Shown in pieces: positions 1 through 64,000 of a stretch of DNA of 64,000 nucleotides (the first letter of the stretch is position 1; the number at the start of each line of letters is the position of its first letter). Source of the DNA: Peptococcaceae bacterium BRH_c4b (GTDB taxonomy: Bacteria; Bacillota; Desulfotomaculia; Desulfotomaculales; Desulfocucumaceae); the NCBI GenBank assembly GCA_000961595.1, contig LADO01000045.1:1-64000 (forward strand), in the 5' to 3' direction. Made by a program: the position numbers and the translations under genes. A model generated the notes under the pieces. That model searched no databases. It saw only the letters and a list, made by a program, of their open reading frames with translations, and was not told the DNA's origin.

Positions 1-65
1 TGCCTGTAACCTTGGACAAAAGATAAATAGGGTTTACCATTGCTCATACTTTTCTTTAGATACAT
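1..65 (-). mobile_element. N-terminus of IS1634-like transposase, cut by window edge
   Basis: Reading leftward from the ATG at 63-65, the first 21 codons give a peptide beginning MYLKKSMSNGKPYLSFVQGY. This resembles the start of IS1634/IS4-group transposases, which open with a basic stretch, then a YLS(I/F)V segment and a YR motif. A GAGGTGA ribosome binding site lies just upstream. The rest of the gene is outside the window, so integrity cannot be judged. The call rests on recalled family resemblance over 21 residues. Confidence 0.5.
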
Positions 66-83
66 AAATTCACCTCTAACCCT

Positions 84-112
84 ATTATATTTATATACAC
101 GACAATACACAA
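84..112 (-). promoter_or_regulatory. Sigma-A promoter of the transposase gene
   Basis: On the minus strand TTGTGT (112-107) and TATAAT (89-84) are separated by 17 bases and lie about 20 bases ahead of the transposase start. The -10 is perfect and the -35 matches at four of six positions. Confidence 0.5.
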
Positions 113-141
113 CATAAAAATGCATAAAGATTGACAAAAGA

Positions 142-163
142 AAAGCCCGAATTCTCGGGCTTT
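142..163 (-). terminator. Perfect hairpin, probable insulating terminator
   Basis: AAAGCCCGA and TCGGGCTTT pair perfectly around a four-base loop. On the minus strand the stem is followed by TCTTTTGTC, a modest T-rich tail. It lies upstream of the transposase promoter and could shield that gene from outside transcription. Direction is uncertain because the + side also has a short T run. Confidence 0.45.
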
Positions 164-180
164 AAAGCGGCTTTTAATAT

Positions 181-318
181 TTAGTTATTGTAAAACAACG
201 GGGTGAGGCCTACCTGGCAGGTGGCCGCCCAGGTTTTGAGCCGGTATGCTCCCTGAAGCCCTCACCTCTTAGCGTAGCGAAGGTGGGGGAGGTTCACTAC
301 CTGACAACCCAATACACA
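181..318 (+). ncRNA. ssrS: Structured non-coding RNA candidate, possibly 6S RNA
   Basis: A GC-rich island in AT-rich surroundings, with no credible reading frame. Visible helices: GGTGAGG (202-208) with CCTCACC; ACCTGGC with GCCCAGGT (about 212-233); GAGC/GCTC around CGGTAT (about 238-251); and CACCT/AGGTG further on, which competes with the first helix. The segment with ATGCTC followed by GAAGCC resembles the conserved 3' central region of 6S RNA, the regulator that binds sigma-A RNA polymerase holoenzyme. No SRP, tmRNA or RNase P signature is visible. The boundaries and the family name are guesses. Confidence 0.4.
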
Positions 319-441
319 ACTGTTTTTCAATGGCGTCCTTTGTAAAAAATAGAAAAATGGTAAGTTTCATCTGGCATGAATAAATACCCTGACACAGGGG
401 ATAATATTACTACTCCGCTTTGGTGAGTTCTATCTCTCCCC

Positions 442-468
442 GTCCAGCTATATGCTGGACATTTTTTT
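442..468 (+). terminator. Rho-independent terminator
   Basis: GTCCAGC and GCTGGAC form a 7-bp stem around TATAT, followed by A and seven T residues. It lies between the structured RNA candidate and the tRNA promoter, so it probably ends transcripts entering from the left. Confidence 0.75.
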
Positions 469-510
469 AGTTTTAATAATATAATATACTTACTGACACT
501 ATTATCCTTC

Positions 511-539
511 TTGACTACTGTTGTCATATTAGCTATAAT
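511..539 (+). promoter_or_regulatory. Sigma-A promoter of the tRNA cluster
   Basis: TTGACT (511-516) and TATAAT (534-539) are separated by exactly 17 bases. The expected start near 546 is about 14 bases ahead of the mature 5' end of tRNA-Pro. This near-consensus promoter fits a highly expressed stable RNA operon. Confidence 0.85.
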
Positions 540-559
540 AACATTTGCGTGCGTGTTGA

Positions 560-637
560 CGGGATGTGGCGCAGTTTGGCTAGCGCGCCTGCCTTGGGAG
601 CAGGAGGCCGGGGGTTCAAGTCCCTCCATCCCGACCA
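560..637 (+). tRNA. tRNA-Pro (TGG), CCA encoded
   Basis: The acceptor arms CGGGATG and CATCCCG pair over seven bases. The anticodon loop CTTGGGA gives anticodon TGG. The GGTTCAAGTCC T-arm is present and CCA is encoded at 635-637. It is the first gene of a four-tRNA transcription unit. Confidence 0.95.
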
Positions 638-638
638 G

Positions 639-729
639 TTGAGAAGTGGGAAGTGAGTGAGAAGTCGGAAGTGAGAAAATAGCGGCAACAAGTATCTCAC
701 CTCCAACGTCTCACCTCTCACCTCTAATA
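639..729. repeat. Heptamer hairpin array between tRNA-Pro and tRNA-Glu
   Basis: The left arm is built from degenerate heptamers such as AAGTGGG, AAGTGAG and AAGTCGG. After a short unique centre, the right arm carries complementary heptamers (CTCACCT repeated). The two arms can pair as one long imperfect hairpin. It belongs to the same design as the arrays at 811, 40903, 45152 and 46105. Confidence 0.7.
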
Positions 730-730
730 C

Positions 731-806
731 GGCCCCTTGGTCAAGCGGTCTAAGACACCGCCCTTTCACGGCGGTAACACGGGTTCGAATCCCGTAGGGG
801 TCACCA
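731..806 (+). tRNA. tRNA-Glu (TTC), CCA encoded
   Basis: The acceptor GGCCCCT pairs with AGGGGTC (one G-T pair). The anticodon stem CCGCC/GGCGG encloses loop CTTTCAC, giving TTC. The GGTTCGAATCC T-arm and an encoded CCA (804-806) are present. Confidence 0.95.
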
Positions 807-810
807 TTTT

Positions 811-866
811 AGTCGTGAGTCGTAGGTCGTTGGTCAACCACCAACCACTCACCACCAATCACCAAA
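811..866. repeat. Heptamer hairpin array between tRNA-Glu and tRNA-Tyr
   Basis: The interval divides almost perfectly into eight consecutive seven-base units. The first four begin GTC (GTCGTGA, GTCGTAG and so on). The last four begin AC and are the complementary set (ACCAACC, ACTCACC). The halves fold back on each other. The sequence differs from neighbouring arrays but the seven-base period is the same. Confidence 0.7.
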
Positions 867-868
867 AT

Positions 869-953
869 GGAGGGGTTCCCGAGCGGCCAAAGGGAGCAGA
901 CTGTAAATCTGCCGGTGAAACCTTCGCAGGTTCGAATCCTGCCCCCTCCACCA
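869..953 (+). tRNA. tRNA-Tyr (GTA), CCA encoded
   Basis: The acceptor GGAGGGG pairs with CCCCTCC. The anticodon loop CTGTAAA gives GTA. The long variable arm expected of class II bacterial tRNA-Tyr accounts for the extra length (85 bases), and CCA is encoded at 951-953. Confidence 0.95.
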
Positions 954-962
954 GAAATTTAT

Positions 963-1037
963 TGGGGCGTAGCCAAGCGGTAAGGCACCGGATTCTGGAT
1001 CCGGGATACGTTGGTTCGAATCCACCCGCCCCAGCCA
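963..1037 (+). tRNA. tRNA-Gln (CTG), CCA encoded
   Basis: The acceptor TGGGGCG pairs with CGCCCCA, with discriminator G. The stem CCGGA/TCCGG encloses TTCTGGA, giving anticodon CTG rather than the more usual TTG. CCA is encoded at 1035-1037. A second tRNA-Gln with TTG would be expected elsewhere in the genome. Confidence 0.93.
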
Positions 1038-1038
1038 A

Positions 1039-1079
1039 AAAAGCTCAATATCTGGATTTTCCGGATACTGGGCTTTTGT
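1039..1079 (+). terminator. Terminator of the tRNA operon
   Basis: An imperfect long stem starts two bases after the CCA of tRNA-Gln. AAAGCTC pairs with GGGCTTT, TATC pairs with GATA, and the 3' side ends in CTTTTGTT. Confidence 0.7.
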
Positions 1080-1204
1080 TATATAAAAGTTCCCCCCAGC
1101 AAAACAATAAACCTTTTCCTTTTTGAACAAAAAATTATTTAAATCCTTTAATAATAGGCTATTCAAAACATCACCTTGACCTTTACACTCGGTCTGAGTA
1201 AAGC

Positions 1205-1240
1205 AAAGAGAACCCCGATGATGTATCGGGGGTTCTCTTT
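1205..1240. terminator. Strong, probably bidirectional terminator
   Basis: AAAGAGAACC plus CCGAT pairs with ATCGG plus GGTTCTCTTT around a short loop, giving a stem of about 15 bp with A and T tracts on either side. The remaining 1241-1437 interval is AT-rich, with no gene visible. Confidence 0.75.
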
Positions 1241-1437
1241 GTTACAGGCTAATTATAATTAATTCTGCATGAATAATTTTCACAGACAAAAAAACGGTAC
1301 CTATAGAATTCAGCTATTTCACGCAGAAAAGGATTTTCAAACAACTCTCCTTCATTACATAGGTTCATAATTACATAAAAATCGAAAAAAAACGGCAACA
1401 AAGTAAAATACGTTCATTTCTCCATATTTCTCTCTAT

Positions 1438-1466
1438 TTGACATTAAATAGCTACAGGAATACACT
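1438..1466 (+). promoter_or_regulatory. Sigma-A promoter of the DsrK-like gene
   Basis: A perfect TTGACA (1438-1443) is followed after 17 bases by TACACT (1461-1466). It lies about 40 bases ahead of the start codon at 1506. Confidence 0.7.
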
Positions 1467-1505
1467 TATGAAAGATAGTTCAATTGCAGGGGGGGTGTAG
1501 AAATT

Positions 1506-2741
1506 GTGAACACAATACTAGCTTCAAAATTGGATCACAGATTTTTTGACGAGGTGATTTCCAAAGCCTGTACCACTAGTAACCGCCTGGACTTTTATAA
1601 TTGTCTGTCCTGTGGTATGTGCAGCGCAGGATGCCCCTATAACGGTGTGCATGACCATGCAGACCCGCGCAAATTTATCCGTCAGCTGGCACTGGGCATG
1701 AAGGAAGAGGTGTTGAATTCAACATTTATATGGGCCTGCACGCAGTGTGGCCGCTGCACCATGGAATGCCCCATGGGGGTCGAAGTATTAACCCTGGTAA
1801 GAACTGTGCGCGGCAATTTCGGACTGAAGGCACCCGGATTTTTACAGGATGTTGTGGATAACCAGATTAAAACCGGCAACCAGATGGAAGTTAAAAATGA
1901 AGAGTACCTGGAAACCCTTGAGTGGATGGAAGAGGAACTGCAGGCAGAGGTAGGGGACCCAAATGCCAAAATACCGGTGGATATAGAGGGGGCAGATTTT
2001 CTTTTTCTGTGGGACCCCCGGGAGATCAAATATTATCCCAACGATGTACAGAGCCTGGCCAAAATAATGTGGTATGTGGGGGCCAGTTGGACATGCAGCA
2101 GCCGCTGGTGGGATGCCACACATTACGCACTATTCAGCGGCAATGATGAAGAGTCCCGCATAATTACCCAGCGCTACGCCGACGAAGTAAAACGTTTAAA
2201 AGTAAAAGAGCTGGTAATAACCGAATGCGGCCATGCTACCCATGCCAATAAATGGGGCCCCAAAGTATGGCTGGATAAAGATAATGATTACCCGGTAAAA
2301 AGCATAATAGAAAAATATGTTGAATGGTTTGAGGCCGGGCTGCTGAAAGTAGATAAAACCAAGAACACTGAGCCCATCACGCTGCACGACCCGTGTAATT
2401 CTGTGCGCAAGCAAGGACTGGGCGACGCCATGCGCTATGTGTTAAACAAAACTGTAACGAATTTTATAGAAATGAATCCCCATGGTATACACAATTACTG
2501 CTGTGGCGGCGGTGGAGGGCTTTTAGCTATGGGTAGTGATATTTACCCTTACCGCATGGCCAAGGGTAAATTAAAGGCAGACCAAATTAAAGATACAGGC
2601 TGCAAATTGATAGCATGCCCATGTCATAACTGTTTTGACCAGTTAACTGATATTATCAAATATTATGAACTGGGCGGAAAAGTAGTGCATCTGCATCATT
2701 TAATCAGCCATGCGTTAATTTTAGAAGAGAAACCATTTTAA
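1506..2741 (+). CDS. DsrK/HdrD-like (4Fe-4S) CCG-domain oxidoreductase
   Basis: A 411-residue cytoplasmic Fe-S protein. Two four-cysteine ferredoxin motifs are visible: Cys33/36/39/43 (CLSCGMCSAGCP) and Cys78/81/84/88. The C-terminal half carries one cysteine-rich CCG domain (NYCCGGGGG, then CPCHNC), the signature of HdrB/HdrD, GlpC and DsrK proteins that bind a non-cubane or special 4Fe-4S cluster and pass electrons to disulfides. The central LFSG segment and the ECGHA motif recall DsrK and TmcB of sulfate reducers, known from the DsrMKJOP and Tmc membrane complexes. No membrane or cytochrome partner gene adjoins it, so the electron partner is unknown. Start GTG follows a GGGGGGG ribosome binding site. 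It appears monocistronic. Confidence 0.75.
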   Translation: MNTILASKLDHRFFDEVISKACTTSNRLDFYNCLSCGMCSAGCPYNGVHDHADPRKFIRQLALGMKEEVLNSTFIWACTQCGRCTMECPMGVEVLTLVRTVRGNFGLKAPGFLQDVVDNQIKTGNQMEVKNEEYLETLEWMEEELQAEVGDPNAKIPVDIEGADFLFLWDPREIKYYPNDVQSLAKIMWYVGASWTCSSRWWDATHYALFSGNDEESRIITQRYADEVKRLKVKELVITECGHATHANKWGPKVWLDKDNDYPVKSIIEKYVEWFEAGLLKVDKTKNTEPITLHDPCNSVRKQGLGDAMRYVLNKTVTNFIEMNPHGIHNYCCGGGGGLLAMGSDIYPYRMAKGKLKADQIKDTGCKLIACPCHNCFDQLTDIIKYYELGGKVVHLHHLISHALILEEKPF

Positions 2742-2841
2742 TTAAACCTAAATCGTGCTTCCCCACTATTTTTTATACAGTTTGTGTCGTTAGCGGCCAG
2801 ACTGTTTTTTCTTTCTAAGTCAATCTAGTCAATCTAGGGAC

Positions 2842-2887
2842 GTTTCTTGATTTGAAAAAAACTGTCCTTGCGGACAGTTTAAGAAAC
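2842..2887. terminator. Long hairpin associated with an R2 repeat unit
   Basis: GTTTCTT (2842-2848) pairs with AAGAAAC (2881-2887), and inside it AAACTGTCC (2859-2867) pairs with GGACAGTTT (2872-2880). The left arm overlaps a degenerate copy of the R2 unit (AGGGACGTTTCTTGA, preceded by two GTCAATCTA units). It lies between the convergent DsrK-like and mrp genes and may terminate both. Confidence 0.5.
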
Positions 2888-2967
2888 ATACATTGCTAAA
2901 ATATTAAACACCATTCATCAAAAACATTATAAATTACATTTTCCTGCCCATTGACAAATTCCCGGGA

Positions 2968-3789
2968 TTAACATAAGGACTCTTTACTAAAGGCATCGGT
3001 CTGATATTCTTCCACACGTCCCTGATCACATAATTCTGCCAGCGCCGGGTCTATCGGTAAAATCTCCAGAAGTCTTATGCCTTCCGATAAAGCCATCTGC
3101 TCTCCTCTGCTGGGACCGAAGACACTAACCTCTTTGCCGCAATCGGGACATTTAAAATAACTCATATTTTCCACCATGCCCAGCAGGGGAATACCTAACT
3201 GGCTGCTCATTTTAATGGCCTTTCTGACAACCATCTGGGCCAGTTGCTGGGGCGAGGTAACCACCACCATGCCATCCAGCGGCAGTGACTGCATGGCCGT
3301 CAGGGGTACGTCACCGGTTCCCGGGGGCAAATCAACAATCAGGTAGTCCACTCTTCCCCAGGCCACATCGGTCCAAAACTGCTTTACCGCTCCTGCCAGA
3401 ATCGGTCCCCTCCAGATCACCGGATCGTCCTCATTGGGAAGCAGCAGGTTAATGGACATAACTTTTATGCCTGAAGATGTCGTTACCGGAAGCAGGCAGT
3501 CATTGTAATTGCCCGGGCGCTCATGCAGGCCGAACATTTTAGGTATGCTGGGACCGGTTATGTCGGCGTCCAGTATACCCACTTTGAATCCCTGTTTTTG
3601 CAAGCCCATGGCCAGGAGTGAAGTTACGGAGGATTTGCCCACCCCACCCTTGCCGCTCATCACACCGATGACATGCTTAATCTCATTGTACTCATTTTGT
3701 GGCAGTTTCAGCGACTGCTCACAGCTGTCCGGACTACAGCCTTCAGTCTTTTCACTGCATGTCCCACACTTGCTGTTTTCTTCAGCCAT
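2968..3789 (-). CDS. mrp: Mrp/NBP35-type P-loop ATPase (Fe-S cluster carrier)
   Basis: A 273-residue member of the Mrp/ApbC/NBP35 ATPases, which carry and deliver 4Fe-4S clusters. Residues about 44-51 show the deviant Walker A GKGGVGKSS. DLPPGTGD follows, with a C-terminal CPDCG pair that typically bridges a cluster between subunits. The N-terminus has four cysteines in about 20 residues (CGTCSEKTEGCSPDSC), a common extension in anaerobes. It closes a minus-strand set with two MinD-type ATPases and a NifX-like protein, and lies about 35 bases downstream of the second ATPase gene. A role in Fe-S or metallocofactor assembly is inferred. The start ATG follows GGGAGAGGAA. Confidence 0.85.
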   Translation of the reverse strand: MAEENSKCGTCSEKTEGCSPDSCEQSLKLPQNEYNEIKHVIGVMSGKGGVGKSSVTSLLAMGLQKQGFKVGILDADITGPSIPKMFGLHERPGNYNDCLLPVTTSSGIKVMSINLLLPNEDDPVIWRGPILAGAVKQFWTDVAWGRVDYLIVDLPPGTGDVPLTAMQSLPLDGMVVVTSPQQLAQMVVRKAIKMSSQLGIPLLGMVENMSYFKCPDCGKEVSVFGPSRGEQMALSEGIRLLEILPIDPALAELCDQGRVEEYQTDAFSKESLC

Positions 3790-3824
3790 TTTATTCCTCT
3801 CCCATATAATTATAATTATTATTG

Positions 3825-4679
3825 TTACAGCATTTTTAACAGACTATCCCAAATACCGAGGGTGGCTGTTGACGCCGGGCTGTCCTTTTTCCTAATGTAT
3901 GGTATACCATTCTTTAAAGCATTATATACCGTCATATCATAAGGAATCTTACCGACAACCGGAATATTTTTGCTATAACATATATCCTCTATCTCCCCGG
4001 TATTAGACGCACTTATGTCCCACTTATTAATACAAACGGCAGCCCTGCCGTCAAAGTGCTCCACCAGACTCAGCACCCTCTCCATATCATGGATGCCTGT
4101 TCTGCTGGGCTCTGTAACCACCAGGACCAAATCCGCATTGGACAGGCAGGAAATCACCTGGCAGCCAATACCGGGCGGGCCGTCGGTGATAATCAGCTCA
4201 TAATTCTTATCTTCGGCAATCTGCCTGGCCATTTTACGCACCTCGGCCACCAGCTTGCCGGAATTATCCTCCGCCACCCCCAGCCTGGCATGTACCATGG
4301 GACCGTATTCAGTATCGGAAAACTCAATCTGCCCGGCTATATGTTCTACCATCTCAATGGCCCCGGCCCGGCAGGCAAGCTTGCAAACCCCACACCCCTC
4401 ACATGATAAACCATCCACGAAAGAATTGTCTATGGCGCCAAAGTGACAATAATCCTCACAATCGCCGCATTTAACACACAATTCCTCGCTTATTCTTGCT
4501 TTTTTTAAACCATAAAAAGGTATCTGCCTGATTACGGAAGAATTAAATAGTAAATGAAGGTTTGAGGCATCCACATCACAGTCAGCCATTATTTTTTCCC
4601 CCGCCAGCACAGAGAAGGAAGCAACCAGACTGGTTTTACCGGTGCCTCCCTTACCACTTATTACCACCAATTCTTTCAA
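3825..4679 (-). CDS. MinD-family ATPase with double ferredoxin insert (second copy)
   Basis: A 284-residue P-loop ATPase. The deviant Walker A GKGGTGKTS is near residue 9. A ferredoxin insert with two CxxCxxC sets (CVKCGDCEDYC and CEGCGVCKLAC, about residues 66-105) interrupts the ATPase fold, followed by DGPPGIG. This is the architecture of the clostridial MinD superfamily P-loop ATPases with inserted ferredoxin, usually in pairs beside NifX/NifB-like proteins. The start is TTG and overlaps the upstream gene's TGA. It probably pairs with that paralogue as a heterodimer and takes part in Fe-S or metal cofactor handling. The substrate is unknown. Confidence 0.82.
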   Translation of the reverse strand: MKELVVISGKGGTGKTSLVASFSVLAGEKIMADCDVDASNLHLLFNSSVIRQIPFYGLKKARISEELCVKCGDCEDYCHFGAIDNSFVDGLSCEGCGVCKLACRAGAIEMVEHIAGQIEFSDTEYGPMVHARLGVAEDNSGKLVAEVRKMARQIAEDKNYELIITDGPPGIGCQVISCLSNADLVLVVTEPSRTGIHDMERVLSLVEHFDGRAAVCINKWDISASNTGEIEDICYSKNIPVVGKIPYDMTVYNALKNGIPYIRKKDSPASTATLGIWDSLLKML

Positions 4680-5521
4680 GAAGACACCACCTCCTCCACC
4701 TTATCCATTAATTCAGAAAAAAGCTCTCCCCATTCCTTTTTGACCAGTACCGCAGGAATACCGGCAGCATACCCCTCGGCGACCTCCCGGTCCAGCGGAA
4801 TTTTCTGCAGTACCGGTATTTTACAGCGGCCACAATATTCTTCCACCGTCAAATCTAAACCGTCAGAGCGGTTGATCACCACACCGCAGGGAATTTTCAG
4901 CTGATGCAAAACCTGAACAGCCAAATCCAGATCATGCAGCCCAAAGGGAGTCGGTTCCGTAACCAGAATACAGAAATCAACCCCCTCCACAGATTTAACT
5001 GCAGGGCAGGAAGTGCCCGGGGGAACATCAATAATGGTCAGCTCATCATTTTTAGCCTTCGCCTTAACAGCCCGGATCAGCGGAGGGCTCATGGCCACAC
5101 CAACGTTTAGCCTGCCGTGCACAAACCTGACTTTTTCAGCCCGGCCTTCCTCCACCACCCCGATATAATTATCAACCGGTGTAATGGCCTGCTTTGGGCA
5201 AAAATTCCAGCATCCTCCACAGGCGTGACACATTTCCGGAAAAACAAGGGTATTACCCGGGAGCACAGCCAGTGCGTGAAAAGCACATATCTCTGCACAA
5301 TAGCCACAGGAATCACACTTTTGCTCGTCTATTTCCGGAACCAGCACAGCCACCATTTCCTTATGCTGCAGCACAGGGTTCAACATCAGATGCCCATTTG
5401 GCTCCTCAACATCACAGTCCAAAAAGGCAACCCTTTTACGCTGCGCCATGGTAATGGCCAGACTGACTGATACTGTTGTTTTTCCAGTCCCTCCCTTGCC
5501 GCTGGCCACCGCTAGCTTCAT
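4676..5521 (-). CDS. MinD-family ATPase with double ferredoxin insert (first copy)
   Basis: A 281-residue paralogue of the next gene. It has GKGGTGKTT near residue 9, a double ferredoxin insert (CDSCGYCAEIC and CHACGGCWNFC, about residues 64-104), and DVPPGTSCP. The gene starts with ATG three bases after the NifX-like gene stops and overlaps the following gene, so the four genes are clearly one transcript. Known family members carry ATP and Fe-S clusters; no specific target is established. Tandem duplication with divergence is the simplest origin for the pair. Confidence 0.82.
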   Translation of the reverse strand: MKLAVASGKGGTGKTTVSVSLAITMAQRKRVAFLDCDVEEPNGHLMLNPVLQHKEMVAVLVPEIDEQKCDSCGYCAEICAFHALAVLPGNTLVFPEMCHACGGCWNFCPKQAITPVDNYIGVVEEGRAEKVRFVHGRLNVGVAMSPPLIRAVKAKAKNDELTIIDVPPGTSCPAVKSVEGVDFCILVTEPTPFGLHDLDLAVQVLHQLKIPCGVVINRSDGLDLTVEEYCGRCKIPVLQKIPLDREVAEGYAAGIPAVLVKKEWGELFSELMDKVEEVVSS

Positions 5522-5524
5522 AAT

Positions 5525-5893
5525 TTACCCCCGCATCCCTGCATGAGAGGAAACATTTGGATCACTCATCAGGTTTAATTTTTTTTCTTTGAACAATTCC
5601 AACGAATTCTCCACATTTCCCTTAATGCCCCCGTACACCTTAATTCCTGCTGCATTTAAAACTTTAAAAGCATTGGGGCCCACGTTACCGACCAAAACTG
5701 CGCCAACAGCCTGGTTAACCAACAACTGGGCGGTCTGAATACCTGCACCACCGGAGGTTTCCCCTGAAGGATTGGCCACAGCAGTTAAACTGCCGGTATC
5801 CGAATCATAAACAACAAAGTGCCGGCACCGCCCGAAACGGGGGTCCACCGGATCTTTCAAACTAACACCCTGAGCCGATACAGCAATTTTCAC
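5525..5893 (-). CDS. NifX/NifB C-terminal-like (dinitrogenase FeMo-cofactor) domain protein
   Basis: A 122-residue protein of the NifX family. It starts MKIAVSAQG, has the typical DPRFGRC segment near residue 20, and a GGAGIQTAQLL/GAVLVGNVGPNAF core. Small members of this family bind iron-molybdenum cofactor precursors or other Fe-S/Mo clusters. Stand-alone copies beside MinD-ferredoxin ATPases are common in anaerobes without nitrogenase, so this is not evidence of nitrogen fixation by itself. The start is GTG behind GGGGGAAG. It is the first gene of the four-gene operon read from the promoter at 5981-5953. Confidence 0.85.
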   Translation of the reverse strand: MKIAVSAQGVSLKDPVDPRFGRCRHFVVYDSDTGSLTAVANPSGETSGGAGIQTAQLLVNQAVGAVLVGNVGPNAFKVLNAAGIKVYGGIKGNVENSLELFKEKKLNLMSDPNVSSHAGMRG

Positions 5894-5952
5894 AATACTT
5901 CCCCCATCCTTAGTTAATCAAAAGAGTTCTTTATGGACTTATGCTCATTACT

Positions 5953-5981
5953 AATATATTTCCCTTTTCCGTCCATGTCAA
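5953..5981 (-). promoter_or_regulatory. Sigma-A promoter of the NifX-MinD-MinD-Mrp operon
   Basis: On the minus strand a perfect TTGACA (5981-5976) is followed after exactly 17 bases by TATATT (5958-5953). It lies about 60 bases ahead of the GTG start at 5893. Confidence 0.75.
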
Positions 5982-6161
5982 TCTTTTTTTATTTTCATCC
6001 ATTGATTGTGTCCCGCAAGGGCATAGAAATTTAGGACATATTAAGAAAGCTGGTTAACACCCGTGACAGGGCAAACCTGGATAATTATTTTGTAGACGCC
6101 CGAAAAACAAAAGGTTATTATAAAGTTGTTTTCCCATACAATAGCTTCAGGAGAATTAATA

Positions 6162-7361
6162 ATGAATGACAATGAACGTCAATACGCGGCTAGCTGGGCA
6201 TTAAGGGGCCTGATATTTTTTTATTTCGCCTCGGTGGGCGTGCTGTTGCCCTTCCTCCCTCTGGTCTTCAGGGAAAAAGGACTTTCCACCTGGCAGATTG
6301 GCGTTCTTTTCGCCATCGGCCCCCTGGTAACCATGACCATACAAACCCTCTGGGGATTTATCAGTGATCGCCTCAAAACAGTGAAAAAAATTATTATATT
6401 TCAACTTGTTGTGGTCAGCATGTTAAGTGGCTTCGTATTTGAATCCGACAATTTTTACCTTCTTCTACCGGCATTGTTTATTTTCTATTCTTTTGCCTGG
6501 CCCGTGATTCCCCTAACTGACAGTCTTACGCTCTCCTGCATCCGCAACATCGGAGGTAATTACGGCCATTACAGGCTATGGGGCTCAGCCGGGTTCGGGC
6601 TTACCGCCCTGGTATGCGGCAAATTATTCCTCACCTACGGTGTGGGGTTATTTACCATGGTCTATGTAGTACTTATTATTATCTGCCTAATCATGTGTGT
6701 CTTTTTAAATGACGCCGTATACCTGGGCAAAAGGGCCTGCTTAAGGGACTTCAAACAAATGCTTACCAACAGGGATATTATCATTTTCTTACTCATCGTT
6801 ACGTTGCTCAGTTCGACAAACAGGGCAAACGATGCTTTCATGAGTATATTTATAAAATCCATGGGCGGCAACGAAGCCATTGTTGGGCTGGCCTGGACTG
6901 TGGCCCCTTTAGCTGAGATACCGGTTTTTGCACTGGGGGGGCTGCTGCTGTCCCGTTATTCTGAATCCGCCCTTATGACGGCGGCAGCTGCTTTATTCGT
7001 CGTAAGATGGGGCCTGTTCAGCGTTATTTCCACCCCCGAAATGATCATCGGCGCACAACTATTTCACGGCGTAACCTTCGGGCTCCTTTTCATGTGCGCG
7101 GTCAGTTATATGAGCAAATCGGTACCCGAAAGACTGCGCTCCAGTGGGCAGGGACTGCTGTCCTGTTTTTTCGGAGGCGTTGCAGGCATAACCGGCTCCA
7201 GCCTGGGAGGGCTATTAATGTCCAGATGGGGTCCTGTCAGCCTTTACACGGTTTGCACCCTGATATCAACAGCAGCTTTTGTCCTTTTTTTATTTCGCTA
7301 CCGGCAAAGCAATGCCGTTACTAGATTGGGGACATCCCTTCGTGAAAGTGATAAGAAGTAA
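6162..7361 (+). CDS. MFS transporter, LacY/HcaT-like (MFS_1_like)
   Basis: A 399-residue integral membrane protein with about twelve hydrophobic segments. The first segment contains RGLIFFYFASVGVLLPFLPLV, and a loop 2-3 motif with GFISDRL is typical of the major facilitator superfamily. The N-terminal sequence points to the MFS_1_like/PPP group (LacY, HcaT relatives); the substrate cannot be told. ATG at 6162 is chosen because CAGGAG lies eight bases before it; an in-frame TTG at 6126 has no such site. The last dozen codons run into an R1 repeat that begins at 7325, so the native C-terminus has been replaced by repeat-coded residues. Confidence 0.85.
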   Translation: MNDNERQYAASWALRGLIFFYFASVGVLLPFLPLVFREKGLSTWQIGVLFAIGPLVTMTIQTLWGFISDRLKTVKKIIIFQLVVVSMLSGFVFESDNFYLLLPALFIFYSFAWPVIPLTDSLTLSCIRNIGGNYGHYRLWGSAGFGLTALVCGKLFLTYGVGLFTMVYVVLIIICLIMCVFLNDAVYLGKRACLRDFKQMLTNRDIIIFLLIVTLLSSTNRANDAFMSIFIKSMGGNEAIVGLAWTVAPLAEIPVFALGGLLLSRYSESALMTAAAALFVVRWGLFSVISTPEMIIGAQLFHGVTFGLLFMCAVSYMSKSVPERLRSSGQGLLSCFFGGVAGITGSSLGGLLMSRWGPVSLYTVCTLISTAAFVLFLFRYRQSNAVTRLGTSLRESDKK

Positions 7362-7439
7362 GGAATCTAGCTCACCAAAGAAGGTGTGTCCCCTTTCCTT
7401 AAATTGGGGACACACCTTCGTGAAAACGTCAGAGGTCAT
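7325..7439. repeat. R1 repeat: one long copy plus one half copy
   Basis: TTGGGGACAT...GTGTCCCC spans 7326-7393 as a long R1 copy with the internal segment GAAGTAAGGAATCTAG. A second end, TTGGGGACACACCTTCG, follows at 7404 without a matching partner. The long copy aligns with the reverse complement of 19436-19513. It overlaps the last codons of the transporter. Confidence 0.8.
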
Positions 7440-7440
7440 T

Positions 7441-7710
7441 TTATACTCTCACCTGATAAAATAACCAGACAACTATTCCAGCCTGAATTAGAAAAATAAT
7501 AGGGACTCCAACAGAGAATTTATAATGCCTGGATTTATGACGAAAAACTTTTAATCCTAGATATATCCCGACAGATCCACCGACAAGGGCTATTAGTAGG
7601 AGATTGTTTTCCGAAATCCTCCATGCACCGGCCCTAGCCTTCATCTTGTCCCATGCCATTATAAACACTCCGACAATGTTTATTGCAATGATGTAGTAAA
7701 TAAGCCACAT
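7441..7710 (-). CDS. DUF1294 small membrane protein
   Basis: An 89-residue protein matching DUF1294. The first hydrophobic helix is followed by MAWDKMKARAGAWRISE and then LLLIALVGGSVGIYLGLKVFRHKSRHYKF, the conserved core with basic residues between two membrane segments, and a third helix at the C-terminus. Family function is unknown. The start ATG at 7710 follows AGGAG by eight bases; an in-frame ATG eleven codons upstream lacks a site. It is convergent with the MFS gene across the R1 repeat. Confidence 0.85.
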   Translation of the reverse strand: MWLIYYIIAINIVGVFIMAWDKMKARAGAWRISENNLLLIALVGGSVGIYLGLKVFRHKSRHYKFSVGVPIIFLIQAGIVVWLFYQVRV

Positions 7711-7790
7711 TATATTTACTCCTGTGTTAAATATTAACATTGAGTCCTGACAACAGTATGTCCTGCTGAAAAATAATTTCTCTGAGAGAA

Positions 7791-7985
7791 TTATTGCAGC
7801 AGCCTTACGTATTTCTTCTTCCCGCCTAATGTATTCACCAGTTTTTTATCCGCCGTCCAAAACTCGCAAGAACCCTCACTGGTATTTTTGGCGGCAACTT
7901 AAGCCACGGCAAGATATGCGGCATCATAAAGGGTTGGAAGGTTTTCATTAAGACTGATGAGCTAGGCGAAATTTTTCACTTCTTC
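7791..7985 (-). pseudogene. Degenerate second vapC (PIN toxin) C-terminal half
   Basis: Translating the minus strand gives ENLPTLYDAAYLAVA, a stop (TAA), then EFWTADKKLVNTLGGKKKY. This parallels the intact toxin upstream (LYDTTYLAVAE ... EFWTGDERLVNSLDGRRNY). A further in-frame TAG lies before ISLNENL. The N-terminal half, with the first catalytic aspartate, is missing. It is a decayed tandem or related PIN-domain toxin lying directly downstream of the working copy. Confidence 0.8.
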
Positions 7986-8004
7986 ACTTCTGCTAAAAAT
8001 TCTA

Positions 8005-8457
8005 TTATAAGGTTTTTACAAAGCGAACATAATTTCTTCGGCCATCTAAAGAGTTAACCAACCTTTCATCACCAGTCCAAAACTCACAAATCTCCCCTGT
8101 CCTTTCCTCCACGATCTCTGCCACAGCTAAATAAGTTGTATCGTACAATGTGGGCATATCGAAATAACGACTGATTTTCCATGCCCGATCCATTACTGCA
8201 TCATCTGACATATATTCGATCCCAGGAAACTGCCTAAACTCAAGCCACAGGTCGTCTGCTTCCTGTACGGCCAACTCGTTTCTTCTGCGCTTCTTCCTAA
8301 GGACACTTCCGACTTCGGCCCATGCAAACTGCGGCAAGACGATCAACTGCCCACTTTGAATAATCTTTTGCATTAAGGCAGTAGCTTTTTCACTATCCTC
8401 TTCCTCCACTAGTATTTTTACAAACACGGACGCATCTAAGCAAATATAGTTACTCAT
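8005..8457 (-). CDS. vapC: VapC-type PIN-domain ribonuclease toxin
   Basis: A 150-residue PIN-domain protein. The N-terminus LDASVFVKILVEEEDSEKA carries the first acidic residue, E/D positions follow in the middle, YDTTYLAVAE near residue 110 carries the next aspartate, and FWTGDERLV near residue 130 the last. These make the Mg-binding site of VapC RNases, which usually cut tRNA or rRNA. The ATG at 8457 is preferred: it overlaps the antitoxin stop as ATGAGTAA, typical of translationally coupled toxin-antitoxin pairs. Confidence 0.87.
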   Translation of the reverse strand: MSNYICLDASVFVKILVEEEDSEKATALMQKIIQSGQLIVLPQFAWAEVGSVLRKKRRRNELAVQEADDLWLEFRQFPGIEYMSDDAVMDRAWKISRYFDMPTLYDTTYLAVAEIVEERTGEICEFWTGDERLVNSLDGRRNYVRFVKTL

Positions 8458-8758
8458 GACGCCCCAGACCTTCCCGTAACTCACGGATTAATGGGGTTGA
8501 GTCACTTTGAACACCAGTCTTTTTAAATACCTTTGCCCGTAGTTTTAATATCCTGTCCAAGCTTTCCTTCCTACTCTTGGCCAATAAGCCAGACTCTGAC
8601 TCTTCGTGCCTTTGCATGTTTTCAAACACCTCCGAATCAACCAGATATGCAACCGGTTTGGAACGCTGAAGGATTACGACTGGCTTTTTGGTCTTCACCA
8701 CCTCTGATAGAATCTCGCGGATATTTGTCCTAATGTCTGTTACATTTATCATACGCAT
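8450..8758 (-). CDS. vapB: Phd/YefM-type antitoxin paired with VapC
   Basis: A 102-residue protein. Its N-terminal 60 residues (MRMINVTDIRTNIREIL ... KPVVILQRSKPVAYLVDSEVFENM) match the Phd/YefM DNA-binding antitoxin fold. The C-terminal part is charged and would bind the toxin. It precedes and overlaps vapC, so the antitoxin is made first. ATG follows AAGGAG by eight bases. Autoregulation of the promoter at 8819-8791 is expected for the family; only direct GTATTG repeats, not a clear palindrome, are seen there. Confidence 0.88.
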   Translation of the reverse strand: MRMINVTDIRTNIREILSEVVKTKKPVVILQRSKPVAYLVDSEVFENMQRHEESESGLLAKSRKESLDRILKLRAKVFKKTGVQSDSTPLIRELREGLGRHE

Positions 8759-8790
8759 TACTACTACTCCTTACTGTATTGTTTGTTGTA

Positions 8791-8819
8791 ACTATATCGT
8801 ATTGTGGAAATAATTGCAA
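8791..8819 (-). promoter_or_regulatory. Sigma-A promoter of vapBC
   Basis: On the minus strand TTGCAA (8819-8814) and TATAGT (8796-8791) are 17 bases apart and about 33 bases upstream of the antitoxin ATG. Confidence 0.6.
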
Positions 8820-8858
8820 TATTTTATTTACCTCCCCTTTACTGATCGGTGTTCTTTG

Positions 8859-9150
8859 TTATCCAAACACCACCCGGTTCCTGCCCCTTTTTTTTTGGCT
8901 TTATAGAGGTTATCGTCCGCCCGCTTTATAACGTATCTACCGTATCATCAGGCATTCTTAACGCGACTCCAACGCTTATTGATACTGCTAGAGAAAAAGC
9001 ATCAACATAAAATTTTTCATTGCAAATCACTGTACGAACTCTTTCCGCCAGTCTCATAGCCTGTTCGGATTCAGTGACATTTGATGCCACAACGACAAAT
9101 TCTTCGCCATCGTACCAGGCTGCTATATCGCTAGCAGCCTGGCTATGAAT
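8859..9150 (-). pseudogene. Decayed GGDEF (diguanylate cyclase) domain fragment
   Basis: The minus strand reads YDGEEFVVVASN, a worn GGDEF signature, then LAVSISVGVALRMPDD, the SIGVA strand of GGDEF domains, then a stop. A +1 shift recovers KKRGRNRVVFG, the usual end of the domain. Everything upstream of the signature is missing. It is clearly a dead remnant, and it joins the dead vapC in marking this patch as a site of gene turnover. From 9151 to 9294 nothing else is recognised. Confidence 0.7.
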
Positions 9151-9294
9151 TAACAGTAAAATACAACTTTAACTCCATAACAATTAATATCCAATCCCTG
9201 GTAATTAACTTGAAAACTGTACGAATCCAACAGGCCGGTTAATCGTCTTTAGCGAAACGGGTATCTAACATAAAATTTTTCTACCCGGACTGGC

Positions 9295-9322
9295 ACTTTT
9301 TCACCCTCTACACCATATGATA
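9295..9322 (+). promoter_or_regulatory. Possible sigma-E/sigma-K type promoter of sigK
   Basis: CATATGATA at 9314-9322 fits the mother-cell -10 pattern CATANNNTA, with an AC pair at 9295-9296 seventeen bases upstream as in sigma-K promoters. The inferred start is about 20 bases ahead of the coding sequence. The match is short, so it is suggestive only. Confidence 0.45.
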
Positions 9323-9351
9323 TACGACCATTTCTTTCAGGGGGGGATTTG

Positions 9352-10065
9352 ATGTTGCTCGGGTTGTGGACTCTGGCCGTGGTATCAATGGTGAATGGGC
9401 TTGCGCTGCTGGTTTCCTATGTTTCTAATAACAGTTTCCCAAAACCGCTATCAGAAGAAGAGGAGAACATTTACCTGGAGAAAATGCTGGCCGGTGACGA
9501 AGCCGCCAGGCAAACGCTCATCGAAAGAAATCTCAGGCTGGTGGCTCACATCATCAAAAAATTTGACGGAGCCGGAGAGGATTTTGACGATCTGGTCTCT
9601 ATAGGCACCATTGGTCTAATCAAGGCCATCAATACTTACAACCCCGAAAAATCTACCCGTCTTGCGACCTATGCTTCCCGCTGCATTGAAAACGAAATAC
9701 TGATGCATTTCCGTTCCCGCAAAAAGACAAAAGTGGAATGTTCTATCTACGAACCCCTGGGCACTGATAAGGAGGGCAACGAAATAACTCTCATCGACGT
9801 ACTGGGAACCGATGCCGAAACTGTATCCGACATAGTATCCTCTCAGTTTGAACAGGAGAGATTATGGAAGAGACTGGTAAACCTATCCTTCCAGGAACGA
9901 AAGGTACTGGTACTGCGCTTTGGCTTAAAGGAAGGTTTCCGGCTAACCCAAAGGGAAATTGCAAAAAAACTTGGTATTTCCAGATCATATGTATCCCGTA
10001 TAGAAAAAAGGGCCATCAACCGGCTTACTGAACAATTCGCCCTGGAGGCAGCCAATTGCAAATAA
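9352..10065 (+). CDS. sigK: Pro-sigma-K, late mother-cell sporulation sigma factor
   Basis: A 237-residue sigma-70 family factor with the hydrophobic pro-sequence of sigma-K (about residues 1-25) before NNSFPKPLS, the region processed by SpoIVFB in Bacillus. Region 2 shows RNLRLVAHIIKKF and GTIGLIKAINTY. Region 4 has the helix-turn-helix TQREIAKKLGISRSYVSRIEKRA, nearly as in B. subtilis. The gene is intact, with no skin-type interruption. ATG at 9352 follows GGGGGG; a TTG directly before it is an alternative start. It is the clearest sign that the organism forms endospores. Confidence 0.95.
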   Translation: MLLGLWTLAVVSMVNGLALLVSYVSNNSFPKPLSEEEENIYLEKMLAGDEAARQTLIERNLRLVAHIIKKFDGAGEDFDDLVSIGTIGLIKAINTYNPEKSTRLATYASRCIENEILMHFRSRKKTKVECSIYEPLGTDKEGNEITLIDVLGTDAETVSDIVSSQFEQERLWKRLVNLSFQERKVLVLRFGLKEGFRLTQREIAKKLGISRSYVSRIEKRAINRLTEQFALEAANCK

Positions 10066-10088
10066 ACACCACAATTCCAGCCTGAGCT

Positions 10089-10116
10089 TTGAAATAAACA
10101 TATAGTCTGCTATAAT
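10089..10116 (+). promoter_or_regulatory. Sigma-A promoter of the malic enzyme gene
   Basis: TTGAAA (10089-10094) and a perfect TATAAT (10111-10116) are 16 bases apart and lie about 65 bases ahead of the malic enzyme ATG. Confidence 0.6.
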
Positions 10117-10180
10117 TTTCCCATGCCACCAATAAAATCTAATAATAATCATTAATAAGCAAAACAAGGAGCTGCTGAAC

Positions 10181-11599
10181 ATGGCAACATCACTTAACGT
10201 AATCATCCGGCTCAGGCTGAAGAGCAAACCCGGTACGCTGGCCGGGGTGCTGGCGGCTATAGCTGAAGAGGAAGGCGACGTGGGATCAATAGACCTGCTC
10301 TCTGCTGCCAGCGACCACGTTGTCCGGGAAATAATGGTACACATGCCCTCCAACCGAAAACTGAAGGAACTTGCCGTTAAGCTGGAAAAATTGGCTGGAG
10401 TGGAGCTTATCCACATCGCGGACAGGGTAATGCTTAAGCACATGGGAGGCAAACTGGAAGTCACCCCAAAACGCCAGATTGAAAACCGGGAGGATCTCGC
10501 CCTGATATATACCCCAGGGGTGGCAAAGGTTTCCGAAACTCTCGCCCGGGACCCGGAGTTGGCCTATACGCTTACCCTGAAAGGCAACTGCGTGGCCATA
10601 GTCACCGACGGTACGGCGGTGCTGGGGCTGGGCGACTTGGGGCCGATCGCCGCCCTGCCGGTGATGGAAGGAAAGGCCGTCCTTTTTAAGCGTTTTGCCA
10701 ATGTTGATGCCTTTCCCATCTGCCTGGACACAAAAGATCCGGAACAAATAATCAGTACTGTACTGGCAATCGCCCCGGTTTTCGGCGGCATAAACCTTGA
10801 AGATATCGCTGCACCCAAATGTTTTGAAATAGAAGAAACCCTGCGCCGGAAACTGGACATACCCGTTTTCCACGACGACCAGCACGGCACTGCCATAGTT
10901 ACTCTGGCTGGACTGTTGAATGCCCTCCGGGTGGTGGACAAGGATATTCGCCAGTGCAGCATCGTACTCAGCGGCGCAGGCGCAGCCGGCGTAGCCATAA
11001 CAAAAATACTACTAAAGGCCGGCGCTGAGAATATTGTGGTTTGTGACCGCAAGGGAGCCATCGGCCCCCATACCCCTCCGGGAAACAGGGCCAAAACCTG
11101 GCTGGCCGAAAACACCAATCCCCATGCTAAACAAGGCTCCCTGAAAGAAGTGCTTGGCGGGGCGGATGTATTCATCGGAGTTTCTGGGCCGGACCTGCTC
11201 AACCGCGAAGATATCATGCAAATGAACGGCAGTCCCATAGTATTTGCCCTGGCCAATCCCGAGCCCGAAATTGCACCGGAGGATATATACGATATAGTAG
11301 GGGTAGTAGCTACCGGCAGATCAGATTATCCAAACCAGATTAACAACGTGCTGGCCTTTCCCGGCATTTTCCGGGGAGCCCTGGACTGCCACGCCAGCTG
11401 CATCAATGAAGATATGTACCTGGCTGCCGCTTACGCCCTGGCCGGGATAATCCCACCCGAGCAACTGGGGCCGGAAAATATTATCCCTTCCGTGTTCAGC
11501 GGCAAAGTAGCGAAAGTGGTGGCCAGGGCGGTAACCGCTGCAGCGGAACAAACCGGTGTGGCCAGGAAATTTACACCCTACCACGATGCATTGATATAG
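10181..11599 (+). CDS. NAD(P)-dependent malic enzyme with N-terminal ACT domain
   Basis: A 472-residue decarboxylating malate dehydrogenase (malate to pyruvate and CO2). The first 80 residues form an ACT-like domain (VIIRLRLKSKPGTLAGVLAAI) likely to bind a small regulatory ligand. The catalytic part has IYTPGVAKVSE, GLGDLGPIAALPVMEGKA, FHDDQHGTAIV and the nucleotide fold GAGAAGVAITKILL. The ACT fusion is common in clostridial malic enzymes. A clear AAGGAG site precedes the ATG. It is monocistronic between sigK and the SAM riboswitch. Cofactor preference cannot be told. Confidence 0.92.
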   Translation: MATSLNVIIRLRLKSKPGTLAGVLAAIAEEEGDVGSIDLLSAASDHVVREIMVHMPSNRKLKELAVKLEKLAGVELIHIADRVMLKHMGGKLEVTPKRQIENREDLALIYTPGVAKVSETLARDPELAYTLTLKGNCVAIVTDGTAVLGLGDLGPIAALPVMEGKAVLFKRFANVDAFPICLDTKDPEQIISTVLAIAPVFGGINLEDIAAPKCFEIEETLRRKLDIPVFHDDQHGTAIVTLAGLLNALRVVDKDIRQCSIVLSGAGAAGVAITKILLKAGAENIVVCDRKGAIGPHTPPGNRAKTWLAENTNPHAKQGSLKEVLGGADVFIGVSGPDLLNREDIMQMNGSPIVFALANPEPEIAPEDIYDIVGVVATGRSDYPNQINNVLAFPGIFRGALDCHASCINEDMYLAAAYALAGIIPPEQLGPENIIPSVFSGKVAKVVARAVTAAAEQTGVARKFTPYHDALI

Positions 11600-11646
11600 A
11601 AATGACTGGAAAAGTCAATACCCCTGTTTACTTCTATAAAATGTAA

Positions 11647-11675
11647 TTGACAAAGCCCGGTACTGCTGATAGACT
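11647..11675 (+). promoter_or_regulatory. Sigma-A promoter of the SAM riboswitch operon
   Basis: A perfect TTGACA (11647-11652) is followed after 17 bases by TAGACT (11670-11675). Transcription would begin about 30 bases before the riboswitch aptamer. Confidence 0.75.
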
Positions 11676-11713
11676 TGTTTTGTAATTAAATTCAATACTA
11701 AATTTAATATGTA

Positions 11714-11827
11714 CTCTTATCCGGAGTGGTGGAGGGACTGGCCCTATGAAACCCGGCAACCAGCTTTATTGAAACATAAAGCATGGTGCTAATTCCTGCA
11801 GGAGTGAAGACTTCTGACAGATAAGAG
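11714..11827 (+). promoter_or_regulatory. SAM-I (S-box) riboswitch aptamer
   Basis: The closing helix P1 is TCTTATC (11715-11721) with GATAAGA (11820-11826). Conserved S-box elements follow in order: GGAGTGGTGGAGGGACTGGCC, ATGAAACCCGGCAACC, and GGTGCTAATTCCTGC. The aptamer binds S-adenosylmethionine and switches off methionine-related genes when it is plentiful. Here it heads the homocysteine synthesis genes. Confidence 0.96.
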
Positions 11828-11844
11828 GGAAGCTGGATATTGCG

Positions 11845-11876
11845 GCCTCTTCTCTCGGGAAGAGGCTTTACTTATC
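11845..11876 (+). terminator. Riboswitch expression platform: terminator and antiterminator
   Basis: GCCTCTTC (11845-11852) pairs with GAAGAGGC (11859-11866), followed by TTTACTTATC. The 3' strand of P1 (GATAAGAGG from 11820) can instead pair with CCTCTT at 11846. Folding of P1 with ligand therefore frees the terminator, and absence of ligand allows antitermination. Confidence 0.8.
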
Positions 11877-11920
11877 TGGGAGAGAGTGCATAGAAACAAA
11901 GACGAAAGGAGAGCTTTTTA

Positions 11921-13123
11921 GTGGAAAAAACCTACGCAGAAATCAATGCCAAAATTAAAGCAGGCCAGGCAGTGGTGGTAACGGCGGAAGAGCTTATCGC
12001 CCTGGTGGAGGAGAAAGGACTATCCCGGGCCGCCCGGGAAGTAGACGTGGTAACCACCGGAACCTTTGCCCCCATGTGCTCATCCGGAGCTTTCCTTAAC
12101 TTCGGACACTCGGCCCCTAGAATGAGAATGCAGAAGGTGTGGCTAAACGGTGTGCCCGCTTATGCAGGTATCGCTGCAGTTGACGCCTACATTGGAGCCA
12201 CCGAGGTTCCCGAGGATGACCCGCTGAACAACAATTTCCCCGGTGAGTTCAGATACGGCGGGGGTCACGTTATTCAGGACCTGGTTGCAGGAAAAGCCGT
12301 GCGGTTAAAAGCAACCAGCTACGGCACCCACTGCTACCCCCGCAAGGAACTGGAAACCACCATCACCATTAACGACATTAATGAAGCGTTTCTGTTCAAC
12401 CCCAGAAACTGCTATCAAAACTATAATTGCGCCGTCAACACAAGTAACCAGACAATTTACACCTACATGGGAATGCTCAAGCCCCGTCTGGGCAACGCCC
12501 ACTATTCCACCTCCGGCCAGTTAAGCCCGTTGCTTAAAGATCCTCATTTTATGACCATTGGCCAGGGCACCCGGATTTTCCTTGGGGGCGGCGCGGGATA
12601 CGTGGCCTGGCACGGCACCCAGCATTTCCCATCCATTCAAAAGGATGAGGATGATAATAACTTGGGACCTGCCGGCGGCACCCTGGCACTAATAGGCAAT
12701 CTAAAGGAAATGAGCCCCAAATGGCTGGTGGGCACCAGCTATATAGGCTACGGCGCCACCCTGTCAGTGGGCGTGGGCATACCCATTCCCATTTTAAACG
12801 AAGAAATAGCCCTGTATGCCGCCGCCAGAGATGAGGATTTATATACTCAGGTGGTGGATTACAGTGACGGCTATCCCAAACGCATTCCCGGCAATCTGGG
12901 CATGGTAAGCTACGCTCAGCTAAAATCGGGCAAAATCATGATTAATGAACGGGAAATACCCACCGCCCCGCTGTCCAGCTATCCCAAGGCCAGAGAAATT
13001 GCCGGCATATTGAAAGAATGGATAACAGAGGGCAAGTTTCTGCTCACCGAGCCGGTGCAAAAACTGCCGTCACCGGTGGATGGCATTTCGGGCAAGGCTT
13101 TGCAAGTTGATGACAGGTGCTAG
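11921..13123 (+). CDS. Homocysteine biosynthesis protein (HcyBio, DUF39/COG1900)
   Basis: A 400-residue member of the COG1900 family, which in methanogens converts aspartate semialdehyde plus sulfide to homocysteine with partner proteins. The APMCSSGAF motif (Cys53) and SYGTHCYP (Cys138) carry the two conserved cysteines thought to bear the persulfide chemistry. Long methanogen homologues end in a CBS pair; none is present here. It stands directly behind the SAM-I riboswitch and ahead of the two known partner families, which supports the role. GTG start after AAAGGAG. The stop codon TAG lies inside the R5 repeat that begins at 13120, so the very end of the gene may be repeat-derived. Confidence 0.9.
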   Translation: MEKTYAEINAKIKAGQAVVVTAEELIALVEEKGLSRAAREVDVVTTGTFAPMCSSGAFLNFGHSAPRMRMQKVWLNGVPAYAGIAAVDAYIGATEVPEDDPLNNNFPGEFRYGGGHVIQDLVAGKAVRLKATSYGTHCYPRKELETTITINDINEAFLFNPRNCYQNYNCAVNTSNQTIYTYMGMLKPRLGNAHYSTSGQLSPLLKDPHFMTIGQGTRIFLGGGAGYVAWHGTQHFPSIQKDEDDNNLGPAGGTLALIGNLKEMSPKWLVGTSYIGYGATLSVGVGIPIPILNEEIALYAAARDEDLYTQVVDYSDGYPKRIPGNLGMVSYAQLKSGKIMINEREIPTAPLSSYPKAREIAGILKEWITEGKFLLTEPVQKLPSPVDGISGKALQVDDRC

Positions 13124-13284
13124 GCGGCCGTTGAAAAACTGCGCCTGGCTTTGTCAGGCTCGCCGGACAGTATTAATTGGGGACATTCCTCCGAAGGAGG
13201 TGTGTCCCCTGACCTCTGACCTTCCAGTACGCTCCGCGCTGTCCGTCTTCGCCTTCCGCGCCATGCTTGTTTTTGAACGGCCTT
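13120..13284 (+). repeat. R5 outer repeat copy A, interrupted by a short R1 hairpin
   Basis: The outer sequence runs from CTAGGCGGCCGTTGAAAAAC to GCTTGTTTTTGAACGGCC, its ends being near-inverted. At 13176-13210 it contains a short R1 element (TTGGGGACATTCC...GTGTCCCC). Compared with the uninterrupted copy B (16532-16655), the R1 block replaces the GCTCACGTAC segment. It splits the homocysteine operon between its first and second genes. Confidence 0.85.
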
Positions 13285-13399
13285 AAGGATGGCTCACGAA
13301 TCTTTGTTTGATGCTCACTAACCCTGTTTTCATAAGCTCATCATGTACTTTTGCAACAGTTTCATTGTATTTGCAGATATTTAGGAAGGAGGAGCGAAA

Positions 13400-13801
13400 T
13401 TGTCTCCAAAAAAAATAGTGCTGAGATTCGGCCCGGACATTTCCGATATGCCTATCATATATCGTCTGGTGAAGGACTATAATCTCATGGTTAACATTGT
13501 AAAGGCCAACGTCAATCCCCAGAAGGAAGGTACCATGGTTTTGGAGTTAACCGGGGAAGAATATGATCAAGGGCTGGATTACCTCAGAAATGCCGGGGTA
13601 TCTGTGCAAGCCTTGACCCAGGAAATAGTCAGGGACGAGGAGAAATGCACCATGTGTGGCGCCTGTACCGCCATCTGCCCCACCGGGGCGCTACACATCG
13701 AGAGGCCCTTGATGGAGGTACATTTCAACCTGGATAACTGTGTGGTTTGCCAACTCTGCGTGAAGGCATGCCCCATGAGGGCCATGGAGGTCAGACTATA
13801 G
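13400..13801 (+). CDS. NIL-domain ferredoxin, homocysteine synthesis partner
   Basis: A 133-residue protein. The first 75 residues form an NIL domain (VLRFGPDISDMPIIYRLVKDYNL), the ligand-binding fold also found on methionine ABC transporters. The rest is a 2x4Fe-4S ferredoxin (CTMCGACTAICP and CVVCQLCVKACP). This is the architecture of the methanogen protein MA1822, needed with COG1900 protein for sulfide incorporation into homocysteine, presumably as the electron donor. The start is TTG behind an excellent GGAAGGAGGAG. The stop codon directly abuts the next gene's start. Confidence 0.88.
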   Translation: MSPKKIVLRFGPDISDMPIIYRLVKDYNLMVNIVKANVNPQKEGTMVLELTGEEYDQGLDYLRNAGVSVQALTQEIVRDEEKCTMCGACTAICPTGALHIERPLMEVHFNLDNCVVCQLCVKACPMRAMEVRL

Positions 13802-14539
13802 TTGGATTTTGAAAGAACATACCGTACACTGCACCGCCAGGATGATCTGATACATTTCAGGGTGGCTGTAAAAGAAACCGATCTGGATATAGGGGTGCGC
13901 AGGCAGCAATATTCCCCGGAACTGGCGGCCTGGTGTGAAAAACTGGTAATGGCATGCCGCACCCCACTGGAGGAATATATAAAAACCGACGCCGGTTTTA
14001 TCCGCTCACTGGTCCCCTATATCCCCCTACCCGGCGCCCCGGCCATTGCCGGCATTATGGCGGAGGCGGGGCAAACCGCAGGAGTCGGCCCCATGGCCGC
14101 GGTGGCCGGGGCCGTTGCCGAAGAAGTGGGCAGGGCCATCGCCAGGCGCTCCCGGGATGTAATCGTGGAAAACGGCGGTGATATTTTCATCAAAAGCAAT
14201 TCCATCCGCCGTATCGGCATATTTGCCGGCAGGTCGGTTCTTTCCAGCCACCTGGCCCTGGAAATTCGCCCGGAGCAGACCCCGCTGGGCATTTGCACAT
14301 CCTCCGGCACCGTGGGGCACTCCCTCAGCTACGGCAGCGCCGACGCGGTGGTAATACTCTCCCCCTCCACCCCTTTGGCCGACGCCGTGGCCACCGCCAC
14401 AGGTAATATGGTTAAAGAATACATAGACATGGAAAAGGCGGTAGAGTTCGCCATGTCCATAGAAGGCATTCTGGGGGCACTGATTATAAAAGACGACAAA
14501 CTGGCCGCCAAGGGCCAGTTAAAAATTGTACCGCTATAG
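13802..14539 (+). CDS. UPF0280/COG2122 protein, homocysteine synthesis partner
   Basis: A 245-residue UPF0280 protein (ApbE-like fold). It is glycine- and alanine-rich in the middle (PMAAVAGAVAEEVGRAI, then VENGGDIFIKS) and has GICTSSGTVGHSLSYGSADAVVIL. The COG2122 family was linked genetically to homocysteine formation in Methanosarcina together with the two families encoded just upstream. The chemistry is not settled. The TTG start lies directly after the ferredoxin stop codon, so translation is coupled. The operon ends at the hairpin at 14540. Confidence 0.87.
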   Translation: MDFERTYRTLHRQDDLIHFRVAVKETDLDIGVRRQQYSPELAAWCEKLVMACRTPLEEYIKTDAGFIRSLVPYIPLPGAPAIAGIMAEAGQTAGVGPMAAVAGAVAEEVGRAIARRSRDVIVENGGDIFIKSNSIRRIGIFAGRSVLSSHLALEIRPEQTPLGICTSSGTVGHSLSYGSADAVVILSPSTPLADAVATATGNMVKEYIDMEKAVEFAMSIEGILGALIIKDDKLAAKGQLKIVPL

Positions 14540-14585
14540 AGCGCAAATGCGATAGGGGAGAATCGTCCCCTGTCGCATTTGCGCT
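14540..14585. terminator. Long perfect hairpin between convergent genes
   Basis: AGCGCAAATGCGA pairs fully with TCGCATTTGCGCT, with an inner GGGGA/TCCCC helix. It begins at the stop of the UPF0280 gene and ends at the stop of the HD-GYP gene. No long T tract is present, so it may act as an mRNA end-stabilising hairpin as well as a bidirectional terminator. Confidence 0.75.
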
Positions 14586-15718
14586 TAGCCTATGTTTTTT
14601 CTTAATTCTTCCACAGCAACGGTGGGACAGTCTAAATCATCCAATACCCTAATAATACTCAGACCCGGCTCCTCGTGCAAACTGATTTCATAACAATTTT
14701 CCATATAACTTCCATCCGGTGCGAACAACACCCTTACCCTGGGGTGAAGTGAATTCCCCCTAAAGGTTTCCACCACCGCACCCAGTTCACCCGTATTCAG
14801 TTCCACAAAGGTACCGGTAGGGTAGGCTGCAATATTATGCAAAAAAGCATTCACCACAGAGTAATCAAAATCGTAATCTCCGGAACCGGCCAGCATCTCG
14901 TAAGCCACATGGGGCAGCGATGCCTTTTTATATACCCGGTCCGAGGTAATGGCGTCGTAGGTATCCGCCACGGCAACTATACGGGCAAATTCGTGTATGC
15001 GATCTTCTTTTATCCCCCGGGGGTAACCTTCGCCGTTATGTCTTTCGTGGTGCTGAAGCGCTACCGCCGACACCAAGGCGCCGTCGAAACCCGCCTGTTT
15101 TATTAGCTTGGCGCCGTATTGACAGTGCTTCTTTACCTCTTCGAATTCATCGGGGGTGAGCCGTTCGGGCTTATTTATTATTTTGGCCGGTACCAGTGTC
15201 TTGCCAATGTCATGCATGATGGCGCCCAACCCAAGCTGAACCAGCCTCTTAGGGTCGTAGCCAAGGTTTATCCCGGCTAACAGGGACAGCACGCACACAT
15301 TTACTGAATGACCGAAGGTATATTCATCATAGGTCCGGATATCCTGCATATTAACCAGCATGCTGCGGTTTACCATCAACTGATCGGTGATTTCAATCAC
15401 CGAATCCATCATGTCCCTGCATACTACCGCAGCCTTTTTTACGGTAATCTTTTTTTCCGGGCCAAAGCCGGTCATGAAAGCCTTAACCCTTGAAACTGCC
15501 TGCTTTCTCGTCTCCTCTAAAATAACATCCTCTATTTCTATGTCGGGCAAAAGTCCGTCATCCACATAAATCCGCTGTATGCCCAACCTTTTCAACTTTT
15601 TAATAAACCTAACCGTAAGCTTAGTTCCTGCGCTCAACAAAACCTGCCCGTTACTGTTATATACAGAACGGGCAATTTTAAAGCCTGGGTTAAGGGAACT
15701 CACGGGTATTAAACGCAT
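14585..15718 (-). CDS. HD-GYP domain c-di-GMP phosphodiesterase
   Basis: A 377-residue cytoplasmic protein. A short N-terminal domain (RLIPVSSLNPGFKIARSVYNSNGQVLL, DUF3391-like) precedes an HD-GYP domain: the HD pair in IMHDIGKTLVP, then LQHHERHNGEGYPRGI, the HHExxxGxGYP core, then AVADTYDAI. HD-GYP enzymes hydrolyse cyclic di-GMP to pGpG or GMP through a di- or tri-iron centre. There is no receiver domain or membrane segment, so the input signal is unknown. ATG follows AGGGGAG. Confidence 0.88.
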   Translation of the reverse strand: MRLIPVSSLNPGFKIARSVYNSNGQVLLSAGTKLTVRFIKKLKRLGIQRIYVDDGLLPDIEIEDVILEETRKQAVSRVKAFMTGFGPEKKITVKKAAVVCRDMMDSVIEITDQLMVNRSMLVNMQDIRTYDEYTFGHSVNVCVLSLLAGINLGYDPKRLVQLGLGAIMHDIGKTLVPAKIINKPERLTPDEFEEVKKHCQYGAKLIKQAGFDGALVSAVALQHHERHNGEGYPRGIKEDRIHEFARIVAVADTYDAITSDRVYKKASLPHVAYEMLAGSGDYDFDYSVVNAFLHNIAAYPTGTFVELNTGELGAVVETFRGNSLHPRVRVLFAPDGSYMENCYEISLHEEPGLSIIRVLDDLDCPTVAVEELRKNIG

Positions 15719-15825
15719 CTGCCACTCCCCTTAAAAGATGTTGAAATATATAATAATTTGTTCTATAAAAAAATAAAATTCCCTCCCATGAAAAGAATTA
15801 TCAACCGGAATCCGCAAGGTTAAAA

Positions 15826-16419
15826 TTACATATTTATCTTTCTTCTTATGATATAACCCGTAGCTATATACAGCAATACGGCGCCTGCTGCCAGAAAGGG
15901 CAGCCGGGAACCGGTGAAATCCAGCAACGCCGGTAGGTAGTGGGAAAAAAACATGCCCACGATTAAATAAAAAGAGGCCCAGGACACTGCAAAAATAGTG
16001 TTGTACAAAAAAAACCTTTCTGTTCGCAGTTTGCTCATCCCGGCCACATATGGTGTAAGGTTGCTGACCATGGGAACGAAACGTCCGAAAATAATAAAGG
16101 CGGCTGCGGAATGCCTCATCCAGCTTCTGGCCCTGTCCAGCCCGGCAGGAGTGATTTTAAGATATTTACCAACCTTATCAAATAATGGTTCGCCGATATA
16201 CTTTCCCAGCAAGAAAGCCGCCCCGGCCCCCAGGCTAAAACCTCCTACGGCCAGAATAAGCGACCAGGCAAAACCCATTTCACCATTGTTCACCAGCATT
16301 CCGGCGAATATGATCATCAGTCCGCCGGGGAAGGGTATGCCCAGTGCTTCTATTATTGAACCCAGGAACAGTCCTCCCAGCCCCAGTGAACCCAGAAAAC
16401 CCGTGATTGTTTCGGCCAT
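15826..16419 (-). CDS. DedA family (VTT/SNARE-associated) membrane protein
   Basis: A 197-residue membrane protein. The DedA pattern is visible: GLFLGSIIEALGIPFPGGLMIIFAGMLV, then GAGAAFLLGKYIGEPLF, the conserved FGRFVPMVSNLTPYVAG with its FxRFxP segment, and two C-terminal helices. DedA proteins are membrane flippases, notably for undecaprenyl phosphate and phospholipids in related families. The ATG is preceded by a GGGGAG site that lies in the 3' arm of the hairpin at 16431-16455. Confidence 0.88.
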   Translation of the reverse strand: MAETITGFLGSLGLGGLFLGSIIEALGIPFPGGLMIIFAGMLVNNGEMGFAWSLILAVGGFSLGAGAAFLLGKYIGEPLFDKVGKYLKITPAGLDRARSWMRHSAAAFIIFGRFVPMVSNLTPYVAGMSKLRTERFFLYNTIFAVSWASFYLIVGMFFSHYLPALLDFTGSRLPFLAAGAVLLYIATGYIIRRKINM

Positions 16420-16430
16420 AAAAAATCAAC

Positions 16431-16455
16431 TCCCCGGGTTAGCATGCCCCGGGGA
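16431..16455 (-). terminator. GC hairpin overlapping the dedA ribosome binding site
   Basis: TCCCCGGG (16431-16438) pairs with CCCGGGGA (16448-16455) around TTAGCATGC. On the minus strand it is followed by GTTGATTTTTTATG, which includes the dedA start. It may end pyk transcripts, and its 3' arm also hides the GGGGAG site that dedA needs. Confidence 0.55.
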
Positions 16456-16483
16456 ACAACATGAATAATCCTCCAATTGTTGA

Positions 16484-16515
16484 AAGCCAGACGCAGTTTT
16501 TCACCAGCCGCCTAG
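16484..16515 (-). repeat. Partial R5 repeat end
   Basis: Reading the minus strand, CTAGGCGGCTGGTGAAAAAC and CTGCGTCTGGC repeat the outer end of R5 copy B with a few changes. It lies just beside copy B in the same orientation, as a truncated tandem copy. Confidence 0.75.
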
Positions 16516-16531
16516 AAAACTGTTGCTCCAA

Positions 16532-16655
16532 AGGCCGTTCAAAAACAAGCATGGCGCGAAAGGTGAAGCCGGACAGCGCGGAGCGTACTGGAAGTACGTG
16601 AGCACTAGACGGCAAGCCTGACAAAGCCAGGCGCAGTTTTTCAACGGCCGCCTAG
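16532..16655 (-). repeat. R5 outer repeat copy B, uninterrupted
   Basis: A 124-base element on the minus strand from CTAGGCGGCCGTTGAAAAAC to TTGTTTTTGAACGGCCT with no GGGGAC insertion. It is the reference empty form for copies A (13120) and C (36355). Its first bases supply the TAG stop of pyk. It contains the internal palindrome GTACTTCCAGTAC. Confidence 0.85.
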
Positions 16656-18403
16656 AGGACCCTGGCGGTGCCCTTATATACCAGCCCCCTCTGGCCGTCC
16701 ACGGTCACAACTTCACCATCATTTAAAATGGCGGTGGCGGATTCTATGCCCACCACCGTAGGTACACCGAATTCCAGCCCTACAATGGCGGCGTGAGATG
16801 TAAGCCCGCCCACCTCGGTAATCAGGCCGGCAGCTTTTTCAATGGCGGGTATGTAATCCCTGTCTGTGGTCTGGGTGACCAGAATGTCCCCGGGCTGAAT
16901 TTTATCCAGGGCATCTTTTACGGTCAAGCAGATTCTTACCCGGCCGGTTACGGATTTTGGTGTAATGCCGGTGCCCCTGGCCAGTATATCCCCTACGGTG
17001 TGCACCTTGATCAAGTTAGTTGTACCGTGCACGCTGACCGGAACTCCGGCCGTAACCACTACCAGATCACCCGGGTTAATTACACCTTCGTTCAGGGACA
17101 TCTCTATGGCCGAAGAAATCATGGAATCCGTATCTCTGGCCCTTTCCATATATATTGGATAAACACCCCAGATTAAAGACATCTTGCGCATTACCTTATG
17201 AACTGGAGTAACGGCGGTAATGGGCGCTAGCGGGCGGTATTTACTGACCATTCTGGCGGTTAGCCCTGTCTCGGTGGATGTGATTATGGCTGATGCCCCG
17301 AGGTCCTGGGCTATGGAACAGGAGGCATGACTGATAGCGTCGGTTACGGTGCGCGCAAGCCCGTGCCTTTTGGAGGCCAGAATCTGGTCGTAATGCAAAG
17401 CAGATTCGGCTTTTTCAGATATTCGGGCCATGGTTTGCACAACTTCTACCGGGTATTTGCCGGCGGCGGTTTCGCCGGAAAGCATGATGGCATCCGTCCC
17501 GTCAAATATGGCGTTGGCTACGTCGCTGGCCTCGGCGCGGGTGGGGCGGGGATTATGGATCATGGATTCCAGCATCTGGGTGGCAGTAATAACCGGTTTG
17601 CCCGCCTTGTTGCATTTATCTATAATGGTTTTTTGGATCAGGGGAACTTCCTCCACCGGTATCTCGACCCCCAGGTCCCCCCTGGCCACCATGATGCCGT
17701 CAGCAACCTTAATGATTTCATCAAGGTTGCTGACACCCTCGCGGCTCTCTATTTTGGCGATGATATCAAGATCGGCATCGGATTCCTCCACAATCTGTCT
17801 GATGGCCAGTATATCGTTGGCCTTCCTGATAAAGGAGGCGGCAATGAAATCCAATCCCTGTTTAATGCCGAAAAGTATATCGTCAATGTCGCGGTCCGTT
17901 ACCGCCGGTATCCCCAGTGAAACACCGGGCAGGTTGATACCTTTCTGGGAGGCTATTTCTCCTCCGTTGACAATTTCACATTCAACAGTTTTTCTGGTGG
18001 TATCCAGTACCCTTAATTCTATCAGCCCGTCTGCAATCAATATTCTGTCGCCGGGCATCACGTCCCGGGGCAGCCATTTATAAGTTACCGGCAGTTCCTG
18101 GGCGGTTCCCTTCATATCCCTGGTGGTCAGGGTTACCTTTTGGCCGGCTTCCAGCATAATGGGCTCAGTCTCCAGATAGCCCAGGCGTATCTCCGGACCC
18201 TTGGTGTCAAGCAGGATAGCCACATTTTTTCCGGCTTTCGCCGCAGCCTCCCGGATGGCCGCTATCCTGAGGGCATGCTCCTCGTGGGTTCCGTGAGAAA
18301 AATTAAGCCTGGCCACATTCATGCCCGCCTGCATCATCCTGATCAGAGTGGGCACCCGCTCGCTGGCAGGCCCAATGGTACATACAATTTTAGTTCGCCT
18401 CAT
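16652..18403 (-). CDS. pyk: Pyruvate kinase with C-terminal PEP-utiliser domain
   Basis: A 583-residue pyruvate kinase (PEP plus ADP to pyruvate plus ATP). The start MRRTKIVCTIGPAS, the catalytic lysine segment IIAKIESREGV, and AVTVIGTQMLESM-like metal and substrate loops are present. After about residue 470 follows a PEP-utilising swivelling domain with GGLTSHAAIVGLEFGVPTVVG, as in Bacillus and clostridial enzymes. ATG at 18403 is chosen because GAGGGGG, overlapping the pfkA stop codon, lies nine bases before it. The operon order is pfkA-pyk. The TAG stop lies in repeat R5 copy B. Confidence 0.95.
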   Translation of the reverse strand: MRRTKIVCTIGPASERVPTLIRMMQAGMNVARLNFSHGTHEEHALRIAAIREAAAKAGKNVAILLDTKGPEIRLGYLETEPIMLEAGQKVTLTTRDMKGTAQELPVTYKWLPRDVMPGDRILIADGLIELRVLDTTRKTVECEIVNGGEIASQKGINLPGVSLGIPAVTDRDIDDILFGIKQGLDFIAASFIRKANDILAIRQIVEESDADLDIIAKIESREGVSNLDEIIKVADGIMVARGDLGVEIPVEEVPLIQKTIIDKCNKAGKPVITATQMLESMIHNPRPTRAEASDVANAIFDGTDAIMLSGETAAGKYPVEVVQTMARISEKAESALHYDQILASKRHGLARTVTDAISHASCSIAQDLGASAIITSTETGLTARMVSKYRPLAPITAVTPVHKVMRKMSLIWGVYPIYMERARDTDSMISSAIEMSLNEGVINPGDLVVVTAGVPVSVHGTTNLIKVHTVGDILARGTGITPKSVTGRVRICLTVKDALDKIQPGDILVTQTTDRDYIPAIEKAAGLITEVGGLTSHAAIVGLEFGVPTVVGIESATAILNDGEVVTVDGQRGLVYKGTARVL

Positions 18404-18414
18404 ACAGATCCCCC

Positions 18415-19425
<1,011 letters not shown>

Positions 19426-19435
19426 TTACCCGTAG

Positions 19436-19513
19436 AGGTCAGGGGACACACCTTCTTATGTTGCCTATATTCCTTACTTCTTCATAATTTTCACGAAGGA
19501 ATGTCCCCATTTG
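19436..19513 (-). repeat. R1 repeat, full-length long form
   Basis: GGGGACACACCTTC at the left and GAAGGAATGTCCCC at the right bound a core with GAAGTAAGGAATATAGG on the minus strand. The core matches the long copies at 7325 and 36389. This is the cleanest long R1 copy, lying upstream of pfkA. Confidence 0.85.
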
Positions 19514-19624
19514 AATACGCCTTACAGGGGCAAAAAAGACTGCTGCCGGCACATCAGTACGTACACCGGCATCGGAATTAAATATAATATTAATATAAAC
19601 TTTCATTGTTAAAAATAATAGCAT

Positions 19625-19816
19625 TTAAATGGAATTTATTATCTCCATAGCCTCATCCACTTCGGATTCCGGTACCAGCACCTCCACCGGACCGTTATCT
19701 CCTGTCTGGGGCAAGCCTACTGACCTTATTTTTACCAGCAGGCCTTCGGCGGACAGCTTGTTTTTCATTTTTTCTGCCTCTTTCTTATTAGGTGCTATAT
19801 AAACCACAGTCCACAC
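19625..19816 (-). CDS. Small conserved protein of unknown function
   Basis: A 63-residue reading frame starting GTG at 19816 behind GAGGGGG, giving MWTVVYIAPNKKEAEKMKN and ending ESEVDEAMEIINSI. The pattern (a beta strand, a helix rich in K and E, VEVLVPESEVDEA) looks like a small DUF2007-type alpha-beta fold, often found near dnaE or pfkA in related Firmicutes. A longer reading from 19924 is open but has no ribosome binding site. No function is assigned. Confidence 0.65.
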   Translation of the reverse strand: MWTVVYIAPNKKEAEKMKNKLSAEGLLVKIRSVGLPQTGDNGPVEVLVPESEVDEAMEIINSI

Positions 19817-19944
19817 GCCAGATGTCCCCCTCACGCCATTAATTACCGATACGACAATAGTCACTTCTACCAAAATACCGGTATTCCTTTTTTCAGCAAT
19901 CAAAAATAAGTATATCCAGAGCAAAAGCCCTGGATACTTTATTT

Positions 19945-20181
19945 TCAGTCGGAAGTTGTAAGCCTGCCGTGCTTGGTCAGGACTTCCGCCCTCCCCCGGA
20001 TTTTTATAGCGCCTGTATGTTCAGTAAACTGGGCCACCATAATTTCACCCTTATCTAGCTTTTCAGAATGGTGGAATTTAGTATCCTTGCCCCTGGTCAA
20101 GCCATAAATGGTAACGCCGTTATCCAGCGCTTTAATCACAATATATTCCCCCGCAACATCGGGCTGCTCAGACACTTTCAT
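19945..20181 (-). CDS. mtrB: TRAP, trp RNA-binding attenuation protein
   Basis: A 78-residue protein closely matching Bacillus Mtr[20 protein letters not shown], then [13 protein letters not shown] and [14 protein letters not shown]. The KFHHSEKL lysine and the IKIRG lysine and arginine correspond to the residues that bind GAG/UAG triplets in RNA. TRAP forms an 11-subunit ring that, when loaded with tryptophan, binds trp leader RNA and causes termination. No trp gene or anti-TRAP is in the window. GTG at 20175 is better spaced from AGGGG than the ATG used here. Confidence 0.95.
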
Positions 20182-20249
20182 CACCCCTAAATTTCCTGCT
20201 TTACAAGCAAATCATAGCACATGCCGGAGCGAATTGGCAAGAAACATGG

Positions 20250-23200
20250 TTACAATTCCTTAATCCTGACATTAGACGCACCCAGCATCTTTTTCAATTC
20301 GCCCGTCACCGGGCTGGATAGGTCTACCCAGTGGTCTCCGGAGGTTTTAGACAATTTCTTTTCCTTCTGGTTGTATAAGAAAACTGGTGAGGGACCCGGA
20401 TATGAGCGCAGGATCATCTTAACCCTGGATAGATCGTCACGGCTCATCCCGTCTGTTTTTATATAAAGCTCACCGTCCATCTTTTTATGCAAGGATAGTA
20501 TCTCATCCGCGAGAACTTTGGGCTCCTCGCCGCCGGCATTCAGCTTGCCCTTAACCAGTACGGCTGCGTCGCTGACCAGCAGCTTCTGATACTGCTGGTA
20601 CGGCCGGGGAAAAAACACTACTTCTATACTGCCGGTTAAATCCTCCAGAGTGGCAAAGGCCATGGGATCGCCCTTGCGTGTGTTTATACGCTTAATGGAG
20701 TTAAACATACCCCCGATGGTGACATTTCCGTCCTCTTGCAGGCCCCTGGCCTCGGCTATGGTACATCCGGCCTGCTCCGTCAGGGCACGGCGGTACTCAA
20801 GCAGGGGATGGCCGCTGATATAAAGGCCCAAGGCTTCCTTCTCCAGGGACAACATTTCGGCCCGGGGATATTCATCAATATCTGGAATATTCAGGACAAG
20901 GGTTTCTCTGGCTTCTTCCCCCCAGAAATCCATGAGCGATAGCTGGCCGCTGGCCTTTTCCTTCTGGCTCAGCTGGGCCAGGCTCAGGCCTGCGTCCACC
21001 GCAGTCATCAACTGGGCCCGGTGGTAACCCAGTGAATCAAAAGCTCCTCCTTTGATAAGGTTTTCCAGAACCCTACGGTTGACCACCCGGGTGTCCAGCC
21101 GGCTGCAAAAATCAGCAAAGCTTTCAAATGGCCCTCCCTTTTCCCTTATCTCTATAATGGTCTCCACCGCCGCCAGGCCAACATTTTTTATGGCTGCCAG
21201 GCCGAAACGTATCTTGCCGCCCACCGCCGTAAAACTTTCCCTACTCTCATCAACATCCGGCGGTAGTACCTCAATGCCCATACGGCGGCTTTCCTCCACG
21301 TACACAGCCACCTTGTCGGTATTGTCCCGCACCGACGTTAAAAGGGCAGCCATATACTCCACCGGGTAATTGGCTTTTAAATAGGCAGTCTGATATGAAA
21401 CCAGCGCGTAGGCGGCGCTGTGGCTTTTGTTAAAGCCGTAACCCGCGAAATATTCCATCAGGTCAAATATCTGGCCGGCTATACCGGCATCAACGCTGTT
21501 TTTTACCGCGCCCTCCACAAACTGAGCCCGCAGACCGGCGATAATTTCGGCTTTTTTCTTACCCATGGCCCGCCGCAGCAAATCCGCCTCTCCCAGGGTG
21601 AAACCTGCCAGGTCCGAGGAAATCCGCATGACCTGCTCCTGGTACAATATCACCCCGTAGGTGTCCTTTAATATGGGCTCCAGTTTGGGATGCAGGTAAG
21701 TGACCACCTTCAGGCCGTGCTTGTTTTTGATGAAGTCCTCCACCATGCCGCTGCCCAGGGGGCCGGGGCGGTACAGGGCCACCAGGGCTACTATGTCCTC
21801 AAATACCTCGGGCTTCAGTTCCTTAAGAATGGCCCTCATGCCGCTACTTTCAAGCTGGAACACCCCCGCTCCCTCACCGCGTATAAGCAGGGCATAGGTG
21901 GCTGGATCCTCCAGGGAAATAGAGTCAATATCCAGGGCTATACCCCTGCTCTGTTCGATCATCTTTAGCGCGTCGGCTATCACCGTTAGTGTGCGCAAAC
22001 CCAGCAGGTCCATTTTCAAAAGCCCCAGTTCCTCCACCTGGTCCTTGGCGAACTGGGTAGTCAGGGGACCGTCGGCAGCCTTGTACAGTGGCAGGTAGTA
22101 GGTTAGCGGCTCCCTGGTAATAACTACCCCGGCCGCGTGGGTGGAGGCGTGCCTGGGCATTCCTTCCAGCAGCACCGCCATGTCAATCAGCTTCTTAATC
22201 TGGGGGTTGTAATCATATAATTCCTTTAAATCCGGTGAGTCCTGCAGGGCTTTTTCCAGAGTTATATGTAATTCCATGGGCACCATTTTGGCCACCCGGT
22301 CCACCTCGCCGTAAGGTATGTTCAGTGCTCTGCCCACATCTCTGATGGCAGCCCTGGCTGCCATGGTACCGAAGGTGGCAATCTGGGCCACCCGGTCCGC
22401 ACCGTACCTCCTGGCCACGTAGCTGATGACCTCGGCCCTGCGTTCAAAGCAGAAATCTATGTCAATATCAGGCATGGATACTCTCTCCGGGTTCAGGAAG
22501 CGCTCAAAGAGCAGATTGTATTTCAGCGGATCGATGTTGGTAATGCCCAGCGCATAGGCCACTATACTGCCCGCGGCGGAGCCACGGCCCGGACCTACGG
22601 GTATTTTATTTTCCCTGGCAAAATGAATAAAATCCCATACGATTAAAAAATAGGCCGAAAAGCCCATCTGCCTGATGACAGCTAACTCGAATTCCAGCCG
22701 CTGGCGAACAGGCTCGCTCATTTCCCCGAAACGCCATTTGATACCCTCCAGGCACCTTTCCTCCAGGTAGCTGTCCACCGTATAATTCTCAGGCACTTTA
22801 TACACCGGCAGGTGCAGCGTGCCGAAGGACAGTTCCACATTGCACCTTTCGGCAATCCGCACCGTATTATCCATGGCCTCCCGGTGTTCCCCAAGCACCA
22901 GGCTCATTTCCTCCTCGCTTTTAAGGTACAGCTCCTGGGACTGGAATTTCATCCTGGCCGGGTCGTCCACTGTTTTGCCGGTCTGGATGCACAGCAGCAC
23001 ATCCTGCATCTCTGCATGTTCCCGGCGCACGTAATGGACGTCATTGGTAACCACCATGGGTATACCCGTTTCCTTGTGCAGGGCGATTAATTCCCGGTTG
23101 GCAGTTTTCTGTTCGGCAAAGCCGTGATCCTGAAGCTCTAGAAAAAAATTTTCCTTGCCGAATATATCACGGTATTCCATGGCTGCCTGGCGGGCCTTAT

Positions 23201-23651
23201 CAGACTCACCGGCCAGATAGCGCCTGGCCACCTCCCCGGCGATGCAGCCGGACAGAGCGATTAGACCTTTGCTGTGGGAAGCCAGGGCCTGCCTGTCCAC
23301 CCGGGGTTTATAGTAGAACCCGTCGGTATAGGCCATGGATACCAGTTGCAGCAGGTTTCTGTAGCCCTCCTCGTTTTCCGCCAGCAACACCAGATGGTAC
23401 AGGTTATCGTCCACCCGGGGTGTGCGGTCGGCCATGGTACGGGGCGCCACATACACCTCGCAGCCCAGTATGGGTTTTATATCTTCCTTCCGGCAGGCTT
23501 TATAAAAATCAACCACCCCGAACATGCTGCCGTGGTCGGTCACGGCCAGGGCCGGCATGCCCATTTCCCTGGCCGATTTGACGGCGCTTTTAATCCGGGC
23601 CGCGCCGTCCAGCAAGCTATATTCGGTGTGGACGTGAAGATGTACGAACAA
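20250..23651 (-). CDS. dnaE: DNA polymerase III alpha subunit, DnaE type
   Basis: A 1133-residue replicative polymerase. The N-terminal PHP domain begins FVHLHVHTEYSLLDGA. The polymerase core has GPGRGSAAGS and MPDIDIDFCFERR with the catalytic aspartates, and GFNKSHSAAYALVSYQT. An HhH region and a C-terminal OB fold (ITIGGMFNSIKRINTRKGDPMAF) complete the DnaE1-like layout. The TTG at 23651 puts AGGAAGGG at the right distance; the open frame runs further upstream but overlaps the methyltransferase gene out of frame. In such Firmicutes PolC is normally the leading-strand polymerase, with DnaE assisting. Confidence 0.95.
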   Translation of the reverse strand: MFVHLHVHTEYSLLDGAARIKSAVKSAREMGMPALAVTDHGSMFGVVDFYKACRKEDIKPILGCEVYVAPRTMADRTPRVDDNLYHLVLLAENEEGYRNLLQLVSMAYTDGFYYKPRVDRQALASHSKGLIALSGCIAGEVARRYLAGESDKARQAAMEYRDIFGKENFFLELQDHGFAEQKTANRELIALHKETGIPMVVTNDVHYVRREHAEMQDVLLCIQTGKTVDDPARMKFQSQELYLKSEEEMSLVLGEHREAMDNTVRIAERCNVELSFGTLHLPVYKVPENYTVDSYLEERCLEGIKWRFGEMSEPVRQRLEFELAVIRQMGFSAYFLIVWDFIHFARENKIPVGPGRGSAAGSIVAYALGITNIDPLKYNLLFERFLNPERVSMPDIDIDFCFERRAEVISYVARRYGADRVAQIATFGTMAARAAIRDVGRALNIPYGEVDRVAKMVPMELHITLEKALQDSPDLKELYDYNPQIKKLIDMAVLLEGMPRHASTHAAGVVITREPLTYYLPLYKAADGPLTTQFAKDQVEELGLLKMDLLGLRTLTVIADALKMIEQSRGIALDIDSISLEDPATYALLIRGEGAGVFQLESSGMRAILKELKPEVFEDIVALVALYRPGPLGSGMVEDFIKNKHGLKVVTYLHPKLEPILKDTYGVILYQEQVMRISSDLAGFTLGEADLLRRAMGKKKAEIIAGLRAQFVEGAVKNSVDAGIAGQIFDLMEYFAGYGFNKSHSAAYALVSYQTAYLKANYPVEYMAALLTSVRDNTDKVAVYVEESRRMGIEVLPPDVDESRESFTAVGGKIRFGLAAIKNVGLAAVETIIEIREKGGPFESFADFCSRLDTRVVNRRVLENLIKGGAFDSLGYHRAQLMTAVDAGLSLAQLSQKEKASGQLSLMDFWGEEARETLVLNIPDIDEYPRAEMLSLEKEALGLYISGHPLLEYRRALTEQAGCTIAEARGLQEDGNVTIGGMFNSIKRINTRKGDPMAFATLEDLTGSIEVVFFPRPYQQYQKLLVSDAAVLVKGKLNAGGEEPKVLADEILSLHKKMDGELYIKTDGMSRDDLSRVKMILRSYPGPSPVFLYNQKEKKLSKTSGDHWVDLSSPVTGELKKMLGASNVRIKEL

Positions 23652-23709
23652 TATATAGCACCCTTCCTGATTAACCTCATTAATGAAATATTGCAGGCAG
23701 CATGGATGC

Positions 23710-24366
23710 CTATTTCTTCGGCAACTCCATGATACCCTGCAGATGGTGTATATGTATCTCATAATAAGGGAAATGCGGATCTTCAATGTTAACTGGAACC
23801 ATGGTATGGCGGAATATGCAGCCGTAATCCCGCTCCCACTGCTCAACAAACTGAAACGACGGCTTTCTGCCCGGGTGGGAGAAGAGCAGGCTGCCCCCGG
23901 GCTGTAAGTTGGCAGCAATTATTTTGCGCAGGTAAGGGTGAAATTTAGGGTCGTATAATATATCCGAACCAACTATCCAGTCAAACTGACAGGATAGCTT
24001 CCAGTCCCTCCAGTCGCCCAGAAAAAAATCCACCCCGGACAGGCCGTTCTTCCGGGCGTTCATGGACGCAATTTCCAGGGCGGAGGCCTGGTAATCGGAA
24101 AAGGTTACTATGGCTCCTTTGAGCCCGCAAATTACCCCGGCAAGCCCCAGCCCGGCCCCAAGCTCCAGCACAGTCTGCCCGCTGAAATCAATACCGTTCC
24201 AGATGTATTCAGACAGACCCCGGGCGGCGGGCCATATTTCCGCCCACAGGGGCACCTTGTCCTCATCGGCGGGATCGGTAATCAGTTCCTCCACATCCCT
24301 TACCACCGCCAGGCTAACGTTTTTGCCCGGCAGATGCACCACCGTTTCCCTGGTTTTTACAGCCAT
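23710..24366 (-). CDS. Class I SAM-dependent methyltransferase (METTL21/Nnt1-like)
   Basis: A 218-residue methyltransferase. It has PLWAEIWPAARGLSEYIW, the SAM loop VLELGAGLGLAGVICG, the acidic residue strand TFSDYQ, and the motif DWIVGSDILYDPKFH. The layout matches the lysine protein methyltransferases of the METTL21/Nnt1 group, which modify elongation factors or ribosomal proteins; the target here is unknown. ATG at 24366 follows AGGAG by nine bases; GTG at 24375 is too close. It lies between the VWA gene and dnaE in one minus-strand run. Confidence 0.82.
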   Translation of the reverse strand: MAVKTRETVVHLPGKNVSLAVVRDVEELITDPADEDKVPLWAEIWPAARGLSEYIWNGIDFSGQTVLELGAGLGLAGVICGLKGAIVTFSDYQASALEIASMNARKNGLSGVDFFLGDWRDWKLSCQFDWIVGSDILYDPKFHPYLRKIIAANLQPGGSLLFSHPGRKPSFQFVEQWERDYGCIFRHTMVPVNIEDPHFPYYEIHIHHLQGIMELPKK

Positions 24367-24398
24367 AGTCACCAACTCCTATAATCATAAACAACACT

Positions 24399-25820
24399 TC
24401 AGGCGTTTTTGAATACCTGCCAGTGGAGCACCTTTTCCAGATGTGCAATGGTATTGCACTCGTACATGGGAAAATGCTTTTCAAACAGCGCCACTGTGGG
24501 GTAAGCTCCCCAATCTTTTCCCGGCAGGGTATTCAGCCAGATAATTTTGCCCAGTCTCTTTTTGATGTCCTGCAGCAGGTTTGCGGCCCCGGCCGGGGAC
24601 AATGTTCTGGTATCGCTCACCACCAGCAGTATCCTGTCGGAGGATATTAAATCACTGTAATTATCAATAAAAGTACCCAGCGCAGCATGCAAATTGGTGG
24701 ATTTCCCCCACTGCTTACTGTTGTTCACAATGTCCGTCATTGTATCCGCAAAGCCGCGGCCCCTATTAAAATAAGGCGTTACCCTCTCCATGTTCTCTGA
24801 AAAAATAAAACTCTCTATACCCCTGACCGCACTACTAAGCCCGTAAATGAACTGCAACACAAACCTGGCGTAGCGGGCCATGGAAGCGGACACATCGCAA
24901 ATCAACAGCAACTCCGGGCGGAAAGGCCTGCGGGAGCGGTAACGGAGTTCCAGGGGAGTTCCGCCGTATTTAATATTTTGCCGCATAGTCCTTCTGATAT
25001 CAATTTGCTGCCTGCGGCTGCTTCTGCGAAAACGGCGGGAAAGGCCGGTGGCCAGCCTGGAGGATATCCTCTGGATTAGCGCGGTCACTTTGACCAGATC
25101 CTGATCTTCTATACTCTGCATGTCCTTGTAAAGTATATCATCCTCGGGTTTCCGGTAAAACTCAGCCTGCACCCCTTCTATGATTTCATCCAGTTCTTCC
25201 TCGCCGGTAAGCTGCGCCTCCAATTCCCGGCTGATGCCCCCCCGGGCGGACTCGGCTTTTAACATGTGGTAACGCCAGTAGTTCAGGGACGACTGCATTA
25301 CCCTGGCTATTAATTCACCAGGATTATTCACCGGATTGGCCTTCATTCTCTCCAGGATATCCTTCATTCTTTCCTGTTCTGCCCTGGGCATGCTGGAGAA
25401 AGTTTTCAACTGCTCCGGGGTAAGCTGCGTGTCTCCTTCCTGCCAGTCCCCCAGTACTTCCATGAGCTCTGACTCGGCCCGGGAAAGCTGGTCCTGCCTT
25501 TCTTCTTCCTGTTTTCTGCGCAGCTCCCGCCGTCTTTGTTTTTCTTCAGGTTCTACAAAAAACTGATCAAAGGCCAGTTCAAACACATTGCGTTCCGGTT
25601 TGGTTTTAACCAGACAGGACCTTAAGGCCGCCCTGAACTGCTCCCTGTTCACCATATCCACCCGGGTAAGAGCCTGGAAGGCGTCAATGGCCTCGGCTGA
25701 GCTGACCCGTACCCCAAGCTGCCTTAAAATACGGATAAATTTTATTAAACTATACTGAATGGTATTCCCGGCCTGACTCTCCGCCAGGGCAACCGCTTCA
25801 GCAACCTTGGAGCCGTCCAT
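24399..25820 (-). CDS. VWA domain protein, CoxE-like, partner of MoxR ATPase
   Basis: A 473-residue protein. The N-terminal half is charged and helical with a basic Q/R-rich stretch (EEKQRRRELRRKQEEERQ). The C-terminal half is a von Willebrand A domain with the metal site start LLICDVSASMARYARFVLQF and VVSDTRTLSPAGA. This is the CoxE/VWA_CoxE type that works with a MoxR AAA ATPase to insert metal or activate an enzyme. It follows the MoxR gene by 27 bases. The client enzyme is not in the window. ATG follows AAAAGGGGGG. Confidence 0.85.
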   Translation of the reverse strand: MDGSKVAEAVALAESQAGNTIQYSLIKFIRILRQLGVRVSSAEAIDAFQALTRVDMVNREQFRAALRSCLVKTKPERNVFELAFDQFFVEPEEKQRRRELRRKQEEERQDQLSRAESELMEVLGDWQEGDTQLTPEQLKTFSSMPRAEQERMKDILERMKANPVNNPGELIARVMQSSLNYWRYHMLKAESARGGISRELEAQLTGEEELDEIIEGVQAEFYRKPEDDILYKDMQSIEDQDLVKVTALIQRISSRLATGLSRRFRRSSRRQQIDIRRTMRQNIKYGGTPLELRYRSRRPFRPELLLICDVSASMARYARFVLQFIYGLSSAVRGIESFIFSENMERVTPYFNRGRGFADTMTDIVNNSKQWGKSTNLHAALGTFIDNYSDLISSDRILLVVSDTRTLSPAGAANLLQDIKKRLGKIIWLNTLPGKDWGAYPTVALFEKHFPMYECNTIAHLEKVLHWQVFKNA

Positions 25821-25847
25821 AAAATACCCCCCTTTTCAACGGCTTCC

Positions 25848-26813
25848 CTATTTGTGCTGGTGATGGCAGTGTGATCCCGCCCCGTGGGTATGCCCGCCGC
25901 AAGCGCAGCCCGCCTCGCCCGCCGCATTCACCTTTAGGGAACCCCTCCCCAATATGTTCATCAGGTTGGCCCCCTCCAATATCTGCTCACGATCATCGCG
26001 GTTCTTTACCAGCAGGTTTAACGTATCGGCCATGCTATCGGCCGTCAGCGCATCCGCGTGCAGGGCTACCAGGGCCCTGGCCCAGTCGATAGTTTCCGCT
26101 ATGGACGGCTGTTTGCGCAGATCCAGGTTGGCCCTGATGAAATTAACCGCCCCTGCTATCTCCCTGGACAGCTTCTCCCCTGCCTCGGGCACTTTAATCA
26201 GCAGTATTTTTACTTCTTTTTCAATGTCCGGATAATCAATGTAAAGATATACACACCTTCGCTTGAGCCCGTCGGAAAGCTCCCTGTCACCGTTGCTGGT
26301 GAGGACCACAATGGGAATTTGTACCGCTTCCAGAGTTCCCAGTTCCGGGATGGAAACCTGGAAATCCGACAGCAGTTCAAATAAAAAGGCCTCGAAGGGC
26401 TCATCCACCTTGTCCACCTCGTCCACCAGCAGCACCACCCTTCTGTCGGCCTGAATGGCCTTCAAAAGGGGCCGTTCCAGCAGATACTCCCTGTCAAAAA
26501 GGTCCTTCTCCAGGGCTGTCGAGTCCGCAGTATCTTTCATGATTTGAATTTTTAGCAACTGGCGCTGGTAATTCCATTCATAAAGGGCTTTGTTTTCATC
26601 AAGACCCTCATAGCACTGCAGCCTGATCAGTTCGGTATTGAATACCCGGCTTAGAACCTTGGCGATCTCGGTTTTACCTACTCCCGGAGCACCCTCCACC
26701 AGCAGTGGCTTTTTCAGGGTAAGGGCCAGATATACCGTAACGGCTATATCATCTTCGCAAATATAACCTTCCTTTTCCATAGCCTTTTTAAGTTCTGATA
26801 CACTTAAACTCAC
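25848..26813 (-). CDS. MoxR-type AAA ATPase with His/Cys-rich tail
   Basis: A 321-residue AAA ATPase of the MoxR/CoxD group. Walker A GAPGVGKTEIAK lies near residue 40, Walker B VVLLVDEVDKVDE near 130, then LTSNGDRELSDGLKRRC. The last 17 residues, CGGHTHGAGSHCHHQHK, are densely packed with His and Cys (preceded by another Cys), an evident metal-binding tail of the nickel- or copper-chaperone kind. MoxR/VWA pairs act as chaperones for metalloenzymes. GTG start after GAGGGGGG. It is first in the MoxR-VWA-methyltransferase-dnaE run. Confidence 0.88.
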   Translation of the reverse strand: MSLSVSELKKAMEKEGYICEDDIAVTVYLALTLKKPLLVEGAPGVGKTEIAKVLSRVFNTELIRLQCYEGLDENKALYEWNYQRQLLKIQIMKDTADSTALEKDLFDREYLLERPLLKAIQADRRVVLLVDEVDKVDEPFEAFLFELLSDFQVSIPELGTLEAVQIPIVVLTSNGDRELSDGLKRRCVYLYIDYPDIEKEVKILLIKVPEAGEKLSREIAGAVNFIRANLDLRKQPSIAETIDWARALVALHADALTADSMADTLNLLVKNRDDREQILEGANLMNILGRGSLKVNAAGEAGCACGGHTHGAGSHCHHQHK

Positions 26814-26965
26814 AACAGTCCCCCCTCATAAATTCTTCAATTATTTTTTAGCACCATAAACATTCCGCAAATCCCCGCATGACTGTTTCAAGGGTAGAAT
26901 TCGCCTGACCATGATGTAATCCCTTTCTGCCAGCGCCACGTAAGTTGGAGACATTCCTTCCCCTC

Positions 26966-27424
26966 TCATCTAAACCCGGGGAAATTTTGCTGCCGAAGAG
27001 CCTCATAAAGCACCAGCGCCACCGAATTGGCCAGGTTCAATGACCTGACGTTCCCAATCATGGGTATACGCAGGCAGTGTTCCGCATTTGATTTGAGTAG
27101 TACCCCGGGCAGTCCTCTGGTTTCCTTGCCGAAAACAAGGAAATCGTCAGGTCCAAAGGAAGCCTGATGGTAGCTTTTGTTTCCTTTGGTTGATATATAG
27201 TAAAATTTACTATGGGGGTAATTTTCCGCTAATTCCCCGAAACTGTCATAATAATGAATCTCCACCAAATGCCAGTAATCAAGGCCGGCCCTTTTTAAGT
27301 ATTTATCTTCCGTGGAAAACCCAAGAGGTCTCACCAGATGGAGAGCCGTACCCGTTACTGCGCAGGTGCGGGCAATATTTCCGGTATTAGCGGGTATCTC
27401 CGGCTCCACCAAAACTATATGCAT
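26966..27424 (-). CDS. trmL: tRNA (cytidine/uridine-34 2'-O)-methyltransferase TrmL
   Basis: A 152-residue SPOUT methyltransferase. It begins MHIVLVEPEIPANTGNIARTCA, then has LVFGKETRGLP and the knot segment IPMIGNVRSLNLANSVALVLYEAL. The family methylates the wobble ribose of tRNA-Leu. Length and all three SPOUT motifs agree with TrmL/CspR. Its ATG overlaps the nth stop (TAATG). A stray end of an R1 repeat (GGAGACATTCCTTCCCC, 26946-26962) lies just after its stop. Confidence 0.93.
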   Translation of the reverse strand: MHIVLVEPEIPANTGNIARTCAVTGTALHLVRPLGFSTEDKYLKRAGLDYWHLVEIHYYDSFGELAENYPHSKFYYISTKGNKSYHQASFGPDDFLVFGKETRGLPGVLLKSNAEHCLRIPMIGNVRSLNLANSVALVLYEALRQQNFPGFR

Positions 27425-28077
27425 TAATCTTCACTCCGGAATCCGTCCTGAGGCTGGCGGGACGGACATAAATTTTGCAATGCACACTCTTTGCAACGAG
27501 GCTTTCTGGCTGAACATACCCGCCGGCCATGGTAGATAATCCAGTGGTGCACATGTCCCAGTTGGTCCGGAGGGATAATAGCTAACAGATCTTTTTCTAC
27601 AGCTTCCGGAGTCTTGCCCCGGGAAAGCCCCAAACGCCGGGCCAGGCGAAAAACATGAGTATCTACCGGCATGGCCGGTTTGCCGAAAGCAACTATTAAA
27701 ACAACACTGGCGCTTTTTCTGCCTACCCCGGGCAGAGACAGAAGCTCGTCCATATCAGCCGGTATTTCTGAGCCGTATCTTTCCACCAGCATCCTGCAGG
27801 TATTGACAATGTTTTTGCTTTTATTGCGATAAAGCCCGCACTCTCTGATGTCCTGAGCCAATTCATCCGGGGTCAGGACAGCAATATCATCTGGGTTATG
27901 ATATTTTTTAAAAAGCTTTGCTGTAATTTTATTAACCTGTCTGTCGGTACACTGGGCGGAGAGCATCACCGCTATTAATAGTTCAAAATTATTACGGAAT
28001 ACCAGTTCGGTGCGGGCATCAGGGTATAGCCGGGACAATACTGCCAAGATTTTCCCGATATTGTTATGCACTACCAT
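27424..28077 (-). CDS. nth: Endonuclease III
   Basis: A 217-residue DNA glycosylase/AP lyase of base-excision repair. It has LLIAVMLSAQCTD near residue 35, the helix-hairpin-helix LPGVGRKSASVVL with the catalytic lysine, VDTHVFRLARRLGL with the catalytic aspartate, and the 4Fe-4S cluster set CSARKPRCKECALQNLC at the end. ATG at 28077 shares a base with the stop of the CoA-binding gene (TGATG) and follows GGGGAAGG. The open frame extends upstream, but that would be non-native sequence. Confidence 0.95.
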   Translation of the reverse strand: MVVHNNIGKILAVLSRLYPDARTELVFRNNFELLIAVMLSAQCTDRQVNKITAKLFKKYHNPDDIAVLTPDELAQDIRECGLYRNKSKNIVNTCRMLVERYGSEIPADMDELLSLPGVGRKSASVVLIVAFGKPAMPVDTHVFRLARRLGLSRGKTPEAVEKDLLAIIPPDQLGHVHHWIIYHGRRVCSARKPRCKECALQNLCPSRQPQDGFRSED

Positions 28078-28517
28078 CAGAGATTGCCTTCCCCACAGGT
28101 TGATGCTCCCAAAATCCTTTTGTGCTCTACCATCAGGCAAAGGTCCATAATGACAGCAATACCGTTTTCCGTAGCCCTGGCGGCGGCCCCTTCATTTACA
28201 ATACCCAGTTGCATCCAGATGCACCGGGGGTTAACAGGCAGAGCGTCTTCCACCACAGCCGGCACATCCTCGCTTTTTCTAAATATATTAACTATGTCAA
28301 TCTTTTCCGGCACCGAAGCCAGATCCGGGTAAGCCCTTTCCCCCAGCACCTCCTGTTTGAGGGATGGATTAACAGGTATAATGCGGTAGCCCTCTTTTTG
28401 CATATATTCCGCCACCCTGTAGCTGGCCCGGTGGGGTTTGGCTGACAGGCCAACTACCGCTATGGTTTTGGCTTCGGTTAATATTTTTTTTATTTTTATA
28501 TCATCGGGTTTTTTCAT
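28077..28517 (-). CDS. CoA-binding domain protein (YccU-like)
   Basis: A 146-residue Rossmann-type CoA-binding protein. It has TIAVVGLSAKPHRASYRVAEYMQ near residues 18-40, then IIPVNPSLKQEVLGE, IDIVNIFRKSEDVP and CIWMQLGIVNE. This stand-alone domain resembles the CoA-binding half of succinyl-CoA synthetase. Its role is unknown; some members respond to CoA levels. ATG follows AAAGGAGG. It heads the three-gene overlap CoA-binding, nth, trmL. The 239 bases upstream (28518-28756) contain no gene. Confidence 0.88.
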   Translation of the reverse strand: MKKPDDIKIKKILTEAKTIAVVGLSAKPHRASYRVAEYMQKEGYRIIPVNPSLKQEVLGERAYPDLASVPEKIDIVNIFRKSEDVPAVVEDALPVNPRCIWMQLGIVNEGAAARATENGIAVIMDLCLMVEHKRILGASTCGEGNL

Positions 28518-28756
28518 AAAATCCTCCTTTCAAAATCCTGATACATAAAACATTAATTACTAATGATATCATCTGTGCCGTGTGTTTTGAAGTGCGCTGC
28601 CTTCCGGCAAACCAATATGTTTGCATACTAATGCTTAAGCGGCGCTATATGCCGAAAAAATTGTTGATTATAATTAGCCCCGGGCTGGCAATAATAAAAA
28701 AAGTATTTTTTGTTCGGACTCAAGCCAAGCCGCACATCACCAAAGGAGGGCAATAA

Positions 28757-29479
28757 ATGAGCGCATTTATACCTTGGCTACTGGGAGCCTTGATAGTCAT
28801 CCTTCTTGTAGCCTTTTTTGTATGGCCCGGGCTGCACAAACAAAAGCAACAAAAGCCCGGTCCGGTGTCAAAGACTCCGGGTTTTAAACATGAAACAGCC
28901 GGTGAGCTTTGCCCGCTGGTTACGGAGCCGCCAGCCAGGGAACCGCTGCCGGAACTACCGCATGCCTACGGTATCAACCGCCTGGTGCTACTGGTACGAG
29001 ATCCCAACTGGCTATATGCCTACTGGGAAATTACCGCCACCAAGCAGGATGAATTCGAAGCGGCCCACGGTGTGGGAGCGTGGAGCAACACCCGTCCGGT
29101 GTTGCGGGTATATGACGTTACCGGCACACATTTTAACGGCCACAATGCCAACAGCTTTGTGGATATTAATTTGCCCGATTTCACCGATAACTGGCATTTC
29201 GACCTTGCCAAGCCTGACCGTTCTTTTTGTGTTGATTTGGGAAGAATGTTCCCGGATGGAAAATTTATAACCATATTACGCTCTAATGTAGTATCAACCC
29301 CCAGAGCGTCCCTTTCTAATTCCCTTGATGAAGAGTGGATGTGGATCGAAGGCCTGTACAGAACCATTCGCTATCAAATGGGCGTCAGTTCACCAGTAAT
29401 TATTGAAGATATTAATCAACGCATGGGAGCCTTGCCACTGGGCATAAGTTCTCCGGGACGCAGGGAGAATTATCATTAA
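28757..29479 (+). CDS. DUF4912 protein with N-terminal membrane anchor
   Basis: A 240-residue protein. Residues 5-25 form one hydrophobic helix (WLLGALIVILLVAFFVWPG), then a proline-rich linker, then a DUF4912 domain (INRLVLLVRDPNWLYAYWEIT ... LRVYDVTG ... WHFDLAKPDRSFCVDLG). DUF4912 genes commonly sit beside GH57 branching enzymes, as here, and may tether glucan-handling enzymes or bind polysaccharide. That role is inferred from the neighbour. ATG follows AAAGGAGGG. It is the first gene of a two-gene + strand unit. Confidence 0.85.
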   Translation: MSAFIPWLLGALIVILLVAFFVWPGLHKQKQQKPGPVSKTPGFKHETAGELCPLVTEPPAREPLPELPHAYGINRLVLLVRDPNWLYAYWEITATKQDEFEAAHGVGAWSNTRPVLRVYDVTGTHFNGHNANSFVDINLPDFTDNWHFDLAKPDRSFCVDLGRMFPDGKFITILRSNVVSTPRASLSNSLDEEWMWIEGLYRTIRYQMGVSSPVIIEDINQRMGALPLGISSPGRRENYH

Positions 29480-29573
29480 TAGCTTGAGCAGCGGACCATA
29501 ATTTTCTCAGTTAAGGGTATTTTCCTTAGTTCTTTGTTGGGGGATTAAATATATGATACGAGGAGGAAACCGG

Positions 29574-31184
29574 ATGCCCAAGGGTTACCTAGCACTGGTT
29601 TTACACGCTCATTTACCATTTGTACGCCATCCAGAAAACGAAAATTATCTGGAAGAACGATGGCTGTTCGAAGCCATAACAGAAACATATATCCCTCTGC
29701 TGGAAGTTTTCGGGCGCCTGCGGGAAGAAAACGTTCCCTTCAAGATTACCATGTCCCTTTCTCCCACCTTAATATCTATGCTGACGGATCACTTGCTGCA
29801 AGAAAGATATATCCGCTATCTGGACAAATTAATCGAACTGGCAGACAAAGAGGCCGGCAGGACTTATGAAACGCCGTTCCACAAAACGGCATTAATGTAT
29901 CAGGACAATTTCCGGCGGGCCAGGAATATCTTTTGTAATGTTTACAGTAAAAATATTGTCAGTGCCTTCAGGGAGTTTCAGGATGCCGGCATGGTTAATG
30001 TGCTAACCTGCGCGGCCACCCATGGTTACCTGCCGCTGATGATGGTAAGACCGGAAGCGGTAAAAGCCCAGATAGGCATAGCGGTAGATCTGCATACCCG
30101 CCATCTGGGACGTCCGCCGGAAGGAATCTGGCTGCCGGAATGTGCTTACGCGCCAGGCATTGACGAAATATTAAAGGATTTCGGCATTAAGTATTTCTTT
30201 ACCGATACCCACGGGGTTCTATTTGCCTCACACAGGCCTAAATTTGGTATTTTTGCTCCCATTTACTGCCCCTCCGGAGTCGCAGCCTTCGGCAGGGATA
30301 TGGAGTCTTCCAAACAGGTATGGAGTTCCAGCGAGGGCTACCCCGGTGACTTTGACTACAGGGAGTTTTACCGGGACGTAGGTTTTGATCTCGATTATGA
30401 ATACATAAAACCATATATTCATCCGGACGGGATCCGCCTTCATACGGGCATAAAATATTACCGTATCACCGGAAAAAGCAATTACAAAGAACCCTACGAT
30501 CCTGAACGGGCCAGGGAAAGGATCGCGGTGCACGCCGGCAATTTTATGTTCAATAGGATCATACAAATTGAATATCTGGCCCGTTATATGGACCGGCCAC
30601 CACTGGTGGTATCGCCCTATGATGCTGAGCTTTTTGGCCACTGGTGGTTCGAGGGCCCGCTTTGGCTGGAATTACTGTTTAAAAAAATGCACTTTGATCA
30701 GCATACCGTCGAACTGATCACACCTGGCGAATATCTGCTCCGCCACCCGTGCAACCAGGTGGCCAGACCCTGCGCCTCCAGTTGGGGCAGCAAAGGTTAT
30801 AACGAAGTCTGGTTGTGCCGGGAAAATGACTGGATTTACCGCCATCTCCATATCGCCGCCGACCGCATGGTGGAACTGGCGGAAAGGTTCCCGGTGACCG
30901 GCGGTATTCTGAAAAGGGCCTTAAACCAGGCAGCCAGGGAGCTGTTGCTGGCCCAAAGCAGTGACTGGGCCTTTATCATCAGCACTGGGACAATGGTGGA
31001 ATACGCCATAAGGAGAACCAAAATTCATTTGGACAACTTTTTACGCCTCCACCGGGAAATAACAGGAAACTGTATTGACCGCGCATGGCTTGGGAGCCTG
31101 GAACAGAGCAACAACATTTTCCCGGATATTAACTATCTTTATTACCGAAGCATGCAACCGGCATTATATTCTTCAGCCCGGTAA
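29574..31184 (+). CDS. GH57 1,4-alpha-glucan branching enzyme
   Basis: A 536-residue glycoside hydrolase family 57/DUF1957 enzyme. It begins GYLALVLHAHLPFVRHPE. The nucleophile is Glu189 in GIWLPECAYAPG and the acid/base candidate Asp350 is in SPYDAELFGHWWFEGP, positions close to those of the characterised Thermococcus branching enzyme. It forms alpha-1,6 branches in glycogen-like glucan. ATG at 29574 follows GAGGAGG; an in-frame upstream ATG has no such site. It works with the GT4 synthase, nucleotidyltransferase and starch-binding proteins encoded on the opposite strand. Confidence 0.92.
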   Translation: MPKGYLALVLHAHLPFVRHPENENYLEERWLFEAITETYIPLLEVFGRLREENVPFKITMSLSPTLISMLTDHLLQERYIRYLDKLIELADKEAGRTYETPFHKTALMYQDNFRRARNIFCNVYSKNIVSAFREFQDAGMVNVLTCAATHGYLPLMMVRPEAVKAQIGIAVDLHTRHLGRPPEGIWLPECAYAPGIDEILKDFGIKYFFTDTHGVLFASHRPKFGIFAPIYCPSGVAAFGRDMESSKQVWSSSEGYPGDFDYREFYRDVGFDLDYEYIKPYIHPDGIRLHTGIKYYRITGKSNYKEPYDPERARERIAVHAGNFMFNRIIQIEYLARYMDRPPLVVSPYDAELFGHWWFEGPLWLELLFKKMHFDQHTVELITPGEYLLRHPCNQVARPCASSWGSKGYNEVWLCRENDWIYRHLHIAADRMVELAERFPVTGGILKRALNQAARELLLAQSSDWAFIISTGTMVEYAIRRTKIHLDNFLRLHREITGNCIDRAWLGSLEQSNNIFPDINYLYYRSMQPALYSSAR

Positions 31185-31190
31185 GATGAA

Positions 31191-31246
31191 AGGGGACACA
31201 CCTCTTTTTGGAGCCTGACTCTAGAGTCGGAGGAATGTCCCCAAAT
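31191..31246. repeat. R1 repeat, short form with unusual centre
   Basis: GGGGACACACCTC at the left and GAGGAATGTCCCC at the right enclose a palindromic centre (GACTCTAGAGTC). It directly follows the GH57 stop. Confidence 0.75.
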
Positions 31247-31250
31247 TCAA

Positions 31251-31283
31251 AAAGGCTCCCGCCCGGTCAGGGCGGGAGCCTTT
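31251..31283. terminator. Strong bidirectional terminator
   Basis: AAAGGCTCCCGCCC pairs perfectly with GGGCGGGAGCCTTT around GGTCA. It separates the convergent GH57 and nucleotidyltransferase genes and has A/T flanks on both sides. Confidence 0.85.
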
Positions 31284-31287
31284 ACTG

Positions 31288-33762
31288 CTACCCATTGATT
31301 ATACTGTTAATCCTGTCGGCGTAAAATTCTGTTAGAGACTCGGCTATTTCCATTGAAGCCCCCTCACTGAACACCCGACAAACCGGTTCTTCCGGGTCCG
31401 GCAAGACCAGCGCCCAGCCCTGGGAATGAAATACCTTTACCCCATCCAGAAGTTCCATCCTTTCCGCCGGAGGTTCCTCAATGAGCCTGCGAATTACAGT
31501 TCCTTTAACCTCCCAGGGAACGGATACCTCTTTCCTGTGCATAAAAAATTCTGGTATTTCATCCACCAGTTGCCCTATAGTCAGCATGTTACCTGTAGCA
31601 AATTCCATGATGCTGAATAGCGCCCCCAGAGCATCAAAATTTAATATAAATTGTGAAATCCCTTTTTGTTCCCCGGCTTCCTCCTCACCCAGCACCTTTT
31701 CCGAAAAATCCTGAATTGATGTTTTTGTGCGTACCACCTTTCCCTGATAGCGCCGGGCCAGTTCGTCTATTGTTCCCGAAGCCGTTACAGGCACAACAAC
31801 CGTCCCACCCCGGGATTTAAGCACCACCAGAGCTGAAAGAGCAGTAAGCAAGTCATCGCTGATTACCCGGCCCTGATCATCAACCAGTACCAGACCATCC
31901 CCGTTGGGTTCAATTATAACGCCGGCAAAAGCAGACCTGCGCGCAACCTCCGCCGCCAAACGCGGCAGCATATCCCGGTATTCCTGCCATGTCCGGACGG
32001 TACTTGAAAAAAGTGTTTCACAAATATTTATAAGTTCAATGTTGAACCCTGCCGCAAGTGGTTCAATAAAACTACCCATATTGTTCCGGTCGTAGGCAGC
32101 CACCAGGGTAATCCCGCCAGAGCTTATGGCCCCTCCCCCTATGGTCCCGGCAAGCGCTGATAAATAGTTTTCCTGCGCCTGCCCGGCCGCCTGCACCGGC
32201 GCCACCCTGGACAAATCAGCCCTGTTAAAATCTTCACGCAGCAGGGCGTTTTCTACCTTGCGTTCGGTGCCCCGGGAAATATTGGCTCCTTTTTGATCTA
32301 CGAAGACCAGTGTTACGGAGTCCTTTCTACGGGAAGACGTCTTAACGTGTATACCGCCGTTCAGTTGCATGGACCGCACAGTATAACGGTTCAGCGGCGT
32401 GATTCCGCACCCCAGGTCGAACACCCGGCCCCCCGCCGACTGAATGCCGGAGGTTACCGCGGCTTTAATCATGCCCGCTGCCGGACAACTGTCACAGCTT
32501 ACTGCCAGACCGCTCCCCGAACCGGTGACGGAAGCAAAGGCGGCTGCCACACGTAGGGTAAATTCCGGAGTCATTTCTACATTTACCAGGCCGGTTACAC
32601 CCTCTATGCCAAAAATTTTTCTGGGATACCTGGTGCCCCATACCATGCTGCTCTGTACCACAGTACCGCTTTCAATCACCTTTTGCGGCCACAACTTTAC
32701 ATCGGGCTTAACCAGACTATCCTCCCTGACCACCGTATCGCTGCCCAGCACAGCTCCTTCATAAACCCCGGAATTTTTTTGCACCTGAACCCTGCTGCAT
32801 AGCACGGACCCTCGCAGGGCCGCCCCTGTGCCGACAAACACCCCACCCCAAAGCACGCTTCTTTTGATGGAAGCCCGTTCCCGTATAATGCACCCGTCAC
32901 CTAGAACGGTATACTGCCCCAGCGCCACATCAGCACCAATGGAACAGCGGTTTCCGATTAATACCGGGCCGTTAATTTGGACATTTTCATCGATCACAAC
33001 GTCCCGGCCAACCCATATCCCGGGGGATTTTTCCACGGCGGAAATATGCACCTTCACCTTGCCAGCCAGCACGTCCTGGTGGGCCTGAATATATGCCCTC
33101 AGGTCACCTATATCGCACCAGTACCCCTCCAGCACCACTCCGAAGAGAGGCTTTTTTTCCTTTAAAAGCAGTGGAAACAAATCCTGACTGAAATCGAATT
33201 TTCGCCCCGGCTCAAAATAGTCCAGCACCTCCGGCTCAAGAATATAAATACCGGTGTTTACCGTATCGCTGAATACCTCACCCCAGCCGGGCTTTTCCAG
33301 AAATTTTACAATTCTGTTGTCACGGTCAGTTATTACCACACCGTATTCCAGCGGGCTTTCCACCCGGGTAAGCACCAGCGTTGCCAGCGCTCCCTTCCGG
33401 CGGTGAAAATCTATAGCCCGGCTAATGTCAAAATCCGTTAAACAGTCACCGGAAATCACCACAAAGGTTTCGTCCAGGAAACTCCTGGCATTCTGCACGC
33501 TACCCGCAGTACCCAGAGGAGTGTTTTCAACGTAATAACGCATTTGCACTCCATAATCGGCGCCTGTACCAAAGTAGTCCCTGATGTGGCCGGGAAGGTA
33601 TTGCAGGGTTACCCCGATCTCGTCCATGTCATGTGCTTTTAGCAAGTTAACGATATGTTCCATCATAGGTTTATTGACAACCGGCATCATGGGTTTGGGG
33701 CGCCCGCAAGTCATGGGACGCAGGCGGGTTCCTTCCCCTCCGGCCATAATTATAGCTTTCAT
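31288..33762 (-). CDS. Sugar-1-phosphate nucleotidyltransferase fused to a degenerate phosphohexomutase
   Basis: An 824-residue fusion. Residues 1-230 are a nucleotidyltransferase (MKAIIMAGGEGTRLRPMTCG ... VISGDCLTDFD). A left-handed beta-helix of hexapeptide repeats follows (about 250-370), then a phosphomannomutase/phosphoglucomutase-like region to the end. In that region the catalytic serine motif TASHNP is absent (GGIHVKTSSRRKDS stands there), and the DGDxDR metal loop reads EPNGDGLVLVD, so mutase activity is probably lost and the domain may be regulatory. It would supply NDP-glucose or NDP-mannose to the glucan cluster. ATG follows AAGGAGAGG. Confidence 0.87.
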   Translation of the reverse strand: MKAIIMAGGEGTRLRPMTCGRPKPMMPVVNKPMMEHIVNLLKAHDMDEIGVTLQYLPGHIRDYFGTGADYGVQMRYYVENTPLGTAGSVQNARSFLDETFVVISGDCLTDFDISRAIDFHRRKGALATLVLTRVESPLEYGVVITDRDNRIVKFLEKPGWGEVFSDTVNTGIYILEPEVLDYFEPGRKFDFSQDLFPLLLKEKKPLFGVVLEGYWCDIGDLRAYIQAHQDVLAGKVKVHISAVEKSPGIWVGRDVVIDENVQINGPVLIGNRCSIGADVALGQYTVLGDGCIIRERASIKRSVLWGGVFVGTGAALRGSVLCSRVQVQKNSGVYEGAVLGSDTVVREDSLVKPDVKLWPQKVIESGTVVQSSMVWGTRYPRKIFGIEGVTGLVNVEMTPEFTLRVAAAFASVTGSGSGLAVSCDSCPAAGMIKAAVTSGIQSAGGRVFDLGCGITPLNRYTVRSMQLNGGIHVKTSSRRKDSVTLVFVDQKGANISRGTERKVENALLREDFNRADLSRVAPVQAAGQAQENYLSALAGTIGGGAISSGGITLVAAYDRNNMGSFIEPLAAGFNIELINICETLFSSTVRTWQEYRDMLPRLAAEVARRSAFAGVIIEPNGDGLVLVDDQGRVISDDLLTALSALVVLKSRGGTVVVPVTASGTIDELARRYQGKVVRTKTSIQDFSEKVLGEEEAGEQKGISQFILNFDALGALFSIMEFATGNMLTIGQLVDEIPEFFMHRKEVSVPWEVKGTVIRRLIEEPPAERMELLDGVKVFHSQGWALVLPDPEEPVCRVFSEGASMEIAESLTEFYADRINSIING

Positions 33763-33800
33763 TTTACCTCTCCTTGTTATTGGTGTTTTGATATTAGTCT

Positions 33801-35051
33801 TTAAGAGGTTTTTCCGAATATTCTGGTCATCCTGTCAAATATGCCTCCTTGCCTGTCGGCAGAACTATACCAGCCGGTATTTCTCCTCTCCAGCCACACA
33901 TCCCGGTATACCTCCACCGTCTGCCTGGCAATTTCCCGCCAGTTAAAATCCTCAACCACCCTGCGATAAGCCAGGGTTTTTAATTTTTCTGCCGACTCAG
34001 AATCATTCAGCAGCCATAGCACCATATCCGCCAGGGAACTACTACTTCCCTGGTATGCTTTAAGGCCGTCTATGCCGTGTCTGACAATTTCCCCCAGCCC
34101 CCCGGTATCGGAAACCACCACAGGTACCCTGGCGGCCATAGCTTCCAGGGCCACGATCCCGAAAGGCTCGTACAGGCTGGGGAACACAGCCACAGATGCC
34201 CAGCTGTAAAGTGAATTTCTCGTATCGTCATCAATGTACCCTGTAAAATATACCCTGTCGGCTATGCCCATACTATTGACCTGATGCCTGAGCGCCCCTT
34301 CGTGCGGCCCCTTGCCGGCGATAACAAATTTTGTTTGGGGGCTGCGGGAAAGTATTTTTGGTACGGCGTCCAGCAGTACCTGAACACCCTTTTCCCGCAC
34401 CAGCCTGCCCACATAGAATACTATCCGCTCATCCGGAGCGGCATACAAATCACGGTTTATTTTGTGTCTGCGGACTTTAAAGTTCTCGGCGTTAACGCCG
34501 TTGGGTATGACCTTTATTTTGTCCCCAGGGGTTTGAAATACATGCTGAACCTCGCCTTTCATGTAAAAACTGCAGCAGATCACCCGCCAGGCCTCGTAAT
34601 TCAGCCACCATTCCACATCACTGATGTGCCGCTGCAAGTCATTGTGCAGTCCGTAATTCCTGCCGTACTCGGTGGCATGAATGGTCGCCACCAGGGGAAC
34701 TTTATATGCATGCTTGACAGCCCTGGCAGCATAAGCAACAAGCCAGTCATGGGCGTGCACCAGATGTATGTCCCCAATTTCCTGCAGCACCATCATACAT
34801 CTTTCCACCATGGCCACGTTCAGTTGGGTTACCCAGGTAACAAAATCGGGGGAGGAAACCTGGTAGGGGAATACCCTGTATACCTTAACCCCGTTCACCA
34901 GTTCATATTCCGGCGCCCCGTGGGAGCCCGTTGTAATCAGGTGAACCTCCTCCCCCAGATCCACCAGGGCGGAAGTGAGGTCGTATACATGCTGGGCCAG
35001 CCCTCCTATGCTTTTAGGCGGATATTCCCATGAGAACATTAAAATTTTCAT
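33801..35051 (-). CDS. GT4 family glycosyltransferase, glycogen-synthase-like
   Basis: A 416-residue GT-B glycosyltransferase. It begins MKILMFSWEYPPKSIGGLAQH, the glycine-rich start typical of glycogen synthases and GT4 enzymes. HDWLVAYAARAVKH, FYVGRLVREKGVQVLLDA and the EX7E motif PSLYEPFGIVALEAMA follow. The retaining mechanism and the neighbours (branching enzyme, nucleotidyltransferase, starch-binding domain) suggest synthesis of an alpha-1,4-glucan, possibly like the GlgM route. The sugar donor cannot be told. It lies 38 bases upstream of the nucleotidyltransferase gene in the same operon. Confidence 0.88.
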   Translation of the reverse strand: MKILMFSWEYPPKSIGGLAQHVYDLTSALVDLGEEVHLITTGSHGAPEYELVNGVKVYRVFPYQVSSPDFVTWVTQLNVAMVERCMMVLQEIGDIHLVHAHDWLVAYAARAVKHAYKVPLVATIHATEYGRNYGLHNDLQRHISDVEWWLNYEAWRVICCSFYMKGEVQHVFQTPGDKIKVIPNGVNAENFKVRRHKINRDLYAAPDERIVFYVGRLVREKGVQVLLDAVPKILSRSPQTKFVIAGKGPHEGALRHQVNSMGIADRVYFTGYIDDDTRNSLYSWASVAVFPSLYEPFGIVALEAMAARVPVVVSDTGGLGEIVRHGIDGLKAYQGSSSSLADMVLWLLNDSESAEKLKTLAYRRVVEDFNWREIARQTVEVYRDVWLERRNTGWYSSADRQGGIFDRMTRIFGKTS

Positions 35052-35091
35052 TACTCCTAACCCCCAAATAATTTAAATAAATACTAATAGC

Positions 35092-35121
35092 TAAAAAATC
35101 CCTACCGGGTTCCGGTAGGGA
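35092..35121 (-). terminator. Rho-independent terminator of the CBM gene
   Basis: On the minus strand TCCCTACCGG pairs with CCGGTAGGGA, followed by TTTTTTAGC. It ends the CBM transcript before the GT4 gene. Confidence 0.85.
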
Positions 35122-35131
35122 CAGATAACTG

Positions 35132-35503
35132 CTAGCGACGGTTCCCGTTATGAATTTCAAAACTCCAGTTAACCCCGCTGTTATTATCCCAATTTTCGGC
35201 GCTATCCTTAAAGCAGAAATTGAATCTTCTATCCTCCGGCATTTCGATGTTTTTGACCCAGCCCCAGCCGGTTTTGGACATCCTTACATCAGAAACACCA
35301 CGCCACTCCCTGGCATCCCCATATCCCACATGCAAATACACCTGGTCGGCCCCGCTCATACTGAGGAGCCCGTTATACAGCACGGTAATCTCTTCGCCGG
35401 CTGTAATAGGCGTGGGGTCAACTACAACACCGTCGGGGAACTGGTATCTGTGCATCTCCTTCAGTCTTCCCTCTTCACCGAAATTTGTTTCATGATGAAT
35501 CAA
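35132..35503 (-). CDS. Starch-binding carbohydrate module (CBM25/26-like) protein
   Basis: A 123-residue protein consisting of one beta-sandwich module. Visible are PITAGEEITVLYNGLLSMSGADQVYLHVGYGDAREWRG, MSKTGWGWVKNIEMPEDRRFNFCFKDSAENWDNNSGVNWSFEI, matching CBM25-type starch-binding domains. There is no catalytic domain and no signal peptide, so it may bind intracellular glucan. The start is uncertain: TTG at 35503 follows GGGGGGT by nine bases and is preferred, and an ATG at MHRYQF is an alternative. It is separated from the GT4 gene by its own terminator. Confidence 0.8.
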   Translation of the reverse strand: MIHHETNFGEEGRLKEMHRYQFPDGVVVDPTPITAGEEITVLYNGLLSMSGADQVYLHVGYGDAREWRGVSDVRMSKTGWGWVKNIEMPEDRRFNFCFKDSAENWDNNSGVNWSFEIHNGNRR

Positions 35504-35589
35504 AAATATGTCACCCCCCTTTGATATATTGGGCCACAAATTTATTATTATTTTTCCTGGTGTTTTTTATGCGTAATTTATGGTAAAAG

Positions 35590-35632
35590 CTGGCTAAAAA
35601 ACAAAAAACCCGGCATCTGCACAACCGGGTCT
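35590..35632 (-). terminator. Second terminator hairpin downstream of leuD
   Basis: On the minus strand ACCCGG pairs with CCGGGT around a short loop, followed by TTTTTTGTTTTTTAGCC. A solitary R2 unit (TAGGGACGGTTCTTGACTT) lies beside it at 35651-35669. The rest of the 35504-35760 interval shows no gene. Confidence 0.7.
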
Positions 35633-35760
35633 TAAAGCAAGTAAAGCAAGTAGGGACGGTTCTTGACTTGCGCATGGCGACTTCGATAAAAGTACCGCTG
35701 CAAACAAAGGTAAATCAGAATAGCATAAGTTGTATGTTGCACATATGCAACCTTATATGT

Positions 35761-35818
35761 AGAAAATAAAAGAGGTAGGGCGGATGTCTACGCCCGGGTA
35801 AACAACCCGCCCTACCTT
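35761..35818 (-). terminator. Terminator of the leuCD-like operon
   Basis: GGTAGGGCGG (35774-35783) pairs with CCGCCCTACC (35807-35816). On the minus strand it is followed by TCTTTTATTTTC, 15 bases after the leuD-like stop. Confidence 0.8.
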
Positions 35819-35832
35819 TAATGGCTAATATT

Positions 35833-36333
35833 TCAATCGAAATTGAACCCGCCGTATTGCTTGAAATGAGCGGCCAGGCCTCCGTCGTTAAGTATCTTGA
35901 TCATAACGGAAGGTAACGGCTTAACCGGTATCTCAACGCCCTTGGTCTTGTTTCTGATGACACCCGCTGCCAGATCCACCTCTATATCATCGCCTGGCTC
36001 AATCATATCAGTATCGCACTCCACTACCGGCAGGCCGGTATTAATGGCATTGCGGTAGAAAATCCTGGCAAATGATTTGGCCAGCACAGCACTTATATTA
36101 GCGTACTTAATAGCTAGCGGGGCCTGTTCCCTGGAAGAGCCGCAGCCAAAATTGGTGCCGGCTACAATAAAATCACCGGGAGTAACCTTATTGTAGAAAT
36201 CCGGGTCCAGATCCTCCATCACATGCTTGGCCAGTTCCTTCATGTCAAGAGTTTTAAATTTATACTTGCCTGATATAATATAGTCGGTGTTTACGTCACT
36301 ACCGAATTTATGTGTTTTTCCCTGGAATAGCAT
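35833..36333 (-). CDS. Aconitase-family small subunit (LeuD/HacB/aconitase type)
   Basis: A 166-residue swivelling domain of a split hydro-lyase: KFGSDVNTDYII, then GDFIVAGTNFGCGSSREQAPLAIKYA and ARIFYRNAINTGLPVVE. In this family a loop after the first strand sets substrate choice; isopropylmalate enzymes have hydrophobic residues there and tricarboxylate enzymes a basic one. Here the loop reads SGKYKFKT (Lys23, 25, 27), which favours citrate/aconitate or homoaconitate over isopropylmalate. This reading is an inference. ATG at 36333 follows AAAGGTGG. It is separated from the large subunit gene by R5 repeat copy C. Confidence 0.85.
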   Translation of the reverse strand: MLFQGKTHKFGSDVNTDYIISGKYKFKTLDMKELAKHVMEDLDPDFYNKVTPGDFIVAGTNFGCGSSREQAPLAIKYANISAVLAKSFARIFYRNAINTGLPVVECDTDMIEPGDDIEVDLAAGVIRNKTKGVEIPVKPLPSVMIKILNDGGLAAHFKQYGGFNFD

Positions 36334-36354
36334 CCAGCCACCCACCTTTTTAGT

Positions 36355-36552
36355 CTAGAGGCCGCTGAAAAACTGCGCCTGGCGTTTAAGGTCAGGGGAC
36401 ACACCTTCTGTGTTGCCTAAATTCTGACTTTTAACAAATTCCTCGAAGGAATGTCCCCAACAAATGCTCGCCGTCCAGTGCTCACGTACTAATAGTACGC
36501 TCCGCGCTGTCCGTCTTCTCCTTCCGCGCCATGCTTGTTTTTGACCGGCCTC
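36355..36552 (+). repeat. R5 outer repeat copy C, interrupted by a long R1 element
   Basis: The outer sequence starts CTAGAGGCCGCTGAAAAACTG and ends GCTTGTTTTTGACCGGCC. At 36389-36464 a long R1 element in reverse orientation lies after GCCTGGC, a different point from copy A. The rest of R5 continues with TGCTCGCCGTCCAG. It sits between the small and large aconitase-family subunit genes. Confidence 0.85.
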
Positions 36553-36580
36553 TGGATTTTTCTCTAGCTCTGACCGGTAA

Positions 36581-37840
36581 CTACTTGATAAATTCCCTGG
36601 GGTCGGTGATCTTCCCGGTTAGGGCTGAAGCTGCCACTGTAGCCGGAGAGGCCAGGTATATAAAGGCGTTCCCGTTACCCATGCGCCCCTTGAAATTACG
36701 GTTGGCGGTGGAAATTACATTCTCTCCGTCCGAGGGCACACCATTGTGAGTCCCCACACAGGGCCCGCAGCCCGGGGTCACCACCGCCGCCCCGGCTTCC
36801 ACCAGGGTTTCCAGCGTACCGTCCCGCATGGCCTCCAGATATATTCTTTTGGAGGCGGGGGCCACAATAAATCTCACATCCGGGGCTATCTTCCTGCCCT
36901 TCATGATGGCTGCGGCATTCTGCAAATCCTCCAGCCTGCCGTTGGTGCAGGTGCCTATGAAGGCCTGCTGCACTGGAGTGCCGGCTACCTCGCCCACGGG
37001 GCAGACATTATCTACCCTGTGGGGTTTGGCCACCTGCGGTTCCAGGGAAGACACGTCATATTCCTTGACAGCGGCATAAATGGCATCGGAATCGGCCATT
37101 ACCGGGATAAACTTTTCATCTGTATACCTGGCCAGCCAGGCCATGGTTTTATCGTCGGCTTCCATCATGCCGGCTTTGGCTCCCATCTCAATGGCCATAT
37201 TAGCCATGGTGAACCTGCCTTCCATGGACAGGGCCGACACAGCGTCCCCCACGTACTCGGCGGACATATAGGTGGCGCCGTCTGCAGTAACGTCACCTAT
37301 TAGGTGGAGAATAAGATCCTTGGCGTAAACCCCCCGGGGAAGAACGCCGTTACAGACAAATTTTATGGTCTCCGGCACCTTAAACCACATTTTGCCGGAA
37401 ATAAGCCCCCCGGCCAGATCCGTGGAGCCCACCCCGGTGGAAAAAGCGTTCAGAGCACCGTAAGTACAGGTATGTGAATCCGCCCCGATAACCAGGGAGC
37501 CCGGACCGACTTTACCGCTTTCCGGGATCAACTGGTGGCAGACACCCTCACCTATATCATAAAGCCGGAAGCCCTTGGACCCGGAAAATTCCCGCATCAA
37601 TTTATGAAGGGCGGAAACCCCTTCCAAGGGGCTGGGTGAACTATGATCAATCACGAAGGCCACCTTTTCGGTATCGAAAACTTCTTTGCCTTCCATGCTT
37701 TCAAATGCCCTGATGGCCAGAGGGGATGTCCCGTCCTGACCCATAACGAAATCCACATGGGCCACCACGATTTCGTTGGCGTATGCCTCTTGCCCGCTGT
37801 GGGCGGAAAGTATTTTCTCTATAATGGTCTGGCCCAACAC
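36581..37840 (-). CDS. Aconitase-family large subunit (LeuC/HacA type)
   Basis: A 419-residue 4Fe-4S hydro-lyase subunit of the short archaeal-type LeuC/HacA group. It has HVDFVMGQDGTSPLAI, the GADSHTCTYGALNAFSTGVGSTDLA core, and cluster cysteines in SHTC, FIGTCTNGRLEDL and TPGCGPCVG. It forms an enzyme with the small subunit encoded downstream. The substrate may be isopropylmalate, homocitrate or citrate. The NifV-like synthase just upstream, and lack of leuA or leuB nearby, argue for citrate or homocitrate. GTG start after AAAGAGGG. Confidence 0.88.
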   Translation of the reverse strand: MLGQTIIEKILSAHSGQEAYANEIVVAHVDFVMGQDGTSPLAIRAFESMEGKEVFDTEKVAFVIDHSSPSPLEGVSALHKLMREFSGSKGFRLYDIGEGVCHQLIPESGKVGPGSLVIGADSHTCTYGALNAFSTGVGSTDLAGGLISGKMWFKVPETIKFVCNGVLPRGVYAKDLILHLIGDVTADGATYMSAEYVGDAVSALSMEGRFTMANMAIEMGAKAGMMEADDKTMAWLARYTDEKFIPVMADSDAIYAAVKEYDVSSLEPQVAKPHRVDNVCPVGEVAGTPVQQAFIGTCTNGRLEDLQNAAAIMKGRKIAPDVRFIVAPASKRIYLEAMRDGTLETLVEAGAAVVTPGCGPCVGTHNGVPSDGENVISTANRNFKGRMGNGNAFIYLASPATVAASALTGKITDPREFIK

Positions 37841-37879
37841 TAATCCCTCTTTCCTGGTAGTTTTTTGCCAATAATACCT

Positions 37880-39043
37880 TTATACTTTATGTTTGCCAAA
37901 GTAATCCTCGTAAAGATAAACAAGCTCTTTGTCAAAAAGAGGCCTTTTCATTGATACGCAGTATGAGCGGATCTTGGGCAGAAGTTCTTGTGCCTTGTGG
38001 TCACTTAATAAAATACCATACTCCGCAAATTTTGCCTTCAACGCCGCAGTTCCCGAATGCTTGCCAACCATAATCTGACGTTCCAGTCCAACCTCTTCAG
38101 GGGTGAAAGCCTCATAGGTTATGGGGTTTTTCAGCGCGCCGTCAGCGTGTATGCCGGATTCGTGAGCAAACATGTTCGAGCCGACAATGGCCTTCCAGGC
38201 GGGAAGCTCGCGGCCCGAAGCCCTGGACACATATTCTGCCACCTCCCGGAACATTTCTGTCTTAAAGTTCAGGTCAATCTTGTAGAGGTGCTTGAGGGCC
38301 ATCACAACTTCTTCCAGGGCCGAGTTGCCTGCCCTCTCACCCAGCCCCATGACCGTTACACCAACCCAGTTGGCCCCGGCTGATACACCGGTGAGAGCAT
38401 TGGCGGTGGCCATGCCGAAGTCGTTGTGAGTGTGCATTTCTACATCGATATCGACTTTTTCCTTAATGGCCTTAATGTTGTTGTAGGTGGTAAAGGGGTC
38501 AAGAATGCCCACGGTATCACAGTAGCGCAAACGGTCCGCGCCGGCTTCCTTGGCCGCCGCAGCATATTGCACCAGAAAGTCTGCGTCGCTGCGGGAAGCG
38601 TCCTCGGCATTGACGGATATATATACCCCTTCCTTTTTGGCAAACTCCACCGCTTTGACCATATGTTCCAGCACCCATTCCCTGCTGGTTTGCAATTTGT
38701 ATTTGATGTGGATGTCGGAGGTGGATATGGAAATGGCCACAGCATCAACGCCACAGGACAAAGAGGCTTCAATATCTTTGATCACCGGGCGGTTCCAGCC
38801 CATAATACTGGCTTTCAAGCCTGCTTTGCAAATTGAGGTAATGGCATCTTTTTCGTCCCCACCCATAATAGGAACACCCGCTTCTATCTGGTGAACTCCC
38901 AACTCATCAAGAAATTTCGCAATCCTGACCTTCTCACGGTTGGCAAAAACCACGCCGGCTGTTTGTTCGCCGTCTCTCAACGTGGTATCAACAATAGAAA
39001 TCTCTCTTGTCGGAATGGTGGCATCAATCATAGACAGGTTCAT
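37880..39043 (-). CDS. NifV/homocitrate-synthase-like enzyme, possible Re-citrate synthase
   Basis: A 387-residue DRE-TIM metallolyase (VDTTLRDGEQTAGVVF near residue 18, EMHTHNDFGMATANA, GLGERAGNSALEE, ESGIHADGALK). It condenses acetyl-CoA with a 2-oxo acid. Homocitrate synthase, isopropylmalate synthase and the clostridial Re-citrate synthase belong here; it lacks the LeuA regulatory domain, which argues against leucine synthesis. In organisms without GltA-type citrate synthase, such a gene next to aconitase is often Re-citrate synthase feeding glutamate synthesis. ATG follows GAAAGG. It is the first gene of the three-gene unit. Confidence 0.83.
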   Translation of the reverse strand: MNLSMIDATIPTREISIVDTTLRDGEQTAGVVFANREKVRIAKFLDELGVHQIEAGVPIMGGDEKDAITSICKAGLKASIMGWNRPVIKDIEASLSCGVDAVAISISTSDIHIKYKLQTSREWVLEHMVKAVEFAKKEGVYISVNAEDASRSDADFLVQYAAAAKEAGADRLRYCDTVGILDPFTTYNNIKAIKEKVDIDVEMHTHNDFGMATANALTGVSAGANWVGVTVMGLGERAGNSALEEVVMALKHLYKIDLNFKTEMFREVAEYVSRASGRELPAWKAIVGSNMFAHESGIHADGALKNPITYEAFTPEEVGLERQIMVGKHSGTAALKAKFAEYGILLSDHKAQELLPKIRSYCVSMKRPLFDKELVYLYEDYFGKHKV

Positions 39044-39416
39044 CCTTTCATATGTAAATTAGTTAACCTAATAAAGGTAACAAAAAACAAACCGCATAAA
39101 TCCTGACATTATAATAACACGAAAGCCAGTTAACTGAAAAGCATATTATTCATTTATACTGTATACAGACCGCAGCAATGGAGAAACATATGTCAACATA
39201 AAATAAAACACTATCAAAAATAATAATCTTACATTATTTTACCATGCAAATATATTCAAACAACTGCCCAAAAACCTCTGGCAAAATAAAATAATCAGAT
39301 TTTTTATCAACTTATTAGTATTATTCTACAGTAACAAAGTTTTTGCTATGCTTAAGCATTTTTTATTAAAAAATGGGCACAAAACTAAATCAGCAGAAAA
39401 AATGTCCCCTTTAGCC
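39044..39416. other. AT-rich intergenic region without a gene
   Basis: About 370 bases with very low GC and no credible reading frame. TATAAT-like sequences occur near 39106 on the minus strand, likely part of the NifV-like operon promoter, but no well-spaced -35 is seen. ATGCTTAAGCAT followed by a T run (39347-39366) may be a weak + strand terminator. Confidence 0.5.
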
Positions 39417-40853
39417 TTACATTTTATCCCTAAGCAGCTTATTCACCAAATCCGGATTAGCCTTACCCCTGGTGGCCTTCATCACCTGGCCCACCAGGAA
39501 ACCCAGGGCCTTTTCCTTCCCTGCCCGGTAATCCTCCACCACCTTAGGATTGTCCGCCAGCACCCGGTCCACCTCTGAGGCAATGGCACCCTCGTCGGAT
39601 ATCTGCATCAGGCCTTTCTCTTTTACAATCTGTTCGGGGTCCTTGCCGCTGTCAAACATCTCTTCAAAAACCGTCTTGGCTATTTTGCCGCTGATGGTTC
39701 CCTTATCCATCAGCTTTAACATATCCGCAAGCTGCCCGGGGGTTATATTGCACAGAGAAATTTCAATATTTCCAGCATTTAGCAATCTGGACAGTTCACC
39801 CATAACCCAGTTGCCGATAATTTTGGCATTGGGATAACTCTTCAGGCATTCCTCAAAATAATCGGCCGTTTCTTTGGTGGTGGTTAAAACCTCCGCATCA
39901 TAGGGGGACAGCCCTAGCTCCCTGACATATCTCTCCTTCCTCTGGCCGGGAAGCTCCGGCAGAGAGGCGCGGATTTCCTCCACCCAATCCCTGTCTATGA
40001 TCATGGGAACCAAATCAGGATCCGGAAAATAACGGTAGTCGTGGGCTTCCTCTTTGCTGCGCATGGACATGGTAATACCCTTATTCTCTTCCCAGGTGCG
40101 GGTCTCCTGGACGACCCTGCCCCCTTCCTCCAGCACATCAATCTGCCTCTCTATTTCATAGGCCACTGCCTTTTGCAGTGCCCGGAAAGAGTTCATATTC
40201 TTAATCTCAGCTCTGGTGCCAAACTCAGCCCTGCCCCTGGGGCGCACCGATACGTTGGCATCACATCTCAGCGAGCCTTCCTCCATTTTGCAGTCCGATA
40301 CCCCGGTATATTGAATGATGGCTTTCAGTTTATCCAGGTAGGCCCTTGCTTCCTCCGGTGAGCGCATGTCCGGCTCGGATACGATTTCAATCAGAGGAAC
40401 CCCGGTGCGGTTATAGTCCACCAGAGAATAAGGAGTGGTGGATATACTGCCCTGGTGCACCAGTTTACCAGCATCTTCTTCCATGTGCACCCTGGTGATA
40501 CCGATACGTTTGGTTTGCCCTTCTATATCAATATCAATAAAACCGTGCTCAGCCAGGGGAAGATCATACTGGGATATCTGATAGTTTTTGGGCAAGTCAG
40601 GGTAATAATAATTCTTCCGGTCAAACTTAGAAAATCCAGCAATCTGACAGTTTAAAGCCAGCCCGGCCCGGATGGCATATTCCACCACCCTTTTGTTCAG
40701 TACCGGCAATACCCCGGGCAGGCCCAGGCATACCGGACAGACATGGGTATTGGGCTCCCCGCCGAATGCTGTAGTGGAATGACAAAATATTTTGGTATTG
40801 GTCTTCAGTTCAACGTGAACCTCCAACCCGATCACGGCTTCATAATCAGCCAC
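39417..40853 (-). CDS. gatB: Asp/Glu-tRNA amidotransferase subunit B
   Basis: A 478-residue Gat[51 protein letters not shown]-like segment ([15 protein letters not shown]) and the C-terminal YqeY-like tail. It binds misacylated Glu-tRNA-Gln or Asp-tRNA-Asn and activates the acid for amidation with ammonia from GatA. The GTG start follows GGAGGC. It is the last gene of the gatC-gatA-gatB order, split from gatA by 234 bases of repeats. Confidence 0.96.
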
Positions 40854-40902
40854 CGACCATGCCTCCTAACGGAAACCGGTGTATTCACCGGATATAATTA
40901 CT

Positions 40903-40990
40903 CAGTCCAAAGTCTAAAGTCTAAAGTCCAAAGTCTCAGGTTTCCAGCTTTCGTTGACTTTTGACCTTCGACTTTCGACATTAGACTTTT
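40903..40990. repeat. Heptamer hairpin array R3 between gatA and gatB
   Basis: The left arm is five heptamers of form AGTCYAA. The right arm is the complementary set TTGACTT, TTGACCT, TCGACTT, TCGACAT and TAGACTT. The arms pair imperfectly. An R4 element follows directly. Confidence 0.8.
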
Positions 40991-41075
40991 ATATATTTCG
41001 AGACGACAAACCGTTCTCTCATGCTGACTTCTGTTGTTTTCGCCGGTTCTCTTATACTGACTACTGACTAGTTAC
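40991..41075 (-). repeat. R4 repeat (AGTCAGx heptamer type)
   Basis: On the minus strand ACTAGTCAGTAGTCAG, then GAGAACCGGCGAAAACAACAG and GAGAGAACGGTTTGTCGTCTCG, then the R3 array. The same blocks recur at 48457-48530 and 60605-60790. Confidence 0.7.
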
Positions 41076-41087
41076 ACATGCAAATCT

Positions 41088-42545
41088 TTATAACGGCGGA
41101 GTTTGCTTATGATGATCCGTGTTTTGTTCAAAGCTATAGGCAACTTTTAGCAGGGTTCCCTCATCAAAGGGCTTGCCGATTAGTTGCATCCCCACCGGCA
41201 ATCCGTCCACAAAACCGGCCGGCACGGAGATGCCGGGCAGTCCGGCCAGGTTCACCGGTATGGTGGTTATATCCGACAGATACATCTGCAGGGGATCATT
41301 AATATTTTCCCCCTTGCGGAAAGCCGGTGCGGGGGAAGTTGGGGCCAGGAGCAAATCAAACTTTTCAAAGGCCCTGTCAAAATCCTGTTTTATTAATGTA
41401 CGGACTTTCAATGCCTTAAGGTAGTAAGCGTCGTAATAGCCGGAGGAAAGGGCGTAAGTGCCCAGCATAATTCTTCTCTTAACCTCGGACCCAAAGCCAA
41501 GGCTGCGAGTGCGCTTGAACATGTCCACCACGTCCCCGGGAGCTTCAACCCGGTAACCATAACGCACGCCGTCGTAACGGGCCAGATTGGAACTGGCCTC
41601 AGCCGGGGCTATGATGTAATAGCATGGTACCGCATATTCCACATGGGGTAGGGATGTTTCTTCAATTTCAGCGCCCAGGGAGGATAGTTTTTGCACTGCC
41701 TGAGCGATTACCTGCCTAACGCCGGCGTCAATGCCCCCTCCGGTATACTCCCTTGGCACGCCTATTTTTATGCCCCGCACGTCATCAACCAGGAAACTGG
41801 TGTAATCCCGGTAACCACCTGGAGCCGATGTCGAATCCCTGGGGTCATGTCCGGTGATAACGTTCAATAAAGAGGCACAATCCGTAACGTCCCGGGCTAA
41901 GGGCCCGATCTGATCCAGTGAGGAAGCAAAGGCTACCAGCCCGTAGCGGGAAACGGCCCCGTAGGTGGGCTTCATACCCACCACCCCGCAAAATGAAGCG
42001 GGCTGGCGAATGGAGCCGCCGGTATCCGATCCCAGGGCAACCACGGCCTCTCCGGCCCCCACTGATACCGCCGAGCCGCCGCTTGAACCCCCGGGTACCC
42101 GTCCGGTGTCCCACGGGTTGGATGTGTTGAAGAACCCGGAGTTTTCCGTGGATGAACCCATGGCAAATTCGTCCATGTTGGTCTTGCCCACTATGACCAT
42201 ATCCGCGCCTTGAATTTTTTCCACCACCGTAGCACTGTACGGAGGCACAAAATTGTAAAGTATCTTTGAAGAGCAGGTGGTACGTACTCCCTCAGTACAC
42301 ATATTATCCTTAACAGCCACAGGTATACCGGCCAAAGGTCCGATTTCCTGTCCCTGTTTTATTTTGGCGTCCACCCTGCGGGCCTGTTCCAGGGCCTGGG
42401 TTTTGGTCAAAGTAATAAATGATTTGAGTTTTTCTTCCAAATTCTCGATCCTGCTAAAATACGCCCGGCACAGTTCTTCTGCACTTACTTCCTTATTCTT
42501 AAGCATGCCGTGAAGCGCACGGGCTGTCATATAATGCAGTTCCAA
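41088..42545 (-). CDS. gatA: Glutamyl-tRNA(Gln) amidotransferase subunit A
   Basis: A 485-residue amidase-signature enzyme. It has [12 protein letters not shown] with the catalytic lysine, and [33 protein letters not shown] followed by [16 protein letters not shown], supplying the Ser-cisSer-Lys triad. It releases ammonia from glutamine for amidation by GatB. TTG start behind GGGGAGGCG. It follows gatC closely, and its 3' side runs into R4 and R3 repeats before gatB. Confidence 0.96.
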
Positions 42546-42569
42546 ATTGTTTCGCCTCCCCGCATTCCG

Positions 42570-42851
42570 TTATACGATTTTGGGAACTTTAAAAAAGTTC
42601 CCGTCCCTTTCGGGAGCGTTGGCCAGCACCCGCTCCGACTCAAGGTGACTTCCCGCCTCATCCTGACGGAATACGTTTTTCAGCGGGAGAACATGGGCTG
42701 TGGGAAGAACATCACCTGTATCAAGGTCATCCAGCTTTTTAGCATATTCCAGTATGGCGCTAAGCTGCTCCTGGTATAATTTTTTTTCCTCCCCGGTAAG
42801 TTCCAGCCTGCCCAGCAAGGCAACATGTTCAACCTCGGAAATGGTTAACAT
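42570..42851 (-). CDS. gatC: Asp/Glu-tRNA amidotransferase subunit C
   Basis: A 93-residue GatC: MLTISEVEHVALLGRLELTGEEKKLYQEQLSAIL, with the aspartate-rich KLDDLDTGDVLPTAHVLPLKNVFRQD middle. GatC wraps around GatA and GatB and stabilises the complex. First gene of the operon. ATG follows AAGGAAGG. Confidence 0.95.
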   Translation of the reverse strand: MLTISEVEHVALLGRLELTGEEKKLYQEQLSAILEYAKKLDDLDTGDVLPTAHVLPLKNVFRQDEAGSHLESERVLANAPERDGNFFKVPKIV

Positions 42852-42904
42852 AACAGCACCTTCCTTATTTAAGAGATAGGAAATTATCCAACCGGATTAT
42901 ATAT

Positions 42905-42939
42905 TTGGGGACATTCCTTCTCGAAGGTGTGTCCCCATT
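42905..42939. repeat. R1 repeat, short form
   Basis: TTGGGGACATTCCTTC and GAAGGTGTGTCCCC face each other across only a few bases, making a near-perfect 35-base hairpin between gatC and ligA. Confidence 0.8.
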
Positions 42940-42974
42940 CTTTGTTTGGGGGATGGTAAGGGGGATAGTCCTGA

Positions 42975-42995
42975 GGGGCGGCAGCCCCTTTTTTT
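42975..42995 (+). terminator. Plus-strand terminator between two minus-strand genes
   Basis: GGGGC pairs with GCCCC around GGCA, followed by seven T on the + strand. No + strand gene lies upstream, so it may be a remnant, or block antisense transcription into ligA. Confidence 0.55.
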
Positions 42996-43101
42996 AATAG
43001 AGCTTTTCAGGCTCCGGTTTTCGACAAAAAACTGAAAATATTATACCAGAAGGCCCACCCACTGGCAATAACACCTACCGCCTGCTGCAATCCCGGGGGC
43101 G

Positions 43102-45147
<2,046 letters not shown>

Positions 45148-45151
45148 TTAT

Positions 45152-45229
45152 TAGTCTAAAGTCCAAAGTCCAAGGTCAAAAGTCATCTAAAAGGACTTTA
45201 GACATTTGACTTTGGACATTTGACTCTTA
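45152..45229. repeat. Heptamer hairpin array R3 between amj and ligA
   Basis: Left: AGTCTAA, AGTCCAA, AGTCCAA, GGTCAAA, AGTCATC. Right: GACTTTA, GACATTT, GACTTTG, GACATTT, GACTCTT. The arms are complementary over most of their length. It abuts the amj stop codon at 45230. Confidence 0.85.
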
Positions 45230-46066
45230 TTATGTAATAATCACCGCAGCATATCTGATAACATACGCCGCCGGGATAAATATAAGCTGTGCCAATAGGG
45301 TACCTGCCAGCCTGGTGGCCGCCAGATAATACGCCATCCTGCGCACATCTCCCTCTGCCCGCTCACCCTGCAGGGACTGATCAGTAATCCGGGCGGCGGT
45401 GGGATCCACAACAGTGGCAAAAAGCACCTGGGCTACGCCGTTGACTATGGAAGCCATGAGCGTGGCCGCCACCCGGTAGTCGGGATAAAGGGCGCCAGCA
45501 TACAGGGCGGAAAGCACACCGGTGGTAAATATGCCGGTCACCAGCACATTGGATATCAGCAGTACCCGGGGTATGCCGGTGTATTTTACGCCGGCACCGG
45601 AAGACAGTGGCCCGGCCAACGTGGTGCCGGATAATTCCCCGAATTTACGGGGTGTAAAGACAATCATGAAAAGCATACGGGGCACCGAGCCCACCTGACC
45701 AAATACCGCTATGGCTTTCACAAATATTTTAACAAAGGAGGGGATTAATATGGCTCCCACCAGTGTACCCAGGGTTGCCGAAAGAATTACCAGGCGAATG
45801 TCAATGTTCAGCGTGGCCAGTTGCTCCTGATAGACTTGGCCCAGCACATTCTGGCCCCCTTTTTTGATGGCTGTCTCCACAATGGTGGCCAGCAGGGGCC
45901 CCTGGATCATATTGGCAGTGCTGGAGAGCAAAAAAACAACATTAAACATGGACAGAGCGGTGGCCAGGCGGCCGGTGCGCACTCCGGCCACCCTGACGGA
46001 ATATATCAATGTATTAATCATATGAATCACAGCCGTCAGAACGGCCACCAGCAAAAGGCGCTCCAT
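45230..46066 (-). CDS. amj: Amj-type lipid II flippase
   Basis: A 278-residue membrane protein of the Amj (alternate MurJ, formerly YdaH/DUF2837) family, with about eight hydrophobic segments. Characteristic stretches are IHMINTLIYSVRVAGVRTGRLATALSMFN, PLLATIVETAIKKGG and YRVAATLMASIVNG. Amj can replace MurJ in flipping the lipid-linked peptidoglycan precursor. ATG at 46066 follows GGAGGG closely; the longer frame from 46099 lacks a site. The gene is bracketed on both sides by R3 heptamer arrays. Confidence 0.88.
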   Translation of the reverse strand: MERLLLVAVLTAVIHMINTLIYSVRVAGVRTGRLATALSMFNVVFLLSSTANMIQGPLLATIVETAIKKGGQNVLGQVYQEQLATLNIDIRLVILSATLGTLVGAILIPSFVKIFVKAIAVFGQVGSVPRMLFMIVFTPRKFGELSGTTLAGPLSSGAGVKYTGIPRVLLISNVLVTGIFTTGVLSALYAGALYPDYRVAATLMASIVNGVAQVLFATVVDPTAARITDQSLQGERAEGDVRRMAYYLAATRLAGTLLAQLIFIPAAYVIRYAAVIIT

Positions 46067-46104
46067 TTTCCCTCCGATAATTAACTGTAGTGTGTCCAAA
46101 ATAA

Positions 46105-46212
46105 CAGTCTAAGGTCCAAAGTCTAAGGTCAAAAGTCACTTAAAAAAGCTTTAGACATTCGACTTGCGCCTACGGCTTTAGACTTTAGACTTTTGACTTT
46201 TGACTTTTACTT
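46105..46212. repeat. Heptamer hairpin array R3 between pcrA and amj
   Basis: Left heptamers AGTCTAA, GGTCCAA, AGTCTAA, GGTCAAA, AGTCACT. Right heptamers TTTAGAC, ATTCGAC, then after a 13-base block TTTAGAC twice and TTTTGAC twice. It begins 15 bases after the pcrA stop. Confidence 0.85.
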
Positions 46213-46226
46213 GAGAGGAATGCGAA

Positions 46227-48425
46227 TTAATTTATTTTCTCCAGCGGGGCGAATTTAGCCAGCAGGGTCTTCTGCCCAATACCGGGAAAGTCAATTTTTA
46301 TCTCGGCGTTTTCTCCCCTGCCTTTTACTTCCACCACCGTGCCCTCACCCCATTTCCGGTGGCGCACTCCATCCCCTGCCTCCAGGAACACTGTGGGGAC
46401 GGCTTCCACGCCGCCGGTACGGGAGAAGGCCTTTCGACCGAAAGCAGGCGCCGGTATTTCCTCTTTTGATTCAAAACGTGATTTTATCTCCCCGTCCAGT
46501 TGATCGTAAGGGGATGAAAGGTGTGGCGGGATCTCCTCCAAAAATCTGGATTGAGGATTAAGTCTGGTAGTGCCGTATAGAGTTCTCTGCCAGCAGTGCG
46601 TCAGGTAAAGCATCTTTTCAGCCCTGGTAATCCCCACATAGGCGATCCTTCTCTCCTCTTCCATCTCCCCTGACTCGTCCAGGGAGCGGGAGTGCGGAAA
46701 AACCCCTTCCTCCATACCGATTAAAAAGACTACGGGAAATTCCAGCCCCTTGGCGCTGTGCAGGGTCATCAGCACGACCTTCTCTGTTTCATCGTCCAGT
46801 TTATCAACTTCCGCCACCAGCGCAATGCCTGCCAGAAATTCCGTCAATGTCTTTTCTTCTGCGTTCTTGTCAAAATCACCGGTAACGGTCAGCAATTCCT
46901 TCAGGTTTTCCTGCCTGGTTCTGGACTCCACACTGTTCTCCGCTTCCAATTCGGCCCAGTAACCTGTCTTTTCCAGTATACCCCTGGTTATTTCGGTAAC
47001 GGACAGTTCCCCTCTCTCTGCGGCAAGACTCGACAGAACACTCCCCAATAGAGCTGCAGCATTTTTTGCTTTCCCGACAAGCCCCGGAATGTCTTTAGCC
47101 CGGGCAAGAGCCTGCACCATATCGATACCATTAGATGCAGCATAATTCAGTATTTTTTGCAGGGAAGCATCACCTATGCCCCGCCGGGGGACATTGATAA
47201 TCATGGCCAGACTTACGGCGTCCAGAGGATTGTCCAACAACCTGAGATAGGCCAGCAAGTCTTTGATCTCTTTGCGGTCGTAAAACTTCAATCCGCCGAT
47301 GATGGTATAGGGTATGCCCCGCCGGATAAAAATTTCCTCTATGGCCCTGGACATAGCGTGGGTCCGGTAAAGAACCGCAAAGTTGTTATAACCCATGGCC
47401 TTAATCCCATGCATCATCTCTATCCGGCCGGCCACATAGTGGGCCTCCATTTTCTCGTCATTGGCCAGGTGCACCACTAAAGGCGATCCTTCTCCGGCTG
47501 CGGTCCAAAGTTGCTTGTCCTTCCGGTTGGGATTGTTTTTTATGACATTGTTGGCCGCTTCAAGAATAGACCCGGTGGAACGGTAATTCTGTTCCAGCTT
47601 GATTACCCTGGCCTCGGGGTAATCCTTTTCAAAGCTTAATATATTCTGTATATCCGCACCGCGAAAATTGTATATACTCTGGTCCGGATCCCCCACCACA
47701 CAAAGATTGCGGTGTTCCCCGGCCAGCAGATTCACCAGAACATACTGGGCATGGTTGGTATCCTGGTATTCATCCACCAGAATATACCGGAATTTATTCT
47801 GATAGTATTTGAGTACCGCCTGGTTCTCCTGAAAAAGTCTGACTGTGAGCATGAGCAGGTCGTCAAAATCCAGCGCGTTATTGCTCTTCAGCCGTTTCTG
47901 ATAAAGTTCATAAACCCTGGCTACAATCCTGGAATAAAAATCATAGGCCTGCTCCTCGAAGGCTACATGGTCCACCAGACGGTTTTTGGCCTGGGATATG
48001 GCTGACGCCAGGGAGCGTGGCGTAAACCTTTTATCATCTATATCTAATTCCCTGATACAATCCTTAACCACTGTCTGTTGGTCGCCGTCATCATAAATGA
48101 CAAAATTTTCACCATAACCCAAAAATTTTGCCTGCCGCCTGAGCATACGCAGGCAGGCGGAATGAAAGGTGCTGACCCAAAGTTCACGGATGCTTTCCGG
48201 GACCGTGGACTCCACCCTGCTTTTCATTTCCGCAGCAGCTTTATTGGTAAAGGTGATGGCCAGAATTTTATAAGGTGGTATTCCTTTTTCCTTAATCAGA
48301 TACGCAATTCTGGTGGTTAGGACCCGGGTTTTGCCGCTGCCCGCTCCGGCCAGCACCAGCAACGGGCCTTCGGTTTGTTGAACAGCTTCTTTCTGGGCTT
48401 CATTTAGACTGGTTAGTAAGTCCAT
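46227..48425 (-). CDS. pcrA: UvrD/PcrA superfamily 1A DNA helicase
   Basis: A 732-residue 3'-5' helicase. It has LNEAQKEAVQQTEGPLLVLAGAGSGKTRVLTTRIAYL (Q motif and Walker A), ILVDEYQDTNHAQY, GDPDQSIYNFRGAD, LEQNYRS and VVLMTLHSAKGLEFPVVFL. The C-terminal 60 residues form the Tudor-like domain that binds RNA polymerase in PcrA (DGVRHRKWGEGTVVEVKGRG). It acts in repair and in clearing transcription/replication conflicts. ATG follows CGGGAGA. Confidence 0.96.
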   Translation of the reverse strand: MDLLTSLNEAQKEAVQQTEGPLLVLAGAGSGKTRVLTTRIAYLIKEKGIPPYKILAITFTNKAAAEMKSRVESTVPESIRELWVSTFHSACLRMLRRQAKFLGYGENFVIYDDGDQQTVVKDCIRELDIDDKRFTPRSLASAISQAKNRLVDHVAFEEQAYDFYSRIVARVYELYQKRLKSNNALDFDDLLMLTVRLFQENQAVLKYYQNKFRYILVDEYQDTNHAQYVLVNLLAGEHRNLCVVGDPDQSIYNFRGADIQNILSFEKDYPEARVIKLEQNYRSTGSILEAANNVIKNNPNRKDKQLWTAAGEGSPLVVHLANDEKMEAHYVAGRIEMMHGIKAMGYNNFAVLYRTHAMSRAIEEIFIRRGIPYTIIGGLKFYDRKEIKDLLAYLRLLDNPLDAVSLAMIINVPRRGIGDASLQKILNYAASNGIDMVQALARAKDIPGLVGKAKNAAALLGSVLSSLAAERGELSVTEITRGILEKTGYWAELEAENSVESRTRQENLKELLTVTGDFDKNAEEKTLTEFLAGIALVAEVDKLDDETEKVVLMTLHSAKGLEFPVVFLIGMEEGVFPHSRSLDESGEMEEERRIAYVGITRAEKMLYLTHCWQRTLYGTTRLNPQSRFLEEIPPHLSSPYDQLDGEIKSRFESKEEIPAPAFGRKAFSRTGGVEAVPTVFLEAGDGVRHRKWGEGTVVEVKGRGENAEIKIDFPGIGQKTLLAKFAPLEKIN

Positions 48426-48456
48426 ATATTATCTCCCGAAAAAATAAAGTAACATC

Positions 48457-48530
48457 ACTATTCAGGTGTTCAGAATTCAGAATACTTCGAGACGATGAAC
48501 CGTTCTCTCATTCTGACTCCTGAGTAGACA
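48457..48530 (-). repeat. R4 repeat, hairpin form
   Basis: The ends ACTATTCAGGTGTTCAGAAT and ATTCTGACTCCTGAGTAG are near-inverted repeats about 20 bases long. The centre carries GAGAGAACGGTTCATCGTC on the minus strand, shared with 40991-41075. Confidence 0.75.
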
Positions 48531-48581
48531 TCCATGCCGCTAAAGCGGCACCATCAGAGTATGAAAATCCAGGACACTTTA

Positions 48582-48636
48582 TGTCATTCTGAACGAAGTG
48601 AAGAATCTAGATCCTTCGCTAACGCTCAGGATGACA
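48582..48636. repeat. Palindromic dispersed repeat (TGTCATTCTGA type)
   Basis: TGTCATTCTGAACGAAG and its inverse, ending CGCTCAGGATGACA, form a 55-base palindrome with ATCTAGAT at the centre. Near-identical palindromes (TGTCATTCTGAGCGAAGCG) are widespread in unrelated bacteria and behave like miniature mobile elements. Confidence 0.8.
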
Positions 48637-48689
48637 TTTCCCTAAACTTATTTTCAGGGCAGTTACAAAACAACATCATTTCCTAATTC

Positions 48690-48713
48690 AAAAGACAGGG
48701 TTTTGACCCTGTC
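48690..48713 (-). terminator. Terminator of the his operon
   Basis: On the minus strand GACAGGGT and ACCCTGTC pair around CAAA and are followed by TTTTGAATT. It lies about 45 bases after the hisIE stop. Confidence 0.75.
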
Positions 48714-48755
48714 CGTGAGCCTGCTCATTAGATGTACCAAAGCTTGCTTGTGAAT

Positions 48756-49526
48756 CTATTTTTTTCTGGAAGCAAGTTCGTTATATATTTTATCCATTTC
48801 AATACCTTCATTCGCCAGCAGCACCAGCAGGTGGTAGAGCAAATCGGCAGTTTCAGACACGATTTCCTGCAGCTTATCGTTCTTGGCCGCAATAATTACC
48901 TCTGCCGCCTCTTCCCCCACCTTTTTCAATATCCTGTCCAGGCCACCGGCAAAAAGGGCTGCGGTGTACGAGTCGCCGGAAGGTGCAATTTTTCTATCTA
49001 CAATAACCCGGTAAAGTTCGTTTAGTACTTCTGCCCCGGCTGATCCCCCGTCCGGGATGCTGGCTGGAAGTACATCATTTTCTCCGCTGCCGGCAACTCC
49101 GGCTGCGGCCGGTGAGGCGGCGGGCTTGCCTGACCCGCTCTCTTTTCCATAGACCTCTTCCGGGTCAAAAAATCTTTCCCCGATAATTTCTACATTCCCA
49201 CTTTTACAAATGCGGTTGTGGAAACAGGTAAAGTAACCTTCATGGCAAGCGGCGCCCTTCTGTTCCACCTTCAGCAGCAGGGTATCCCTGTCGCAGTCAT
49301 AAGTTATTTCCACTACTCTCTGCACGTTCCCGGATGATTCACCTTTGTGCCAGAATTTTTGCCTGCTGCGGCTCCAAAACCAGGTTTCCCCGGTCTCCAG
49401 GGTACGCTTTACGGCTTCCGAATTCATGTAGGCCATCATTAATACCCCACCGGTGGCGTTGTCCTGCACTATGGCCGGTATAAGTCCATCCCGGTCGTAT
49501 TTTAAGCAATTCACATCAAACGACAA
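48756..49526 (-). CDS. hisIE: Bifunctional HisIE (PR-AMP cyclohydrolase / PR-ATP pyrophosphatase)
   Basis: A 256-residue fusion for the second and third steps of histidine synthesis. HisI part: [19 protein letters not shown], the zinc cysteines in [28 protein letters not shown] loose Gly/Ala/Ser-rich linker of about 40 residues (about 125-160) follows, then His[47 protein letters not shown]. The linker is unusually long. TTG start with GGAGG about twelve bases upstream; GTG four codons later is possible. Last gene of the operon. Confidence 0.93.
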
Positions 49527-49631
49527 AGAAACTTAACCTCCGTTCCGACTACGCGTTAACTACATTGATATCCTATATTTTTACAGCGTTTATCACAAGG
49601 TCACGGCTTGCAGTACGCCGACAGCACCCGG

Positions 49632-50390
49632 CTACATGCGCACCGGGACCCCTTTATCCCCCAGAAATTCCTTGACCTGGCGAATGCTGTACTCACCAAA
49701 ATGGAATATTGAGGCCGCCAGGGCCGCATCCGCTTCACCTGTGGTAAGTCCGTCAACAATATGCTCAAGATTGCCTACCCCACCGGAGGCAATAACCGGT
49801 ATCCGCACTGCCCCGGCCACCGCCCCGGTAAGCTCCAGGTCGTAGCCGTCTTTGGTGCCGTCCCTGTCCATACTGGTTAAAAGTATTTCTCCCGCCCCCA
49901 GGGTCTCCATACGCTTTACCCACGCCAGGGCGTCTATGCCGGTGGGAGTTCTCCCCCCGTGTATAAACACCTCCCAGGAATCAGGACCGGACCTGCGGGC
50001 GTCCACCGCCACAACAATACACTGGCTGCCGAATTTTGCCGAAGCCTCTTCTATAAGGCGTGGGTTTTTAACCGCGGCAGTATTTATGGAAACTTTATCA
50101 GCGCCGGCGGATAACATGACCCTGATATCCTCAATCGAACTAATGCCGCCTCCCACAGTATAGGGAATAAAAACCTCCCCCGCAGTTCGATAAACCATAT
50201 CCAGTACCGTTTTTCTGCCCTCGTGGGAAGCGGTGATATCCAGGAATACCAGTTCATCGGCCCCTTCCCGGTCATAAAAGGCGGCCAGTTCCACCGGATC
50301 ACCAGCATCCCTTAAATTAATAAAATTTGTCCCTTTCACCACCCTGCCGCCAGTCACATCCAGGCAGGGAATTATCCTCTTGGTCAGCAC
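49632..50390 (-). CDS. hisF: Imidazole glycerol phosphate synthase, cyclase subunit
   Basis: A 252-residue (beta/alpha)8 barrel: [23 protein letters not shown] (catalytic Asp11), [25 protein letters not shown] and the second catalytic aspartate in [18 protein letters not shown]. With HisH it makes imidazole glycerol phosphate and AICAR. The GTG start overlaps hisA by seven bases. The AICAR by-product links directly to the purine genes beyond 55.9 kb. Confidence 0.96.
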
Positions 50391-51130
50391 ACCTCCGCCC
50401 CCGCTTCCGCCTCTGCAATGACCAGAGCGTCCTTGAGGGCTATAGTTCCGGCATAAAGAGACTTGCCCATGATGACCCCTTCCACGCCCAGGCTTTCCAG
50501 TTTTTTTAAGGCCCTCAAATCATCAAGGGTTGATACCCCTCCGGAGGCAATTATCTTTATGCCGGTCGCCCGTACAACTTCCTCCACCGCAGCCACATTC
50601 GGCCCCTTAAGTGTGCCGTCCCGCCATATATCAGTAAAGATAATCCTGCGCACACCCAAATTCTTCATCTCTTCAGCCAACTCAAGAGTGTTTTTCCGGA
50701 CAGTTACCCCCCAGCCTTCAATGGCAACCTTGCCGTCCCTGGCGTCAATGCCCACGGCAATGGCATCCCCGTATATACTACAGGCTTCGGCCACCATTTC
50801 CGGGCTGGTAATGGCCACGGTGCCGAAGATTACCCTGGCGGCGCCCAATCCCAAAATTTCCTCCGCCACCGCCAAATCCCTTATGCCACCGCCTACCTGC
50901 ACGGGTATATCCACCGAGGTAATTATCTCTCTAATTACGTCTATATTCTTAGGCGAACCGGAAAAAGCCCCGTCCAGATCCACCACATGCAGCCAACTGG
51001 CGCCTTCCTTCTGCCAGAGTCTGGCCATAGCCGACGGGTCGTCGGAATAAACGGTCTCGTTCTCCGGATTCCCCTCCACCAGCCTGACACACCGGCCTTC
51101 ACGTAAATCAATGGCAGGATAAATCAGCAT
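50384..51130 (-). CDS. hisA: ProFAR isomerase
   Basis: A 248-residue (beta/alpha)8 barrel: [17 protein letters not shown] with catalytic Asp8, [42 protein letters not shown] and a second aspartate in [13 protein letters not shown]. Amadori isomerisation of ProFAR to PRFAR in histidine synthesis. Overlaps hisH by seven bases and hisF by seven bases. Confidence 0.96.
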
Positions 51131-51795
51131 TTTTCAACCACTCCCCCGAAGTTTTGCAGTATACGCAGGCCTAGGGCGCTGCTTTTCTCGGGATGAAACT
51201 GTATAGCGTATACATTGTTTTTTGCCACCGCTGATACAAATTCTATGCCGTATTCCGTCACCCCGGCCACAATATCCTTATCCATGGGGTCCACATAATA
51301 AGAATGAACAAAATAAAATGAAGAACCCTCCGGTATATCTCTAAATATCCGGCAACTTTCACCGCCGGTGAAATTAGTTTCCAACAAAGCGCCGTCCACA
51401 GACTGGCCAGCCTTCCCTGGCCTGTAATTTAGCTGGTTCCAACCCATATGAGGCACCTTCAGACCGGGCGGAAGCCTGCGCACCATACCTCTGAAAACCC
51501 CCAGCCCACTGGTATGCCCCCATTCCTCACTGGCCTCAAAAAGCAACTGCAAACCCAGGCAAATCCCCAGAAAGGGACGACCACCGGATATGGCCCGGAT
51601 AACCGCCCTGTCCATGCCTGTTCTGATGAGATTTTCCATGGCGTCCGCAAAGGCGCCAACTCCCGGCAGTACAACACCCCGGGCGCTTTCAACCGCATCA
51701 GGATCCCGGACGATTTCAGCCTTTACGCCCACCTTTTCAAAGCCCTTCTGAACGCTGCGCAAATTACCCATTCCGTAATCTATTATGGCAATCAA
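51124..51795 (-). CDS. hisH: Imidazole glycerol phosphate synthase, glutamine amidotransferase subunit
   Basis: A 223-residue class I glutaminase: IIDYGMGNLRSVQKGFE, oxyanion strand PGVGAFADAM, nucleophile in FLGICLGLQLLFEAS and the His-Glu pair in IQFHPEKSS. It feeds ammonia to HisF. The start is TTG behind GCGGGGGTC. Upstream lies the 326-base repeat-filled gap to hisB. Confidence 0.95.
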   Translation of the reverse strand: MIAIIDYGMGNLRSVQKGFEKVGVKAEIVRDPDAVESARGVVLPGVGAFADAMENLIRTGMDRAVIRAISGGRPFLGICLGLQLLFEASEEWGHTSGLGVFRGMVRRLPPGLKVPHMGWNQLNYRPGKAGQSVDGALLETNFTGGESCRIFRDIPEGSSFYFVHSYYVDPMDKDIVAGVTEYGIEFVSAVAKNNVYAIQFHPEKSSALGLRILQNFGGVVEKC

Positions 51796-51885
51796 ATATT
51801 TGACCCCCGCCAGTTACGCCAACATACAAGGCGTCTTAATTAAACTTTACCGTACAGCATTACAACCGTTACGTTGATGGCCCTA

Positions 51886-52110
51886 CAAGTCAATCCAGGG
51901 ACGGTTCTTGCAAGTCAATCCAGGGACGGTTCTTCAAGTCAATCCAGGGACGGTTCTTAAGTCAATCCAGGGACGGTTCTTGAATTGAATGAATGCGGGA
52001 TAGGGCGGCCTTTGACTTGCTCGCCAAACACCCATGCCCCTGCAGGTCACCTCTATGGATGAAAATTTATTATCTTAATCAAACACAAGAACCGTCCCCA
52101 CGTCCCCACT
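51886..52110. repeat. R2 element: four tandem units plus an inverted end
   Basis: Four consecutive 24-25 base units begin at 51886, 51911, 51935 and 51959, each with AAGTCAATCCAGGGACGG followed by TTCTT. An inverted partner, ACAAGAACCGTCCCC, lies at 52085-52099. There are no spacers between units. The element sits between hisB and hisH inside the his operon. Confidence 0.9.
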
Positions 52111-52121
52111 TCGGCTTCCCA

Positions 52122-52715
52122 TTATACCAGGATACCTTTGCTGGAAGGCACCCCCTCCTTCCCATTCATGGACACTGCTAACGCCAGCGCTCTGCCAAGC
52201 CCTTTAAAAACCGCTTCTATCATGTGGTGGCAGTTAACGCCGGCCAGGAGCCGGACATGCAGGGTTACTCCCGCGTTAACAGCAAAAGCCCGGAGGAACT
52301 CTCCCACCATCTCCGTGTCAAAACTTCCCACCCGGGCTGCCGGAAAACTGGCCTCCAGCTCGGAATGCCCCCGGCCGCTTAAATCCACAGCCACCAGTGC
52401 CAGAGCTTCATCCATGGGCAGTATGATATGTCCGTAGCGACTTATCCCGGACCTTTCCCCCAGTGCCTCGTTAAGTGCCCGGCCGAGGCAGATGCCCACG
52501 TCCTCCACTGTATGGTGACAATCCACCTGCAAATCCCCCGCAGCGGAAAGGTTCAGGTCAAAACTACCATGCCTGGCCAGAAGTGTAAGCATGTGGTCAA
52601 AAAAACCTACACCTGTACTTACCCTGGATTCACCCCTGCCATCCAGAAGAAGCTCCAGGTTTATTTCCGTCTCGGCGGTTTTCCTTGTTACTGTGGATTT
52701 CCGTTCTATCTGCAT
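52122..52715 (-). CDS. hisB: Imidazoleglycerol-phosphate dehydratase
   Basis: A 197-residue monofunctional HisB: RKSTVTRKTAETEINLELLLDGRG, GVGFFDHMLTLLARHG, DCHHTVEDVGICLGRAL, the second HHMIEAVFKGLGRAL. The paired HH motifs bind the two manganese ions. There is no histidinol-phosphatase part. ATG preceded by GGAGGA. Lies between hisC and the R2 tandem. Confidence 0.95.
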   Translation of the reverse strand: MQIERKSTVTRKTAETEINLELLLDGRGESRVSTGVGFFDHMLTLLARHGSFDLNLSAAGDLQVDCHHTVEDVGICLGRALNEALGERSGISRYGHIILPMDEALALVAVDLSGRGHSELEASFPAARVGSFDTEMVGEFLRAFAVNAGVTLHVRLLAGVNCHHMIEAVFKGLGRALALAVSMNGKEGVPSSKGILV

Positions 52716-52801
52716 GAGGTCAACAGTCCTCCTTCCTGGCCAGCCGGCAGCAACCCGGACGAAAGCCCATCATGTGCCAACTGCTTGATATATTTATAAA
52801 G

Positions 52802-53884
52802 TTAATCCTGACAAACATTTAGTACAGCTTTTAGTTTCTCCAGAAACTCACCGTTCTCCTCCTCCGTTCCCACTGTTACACGCATACATTTTTCCAGGCC
52901 CGGGCCGGAAACATTCCTGATTAATACCCCTTCCCGCAACAGCTCTTTGAATATTTTATCCGCCTCAACAGGGGTACGAAAAAGAATAAAATTTGCGTCG
53001 GAGGGAAAAATTTCTACCCCTTCCATGCCGGCCATACTTACGAAAAGTTTATCCCTGCCGGCCTTAATGGCTTCTACCTGGTCCCGCAGCAAATCCCTGT
53101 GCTTTAATACCGCTCCGGCCGCAAACTGAGAGAAGGCATTCAGATTATAAGGCTGTTTTATCCTGAGTAGTTCGCCCACTACGTCCGGACCGGCAAGTAA
53201 ATATCCCACCCTTAGCCCGGCCAGTCCGAAGGCTTTGGAAAAGGTCTTGAGTATAATCAGATTAAGGTATGATGATAATAATGGAACGGCTGATTCCCCG
53301 CCAAATTCCAGGTAGGCCTCGTCCAGCACCACCAGTGCCCGGGTGTTTTCCAGAAGTTTTCTGATCTCTTCCCGGGGGGTAGCATTGCCGGTGGGATTAT
53401 TGGGTGAACAGATGAAAATCATACTTACACCCGGGTTTGCGGCGGCATCAAGCAGAGCCGGTATATCCGGCTCGAAATTATTCCGCCTGGGCACCTCCCG
53501 CCAGCCTGCTCCGGCTACCTGCGCGTGTATACGGTACATTGAAAAGGTAGGTGAGGCTATAACAACTTCCCTGCCGGTGCCAAAGGCAAGCATCAGGTTT
53601 AATATAATCTCGTCGGAACCGTTCCCCACCATGATACAGTTAGAGGGAACCCCGTTATAGTCGGATAGCCCGGTCAATAAATCTCTGGCCAGTGGATCAG
53701 GATACCTGGTAAAAAGTTTCGATTGCAGTCCAGCACAAATATATTCTTTTACCTTCCGGGGAAAATCAAAAGGATTCTCATTGGCGTCAAGCTTAATCAC
53801 CCCGGGCACGATATGCGGATCGTAAGGAACCAGCCCTTTTAAATCAGGGCGGGTTAGTTCAGCAAGGTTAAATCTTCCGGTCAT
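52802..53884 (-). CDS. hisC: Histidinol-phosphate aminotransferase
   Basis: A 360-residue class I/II PLP aminotransferase: LDANENPFDFPRKV, NGSDEIILNLMLAFGTG, SPNNPTGNATP, DEAYLEFGG, and the lysine in LKTFSKAFGLAGLRVGYLLA. It converts imidazole acetol phosphate to histidinol phosphate. ATG follows GGAGGGTGATGGAG. Downstream of hisD across an R1-filled gap of 184 bases. Confidence 0.94.
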   Translation of the reverse strand: MTGRFNLAELTRPDLKGLVPYDPHIVPGVIKLDANENPFDFPRKVKEYICAGLQSKLFTRYPDPLARDLLTGLSDYNGVPSNCIMVGNGSDEIILNLMLAFGTGREVVIASPTFSMYRIHAQVAGAGWREVPRRNNFEPDIPALLDAAANPGVSMIFICSPNNPTGNATPREEIRKLLENTRALVVLDEAYLEFGGESAVPLLSSYLNLIILKTFSKAFGLAGLRVGYLLAGPDVVGELLRIKQPYNLNAFSQFAAGAVLKHRDLLRDQVEAIKAGRDKLFVSMAGMEGVEIFPSDANFILFRTPVEADKIFKELLREGVLIRNVSGPGLEKCMRVTVGTEEENGEFLEKLKAVLNVCQD

Positions 53885-53951
53885 ACTCCATCACCCTCCA
53901 CAACTTATCACTACAGCGTAATATTGCTTATTTCGCTATGCCCGCTGCGCT

Positions 53952-54034
53952 TCGGGGACATGGGGACATTCATACGTTGGGGACATTCCTCTGAAAGAGG
54001 TGTGTCCCCATTCCTTAGATGAGGTGTGTCCCCG
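53952..54034. repeat. R1 repeats: clustered short copy and extra ends
   Basis: A complete short R1 hairpin (TTGGGGACATTCC...GTGTCCCC, 53978-54009) is flanked by extra ends CGGGGACATGGGGACATT (53953) and GAGGTGTGTCCCCG (54021). It appears to be a pile-up of partial copies between hisC and hisD. Confidence 0.75.
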
Positions 54035-54068
54035 TACCTTATTACCGTCCCCATGGCTCAGAGGCAGC

Positions 54069-55364
54069 CTACCGGCCAATTTTATCTTTTATTCTTATTT
54101 TAACGGCGTTGGCGTGAGCATCCAGTCCTTCAACCTCCGCCAATTTTATAATACTGCCTGCAGCCCGTTCCAAGGCGGGCCTGGTGTAGGAAATAACGCT
54201 GGTTTTTTTTATAAAAGCGTCAACCCCCAGGGGGGAATAAAAGCGTGCTGTTCCACTAGTGGGCAAAACATGGTTCGGCCCGGCCAGATAATCCCCCACC
54301 GGTTCAGGGGAATACTGCCCCAGAAAAACAGCCCCGGCTGCCCGTATCTTACCCAGCCACTGAAAAGGGTCCGCCAGCATCAGTTCCAGATGTTCCGGGG
54401 CGTACTCATTGGCCAACTCCACAGCCTCATCTATGTCCCCGGTGATAATTATCGCTCCGTAATCCTCCACCGACCGGGCGGCAGTCCCGCTTCTGCTAAG
54501 CCCGGCCAGTTGACGCTCCAACTCTACCGCCACTACTCCGGCAAGATGCTCATCCGGTGTAATTAATATACCCGCAGCCATTTCATCATGTTCGGCCTGG
54601 GAAAGCAAATCCGCTGCAATATATCCCGGGTCGGCGCCGGCATCAGCCACCACCAGAACCTCACTGGGGCCAGCCAGCATATCAATATCCACCGTGCCGT
54701 AAACCTGCTGTTTGGCCAGGGTTACGTATAGGTTGCCCGGACCGGTTATTTTATCCACCCGCCTGATGGTCTGCGTGCCGAAGGCCAGCGCGGCCACGGC
54801 CTGGGCTCCCCCGGCCCGGTATATTTCTGATACCCCTGCCTCGGCTGCGGCGACCAAAGTAAAGGGGTTAATACTGCCGTCCCTGCCCGGAGGGGTAACC
54901 ATCACAATTTCCGGCACTCCTGCCACCCTGGCGGGGATGGCGTTCATAAGCACGGAAGATGGATAGCTGGCCTTGCCTCCGGGAACGTAAATACCAACCC
55001 GGGCCAGAGGATGAACCAGTTGGCCCACTATAATACCGTCTTCCCCTGTTTCGAACCAGGAATTCACCACCTGCCGGCGGTGGAATTTTTCAATATTTTT
55101 GGCCGCCAAGCTCAGAGAGTTCAGAAACTCATCATCCACCTGCCTGTACGCTGCTTCTATTTCTTCCGCAGCCACCGGCAAACCGGCGGGTTTCAGCTCC
55201 ACCCGGTCGAATTCGGCGGCAAAGCGGCACAGCGCCTGATCACCTTCAGCTCTCACCGCCTTGATTATCCCGGCCACCCTGGCTGCTGCTTCCTCCCGGC
55301 CAACGGAGTGGCGGTTCATAATACCTTTCAAAGCGGGGTCTCCCGCCTTAAGAATACGAATCAA
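54069..55364 (-). CDS. hisD: Histidinol dehydrogenase
   Basis: A 431-residue zinc enzyme, last two steps of histidine synthesis. It has YVPGGKASYPSSVLMNAIPARVAGV, AGGAQAVAALAFGT, DMLAGPSEVLVVAD, LLSQAEHDEMAAG, EYAPEHLELM, GPNHVLPTSGTARF. Length and all signature blocks fit the family. First structural gene of the operon, with a promoter and a palindrome just upstream. No hisG or hisZ accompanies it. Confidence 0.95.
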   Translation of the reverse strand: MIRILKAGDPALKGIMNRHSVGREEAAARVAGIIKAVRAEGDQALCRFAAEFDRVELKPAGLPVAAEEIEAAYRQVDDEFLNSLSLAAKNIEKFHRRQVVNSWFETGEDGIIVGQLVHPLARVGIYVPGGKASYPSSVLMNAIPARVAGVPEIVMVTPPGRDGSINPFTLVAAAEAGVSEIYRAGGAQAVAALAFGTQTIRRVDKITGPGNLYVTLAKQQVYGTVDIDMLAGPSEVLVVADAGADPGYIAADLLSQAEHDEMAAGILITPDEHLAGVVAVELERQLAGLSRSGTAARSVEDYGAIIITGDIDEAVELANEYAPEHLELMLADPFQWLGKIRAAGAVFLGQYSPEPVGDYLAGPNHVLPTSGTARFYSPLGVDAFIKKTSVISYTRPALERAAGSIIKLAEVEGLDAHANAVKIRIKDKIGR

Positions 55365-55383
55365 ACTAAGACCCTCCCCGGCA

Positions 55384-55399
55384 CTTTAATTAGTTAAAG
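55384..55399 (-). promoter_or_regulatory. Palindrome near the his transcription start, candidate operator
   Basis: CTTTAA and TTAAAG are inverted around TTAG. The site falls about ten to twenty-five bases downstream of the expected start point and about 20 bases before the hisD ATG. The adjacent TrpR-like yerC gene is the obvious candidate regulator. There is no direct proof. Confidence 0.45.
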
Positions 55400-55414
55400 C
55401 ACTACAATAATAAT

Positions 55415-55443
55415 ATGATAAAGATAAACGGGTGTGAAGTCAA
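55415..55443 (-). promoter_or_regulatory. Sigma-A promoter of the his operon
   Basis: On the minus strand TTGACT (55443-55438) and TATCAT (55420-55415) are 17 bases apart. An overlapping TTGACA starts seven bases further upstream. Confidence 0.65.
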
Positions 55444-55505
55444 TTGTCAAATAAAAAAAATAGAACATTTCTACCCGGTTAAAGTTGCCGCAACAGAAAT
55501 GTCTA

Positions 55506-55802
55506 CTATTTACTTGCCAGTCTATGCAGAACAAGCTTGTACCCGTCCGCGCCATAATTCAAACAGCGTTTTACCCGGCTGATGGTGGCCGTACTGGCCC
55601 CGGTCTGGCTTGTGATTTCCCCGTAGGTACGGTTTTCCTGGAGCATTTTGGCGACCTCCAGCCTCTGGGCCATTGATTTTAACTCCGCCACTGTGCATAT
55701 ATCTTCAAAGAATTGATAGCATTCATCTATATTTTCCAATGCCAGAACGGCTTTAAAAAGCTGATCCATAGATTCGTCTCTTAATTTATCCGTATAGGCC
55801 AT
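55506..55802 (-). CDS. yerC: YerC/HisR-type TrpR-family DNA-binding protein
   Basis: A 98-residue TrpR/YerC family regulator: SMDQLFKAVLALENIDECYQFFEDICTVAELKSMAQRLEVAKML, then the helix-turn-helix YGEITSQTGASTATISRVKRCLNYG. Proteins of this group are predicted repressors of histidine genes in Firmicutes, and this one lies just upstream of hisD. ATG at 55802 is preferred for GGGGG at eight bases. A possible promoter TTGCAT-16-TAAAAT lies about 100 bases upstream. Confidence 0.88.
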   Translation of the reverse strand: MAYTDKLRDESMDQLFKAVLALENIDECYQFFEDICTVAELKSMAQRLEVAKMLQENRTYGEITSQTGASTATISRVKRCLNYGADGYKLVLHRLASK

Positions 55803-55912
55803 AGAAATCCCCCTGGTTTTTATTATGCCCGGTAAACCTTTGCATAAATGTTTCCTGTTGATTTCGACGTCTGACACCATTTCCCTTCATTTTACCCAAC
55901 AACCGGTTAAAT

Positions 55913-55955
55913 GCAATAAAAAACAACGGGGCAATATAAAGCAGCCCCGTTGTTA
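55913..55955 (-). terminator. Terminator of the purine operon
   Basis: AACAACGGGGC (55922-55932) pairs with GCCCCGTTGTT (55944-55954), followed on the minus strand by TTTTTTATTGC. It lies about 17 bases after the purD stop. Confidence 0.9.
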
Positions 55956-55970
55956 AAAGGTAAGTGTGAT

Positions 55971-57239
55971 TTAAAGTTTTCTTAGCGCCTTTTGGCCGAT
56001 ATCTTTACGGTAGCTCATGCCCTCAAAGCTTATATTCCTTACCCCGGCATAAGCCTGATTAATGGCCGAGGGTATGTCGTCCCCCAGGGCGGTAACACCC
56101 AGCACCCTGCCGCCGGAGGTTACCACAGTACCGTCCCGGAGCGCCGTACCGGCGTGAAAAACCATTACACCCGCAGTCTCCTGCCCGAGGCCGGAGATAA
56201 CATCTCCCTTCCGGTAGCTGCCGGGATACCCGCCGGAGGCCAGCACCACACATACTGCGGCACCCTTTTTCCATTTAATTTCGATATCGGCCAGGCGTCT
56301 GTCAATAATGGCTTCCATTATTTCAACCAGATCGGTTTCCAGCAACATCAATACCGGTTGCGCCTCGGGGTCTCCGAACCTGGCGTTATATTCCAAAACC
56401 TTCGGACCATCGGCGGTCACCATCAGCCCGGCGTAAAGCACACCGCGGTAGGACCTGCCTTCGGAGGCCATACCCTTTACCGTGGGCGCCAGTATTTTTT
56501 CCAGGGCAAAATTATATAATTCCGGGGTGCAGACCGGGGCTGGAGCGTAAGCACCCATCCCTCCGGTATTGGGGCCCCTGTCGCCATCGTAGATCTGTTT
56601 GTGATCCTGGGCCGGCAGCATGGGAATCACCGTTTCCCCGTCCGTAAAGGCCAGTATGCTGACCTCCTCGCCTACCAGACACTCCTCTATAACAACCATA
56701 TCACCGGCACTCCCAAAGGCCCGTTGGGACATGATTAGCCTGACCGCGTCAACAGCCTCTTGCTCAGTTGCGGCCACTATAACTCCCTTGCCCGCGGCTA
56801 GCCCGTCAGCCTTAACAACGCAGGGTGCGCCAAGCTGCCTGATATATTCCTCCGCTGCGGGTGCAGTATCAAAGGCAGCGTAACGTGCGGTGGGAATACC
56901 ATATTTGGCCATGATATCCTTGGCCAGCACTTTACTTCCCTCAATGGCCGCAGCCCGGGCAGAGGGCCCGAATACCCTGAGGCCGGCTTTTTCAAAGGCG
57001 TCCACAAGTCCCAGAGTTAGAGGAGCTTCAGGGCCAACTACGGTTAAATCTATCTTCTCTTGAAGGGCAAAGGCCAGTAGTCCATCAACATCTTCCCCGG
57101 ATATGTCCACACATTTAGCCAGCCCCGTTATGCCCGCATTTCCGGGAACGCAGAATATCTCGGCCACCCGGGGGCTCTGGCTTATTTTCCAAACCAGGGC
57201 ATGTTCACGCCCGCCGCCGCCTATAACCAGTACCTTCAA
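55971..57239 (-). CDS. purD: Phosphoribosylamine-glycine ligase (GAR synthetase)
   Basis: A 422-residue ATP-grasp enzyme, second step of purine synthesis. It begins MKVLVIGGGGREHALVWK from the TTG at 57239. PTARYAAFDTAPAAEEYIRQ, CVVKADGLAAGKGVIVA, NTGGMGAYAPAP and RFGDPEAQPVLML follow. The frame is open upstream to 57251, but the TTG gives the standard N-terminus with AGGTGG nine bases ahead. Last gene of the operon. Confidence 0.95.
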   Translation of the reverse strand: MKVLVIGGGGREHALVWKISQSPRVAEIFCVPGNAGITGLAKCVDISGEDVDGLLAFALQEKIDLTVVGPEAPLTLGLVDAFEKAGLRVFGPSARAAAIEGSKVLAKDIMAKYGIPTARYAAFDTAPAAEEYIRQLGAPCVVKADGLAAGKGVIVAATEQEAVDAVRLIMSQRAFGSAGDMVVIEECLVGEEVSILAFTDGETVIPMLPAQDHKQIYDGDRGPNTGGMGAYAPAPVCTPELYNFALEKILAPTVKGMASEGRSYRGVLYAGLMVTADGPKVLEYNARFGDPEAQPVLMLLETDLVEIMEAIIDRRLADIEIKWKKGAAVCVVLASGGYPGSYRKGDVISGLGQETAGVMVFHAGTALRDGTVVTSGGRVLGVTALGDDIPSAINQAYAGVRNISFEGMSYRKDIGQKALRKL

Positions 57240-57265
57240 CCCCCGCACCACCTTTCACTATGTTC

Positions 57266-58801
57266 TCAGTGCCTGAAATGACGCATGCCGGTAAACACCA
57301 TGACCATGCCGTGCTCATCTGCAGCCTTTATGGATTCATCATCCCGCATGGAGCCGCCGGGCTCGATTACCGCGGCAATGCCGCAGCGGGCCGCCTCATC
57401 CAGGGTATCCCTGAAGGGGAAGAAGGCATCGGAGGCAAGCACCGCTCCCCGGGCTTTTTCCCCGGCCTGTTCCAGCGCAATGCGGGCGGACCCCACCCTG
57501 TTCATCTGCCCGGCGCCTACCCCGATCAGTTGTTTGTCCCTGGTAATGACGATGGCATTAGATTTGACGTGCTTAACAATGGTCATGGCAAAGGCCATTT
57601 CCTCCAGCTGTCCGGAGGTAGGGGCTTTGGACGTGACAGTCTTTAATTTGTCTTTATGGTATAGCTCCCGGTCGGCGTCCTGCACCAGCAGTCCTCCGTT
57701 GACCTTCCTCACATCCGTGCCGTCGTTGGACTGCACGGACAAATCCCCGGTCCTGAGCACTCTTAATCCTTCCCGGCCTTTCAGCACTTCCAGCGCTTCC
57801 GGCTGGTAATCCGGAGCGATTACCGCCTCCAGGAAAATTTCCGCCATACTCCGGGCCGCCTCAGCAGTTACCTCCCGGTTAAAGGCCACTATACCGCCAA
57901 AGGCGGACACCGGATCCCCCTCAAAGGCCAGCCGGTAGGCGGTGGCCACATCACCGGCCACGGCAGCACCGCAGGGATTGTTATGCTTAATAATTACCGC
58001 CGCAGGGCCGCCAAACTCCCGCACAAGCTCTAAAGCGGCATTAATGTCCAGTATATTGTTGTAGGAAAGTTCCTTGCCGGATAATTGCTCGGAGCGCCCC
58101 ACACAGGGTCCGGTAACCGCTGGATCACGGTAAAACGCAGCCCGCTGGTGAGGGTTTTCCCCATACCTCAACTGCTGAACCCGATCATACGGCTTTAGCA
58201 TTACAGCGGGGAAATCGCCGCTTCCTGTCACACCGCTTAAATAGGAACTAATGGCCGCATCATAGGCAGCAGTATGGGAAAAGGCCTCCAGGGCCAGGGA
58301 TAGTCGAAACTCAGTGGTAAGCGGGCCGCTTTCCAGAGCCTGAAGTATCTCCTGATAGCGCCCCGGATTCACCACCACCACCACATCCCGGTGATTCTTA
58401 GCGGCGGCCCGGACCATGGCCGGCCCCCCTATGTCAATGTTTTCTATGGCCTCCTCAAGGGTCACACCAGGTTTAGCCACCGTCTCCCTGAAAGGATACA
58501 GATTCACCGCCACCAGATCAATGGGGGTAATACCGTGCTCTTTCAACTGGGACAAGTGATCATCCGTGCGGCGGGCCAGAATTCCCCCGTGCACCCGTGG
58601 ATGCAGTGTCTTCACCCTGCCGTCCAGTATCTCCGGAAATTCCGTAACCTTTGTTATGTATGTAACGGGAACGCCGGCCTCTTTCAAGGTTTTGGCGGTG
58701 CCGCCAGTGGAAACAATCTCCGCCCCCAGCTTAACAAGCCCCCGGGCAAATTCCACCAGCCCGGCTTTGTTGGAAACGCTGATTAATGCGCGTTTAATCA
58801 T
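57266..58801 (-). CDS. purH: Bifunctional AICAR transformylase / IMP cyclohydrolase
   Basis: A 511-residue enzyme, last two steps to IMP. The N-terminal MGS-like cyclohydrolase domain ([35 protein letters not shown]) is followed by the transformylase with [25 protein letters not shown] and [33 protein letters not shown]. Fourteen bases separate it from purD. Confidence 0.96.
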
Positions 58802-58817
58802 ACACTATCCCCCTGTA

Positions 58818-59432
58818 CTAGTTTTGTATTATCATAACCTTTCTGCCCACCACTTCAAGTCGTCCCCGGGCAAAAAGATTTACCGCCTCCGGATAGATTA
58901 TATGTTCCTGTTCAAGAATCCTGGCTGCCAAATCGTCCCCGGTGTCTTCCGGCAACACAGGCACCACCGCCTGCAAAATAATCGGGCCGGTATCCATACC
59001 ATCATCCACAAAGTGCACGGTGCAGCCGCTATACCTCACTCCGTACTCCCAGGCCTGCTGCTGACCGTGCAACCCGGGAAAGGCCGGCAGCAAAGCCGGG
59101 TGAATATTCATCATTTTGTTGGGATAAACCTTTAGCAACACCCGCCCCACCAGCCTCATGTAACCGGCCAGGCAGACCAATTCCACCCCGTACTTCTGAA
59201 GCACGGCAACAACCTGTTCCTCGTACGCTTCCCGGGAGGGAAAACCGGCAGGCTCGACCACCACCGCCGTTATACCGGCGGAGCGTGCCCGCTCCAGGGC
59301 ATAGGCATCACCCTGATCGCTGATAACCACCACCACTTCAGCAGGTATCTTACCCTCCCGGGAGGCATCCATTATGGCCTGCAGGTTGGACCCCCTGCCC
59401 GAGGCCAGCACCCCTACCTTCAACAGCGACAT
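58818..59432 (-). CDS. purN: GAR transformylase (folate-dependent)
   Basis: A 204-residue formyltransferase: VGVLASGRGSNLQAIMDA, VCLAGYMRLVGRVLL, the catalytic MNIHPALLPAFPGLHGQQQAWEYG and HFVDDGMDTGPIILQ. ATG at 59432 follows AAAGGAGG. A small R2 hairpin lies in the gap to purM (59450-59474). Confidence 0.95.
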   Translation of the reverse strand: MSLLKVGVLASGRGSNLQAIMDASREGKIPAEVVVVISDQGDAYALERARSAGITAVVVEPAGFPSREAYEEQVVAVLQKYGVELVCLAGYMRLVGRVLLKVYPNKMMNIHPALLPAFPGLHGQQQAWEYGVRYSGCTVHFVDDGMDTGPIILQAVVPVLPEDTGDDLAARILEQEHIIYPEAVNLFARGRLEVVGRKVMIIQN

Positions 59433-59449
59433 AAAAAACAACCTCCTTT

Positions 59450-59474
59450 GAGTCAGGGGACGGTTCTCTGACTC
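59450..59474. repeat. R2 unit between purM and purN
   Basis: GAGTCAG and CTGACTC are inverted around GGGACGGTTCT. Same type as the larger hairpin at 60827-60867. Confidence 0.75.
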
Positions 59475-59521
59475 ATTCAACCCCCATACCAGATCATTTA
59501 GCGGCAATGCAGAAAAAAAGT

Positions 59522-60571
59522 TTAACGCACATACTGCACAGTCCCGTCCCCGGGAACCACCTCGCCGATCCGGCAGGCCATTTCGCCTTTTTCCTTTAAA
59601 TTTTGCAAAATGTTCCCGGCCTGCTCCCCGGGCACAGCCAGCACAAAACCTATGCCCATGTTAAAGGTACGGTACATTTCCATTTCGTCTACATCACCGA
59701 TTTGCCTTATAAGCTCAAATATTTTATGCACAGGCCAGCTACCTCTATTTATGGTTACCGACAAGCCGGGAGGAAGCATTCTGGGCACGTTTTCGGTCAG
59801 TCCCCCGCCGGTGATATGGGCCATGCCCCTTATATTAAACTCTTTTAACAGAGGCAGTATCTGGCGCACGTAGATCCTCGTGGGCTCCAGCATTGCTCCG
59901 CCCACGGAGCGCCCCAGCTCCGGGTGAATATATTCTACATCGTAGCCCGCCACTTCTAACAGAGCCTTGCGGGCAAGGGAAAAACCGTTGCTGTGCAGTC
60001 CGGAAGAAGGCAGTCCGATCAACGCGTCTCCCGGCTGTATCCGGGAGCCGTCGATAATCCTGGAACGGTCTGCCACTCCCACCACAAAACCGGCGATGTC
60101 ATACTCATCATCTCCGTAAAACCCCGGCATCTCGGCGGTTTCACCGCCAATCAGGGCGCAGCCGGCCTGACGGCAGCCCTCGGCCACCCCGGCAACGATA
60201 GCGGCCACCTTTTCCGGCAGCAGCTTGCCCACCGCCAGGTAATCCAGGAAAAAAAGCGGCTCCGCACCCTGCACCAGAATATCGTTGGCGCACATGGCCA
60301 CGGCGTCGATGCCCACCGTGTCGTGCTTATCCAGCATCATGGCCACCCGCAGCTTGGTTCCCACCCCGTCTGTGCCGGAAACCAGCACCGGTTCCCGGTA
60401 ACGGGAAGCATCCAGTGCGAACAGCCCCCCGAAGCCCCCTATATCCGTTAAAACTTCCGGCCGGAAGGTGCTGCGCACGGATTCTTTCATTAGCGCCACC
60501 GCCCTGTTACCGGCGTCTATATCCACCCCAGCGGAGGCATAGGTCAGTTTCTTCGTCTCCTCGGACACCAC
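59522..60571 (-). CDS. purM: AIR synthetase
   Basis: A 349-residue Pur[96 protein letters not shown]. Makes aminoimidazole ribotide from FGAM. The GTG start follows AAAGGGG. Note that the enzyme making FGAM (PurSQL) is not encoded in this operon. Confidence 0.96.
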
Positions 60572-60604
60572 ATAAACCCCTTTTAGATAAAGTTATAATA
60601 TTGG

Positions 60605-60790
60605 TTACTATTCAGGTAGTCAGAATTCTGAATGCCTCGAGAATATGCTTCCAGCAATTTACTAACCTCTTGCAAAAGAAATTTTGTTTCGTAAATATCA
60701 CCGTATCCAAGATCCTTCGTACTATTCAGGTATTCCTGACTCCTGTTATTTTCGCCGGTTCTTTCATGCTGACTCCTGACTCCTGAGTAG
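60605..60790 (-). repeat. R4 element with internal cargo
   Basis: The outer ends are ACTACTCAGGAGTCAGGAGT (near 60790, minus strand) and GAATAGT at 60607. A second R4-like end (TACTATTCAGGTATTCCTGA, near 60718) lies inside. Between the internal end and 60616 sits the four-helix-bundle remnant. GAACCGGCGAAAATAACAGG matches the copy at 40991. Confidence 0.75.
60616..60720 (-). pseudogene. Remnant of a four-helix-bundle (S23/IVP-like) protein
   Basis: The minus strand encodes TKDLGYGDIYETKFLLQEV followed by SKLLEAYSRGIQNSD, which resembles the C-terminal helix pair of four-helix-bundle proteins of the S23 intervening-sequence family (the LGY(I)..E...LL.E...L(L)...RG pattern). The N-terminal half is missing and the fragment has no start of its own. 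It lies between R4 ends. The family assignment is from recalled pattern and needs a profile search. Confidence 0.5.
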
Positions 60791-60826
60791 TTATGATTTC
60801 CGAACAAAATTCACTATCCCAGGAGG

Positions 60827-60867
60827 GCTGGAGTGAGTCAGAGAACCGTCCCCTGACTCACTCCAGC
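60827..60867. repeat. R2 hairpin overlapping the end of purF
   Basis: GCTGGAGTGAGTCAG and CTGACTCACTCCAGC pair perfectly over 15 bases around AGAACCGTCCC. The purF stop TGA (60858-60860) and its last two codons lie in the right arm. Confidence 0.9.
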
Positions 60868-62294
60868 ACGTATTTTCCAGAATCCCTGGCGCTGCATACG
60901 TCCACCGGGTATTTTCCATCGAAGCAGGCACTGCAAAAATTGCCCCGGTAATCACCGAAAATATTCAGCAGGCCCTCCAGGCTCAGATAATGAAGACCGT
61001 CAGCCCCGATGAGCTCTCTGATTTCCCCTGTGGTTTTGTTAGCGGCCAGCAACTCCTTTTCATTTGAAGTGTCTATGCCGTAATAGCAAGAATGGGCTAC
61101 CGGCGGCGAACTGAGGCAGAAATGAATCTCCTTAACGCCACAGTCCCGGAGCATGGATACAATTCTACTGCTGGTGGTACCCCGCACTAAAGAGTCGTCA
61201 ACCATGACCACCCGTTTTCCTTCCAGTATATCCCGGACAGGATTAAGTTTAAGGCGCACAGCCAAATCCCGCATATCCTGGGAGGGCTGTATGAAAGTCC
61301 GGCCGATATAGCGGTTTTTCATCAGTCCCTCTTCAAAAGGAATGCCCGATTCCTCCGCAAAACCTCTGGCTGCGGCGGTTCCCGAATCCGGTACCGGAAT
61401 CACCAGGTCGGCTTCCACGGGATATTCCCTGGCCAACTGGCGGCCCATTTCCCGACGTACACTGGTAACGTTAAATCCGTCCATGACACTGTCCGGCCTG
61501 GCAATATAAATATACTCAAATATGCAATGGGCCCTGTGCCTGGGTGAAAGCACCCGCAGGGACTTGAGTCCATCCTGGTCTATGATTACAATCTCACCGG
61601 GTTCGACATCCCTTATTTTCTTCGCCCCCACGGTATCCAGGGCGCAGGATTCCGATGCCACCACATACCCGCCGCCGTAAGTTCCCAGGCAGAGTGGCCT
61701 GAAGCCGTAAGGATCCCGTACCGCCATCAGTCTGTCCTCGGTAATAATCACCAGGGAATACGCTCCCTTGATATCAATCATGCATTTAGCCAGGGAATCT
61801 TCCAGCGCATTCTGGCTGTACCTGGCAATAAGATTGACAATTACCTCACTGTCGGTGGTTGATTGAAAAACTGAGCCCGTGGCGGCAAGCTGGGAGCGTA
61901 GCTCCGCAACATTGGTAATGTTTCCGTTATGGGCCAGACCCAGGGCGCCCTGGGCATACCTGAACACCAGCGGCTGGGCATTCAGCGGCTGGCTGGAACC
62001 TGTGGTGGAATAACGCACATGTCCTATGGCTATATGACCTTTTAAACGGGATATTTTTTCGCTGTTAAATACCTCCGGCACAAGCCCCATACCCTTGTGC
62101 AAATTGACCCCGCTGCCGTCCGCCACCGCGATGCCGGCGCTTTCCTGACCACGATGCTGCAAGGCGTAAAGACCGTAATAAGTAAGGCGGGCCACATCAA
62201 GGCCGGGGCCGTAAATCCCGAAGATGCCGCACTCCTCCCTCGGCTTATCCCCATCCGGGACTTCGCAGAAGCCGTTCTTATATCCCTCCGCCAT
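60858..62294 (-). CDS. purF: Amidophosphoribosyltransferase
   Basis: A 478-residue PurF, first committed step of purine synthesis. A short pro-sequence precedes the nucleophile Cys22 (REECGIFGIYG). RYSTTGSSQPLNAQPLVF, HNGNITNV, the PRPP loop VVMVDDSLVRGTTSSRIVSMLR and a C-terminal FCSACFDGKYPV cluster ligand set follow, as in the 4Fe-4S Bacillus type. ATG follows GGGGGAGAGG. The last residues (LE) and the stop lie in an R2 hairpin. The 101 bases to the divergent purC upstream contain nothing else. Confidence 0.96.
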   Translation of the reverse strand: MAEGYKNGFCEVPDGDKPREECGIFGIYGPGLDVARLTYYGLYALQHRGQESAGIAVADGSGVNLHKGMGLVPEVFNSEKISRLKGHIAIGHVRYSTTGSSQPLNAQPLVFRYAQGALGLAHNGNITNVAELRSQLAATGSVFQSTTDSEVIVNLIARYSQNALEDSLAKCMIDIKGAYSLVIITEDRLMAVRDPYGFRPLCLGTYGGGYVVASESCALDTVGAKKIRDVEPGEIVIIDQDGLKSLRVLSPRHRAHCIFEYIYIARPDSVMDGFNVTSVRREMGRQLAREYPVEADLVIPVPDSGTAAARGFAEESGIPFEEGLMKNRYIGRTFIQPSQDMRDLAVRLKLNPVRDILEGKRVVMVDDSLVRGTTSSRIVSMLRDCGVKEIHFCLSSPPVAHSCYYGIDTSNEKELLAANKTTGEIRELIGADGLHYLSLEGLLNIFGDYRGNFCSACFDGKYPVDVCSARDSGKYVLE

Positions 62295-62395
62295 TTTTAC
62301 CTCTCCCCCACCGCAATTTTCATCTTAACAGCTCTATAAAATTCATCTCTTTTTGATTAGCCAAACCATCGTTTAATCCAAAAATTTTAACTAGC

Positions 62396-63694
62396 TTATA
62401 TACCATTCAGCTTGTTATACTCATCTAAAACACCGTTTGAATCATAGTAGTTAATTTCTTTTTGGCCTATTTCATTATATTTTTCAATAGTATGGTCAAG
62501 GGCTGAATGTCCATAAATATATGAAATTAAAGTTTTAAATTTATCTTCTTGAATATCAATAAATCTCTGGTCAACTTGTGGTGTTTCCGGATAATAGCCT
62601 TCTGCTTGCCCAATCTTTAAATGCTCAAGGAAAGACTTACCAGATTTAAGCGCCAACGCTTTCGCAGATTTCGTCGCTTCGAACCATTTAGGGTACATAA
62701 TTTTATAATAATCCCTCATCGCCTGCTTATTGAAATTTACAAAGTAAACTTTATTTTTATAATCAACTTTGGCAGTCACCCTAATTGAGTCAGTATCAAT
62801 TGTGTCGACAAAAACTAATTTATCTCCATCTCGTGCAATCTCCCATTTTAAATCCCATAAAAACAAGCCAAGTTTCTTAAAGAATTCCGAAACCAAAATC
62901 GCTCCCAGAATACTCATTCTAATTATGTTTAACAGGTTATTGCCATTACTTCCACTGATAAATAAGGCTTCTTGCAGGCTTAAATTTCTGTCTTCAGGCT
63001 CATACTTGGTAGTAAAGTCCACTATTGGATTTTTAAATACCGTCCAGGGAACCAGATCTTGCTGAAGTCCAAGTTCGTTTAAATAATTTTTTCTTTCCTC
63101 ATCGTTCATATTCATGTATTTTCTATAGATAGAAGATCCTGAGGTAACACCGAAACGCACAATATTTTCCAGCGGGATGACAAATTTATCGGCGCCACAG
63201 TATTCGCTGTAATCCCATAAATGATTCGCAAAGTATGAAATGCGAGATGGCTTTATGATTTTATATCTTCTGACTAAAACATACTGGCTTGGATTTGGGG
63301 GAAACGACTTTCTATACACTTCACCGGTATCTTTATCAACCATGCCTAAGTGGTGAGTGTTTGCCCCTCTTAATCTAAATTCTTCCAGCAAGCCCCCACT
63401 TAAAAATGCCAATAATTCCTTGTCTCGTTCATATTCTTGGCAGATATGATTGTAAATATTTTCCCATTCATCAGGAGATTCAAGCAAGGAATAAATTTTA
63501 TGCCTTAATGCCGTTCTACATAAATCACTATTTGGAATAGAAAATATAGTTCCAACATCAAAGACAGATCCTCCCGGCATGGTTTTACAAACCATCCATT
63601 CAGGATTATCTTCTAGAAAATATAATTTTTGAACTGAACCGTTATAGTCCGGCTTGCTCAATTTAGAAGAATCAATTACTATCTTATCACTCAT
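62396..63694 (-). CDS. purC: Divergent, long SAICAR-synthase-like protein (PurC homologue)
   Basis: A 432-residue protein; bacterial PurC is usually near 240. PurC landmarks remain in order: SVQKLYFLEDNPEWMVCK (about 20-37), VRFGVTSGSSIYRKY (179-193, in place of VRNxxAGS), PIVDFTTKYEPEDR (223-236), and DLKWEIARDGDKLVFVDTIDTDSIR (281-305, in place of DxKxEFG...DExSPDxxR). A lysine in DLKWE is kept, but the acidic pair DE is changed to DT. The gene is markedly more AT-rich than its neighbours, which suggests transfer. It stands exactly where purC is expected, between purB and purF. The activity is inferred from position. Start ATG has only a weak GGGGTGA site. Confidence 0.7.
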   Translation of the reverse strand: MSDKIVIDSSKLSKPDYNGSVQKLYFLEDNPEWMVCKTMPGGSVFDVGTIFSIPNSDLCRTALRHKIYSLLESPDEWENIYNHICQEYERDKELLAFLSGGLLEEFRLRGANTHHLGMVDKDTGEVYRKSFPPNPSQYVLVRRYKIIKPSRISYFANHLWDYSEYCGADKFVIPLENIVRFGVTSGSSIYRKYMNMNDEERKNYLNELGLQQDLVPWTVFKNPIVDFTTKYEPEDRNLSLQEALFISGSNGNNLLNIIRMSILGAILVSEFFKKLGLFLWDLKWEIARDGDKLVFVDTIDTDSIRVTAKVDYKNKVYFVNFNKQAMRDYYKIMYPKWFEATKSAKALALKSGKSFLEHLKIGQAEGYYPETPQVDQRFIDIQEDKFKTLISYIYGHSALDHTIEKYNEIGQKEINYYDSNGVLDEYNKLNGI

Positions 63695-63724
63695 TGAAAT
63701 TTATTCACCCCAATATTTTTCTTC

Positions 63725-64000
63725 TCACAAACCAAACCTTTTATATATTTCATCTACCCTTTGCAGGTGGTAGTTGTAATCAAACAGGCCGTCAATCTCC
63801 TCCGGCTTCAGCAAAGCGGTTACGTCTGGGTCAGCCACCAGCAAGTCCCTGAAGGAAACATCTTCATGCCAGGATTTCATGGCGTTTCTTTGCACCAGCT
63901 CGTAAGCCCTCTCCCTGGTCAGACCCTTGTCCACCAATTCCAGCATAATCCTCTGGGAGAAAAGCAGGCCATGGGTGCGTTCCATGTTTTTCTTCATATT
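63725..64000 (-). CDS. purB: Adenylosuccinate lyase, C-terminal part, cut by window edge
   Basis: The last 90 or so residues of PurB: NMERTHGLLFSQRIMLELVDKG, LTRERAYELVQRNAMKSWHE and PEEIDGLFDYNYHLQRVDEIYKRFGL, the standard C-terminal helices. The start and catalytic domain are outside the window. PurB acts after PurC on SAICAR and again on adenylosuccinate. It is the upstream gene of the purine operon here. Confidence 0.93.
   Translation of the reverse strand, partial: NMKKNMERTHGLLFSQRIMLELVDKGLTRERAYELVQRNAMKSWHEDVSFRDLLVADPDVTALLKPEEIDGLFDYNYHLQRVDEIYKRFGL

Follow-up and report, generated by a model that had tools for sequence, protein, structure and literature searches.

The closest described systems are the intervening sequences (IVSs) of 23S rRNA genes, which can carry a gene of the S23/IVP family of four-helix-bundle proteins. 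In Coxiella, the IVS is 428-444 nt long, has inverted ends and is excised by RNase III (PMC4990558). The function and origin of the 23S IVS and of the S23/IVP family have been called unclear (PMC4990558); a transposition origin was proposed by Burgin in 1990, and in 1993 Ralph and McClelland put forward a mobile element whose ORF is needed (PMC4990558 cites both). Heptamer repeats have also been described, among them the TAACTGA repeats of Beggiatoaceae and cyanobacteria, for which a transfer mechanism was not evident (PMC4679880), and the GGGAATC repeats of Xanthomonas, which generally show no association with mobile elements (PMC4692102). In the literature that we covered, mainly open-access journal papers, we found neither a description of a heptamer build of IVS ends nor a prior link between heptamer arrays, IVP proteins and mobility. 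Here we analysed a 64,000-nucleotide stretch of DNA (the window) from Peptococcaceae bacterium BRH_c4b (genome G000), which contains a repeat named R4. An earlier note on this DNA had proposed that R4 and a second repeat, R3, are cargo-less forms of an element that once carried a four-helix-bundle gene. This idea is correct for R4, and its reach is wider than proposed. Sequence comparison shows that R4 is a miniature that arose by deletion from a mobile element about 0.42 kb long, the full form of which is composed of a heptamer array, an IVP gene and an inverted array.

The R4 copy of the window (L282) is 184 bp long and lies on the minus strand at 60606-60789, in the spacer between purF and purM and not within a 23S rRNA gene; its ends were defined by BLAST with the R4 end consensuses. 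The two R4 ends that had been predicted were located, with GGAGTCA in 7-bp phase at both. The 5' arm (60769-60789, minus strand) is a heptamer array, TACTCAGGAGTCAGGAGTCAG, with the same heptamer as the arms of a clade of IVP loci (L072, L074, L071, L224 and L218). It is followed on the same strand by a remnant of the IVP gene start, ATGAAAGAACCGGCGAAAA (60749-60767), which encodes MKEPAK and shows, over 36 nt, 89% identity to the 5' arm and gene start of L072; intact genes of the L072 clade start with MREPAK, MRQPAK or MREPAR. Next come an internal R4-end-like piece, CAGGAGTCAGGAATACCTGAATAGTA (60720-60745, minus strand), similar to the R4 end in L072 and situated at the deletion junction, and a C-terminal remnant of the IVP gene, TKDLGYGDIYETKFLLQEVSKLLEAYSRGIQNSDY (60617-60719, minus strand; alignment A1), the final codons of which fall within the 3' arm, ATTCAGAATTCTGACTACCTGAATAGTA (60606-60633, minus strand). 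Positions 60720-60735 and 60606-60621 form a direct repeat. The 3' arm is inverted with respect to the 5' arm, and the two pair in the predicted fold, so that complementary termini surround the ORF remnant, as they do intact elements when assessed by flank complementarity. This fold is mildly stable (z=-1.94 for the whole stretch), those of a 111-nt miniature (z=-3.73) and of the full L218 element (z=-2.84) being more so. GTAAC at the 3' junction (60605-60609, minus strand) and ATAAC at 60790-60794 are a candidate degraded 5-bp target duplication.

The purF-purM spacers of five relatives of the same family (G002, G003, G004, G006 and G007) are 77-142 bp long and are devoid of R4, so that the element was either gained in the window genome or lost in the relatives. 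Gain seems likelier, given the filled and empty sites found on plasmids (see below). In two of these spacers, from two species of one other genus of the family (L235 in G007 and L237 in G006), we observed other heptamer-like arrays (GGGAATC-like and GGTTATT), as if the site had been struck repeatedly by other lineages. The 3' end of purF is also overlapped by a hairpin repeat of another kind, GAGTCAGAGAACCGTCCCCTGACTC (60825-60867), which recurs in inverted form just past purM (59449-59484).

The enclosed fragment had been taken for the C-terminus of an S23/IVP protein, and a profile search had been suggested. The peptide alone, STKDLGYGDIYETKFLLQEVSKLLEAYSRGIQNSDY, had no match in Pfam or NCBIfam, and hence lies below the curated cut-offs of PF05635 and TIGR02436; with an IVP HMM that we built from intact proteins, it was the top match, though a weak one (E=0.26), among the 1469 peptides of the window. 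The DNA resolved the matter. Over a length of 123 nt, the remnant shares 92.7% identity (E=3e-46) with an intact IVP gene, that of L072, a locus of genome G302, which belongs to another family. The L072 gene encodes a protein of 121 aa (MREPAKTFEDLLVWQKAH...LTKDLGYGDISETTLLLQEVSKLLEAYSRGILNSDY; PF05635, E=6e-36) and itself has R4 ends. A longer remnant in the window genome (L001, G000:C7), 88% identical to another R4 copy, matched both TIGR02436 and PF05635 (52 bits for a cut-off of 33.8, E=2e-13), so the profile search succeeded with a sister copy and not with the fragment. Because the DNA match extends to both the body and the start of the L072 gene, the window fragment is the C-terminal helix of an S23/IVP gene, as proposed, together with N-terminal codons that had been overlooked. 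Only a partial IVP gene was found in the window genome, with no active source. In L072, the 3' heptamer array also encodes the end of the intact gene (ILNSDY-stop; reverse complement, about 1822-1842), such that gene and element overlap at their ends.

We then considered intact IVP genes. All PF05635 loci of the window genome's family were bordered by 7-bp arrays on at least one side, with different heptamers (TTAGCTG in L049, CCAGAAT in L050 and L051, GGAGTCA-type in L053; in L052 on the 3' side only). A wider sample was assembled from a 398-genome phylum set and 80 GTDB loci from many phyla, including Methanophagales archaea, Patescibacteria, Bacteroidota and Proteobacteria, which together provided 151 distinct PF05635 genes. 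When the upstream and downstream 300 bp were compared, the flanks were complementary (score of at least 15) in 73% of these genes, with a median score of 18, as compared with 1.1% of 898 mismatched pairs and 0/131 windows taken 900-1200 bp away. The remaining 27% fell under the threshold, so that inverted heptamer flanks are a strong tendency and not a law. Tandem-repeat scores of at least 10 were nearly confined to period 7 and its double (flank counts of 31/68 and 36/68 in the phylum set, 34/77 and 40/80 in the GTDB set), periods 8, 9 and 11 being rare, and arms contained a median of 4.1-4.4 heptamer copies. A minority of loci had arms of period 11, 8 or 9 (L082, L106, L109; L062, L147, L193, L199; L200). 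The full element, of 423 bp, carries the IVP gene alone and encodes no transposase, integrase or nuclease. No IVP match was found in the phage collection. In substance, neither outcome that the note had named as refuting came about: a match to the family was found, though not with the fragment alone, and intact members usually have heptamer flanks. Most sampled genes of the family sit in IVP elements, which are widespread among bacteria and were found in archaea as well.

Evidence for mobility was obtained from cyanobacterial plasmids, where single sites were seen in both filled and empty states and where the gene and both arms arrive as one insert. In the cleanest pair, Trichormus (L218) is filled, reading AAAAA GTAAT [423 bp] GTAAT TAACAAA, and Nostoc linckia (L227) and Aulosira (L228) are empty, reading AAAAAGTAATTAACAAA, which reveals a perfect 5-bp duplication (GTAAT). 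This was the only perfect case. Comparison of L224 with L220/L345 gave a candidate duplication, TTCTA, with one base lost; in the pairs involving L217, L220, L222, L232 and L233, the insertion was visible and the duplication unreadable. Among R4 copies of the window genome, GTAAC flanked both sides at L267 only, and most had no clean 5-bp duplication. One plasmid site was found in three states: full (L232, L250), reduced to a gene-less heptamer miniature (L251) and empty (L245). In most plasmid pairs, the element lies at or close to the upstream stop codon; at the L220 site, the overlapping stop and start codons of the empty homologues (TAATG) are both preserved after insertion. Insertion is precise and leaves both neighbour genes intact. 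IVP elements were also observed inside CRISPR-cas operons (L217, L230, L231), in the orders cas10-IVP-cmr3 and cas6-IVP-cas4; the homologous operons of Picosynechococcus PCC 7002 and Pseudanabaena ABRG5-3 have no IVP gene.

The heptamer is specific to the protein lineage. IVP proteins more than about 80% identical shared the same heptamer, and those less than about 60% identical mostly had different ones; the Mantel correlation between heptamer and protein was 0.13 (gene-sense orientation only), a value equalled in 0/2000 permutations. GGAGTCA/GAATTCA is common to clostridial loci (L069, L071, L072, L074) and cyanobacterial plasmid loci (L218, L224, L233), the proteins of which are 74-79% identical. 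This is the clade closest to the R4 heptamer (similarity of 0.96 to L074). The prediction that intact genes would be flanked by AGTC heptamers was therefore borne out as to the inverted arrays, which are usual, and not as to the motif, AGTC-type heptamers being limited to this one protein clade. That the heptamer follows the protein lineage fits recognition of the one by the other without proving it, because shared descent would give the same pattern. The proposed extension to R3 found no support: no IVP clade in the sample had R3-like arms, the best similarity being 0.72 vs 0.96 for R4. R3 arrays (AGTCTAA-type heptamers, inverted, with the same 7-bp build as R4) are present in the window at 40904-40992, 45153-45226 and 46101-46205, and in L288 an R3 copy is nested within an R4.

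Among IVP genes with co-directional neighbours, 106 were in the sense and 10 in the antisense direction (p=2e-21). R4 copies, which are nearly all gene-less or truncated, showed the same trend (sense:antisense 19:2 in the window genome, p=2e-4; 11:3 in G286, p=0.06), ORF strands being taken from the longest open frame, a crude method. The presence of the bias in gene-less copies means that IVP expression cannot be its sole cause; it may reflect either strand-biased insertion or selection against antisense copies, and would not be expected for a plain DNA transposon. Nine of the sampled IVP loci were inside 23S rRNA genes, including L127/L128 and L083/L108, which are inserted at the H45 region and have degenerate heptamer arms. 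This shows that a 23S IVS with an S23 gene is an IVP element located in rRNA.

What the protein does was approached through its structure and conservation. IVP genes had dN/dS values of about 0.05-0.2 (pairs with measurable dS), indicative of purifying selection; a protein that is conserved while its genomic site changes presumably serves the element. Its gene, the only one that the element carries, may be the autonomous or maintenance part that the note proposed, although the cutting step is more probably owed to an outside enzyme. An AlphaFold model (pLDDT 96.8) matched, with Foldseek, XCC0516 (2gsc, E=2e-7), 2rld, and then Avd (4dwl) and the complex of Avd with the reverse transcriptase (RT) of a diversity-generating retroelement (DGR; 8ub7), the last two with TM scores of about 0.8 and E values of 0.1-0.3. 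Sequence search also found 2gsc (E=2e-32), and the Avd profile NF033474 gave 26.6-29.8 bits, under its cut-off of 80. The solved relatives XCC0516 and Avd are pentamers, and perhaps each subunit binds one heptamer.

The resemblance to Avd, the partner of the DGR RT, raises the main rival explanation, which is that the element moves through RNA: the Avd-like IVP protein would bind the hairpin of the transcript, an RT acting in trans (of a group II intron, a DGR or another source) would copy it into DNA, and the copy would be inserted, 23S IVSs arising alike. The strong sense orientation, even in gene-less copies, and the location of elements in rRNA and operons are in its favor, as is the higher frequency of RT genes in IVP-positive genomes (35/56 vs 149/342 in IVP-negative ones, Fisher p=0.009, genome size being uncontrolled). 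However, RVT_1 matches were undetectable in 21/56 IVP-positive genomes, among them G311 (seven IVP matches) and G063 (five), and this modest co-occurrence led us to reject an RT as a required partner. The element itself contains no RT, and none was present among the neighbour genes listed for the annotated plasmid copies. Furthermore, arm mismatches were G.U in 359 cases vs A.C in 386; since there is no excess of G.U, the arms do not seem to be kept as RNA stems and look like matching DNA sites. The 5-bp duplication also suggests staggered DNA cutting. We therefore favor DNA ends bound by the IVP protein and acted on by a cutting enzyme, and regard the RNA route as rather unlikely.

A second alternative, that the arrays are ordinary short tandem repeats with a regulatory or G-quadruplex role in which IVP genes land by chance, derives its appeal from the numerous gene-less heptamer repeats that have been so described (PMC4679880, PMC4692102). 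It is very improbable, because empty sites have no arrays and gene and arms form one insert, inverted arms match each other and not other loci, arm sequence tracks protein lineage across phyla, and the miniatures contain gene pieces. At least some of the published repeats may in fact belong to IVP elements. In Dokdonella immobilis, the IVP gene L159, which has GGGATTC/GGGAATC arms and is closely related to XCC0516 of X. campestris (E=1e-35), lies between accB-like and accC-like genes; the genome contains 193 matches to GGGANTCGGGANTC vs 1 in the control, many of them gene-less plus/minus pairs about 40-150 bp apart. Through Dokdonella, the sequences probably tie the GGGAATC repeats of Xanthomonas to IVP elements. 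No IVP element of the sample had TAACTGA or GGGGAYT arms.

That R4 hairpins are cargo-less forms of a gene-bearing element was confirmed by their composition, since the miniatures are built of gene pieces. In the window genome, GGAGTCAGGAGTC occurred 16 times vs 0 for a reversed-pattern control, and BLAST with one R4 copy found 64 pieces, grouped into about 39 places. The commonest gene-less R4 core, ATGAGAGAAC GGTTTATCGTCT CGGGGCATTCTGAATTCTGAC, corresponds to the gene start, a stretch coding for AVYRL and the C-terminus; similarly, the gene-less type-A core (ATGAGAGAAC/GGTTTATCGTCT/CGGGGCATTCTGAATTCTG) is composed of three segments of the intact IVP gene. The common cargo-less hairpin is thus three IVP gene pieces joined by deletions, and in L072 one miniature stands in tandem with the intact element. 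The least credible alternative, that an unrelated repeat captured an IVP gene, now decayed, and that R4 hairpins do not stem from IVP elements, would accommodate the peptide's lack of a profile match and the gene-less look of many R4 copies, but not the gene-derived type-A core or the R4 ends of the intact L072 gene. The miniature core was found in 5/398 sampled phylum genomes, from four families (25 copies in the window genome, 8 in G118, 2 in G254, 1 in G286 and 1 in G302; reversed control 0), and a relaxed search gave 28 matches in G286. R4 is multi-copy, has inverted ends and is an internal-deletion derivative of a larger element, which are traits of a MITE. Many R4 copies of the window genome (L262, L265, L271, L272, L280 and others) contain a second dispersed repeat (CCCTGAAAATAAGTTTAGGG...GTCATCCTGAGCGTTAGCGAAGGATCTTGGATTCTTCACTTCGTTCAGAATGACA...), forming composite elements.

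We consider it probable that R4 is a miniature of the 0.42-kb IVP element, that the IVP protein binds its own arrays, that an outside enzyme performs insertion, and that miniatures move in trans. The protein would bind its own element's heptamer arrays and join both ends; an enzyme from the cell or from another element would cut the target with a 5-bp stagger and insert the element; gene-less copies that keep the arms would be moved in trans by the IVP protein and spread as MITE-like hairpins; and insertions would survive chiefly in intercistronic spacers or rRNA loops, in which the hairpin of the transcript can be tolerated or else removed by RNase III, a fate known from 23S IVSs. If this is true, each IVP protein should bind its own heptamer, and arms alone should be mobile in the presence of IVP. 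More tentatively, and with somewhat less than an even chance of being right, these elements may form a transposase-less class, in bacteria and archaea, in which an IVP pentamer is the sole element-encoded mobility factor, recognises its private arrays, brings the ends together and recruits a host enzyme of wide occurrence; the joint drift of heptamer and protein would then be a lineage-specific self-recognition code, and 23S IVSs and many orphan heptamers would be its products. One element class would explain 23S IVSs, the S23/IVP family and probably the GGGAATC repeats. IVP elements are, moreover, a common source of hairpins within operons (purF-purM, sufA-like/sufB, cas10-cmr3, accB-accC) and could affect expression.

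Compared with known systems, the 23S IVSs of Coxiella, Leptospira and others are already described, and what appears to be new is a class of mobile elements that end in heptamer arrays and lack a transposase, for which we found no precedent in the papers covered. The elements resemble 23S IVSs in gene family, size (428-444 nt vs 423 bp for L218) and complementary termini, and the 23S IVSs of our sample also have heptamer arms. The known IVSs are described in rRNA genes; the present elements lie mostly between protein genes, are accompanied by gene-less derivatives in multiple copies, and provide empty sites as well as a duplication of 5 bp. With Avd of DGRs (4dwl, 8ub7) they share a four-helix-bundle fold, the sequence match being weak and under the cut-off; unlike DGRs, they have no RT, template or variable repeat. 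MITE and REP-type elements are likewise multi-copy, short and intergenic, with inverted ends, and derive by internal deletion from a gene-bearing element, whereas the full-length IVP element has no transposase and its ends are tandem arrays of 7-bp period and variable sequence, not a fixed terminal inverted repeat. Finally, the orphan heptamers TAACTGA, GGGAATC (Xanthomonas) and GGGGA(T/C)T (Nostoc) also form 7-bp tandem arrays, mostly intergenic, with a patchy distribution that suggests horizontal transfer, but have been presented in print as regulatory or G4 repeats, without a known carrier. Taken together, 23S IVSs and some of the orphan heptamers seem to be variants of a single, hitherto unrecognised class of element.
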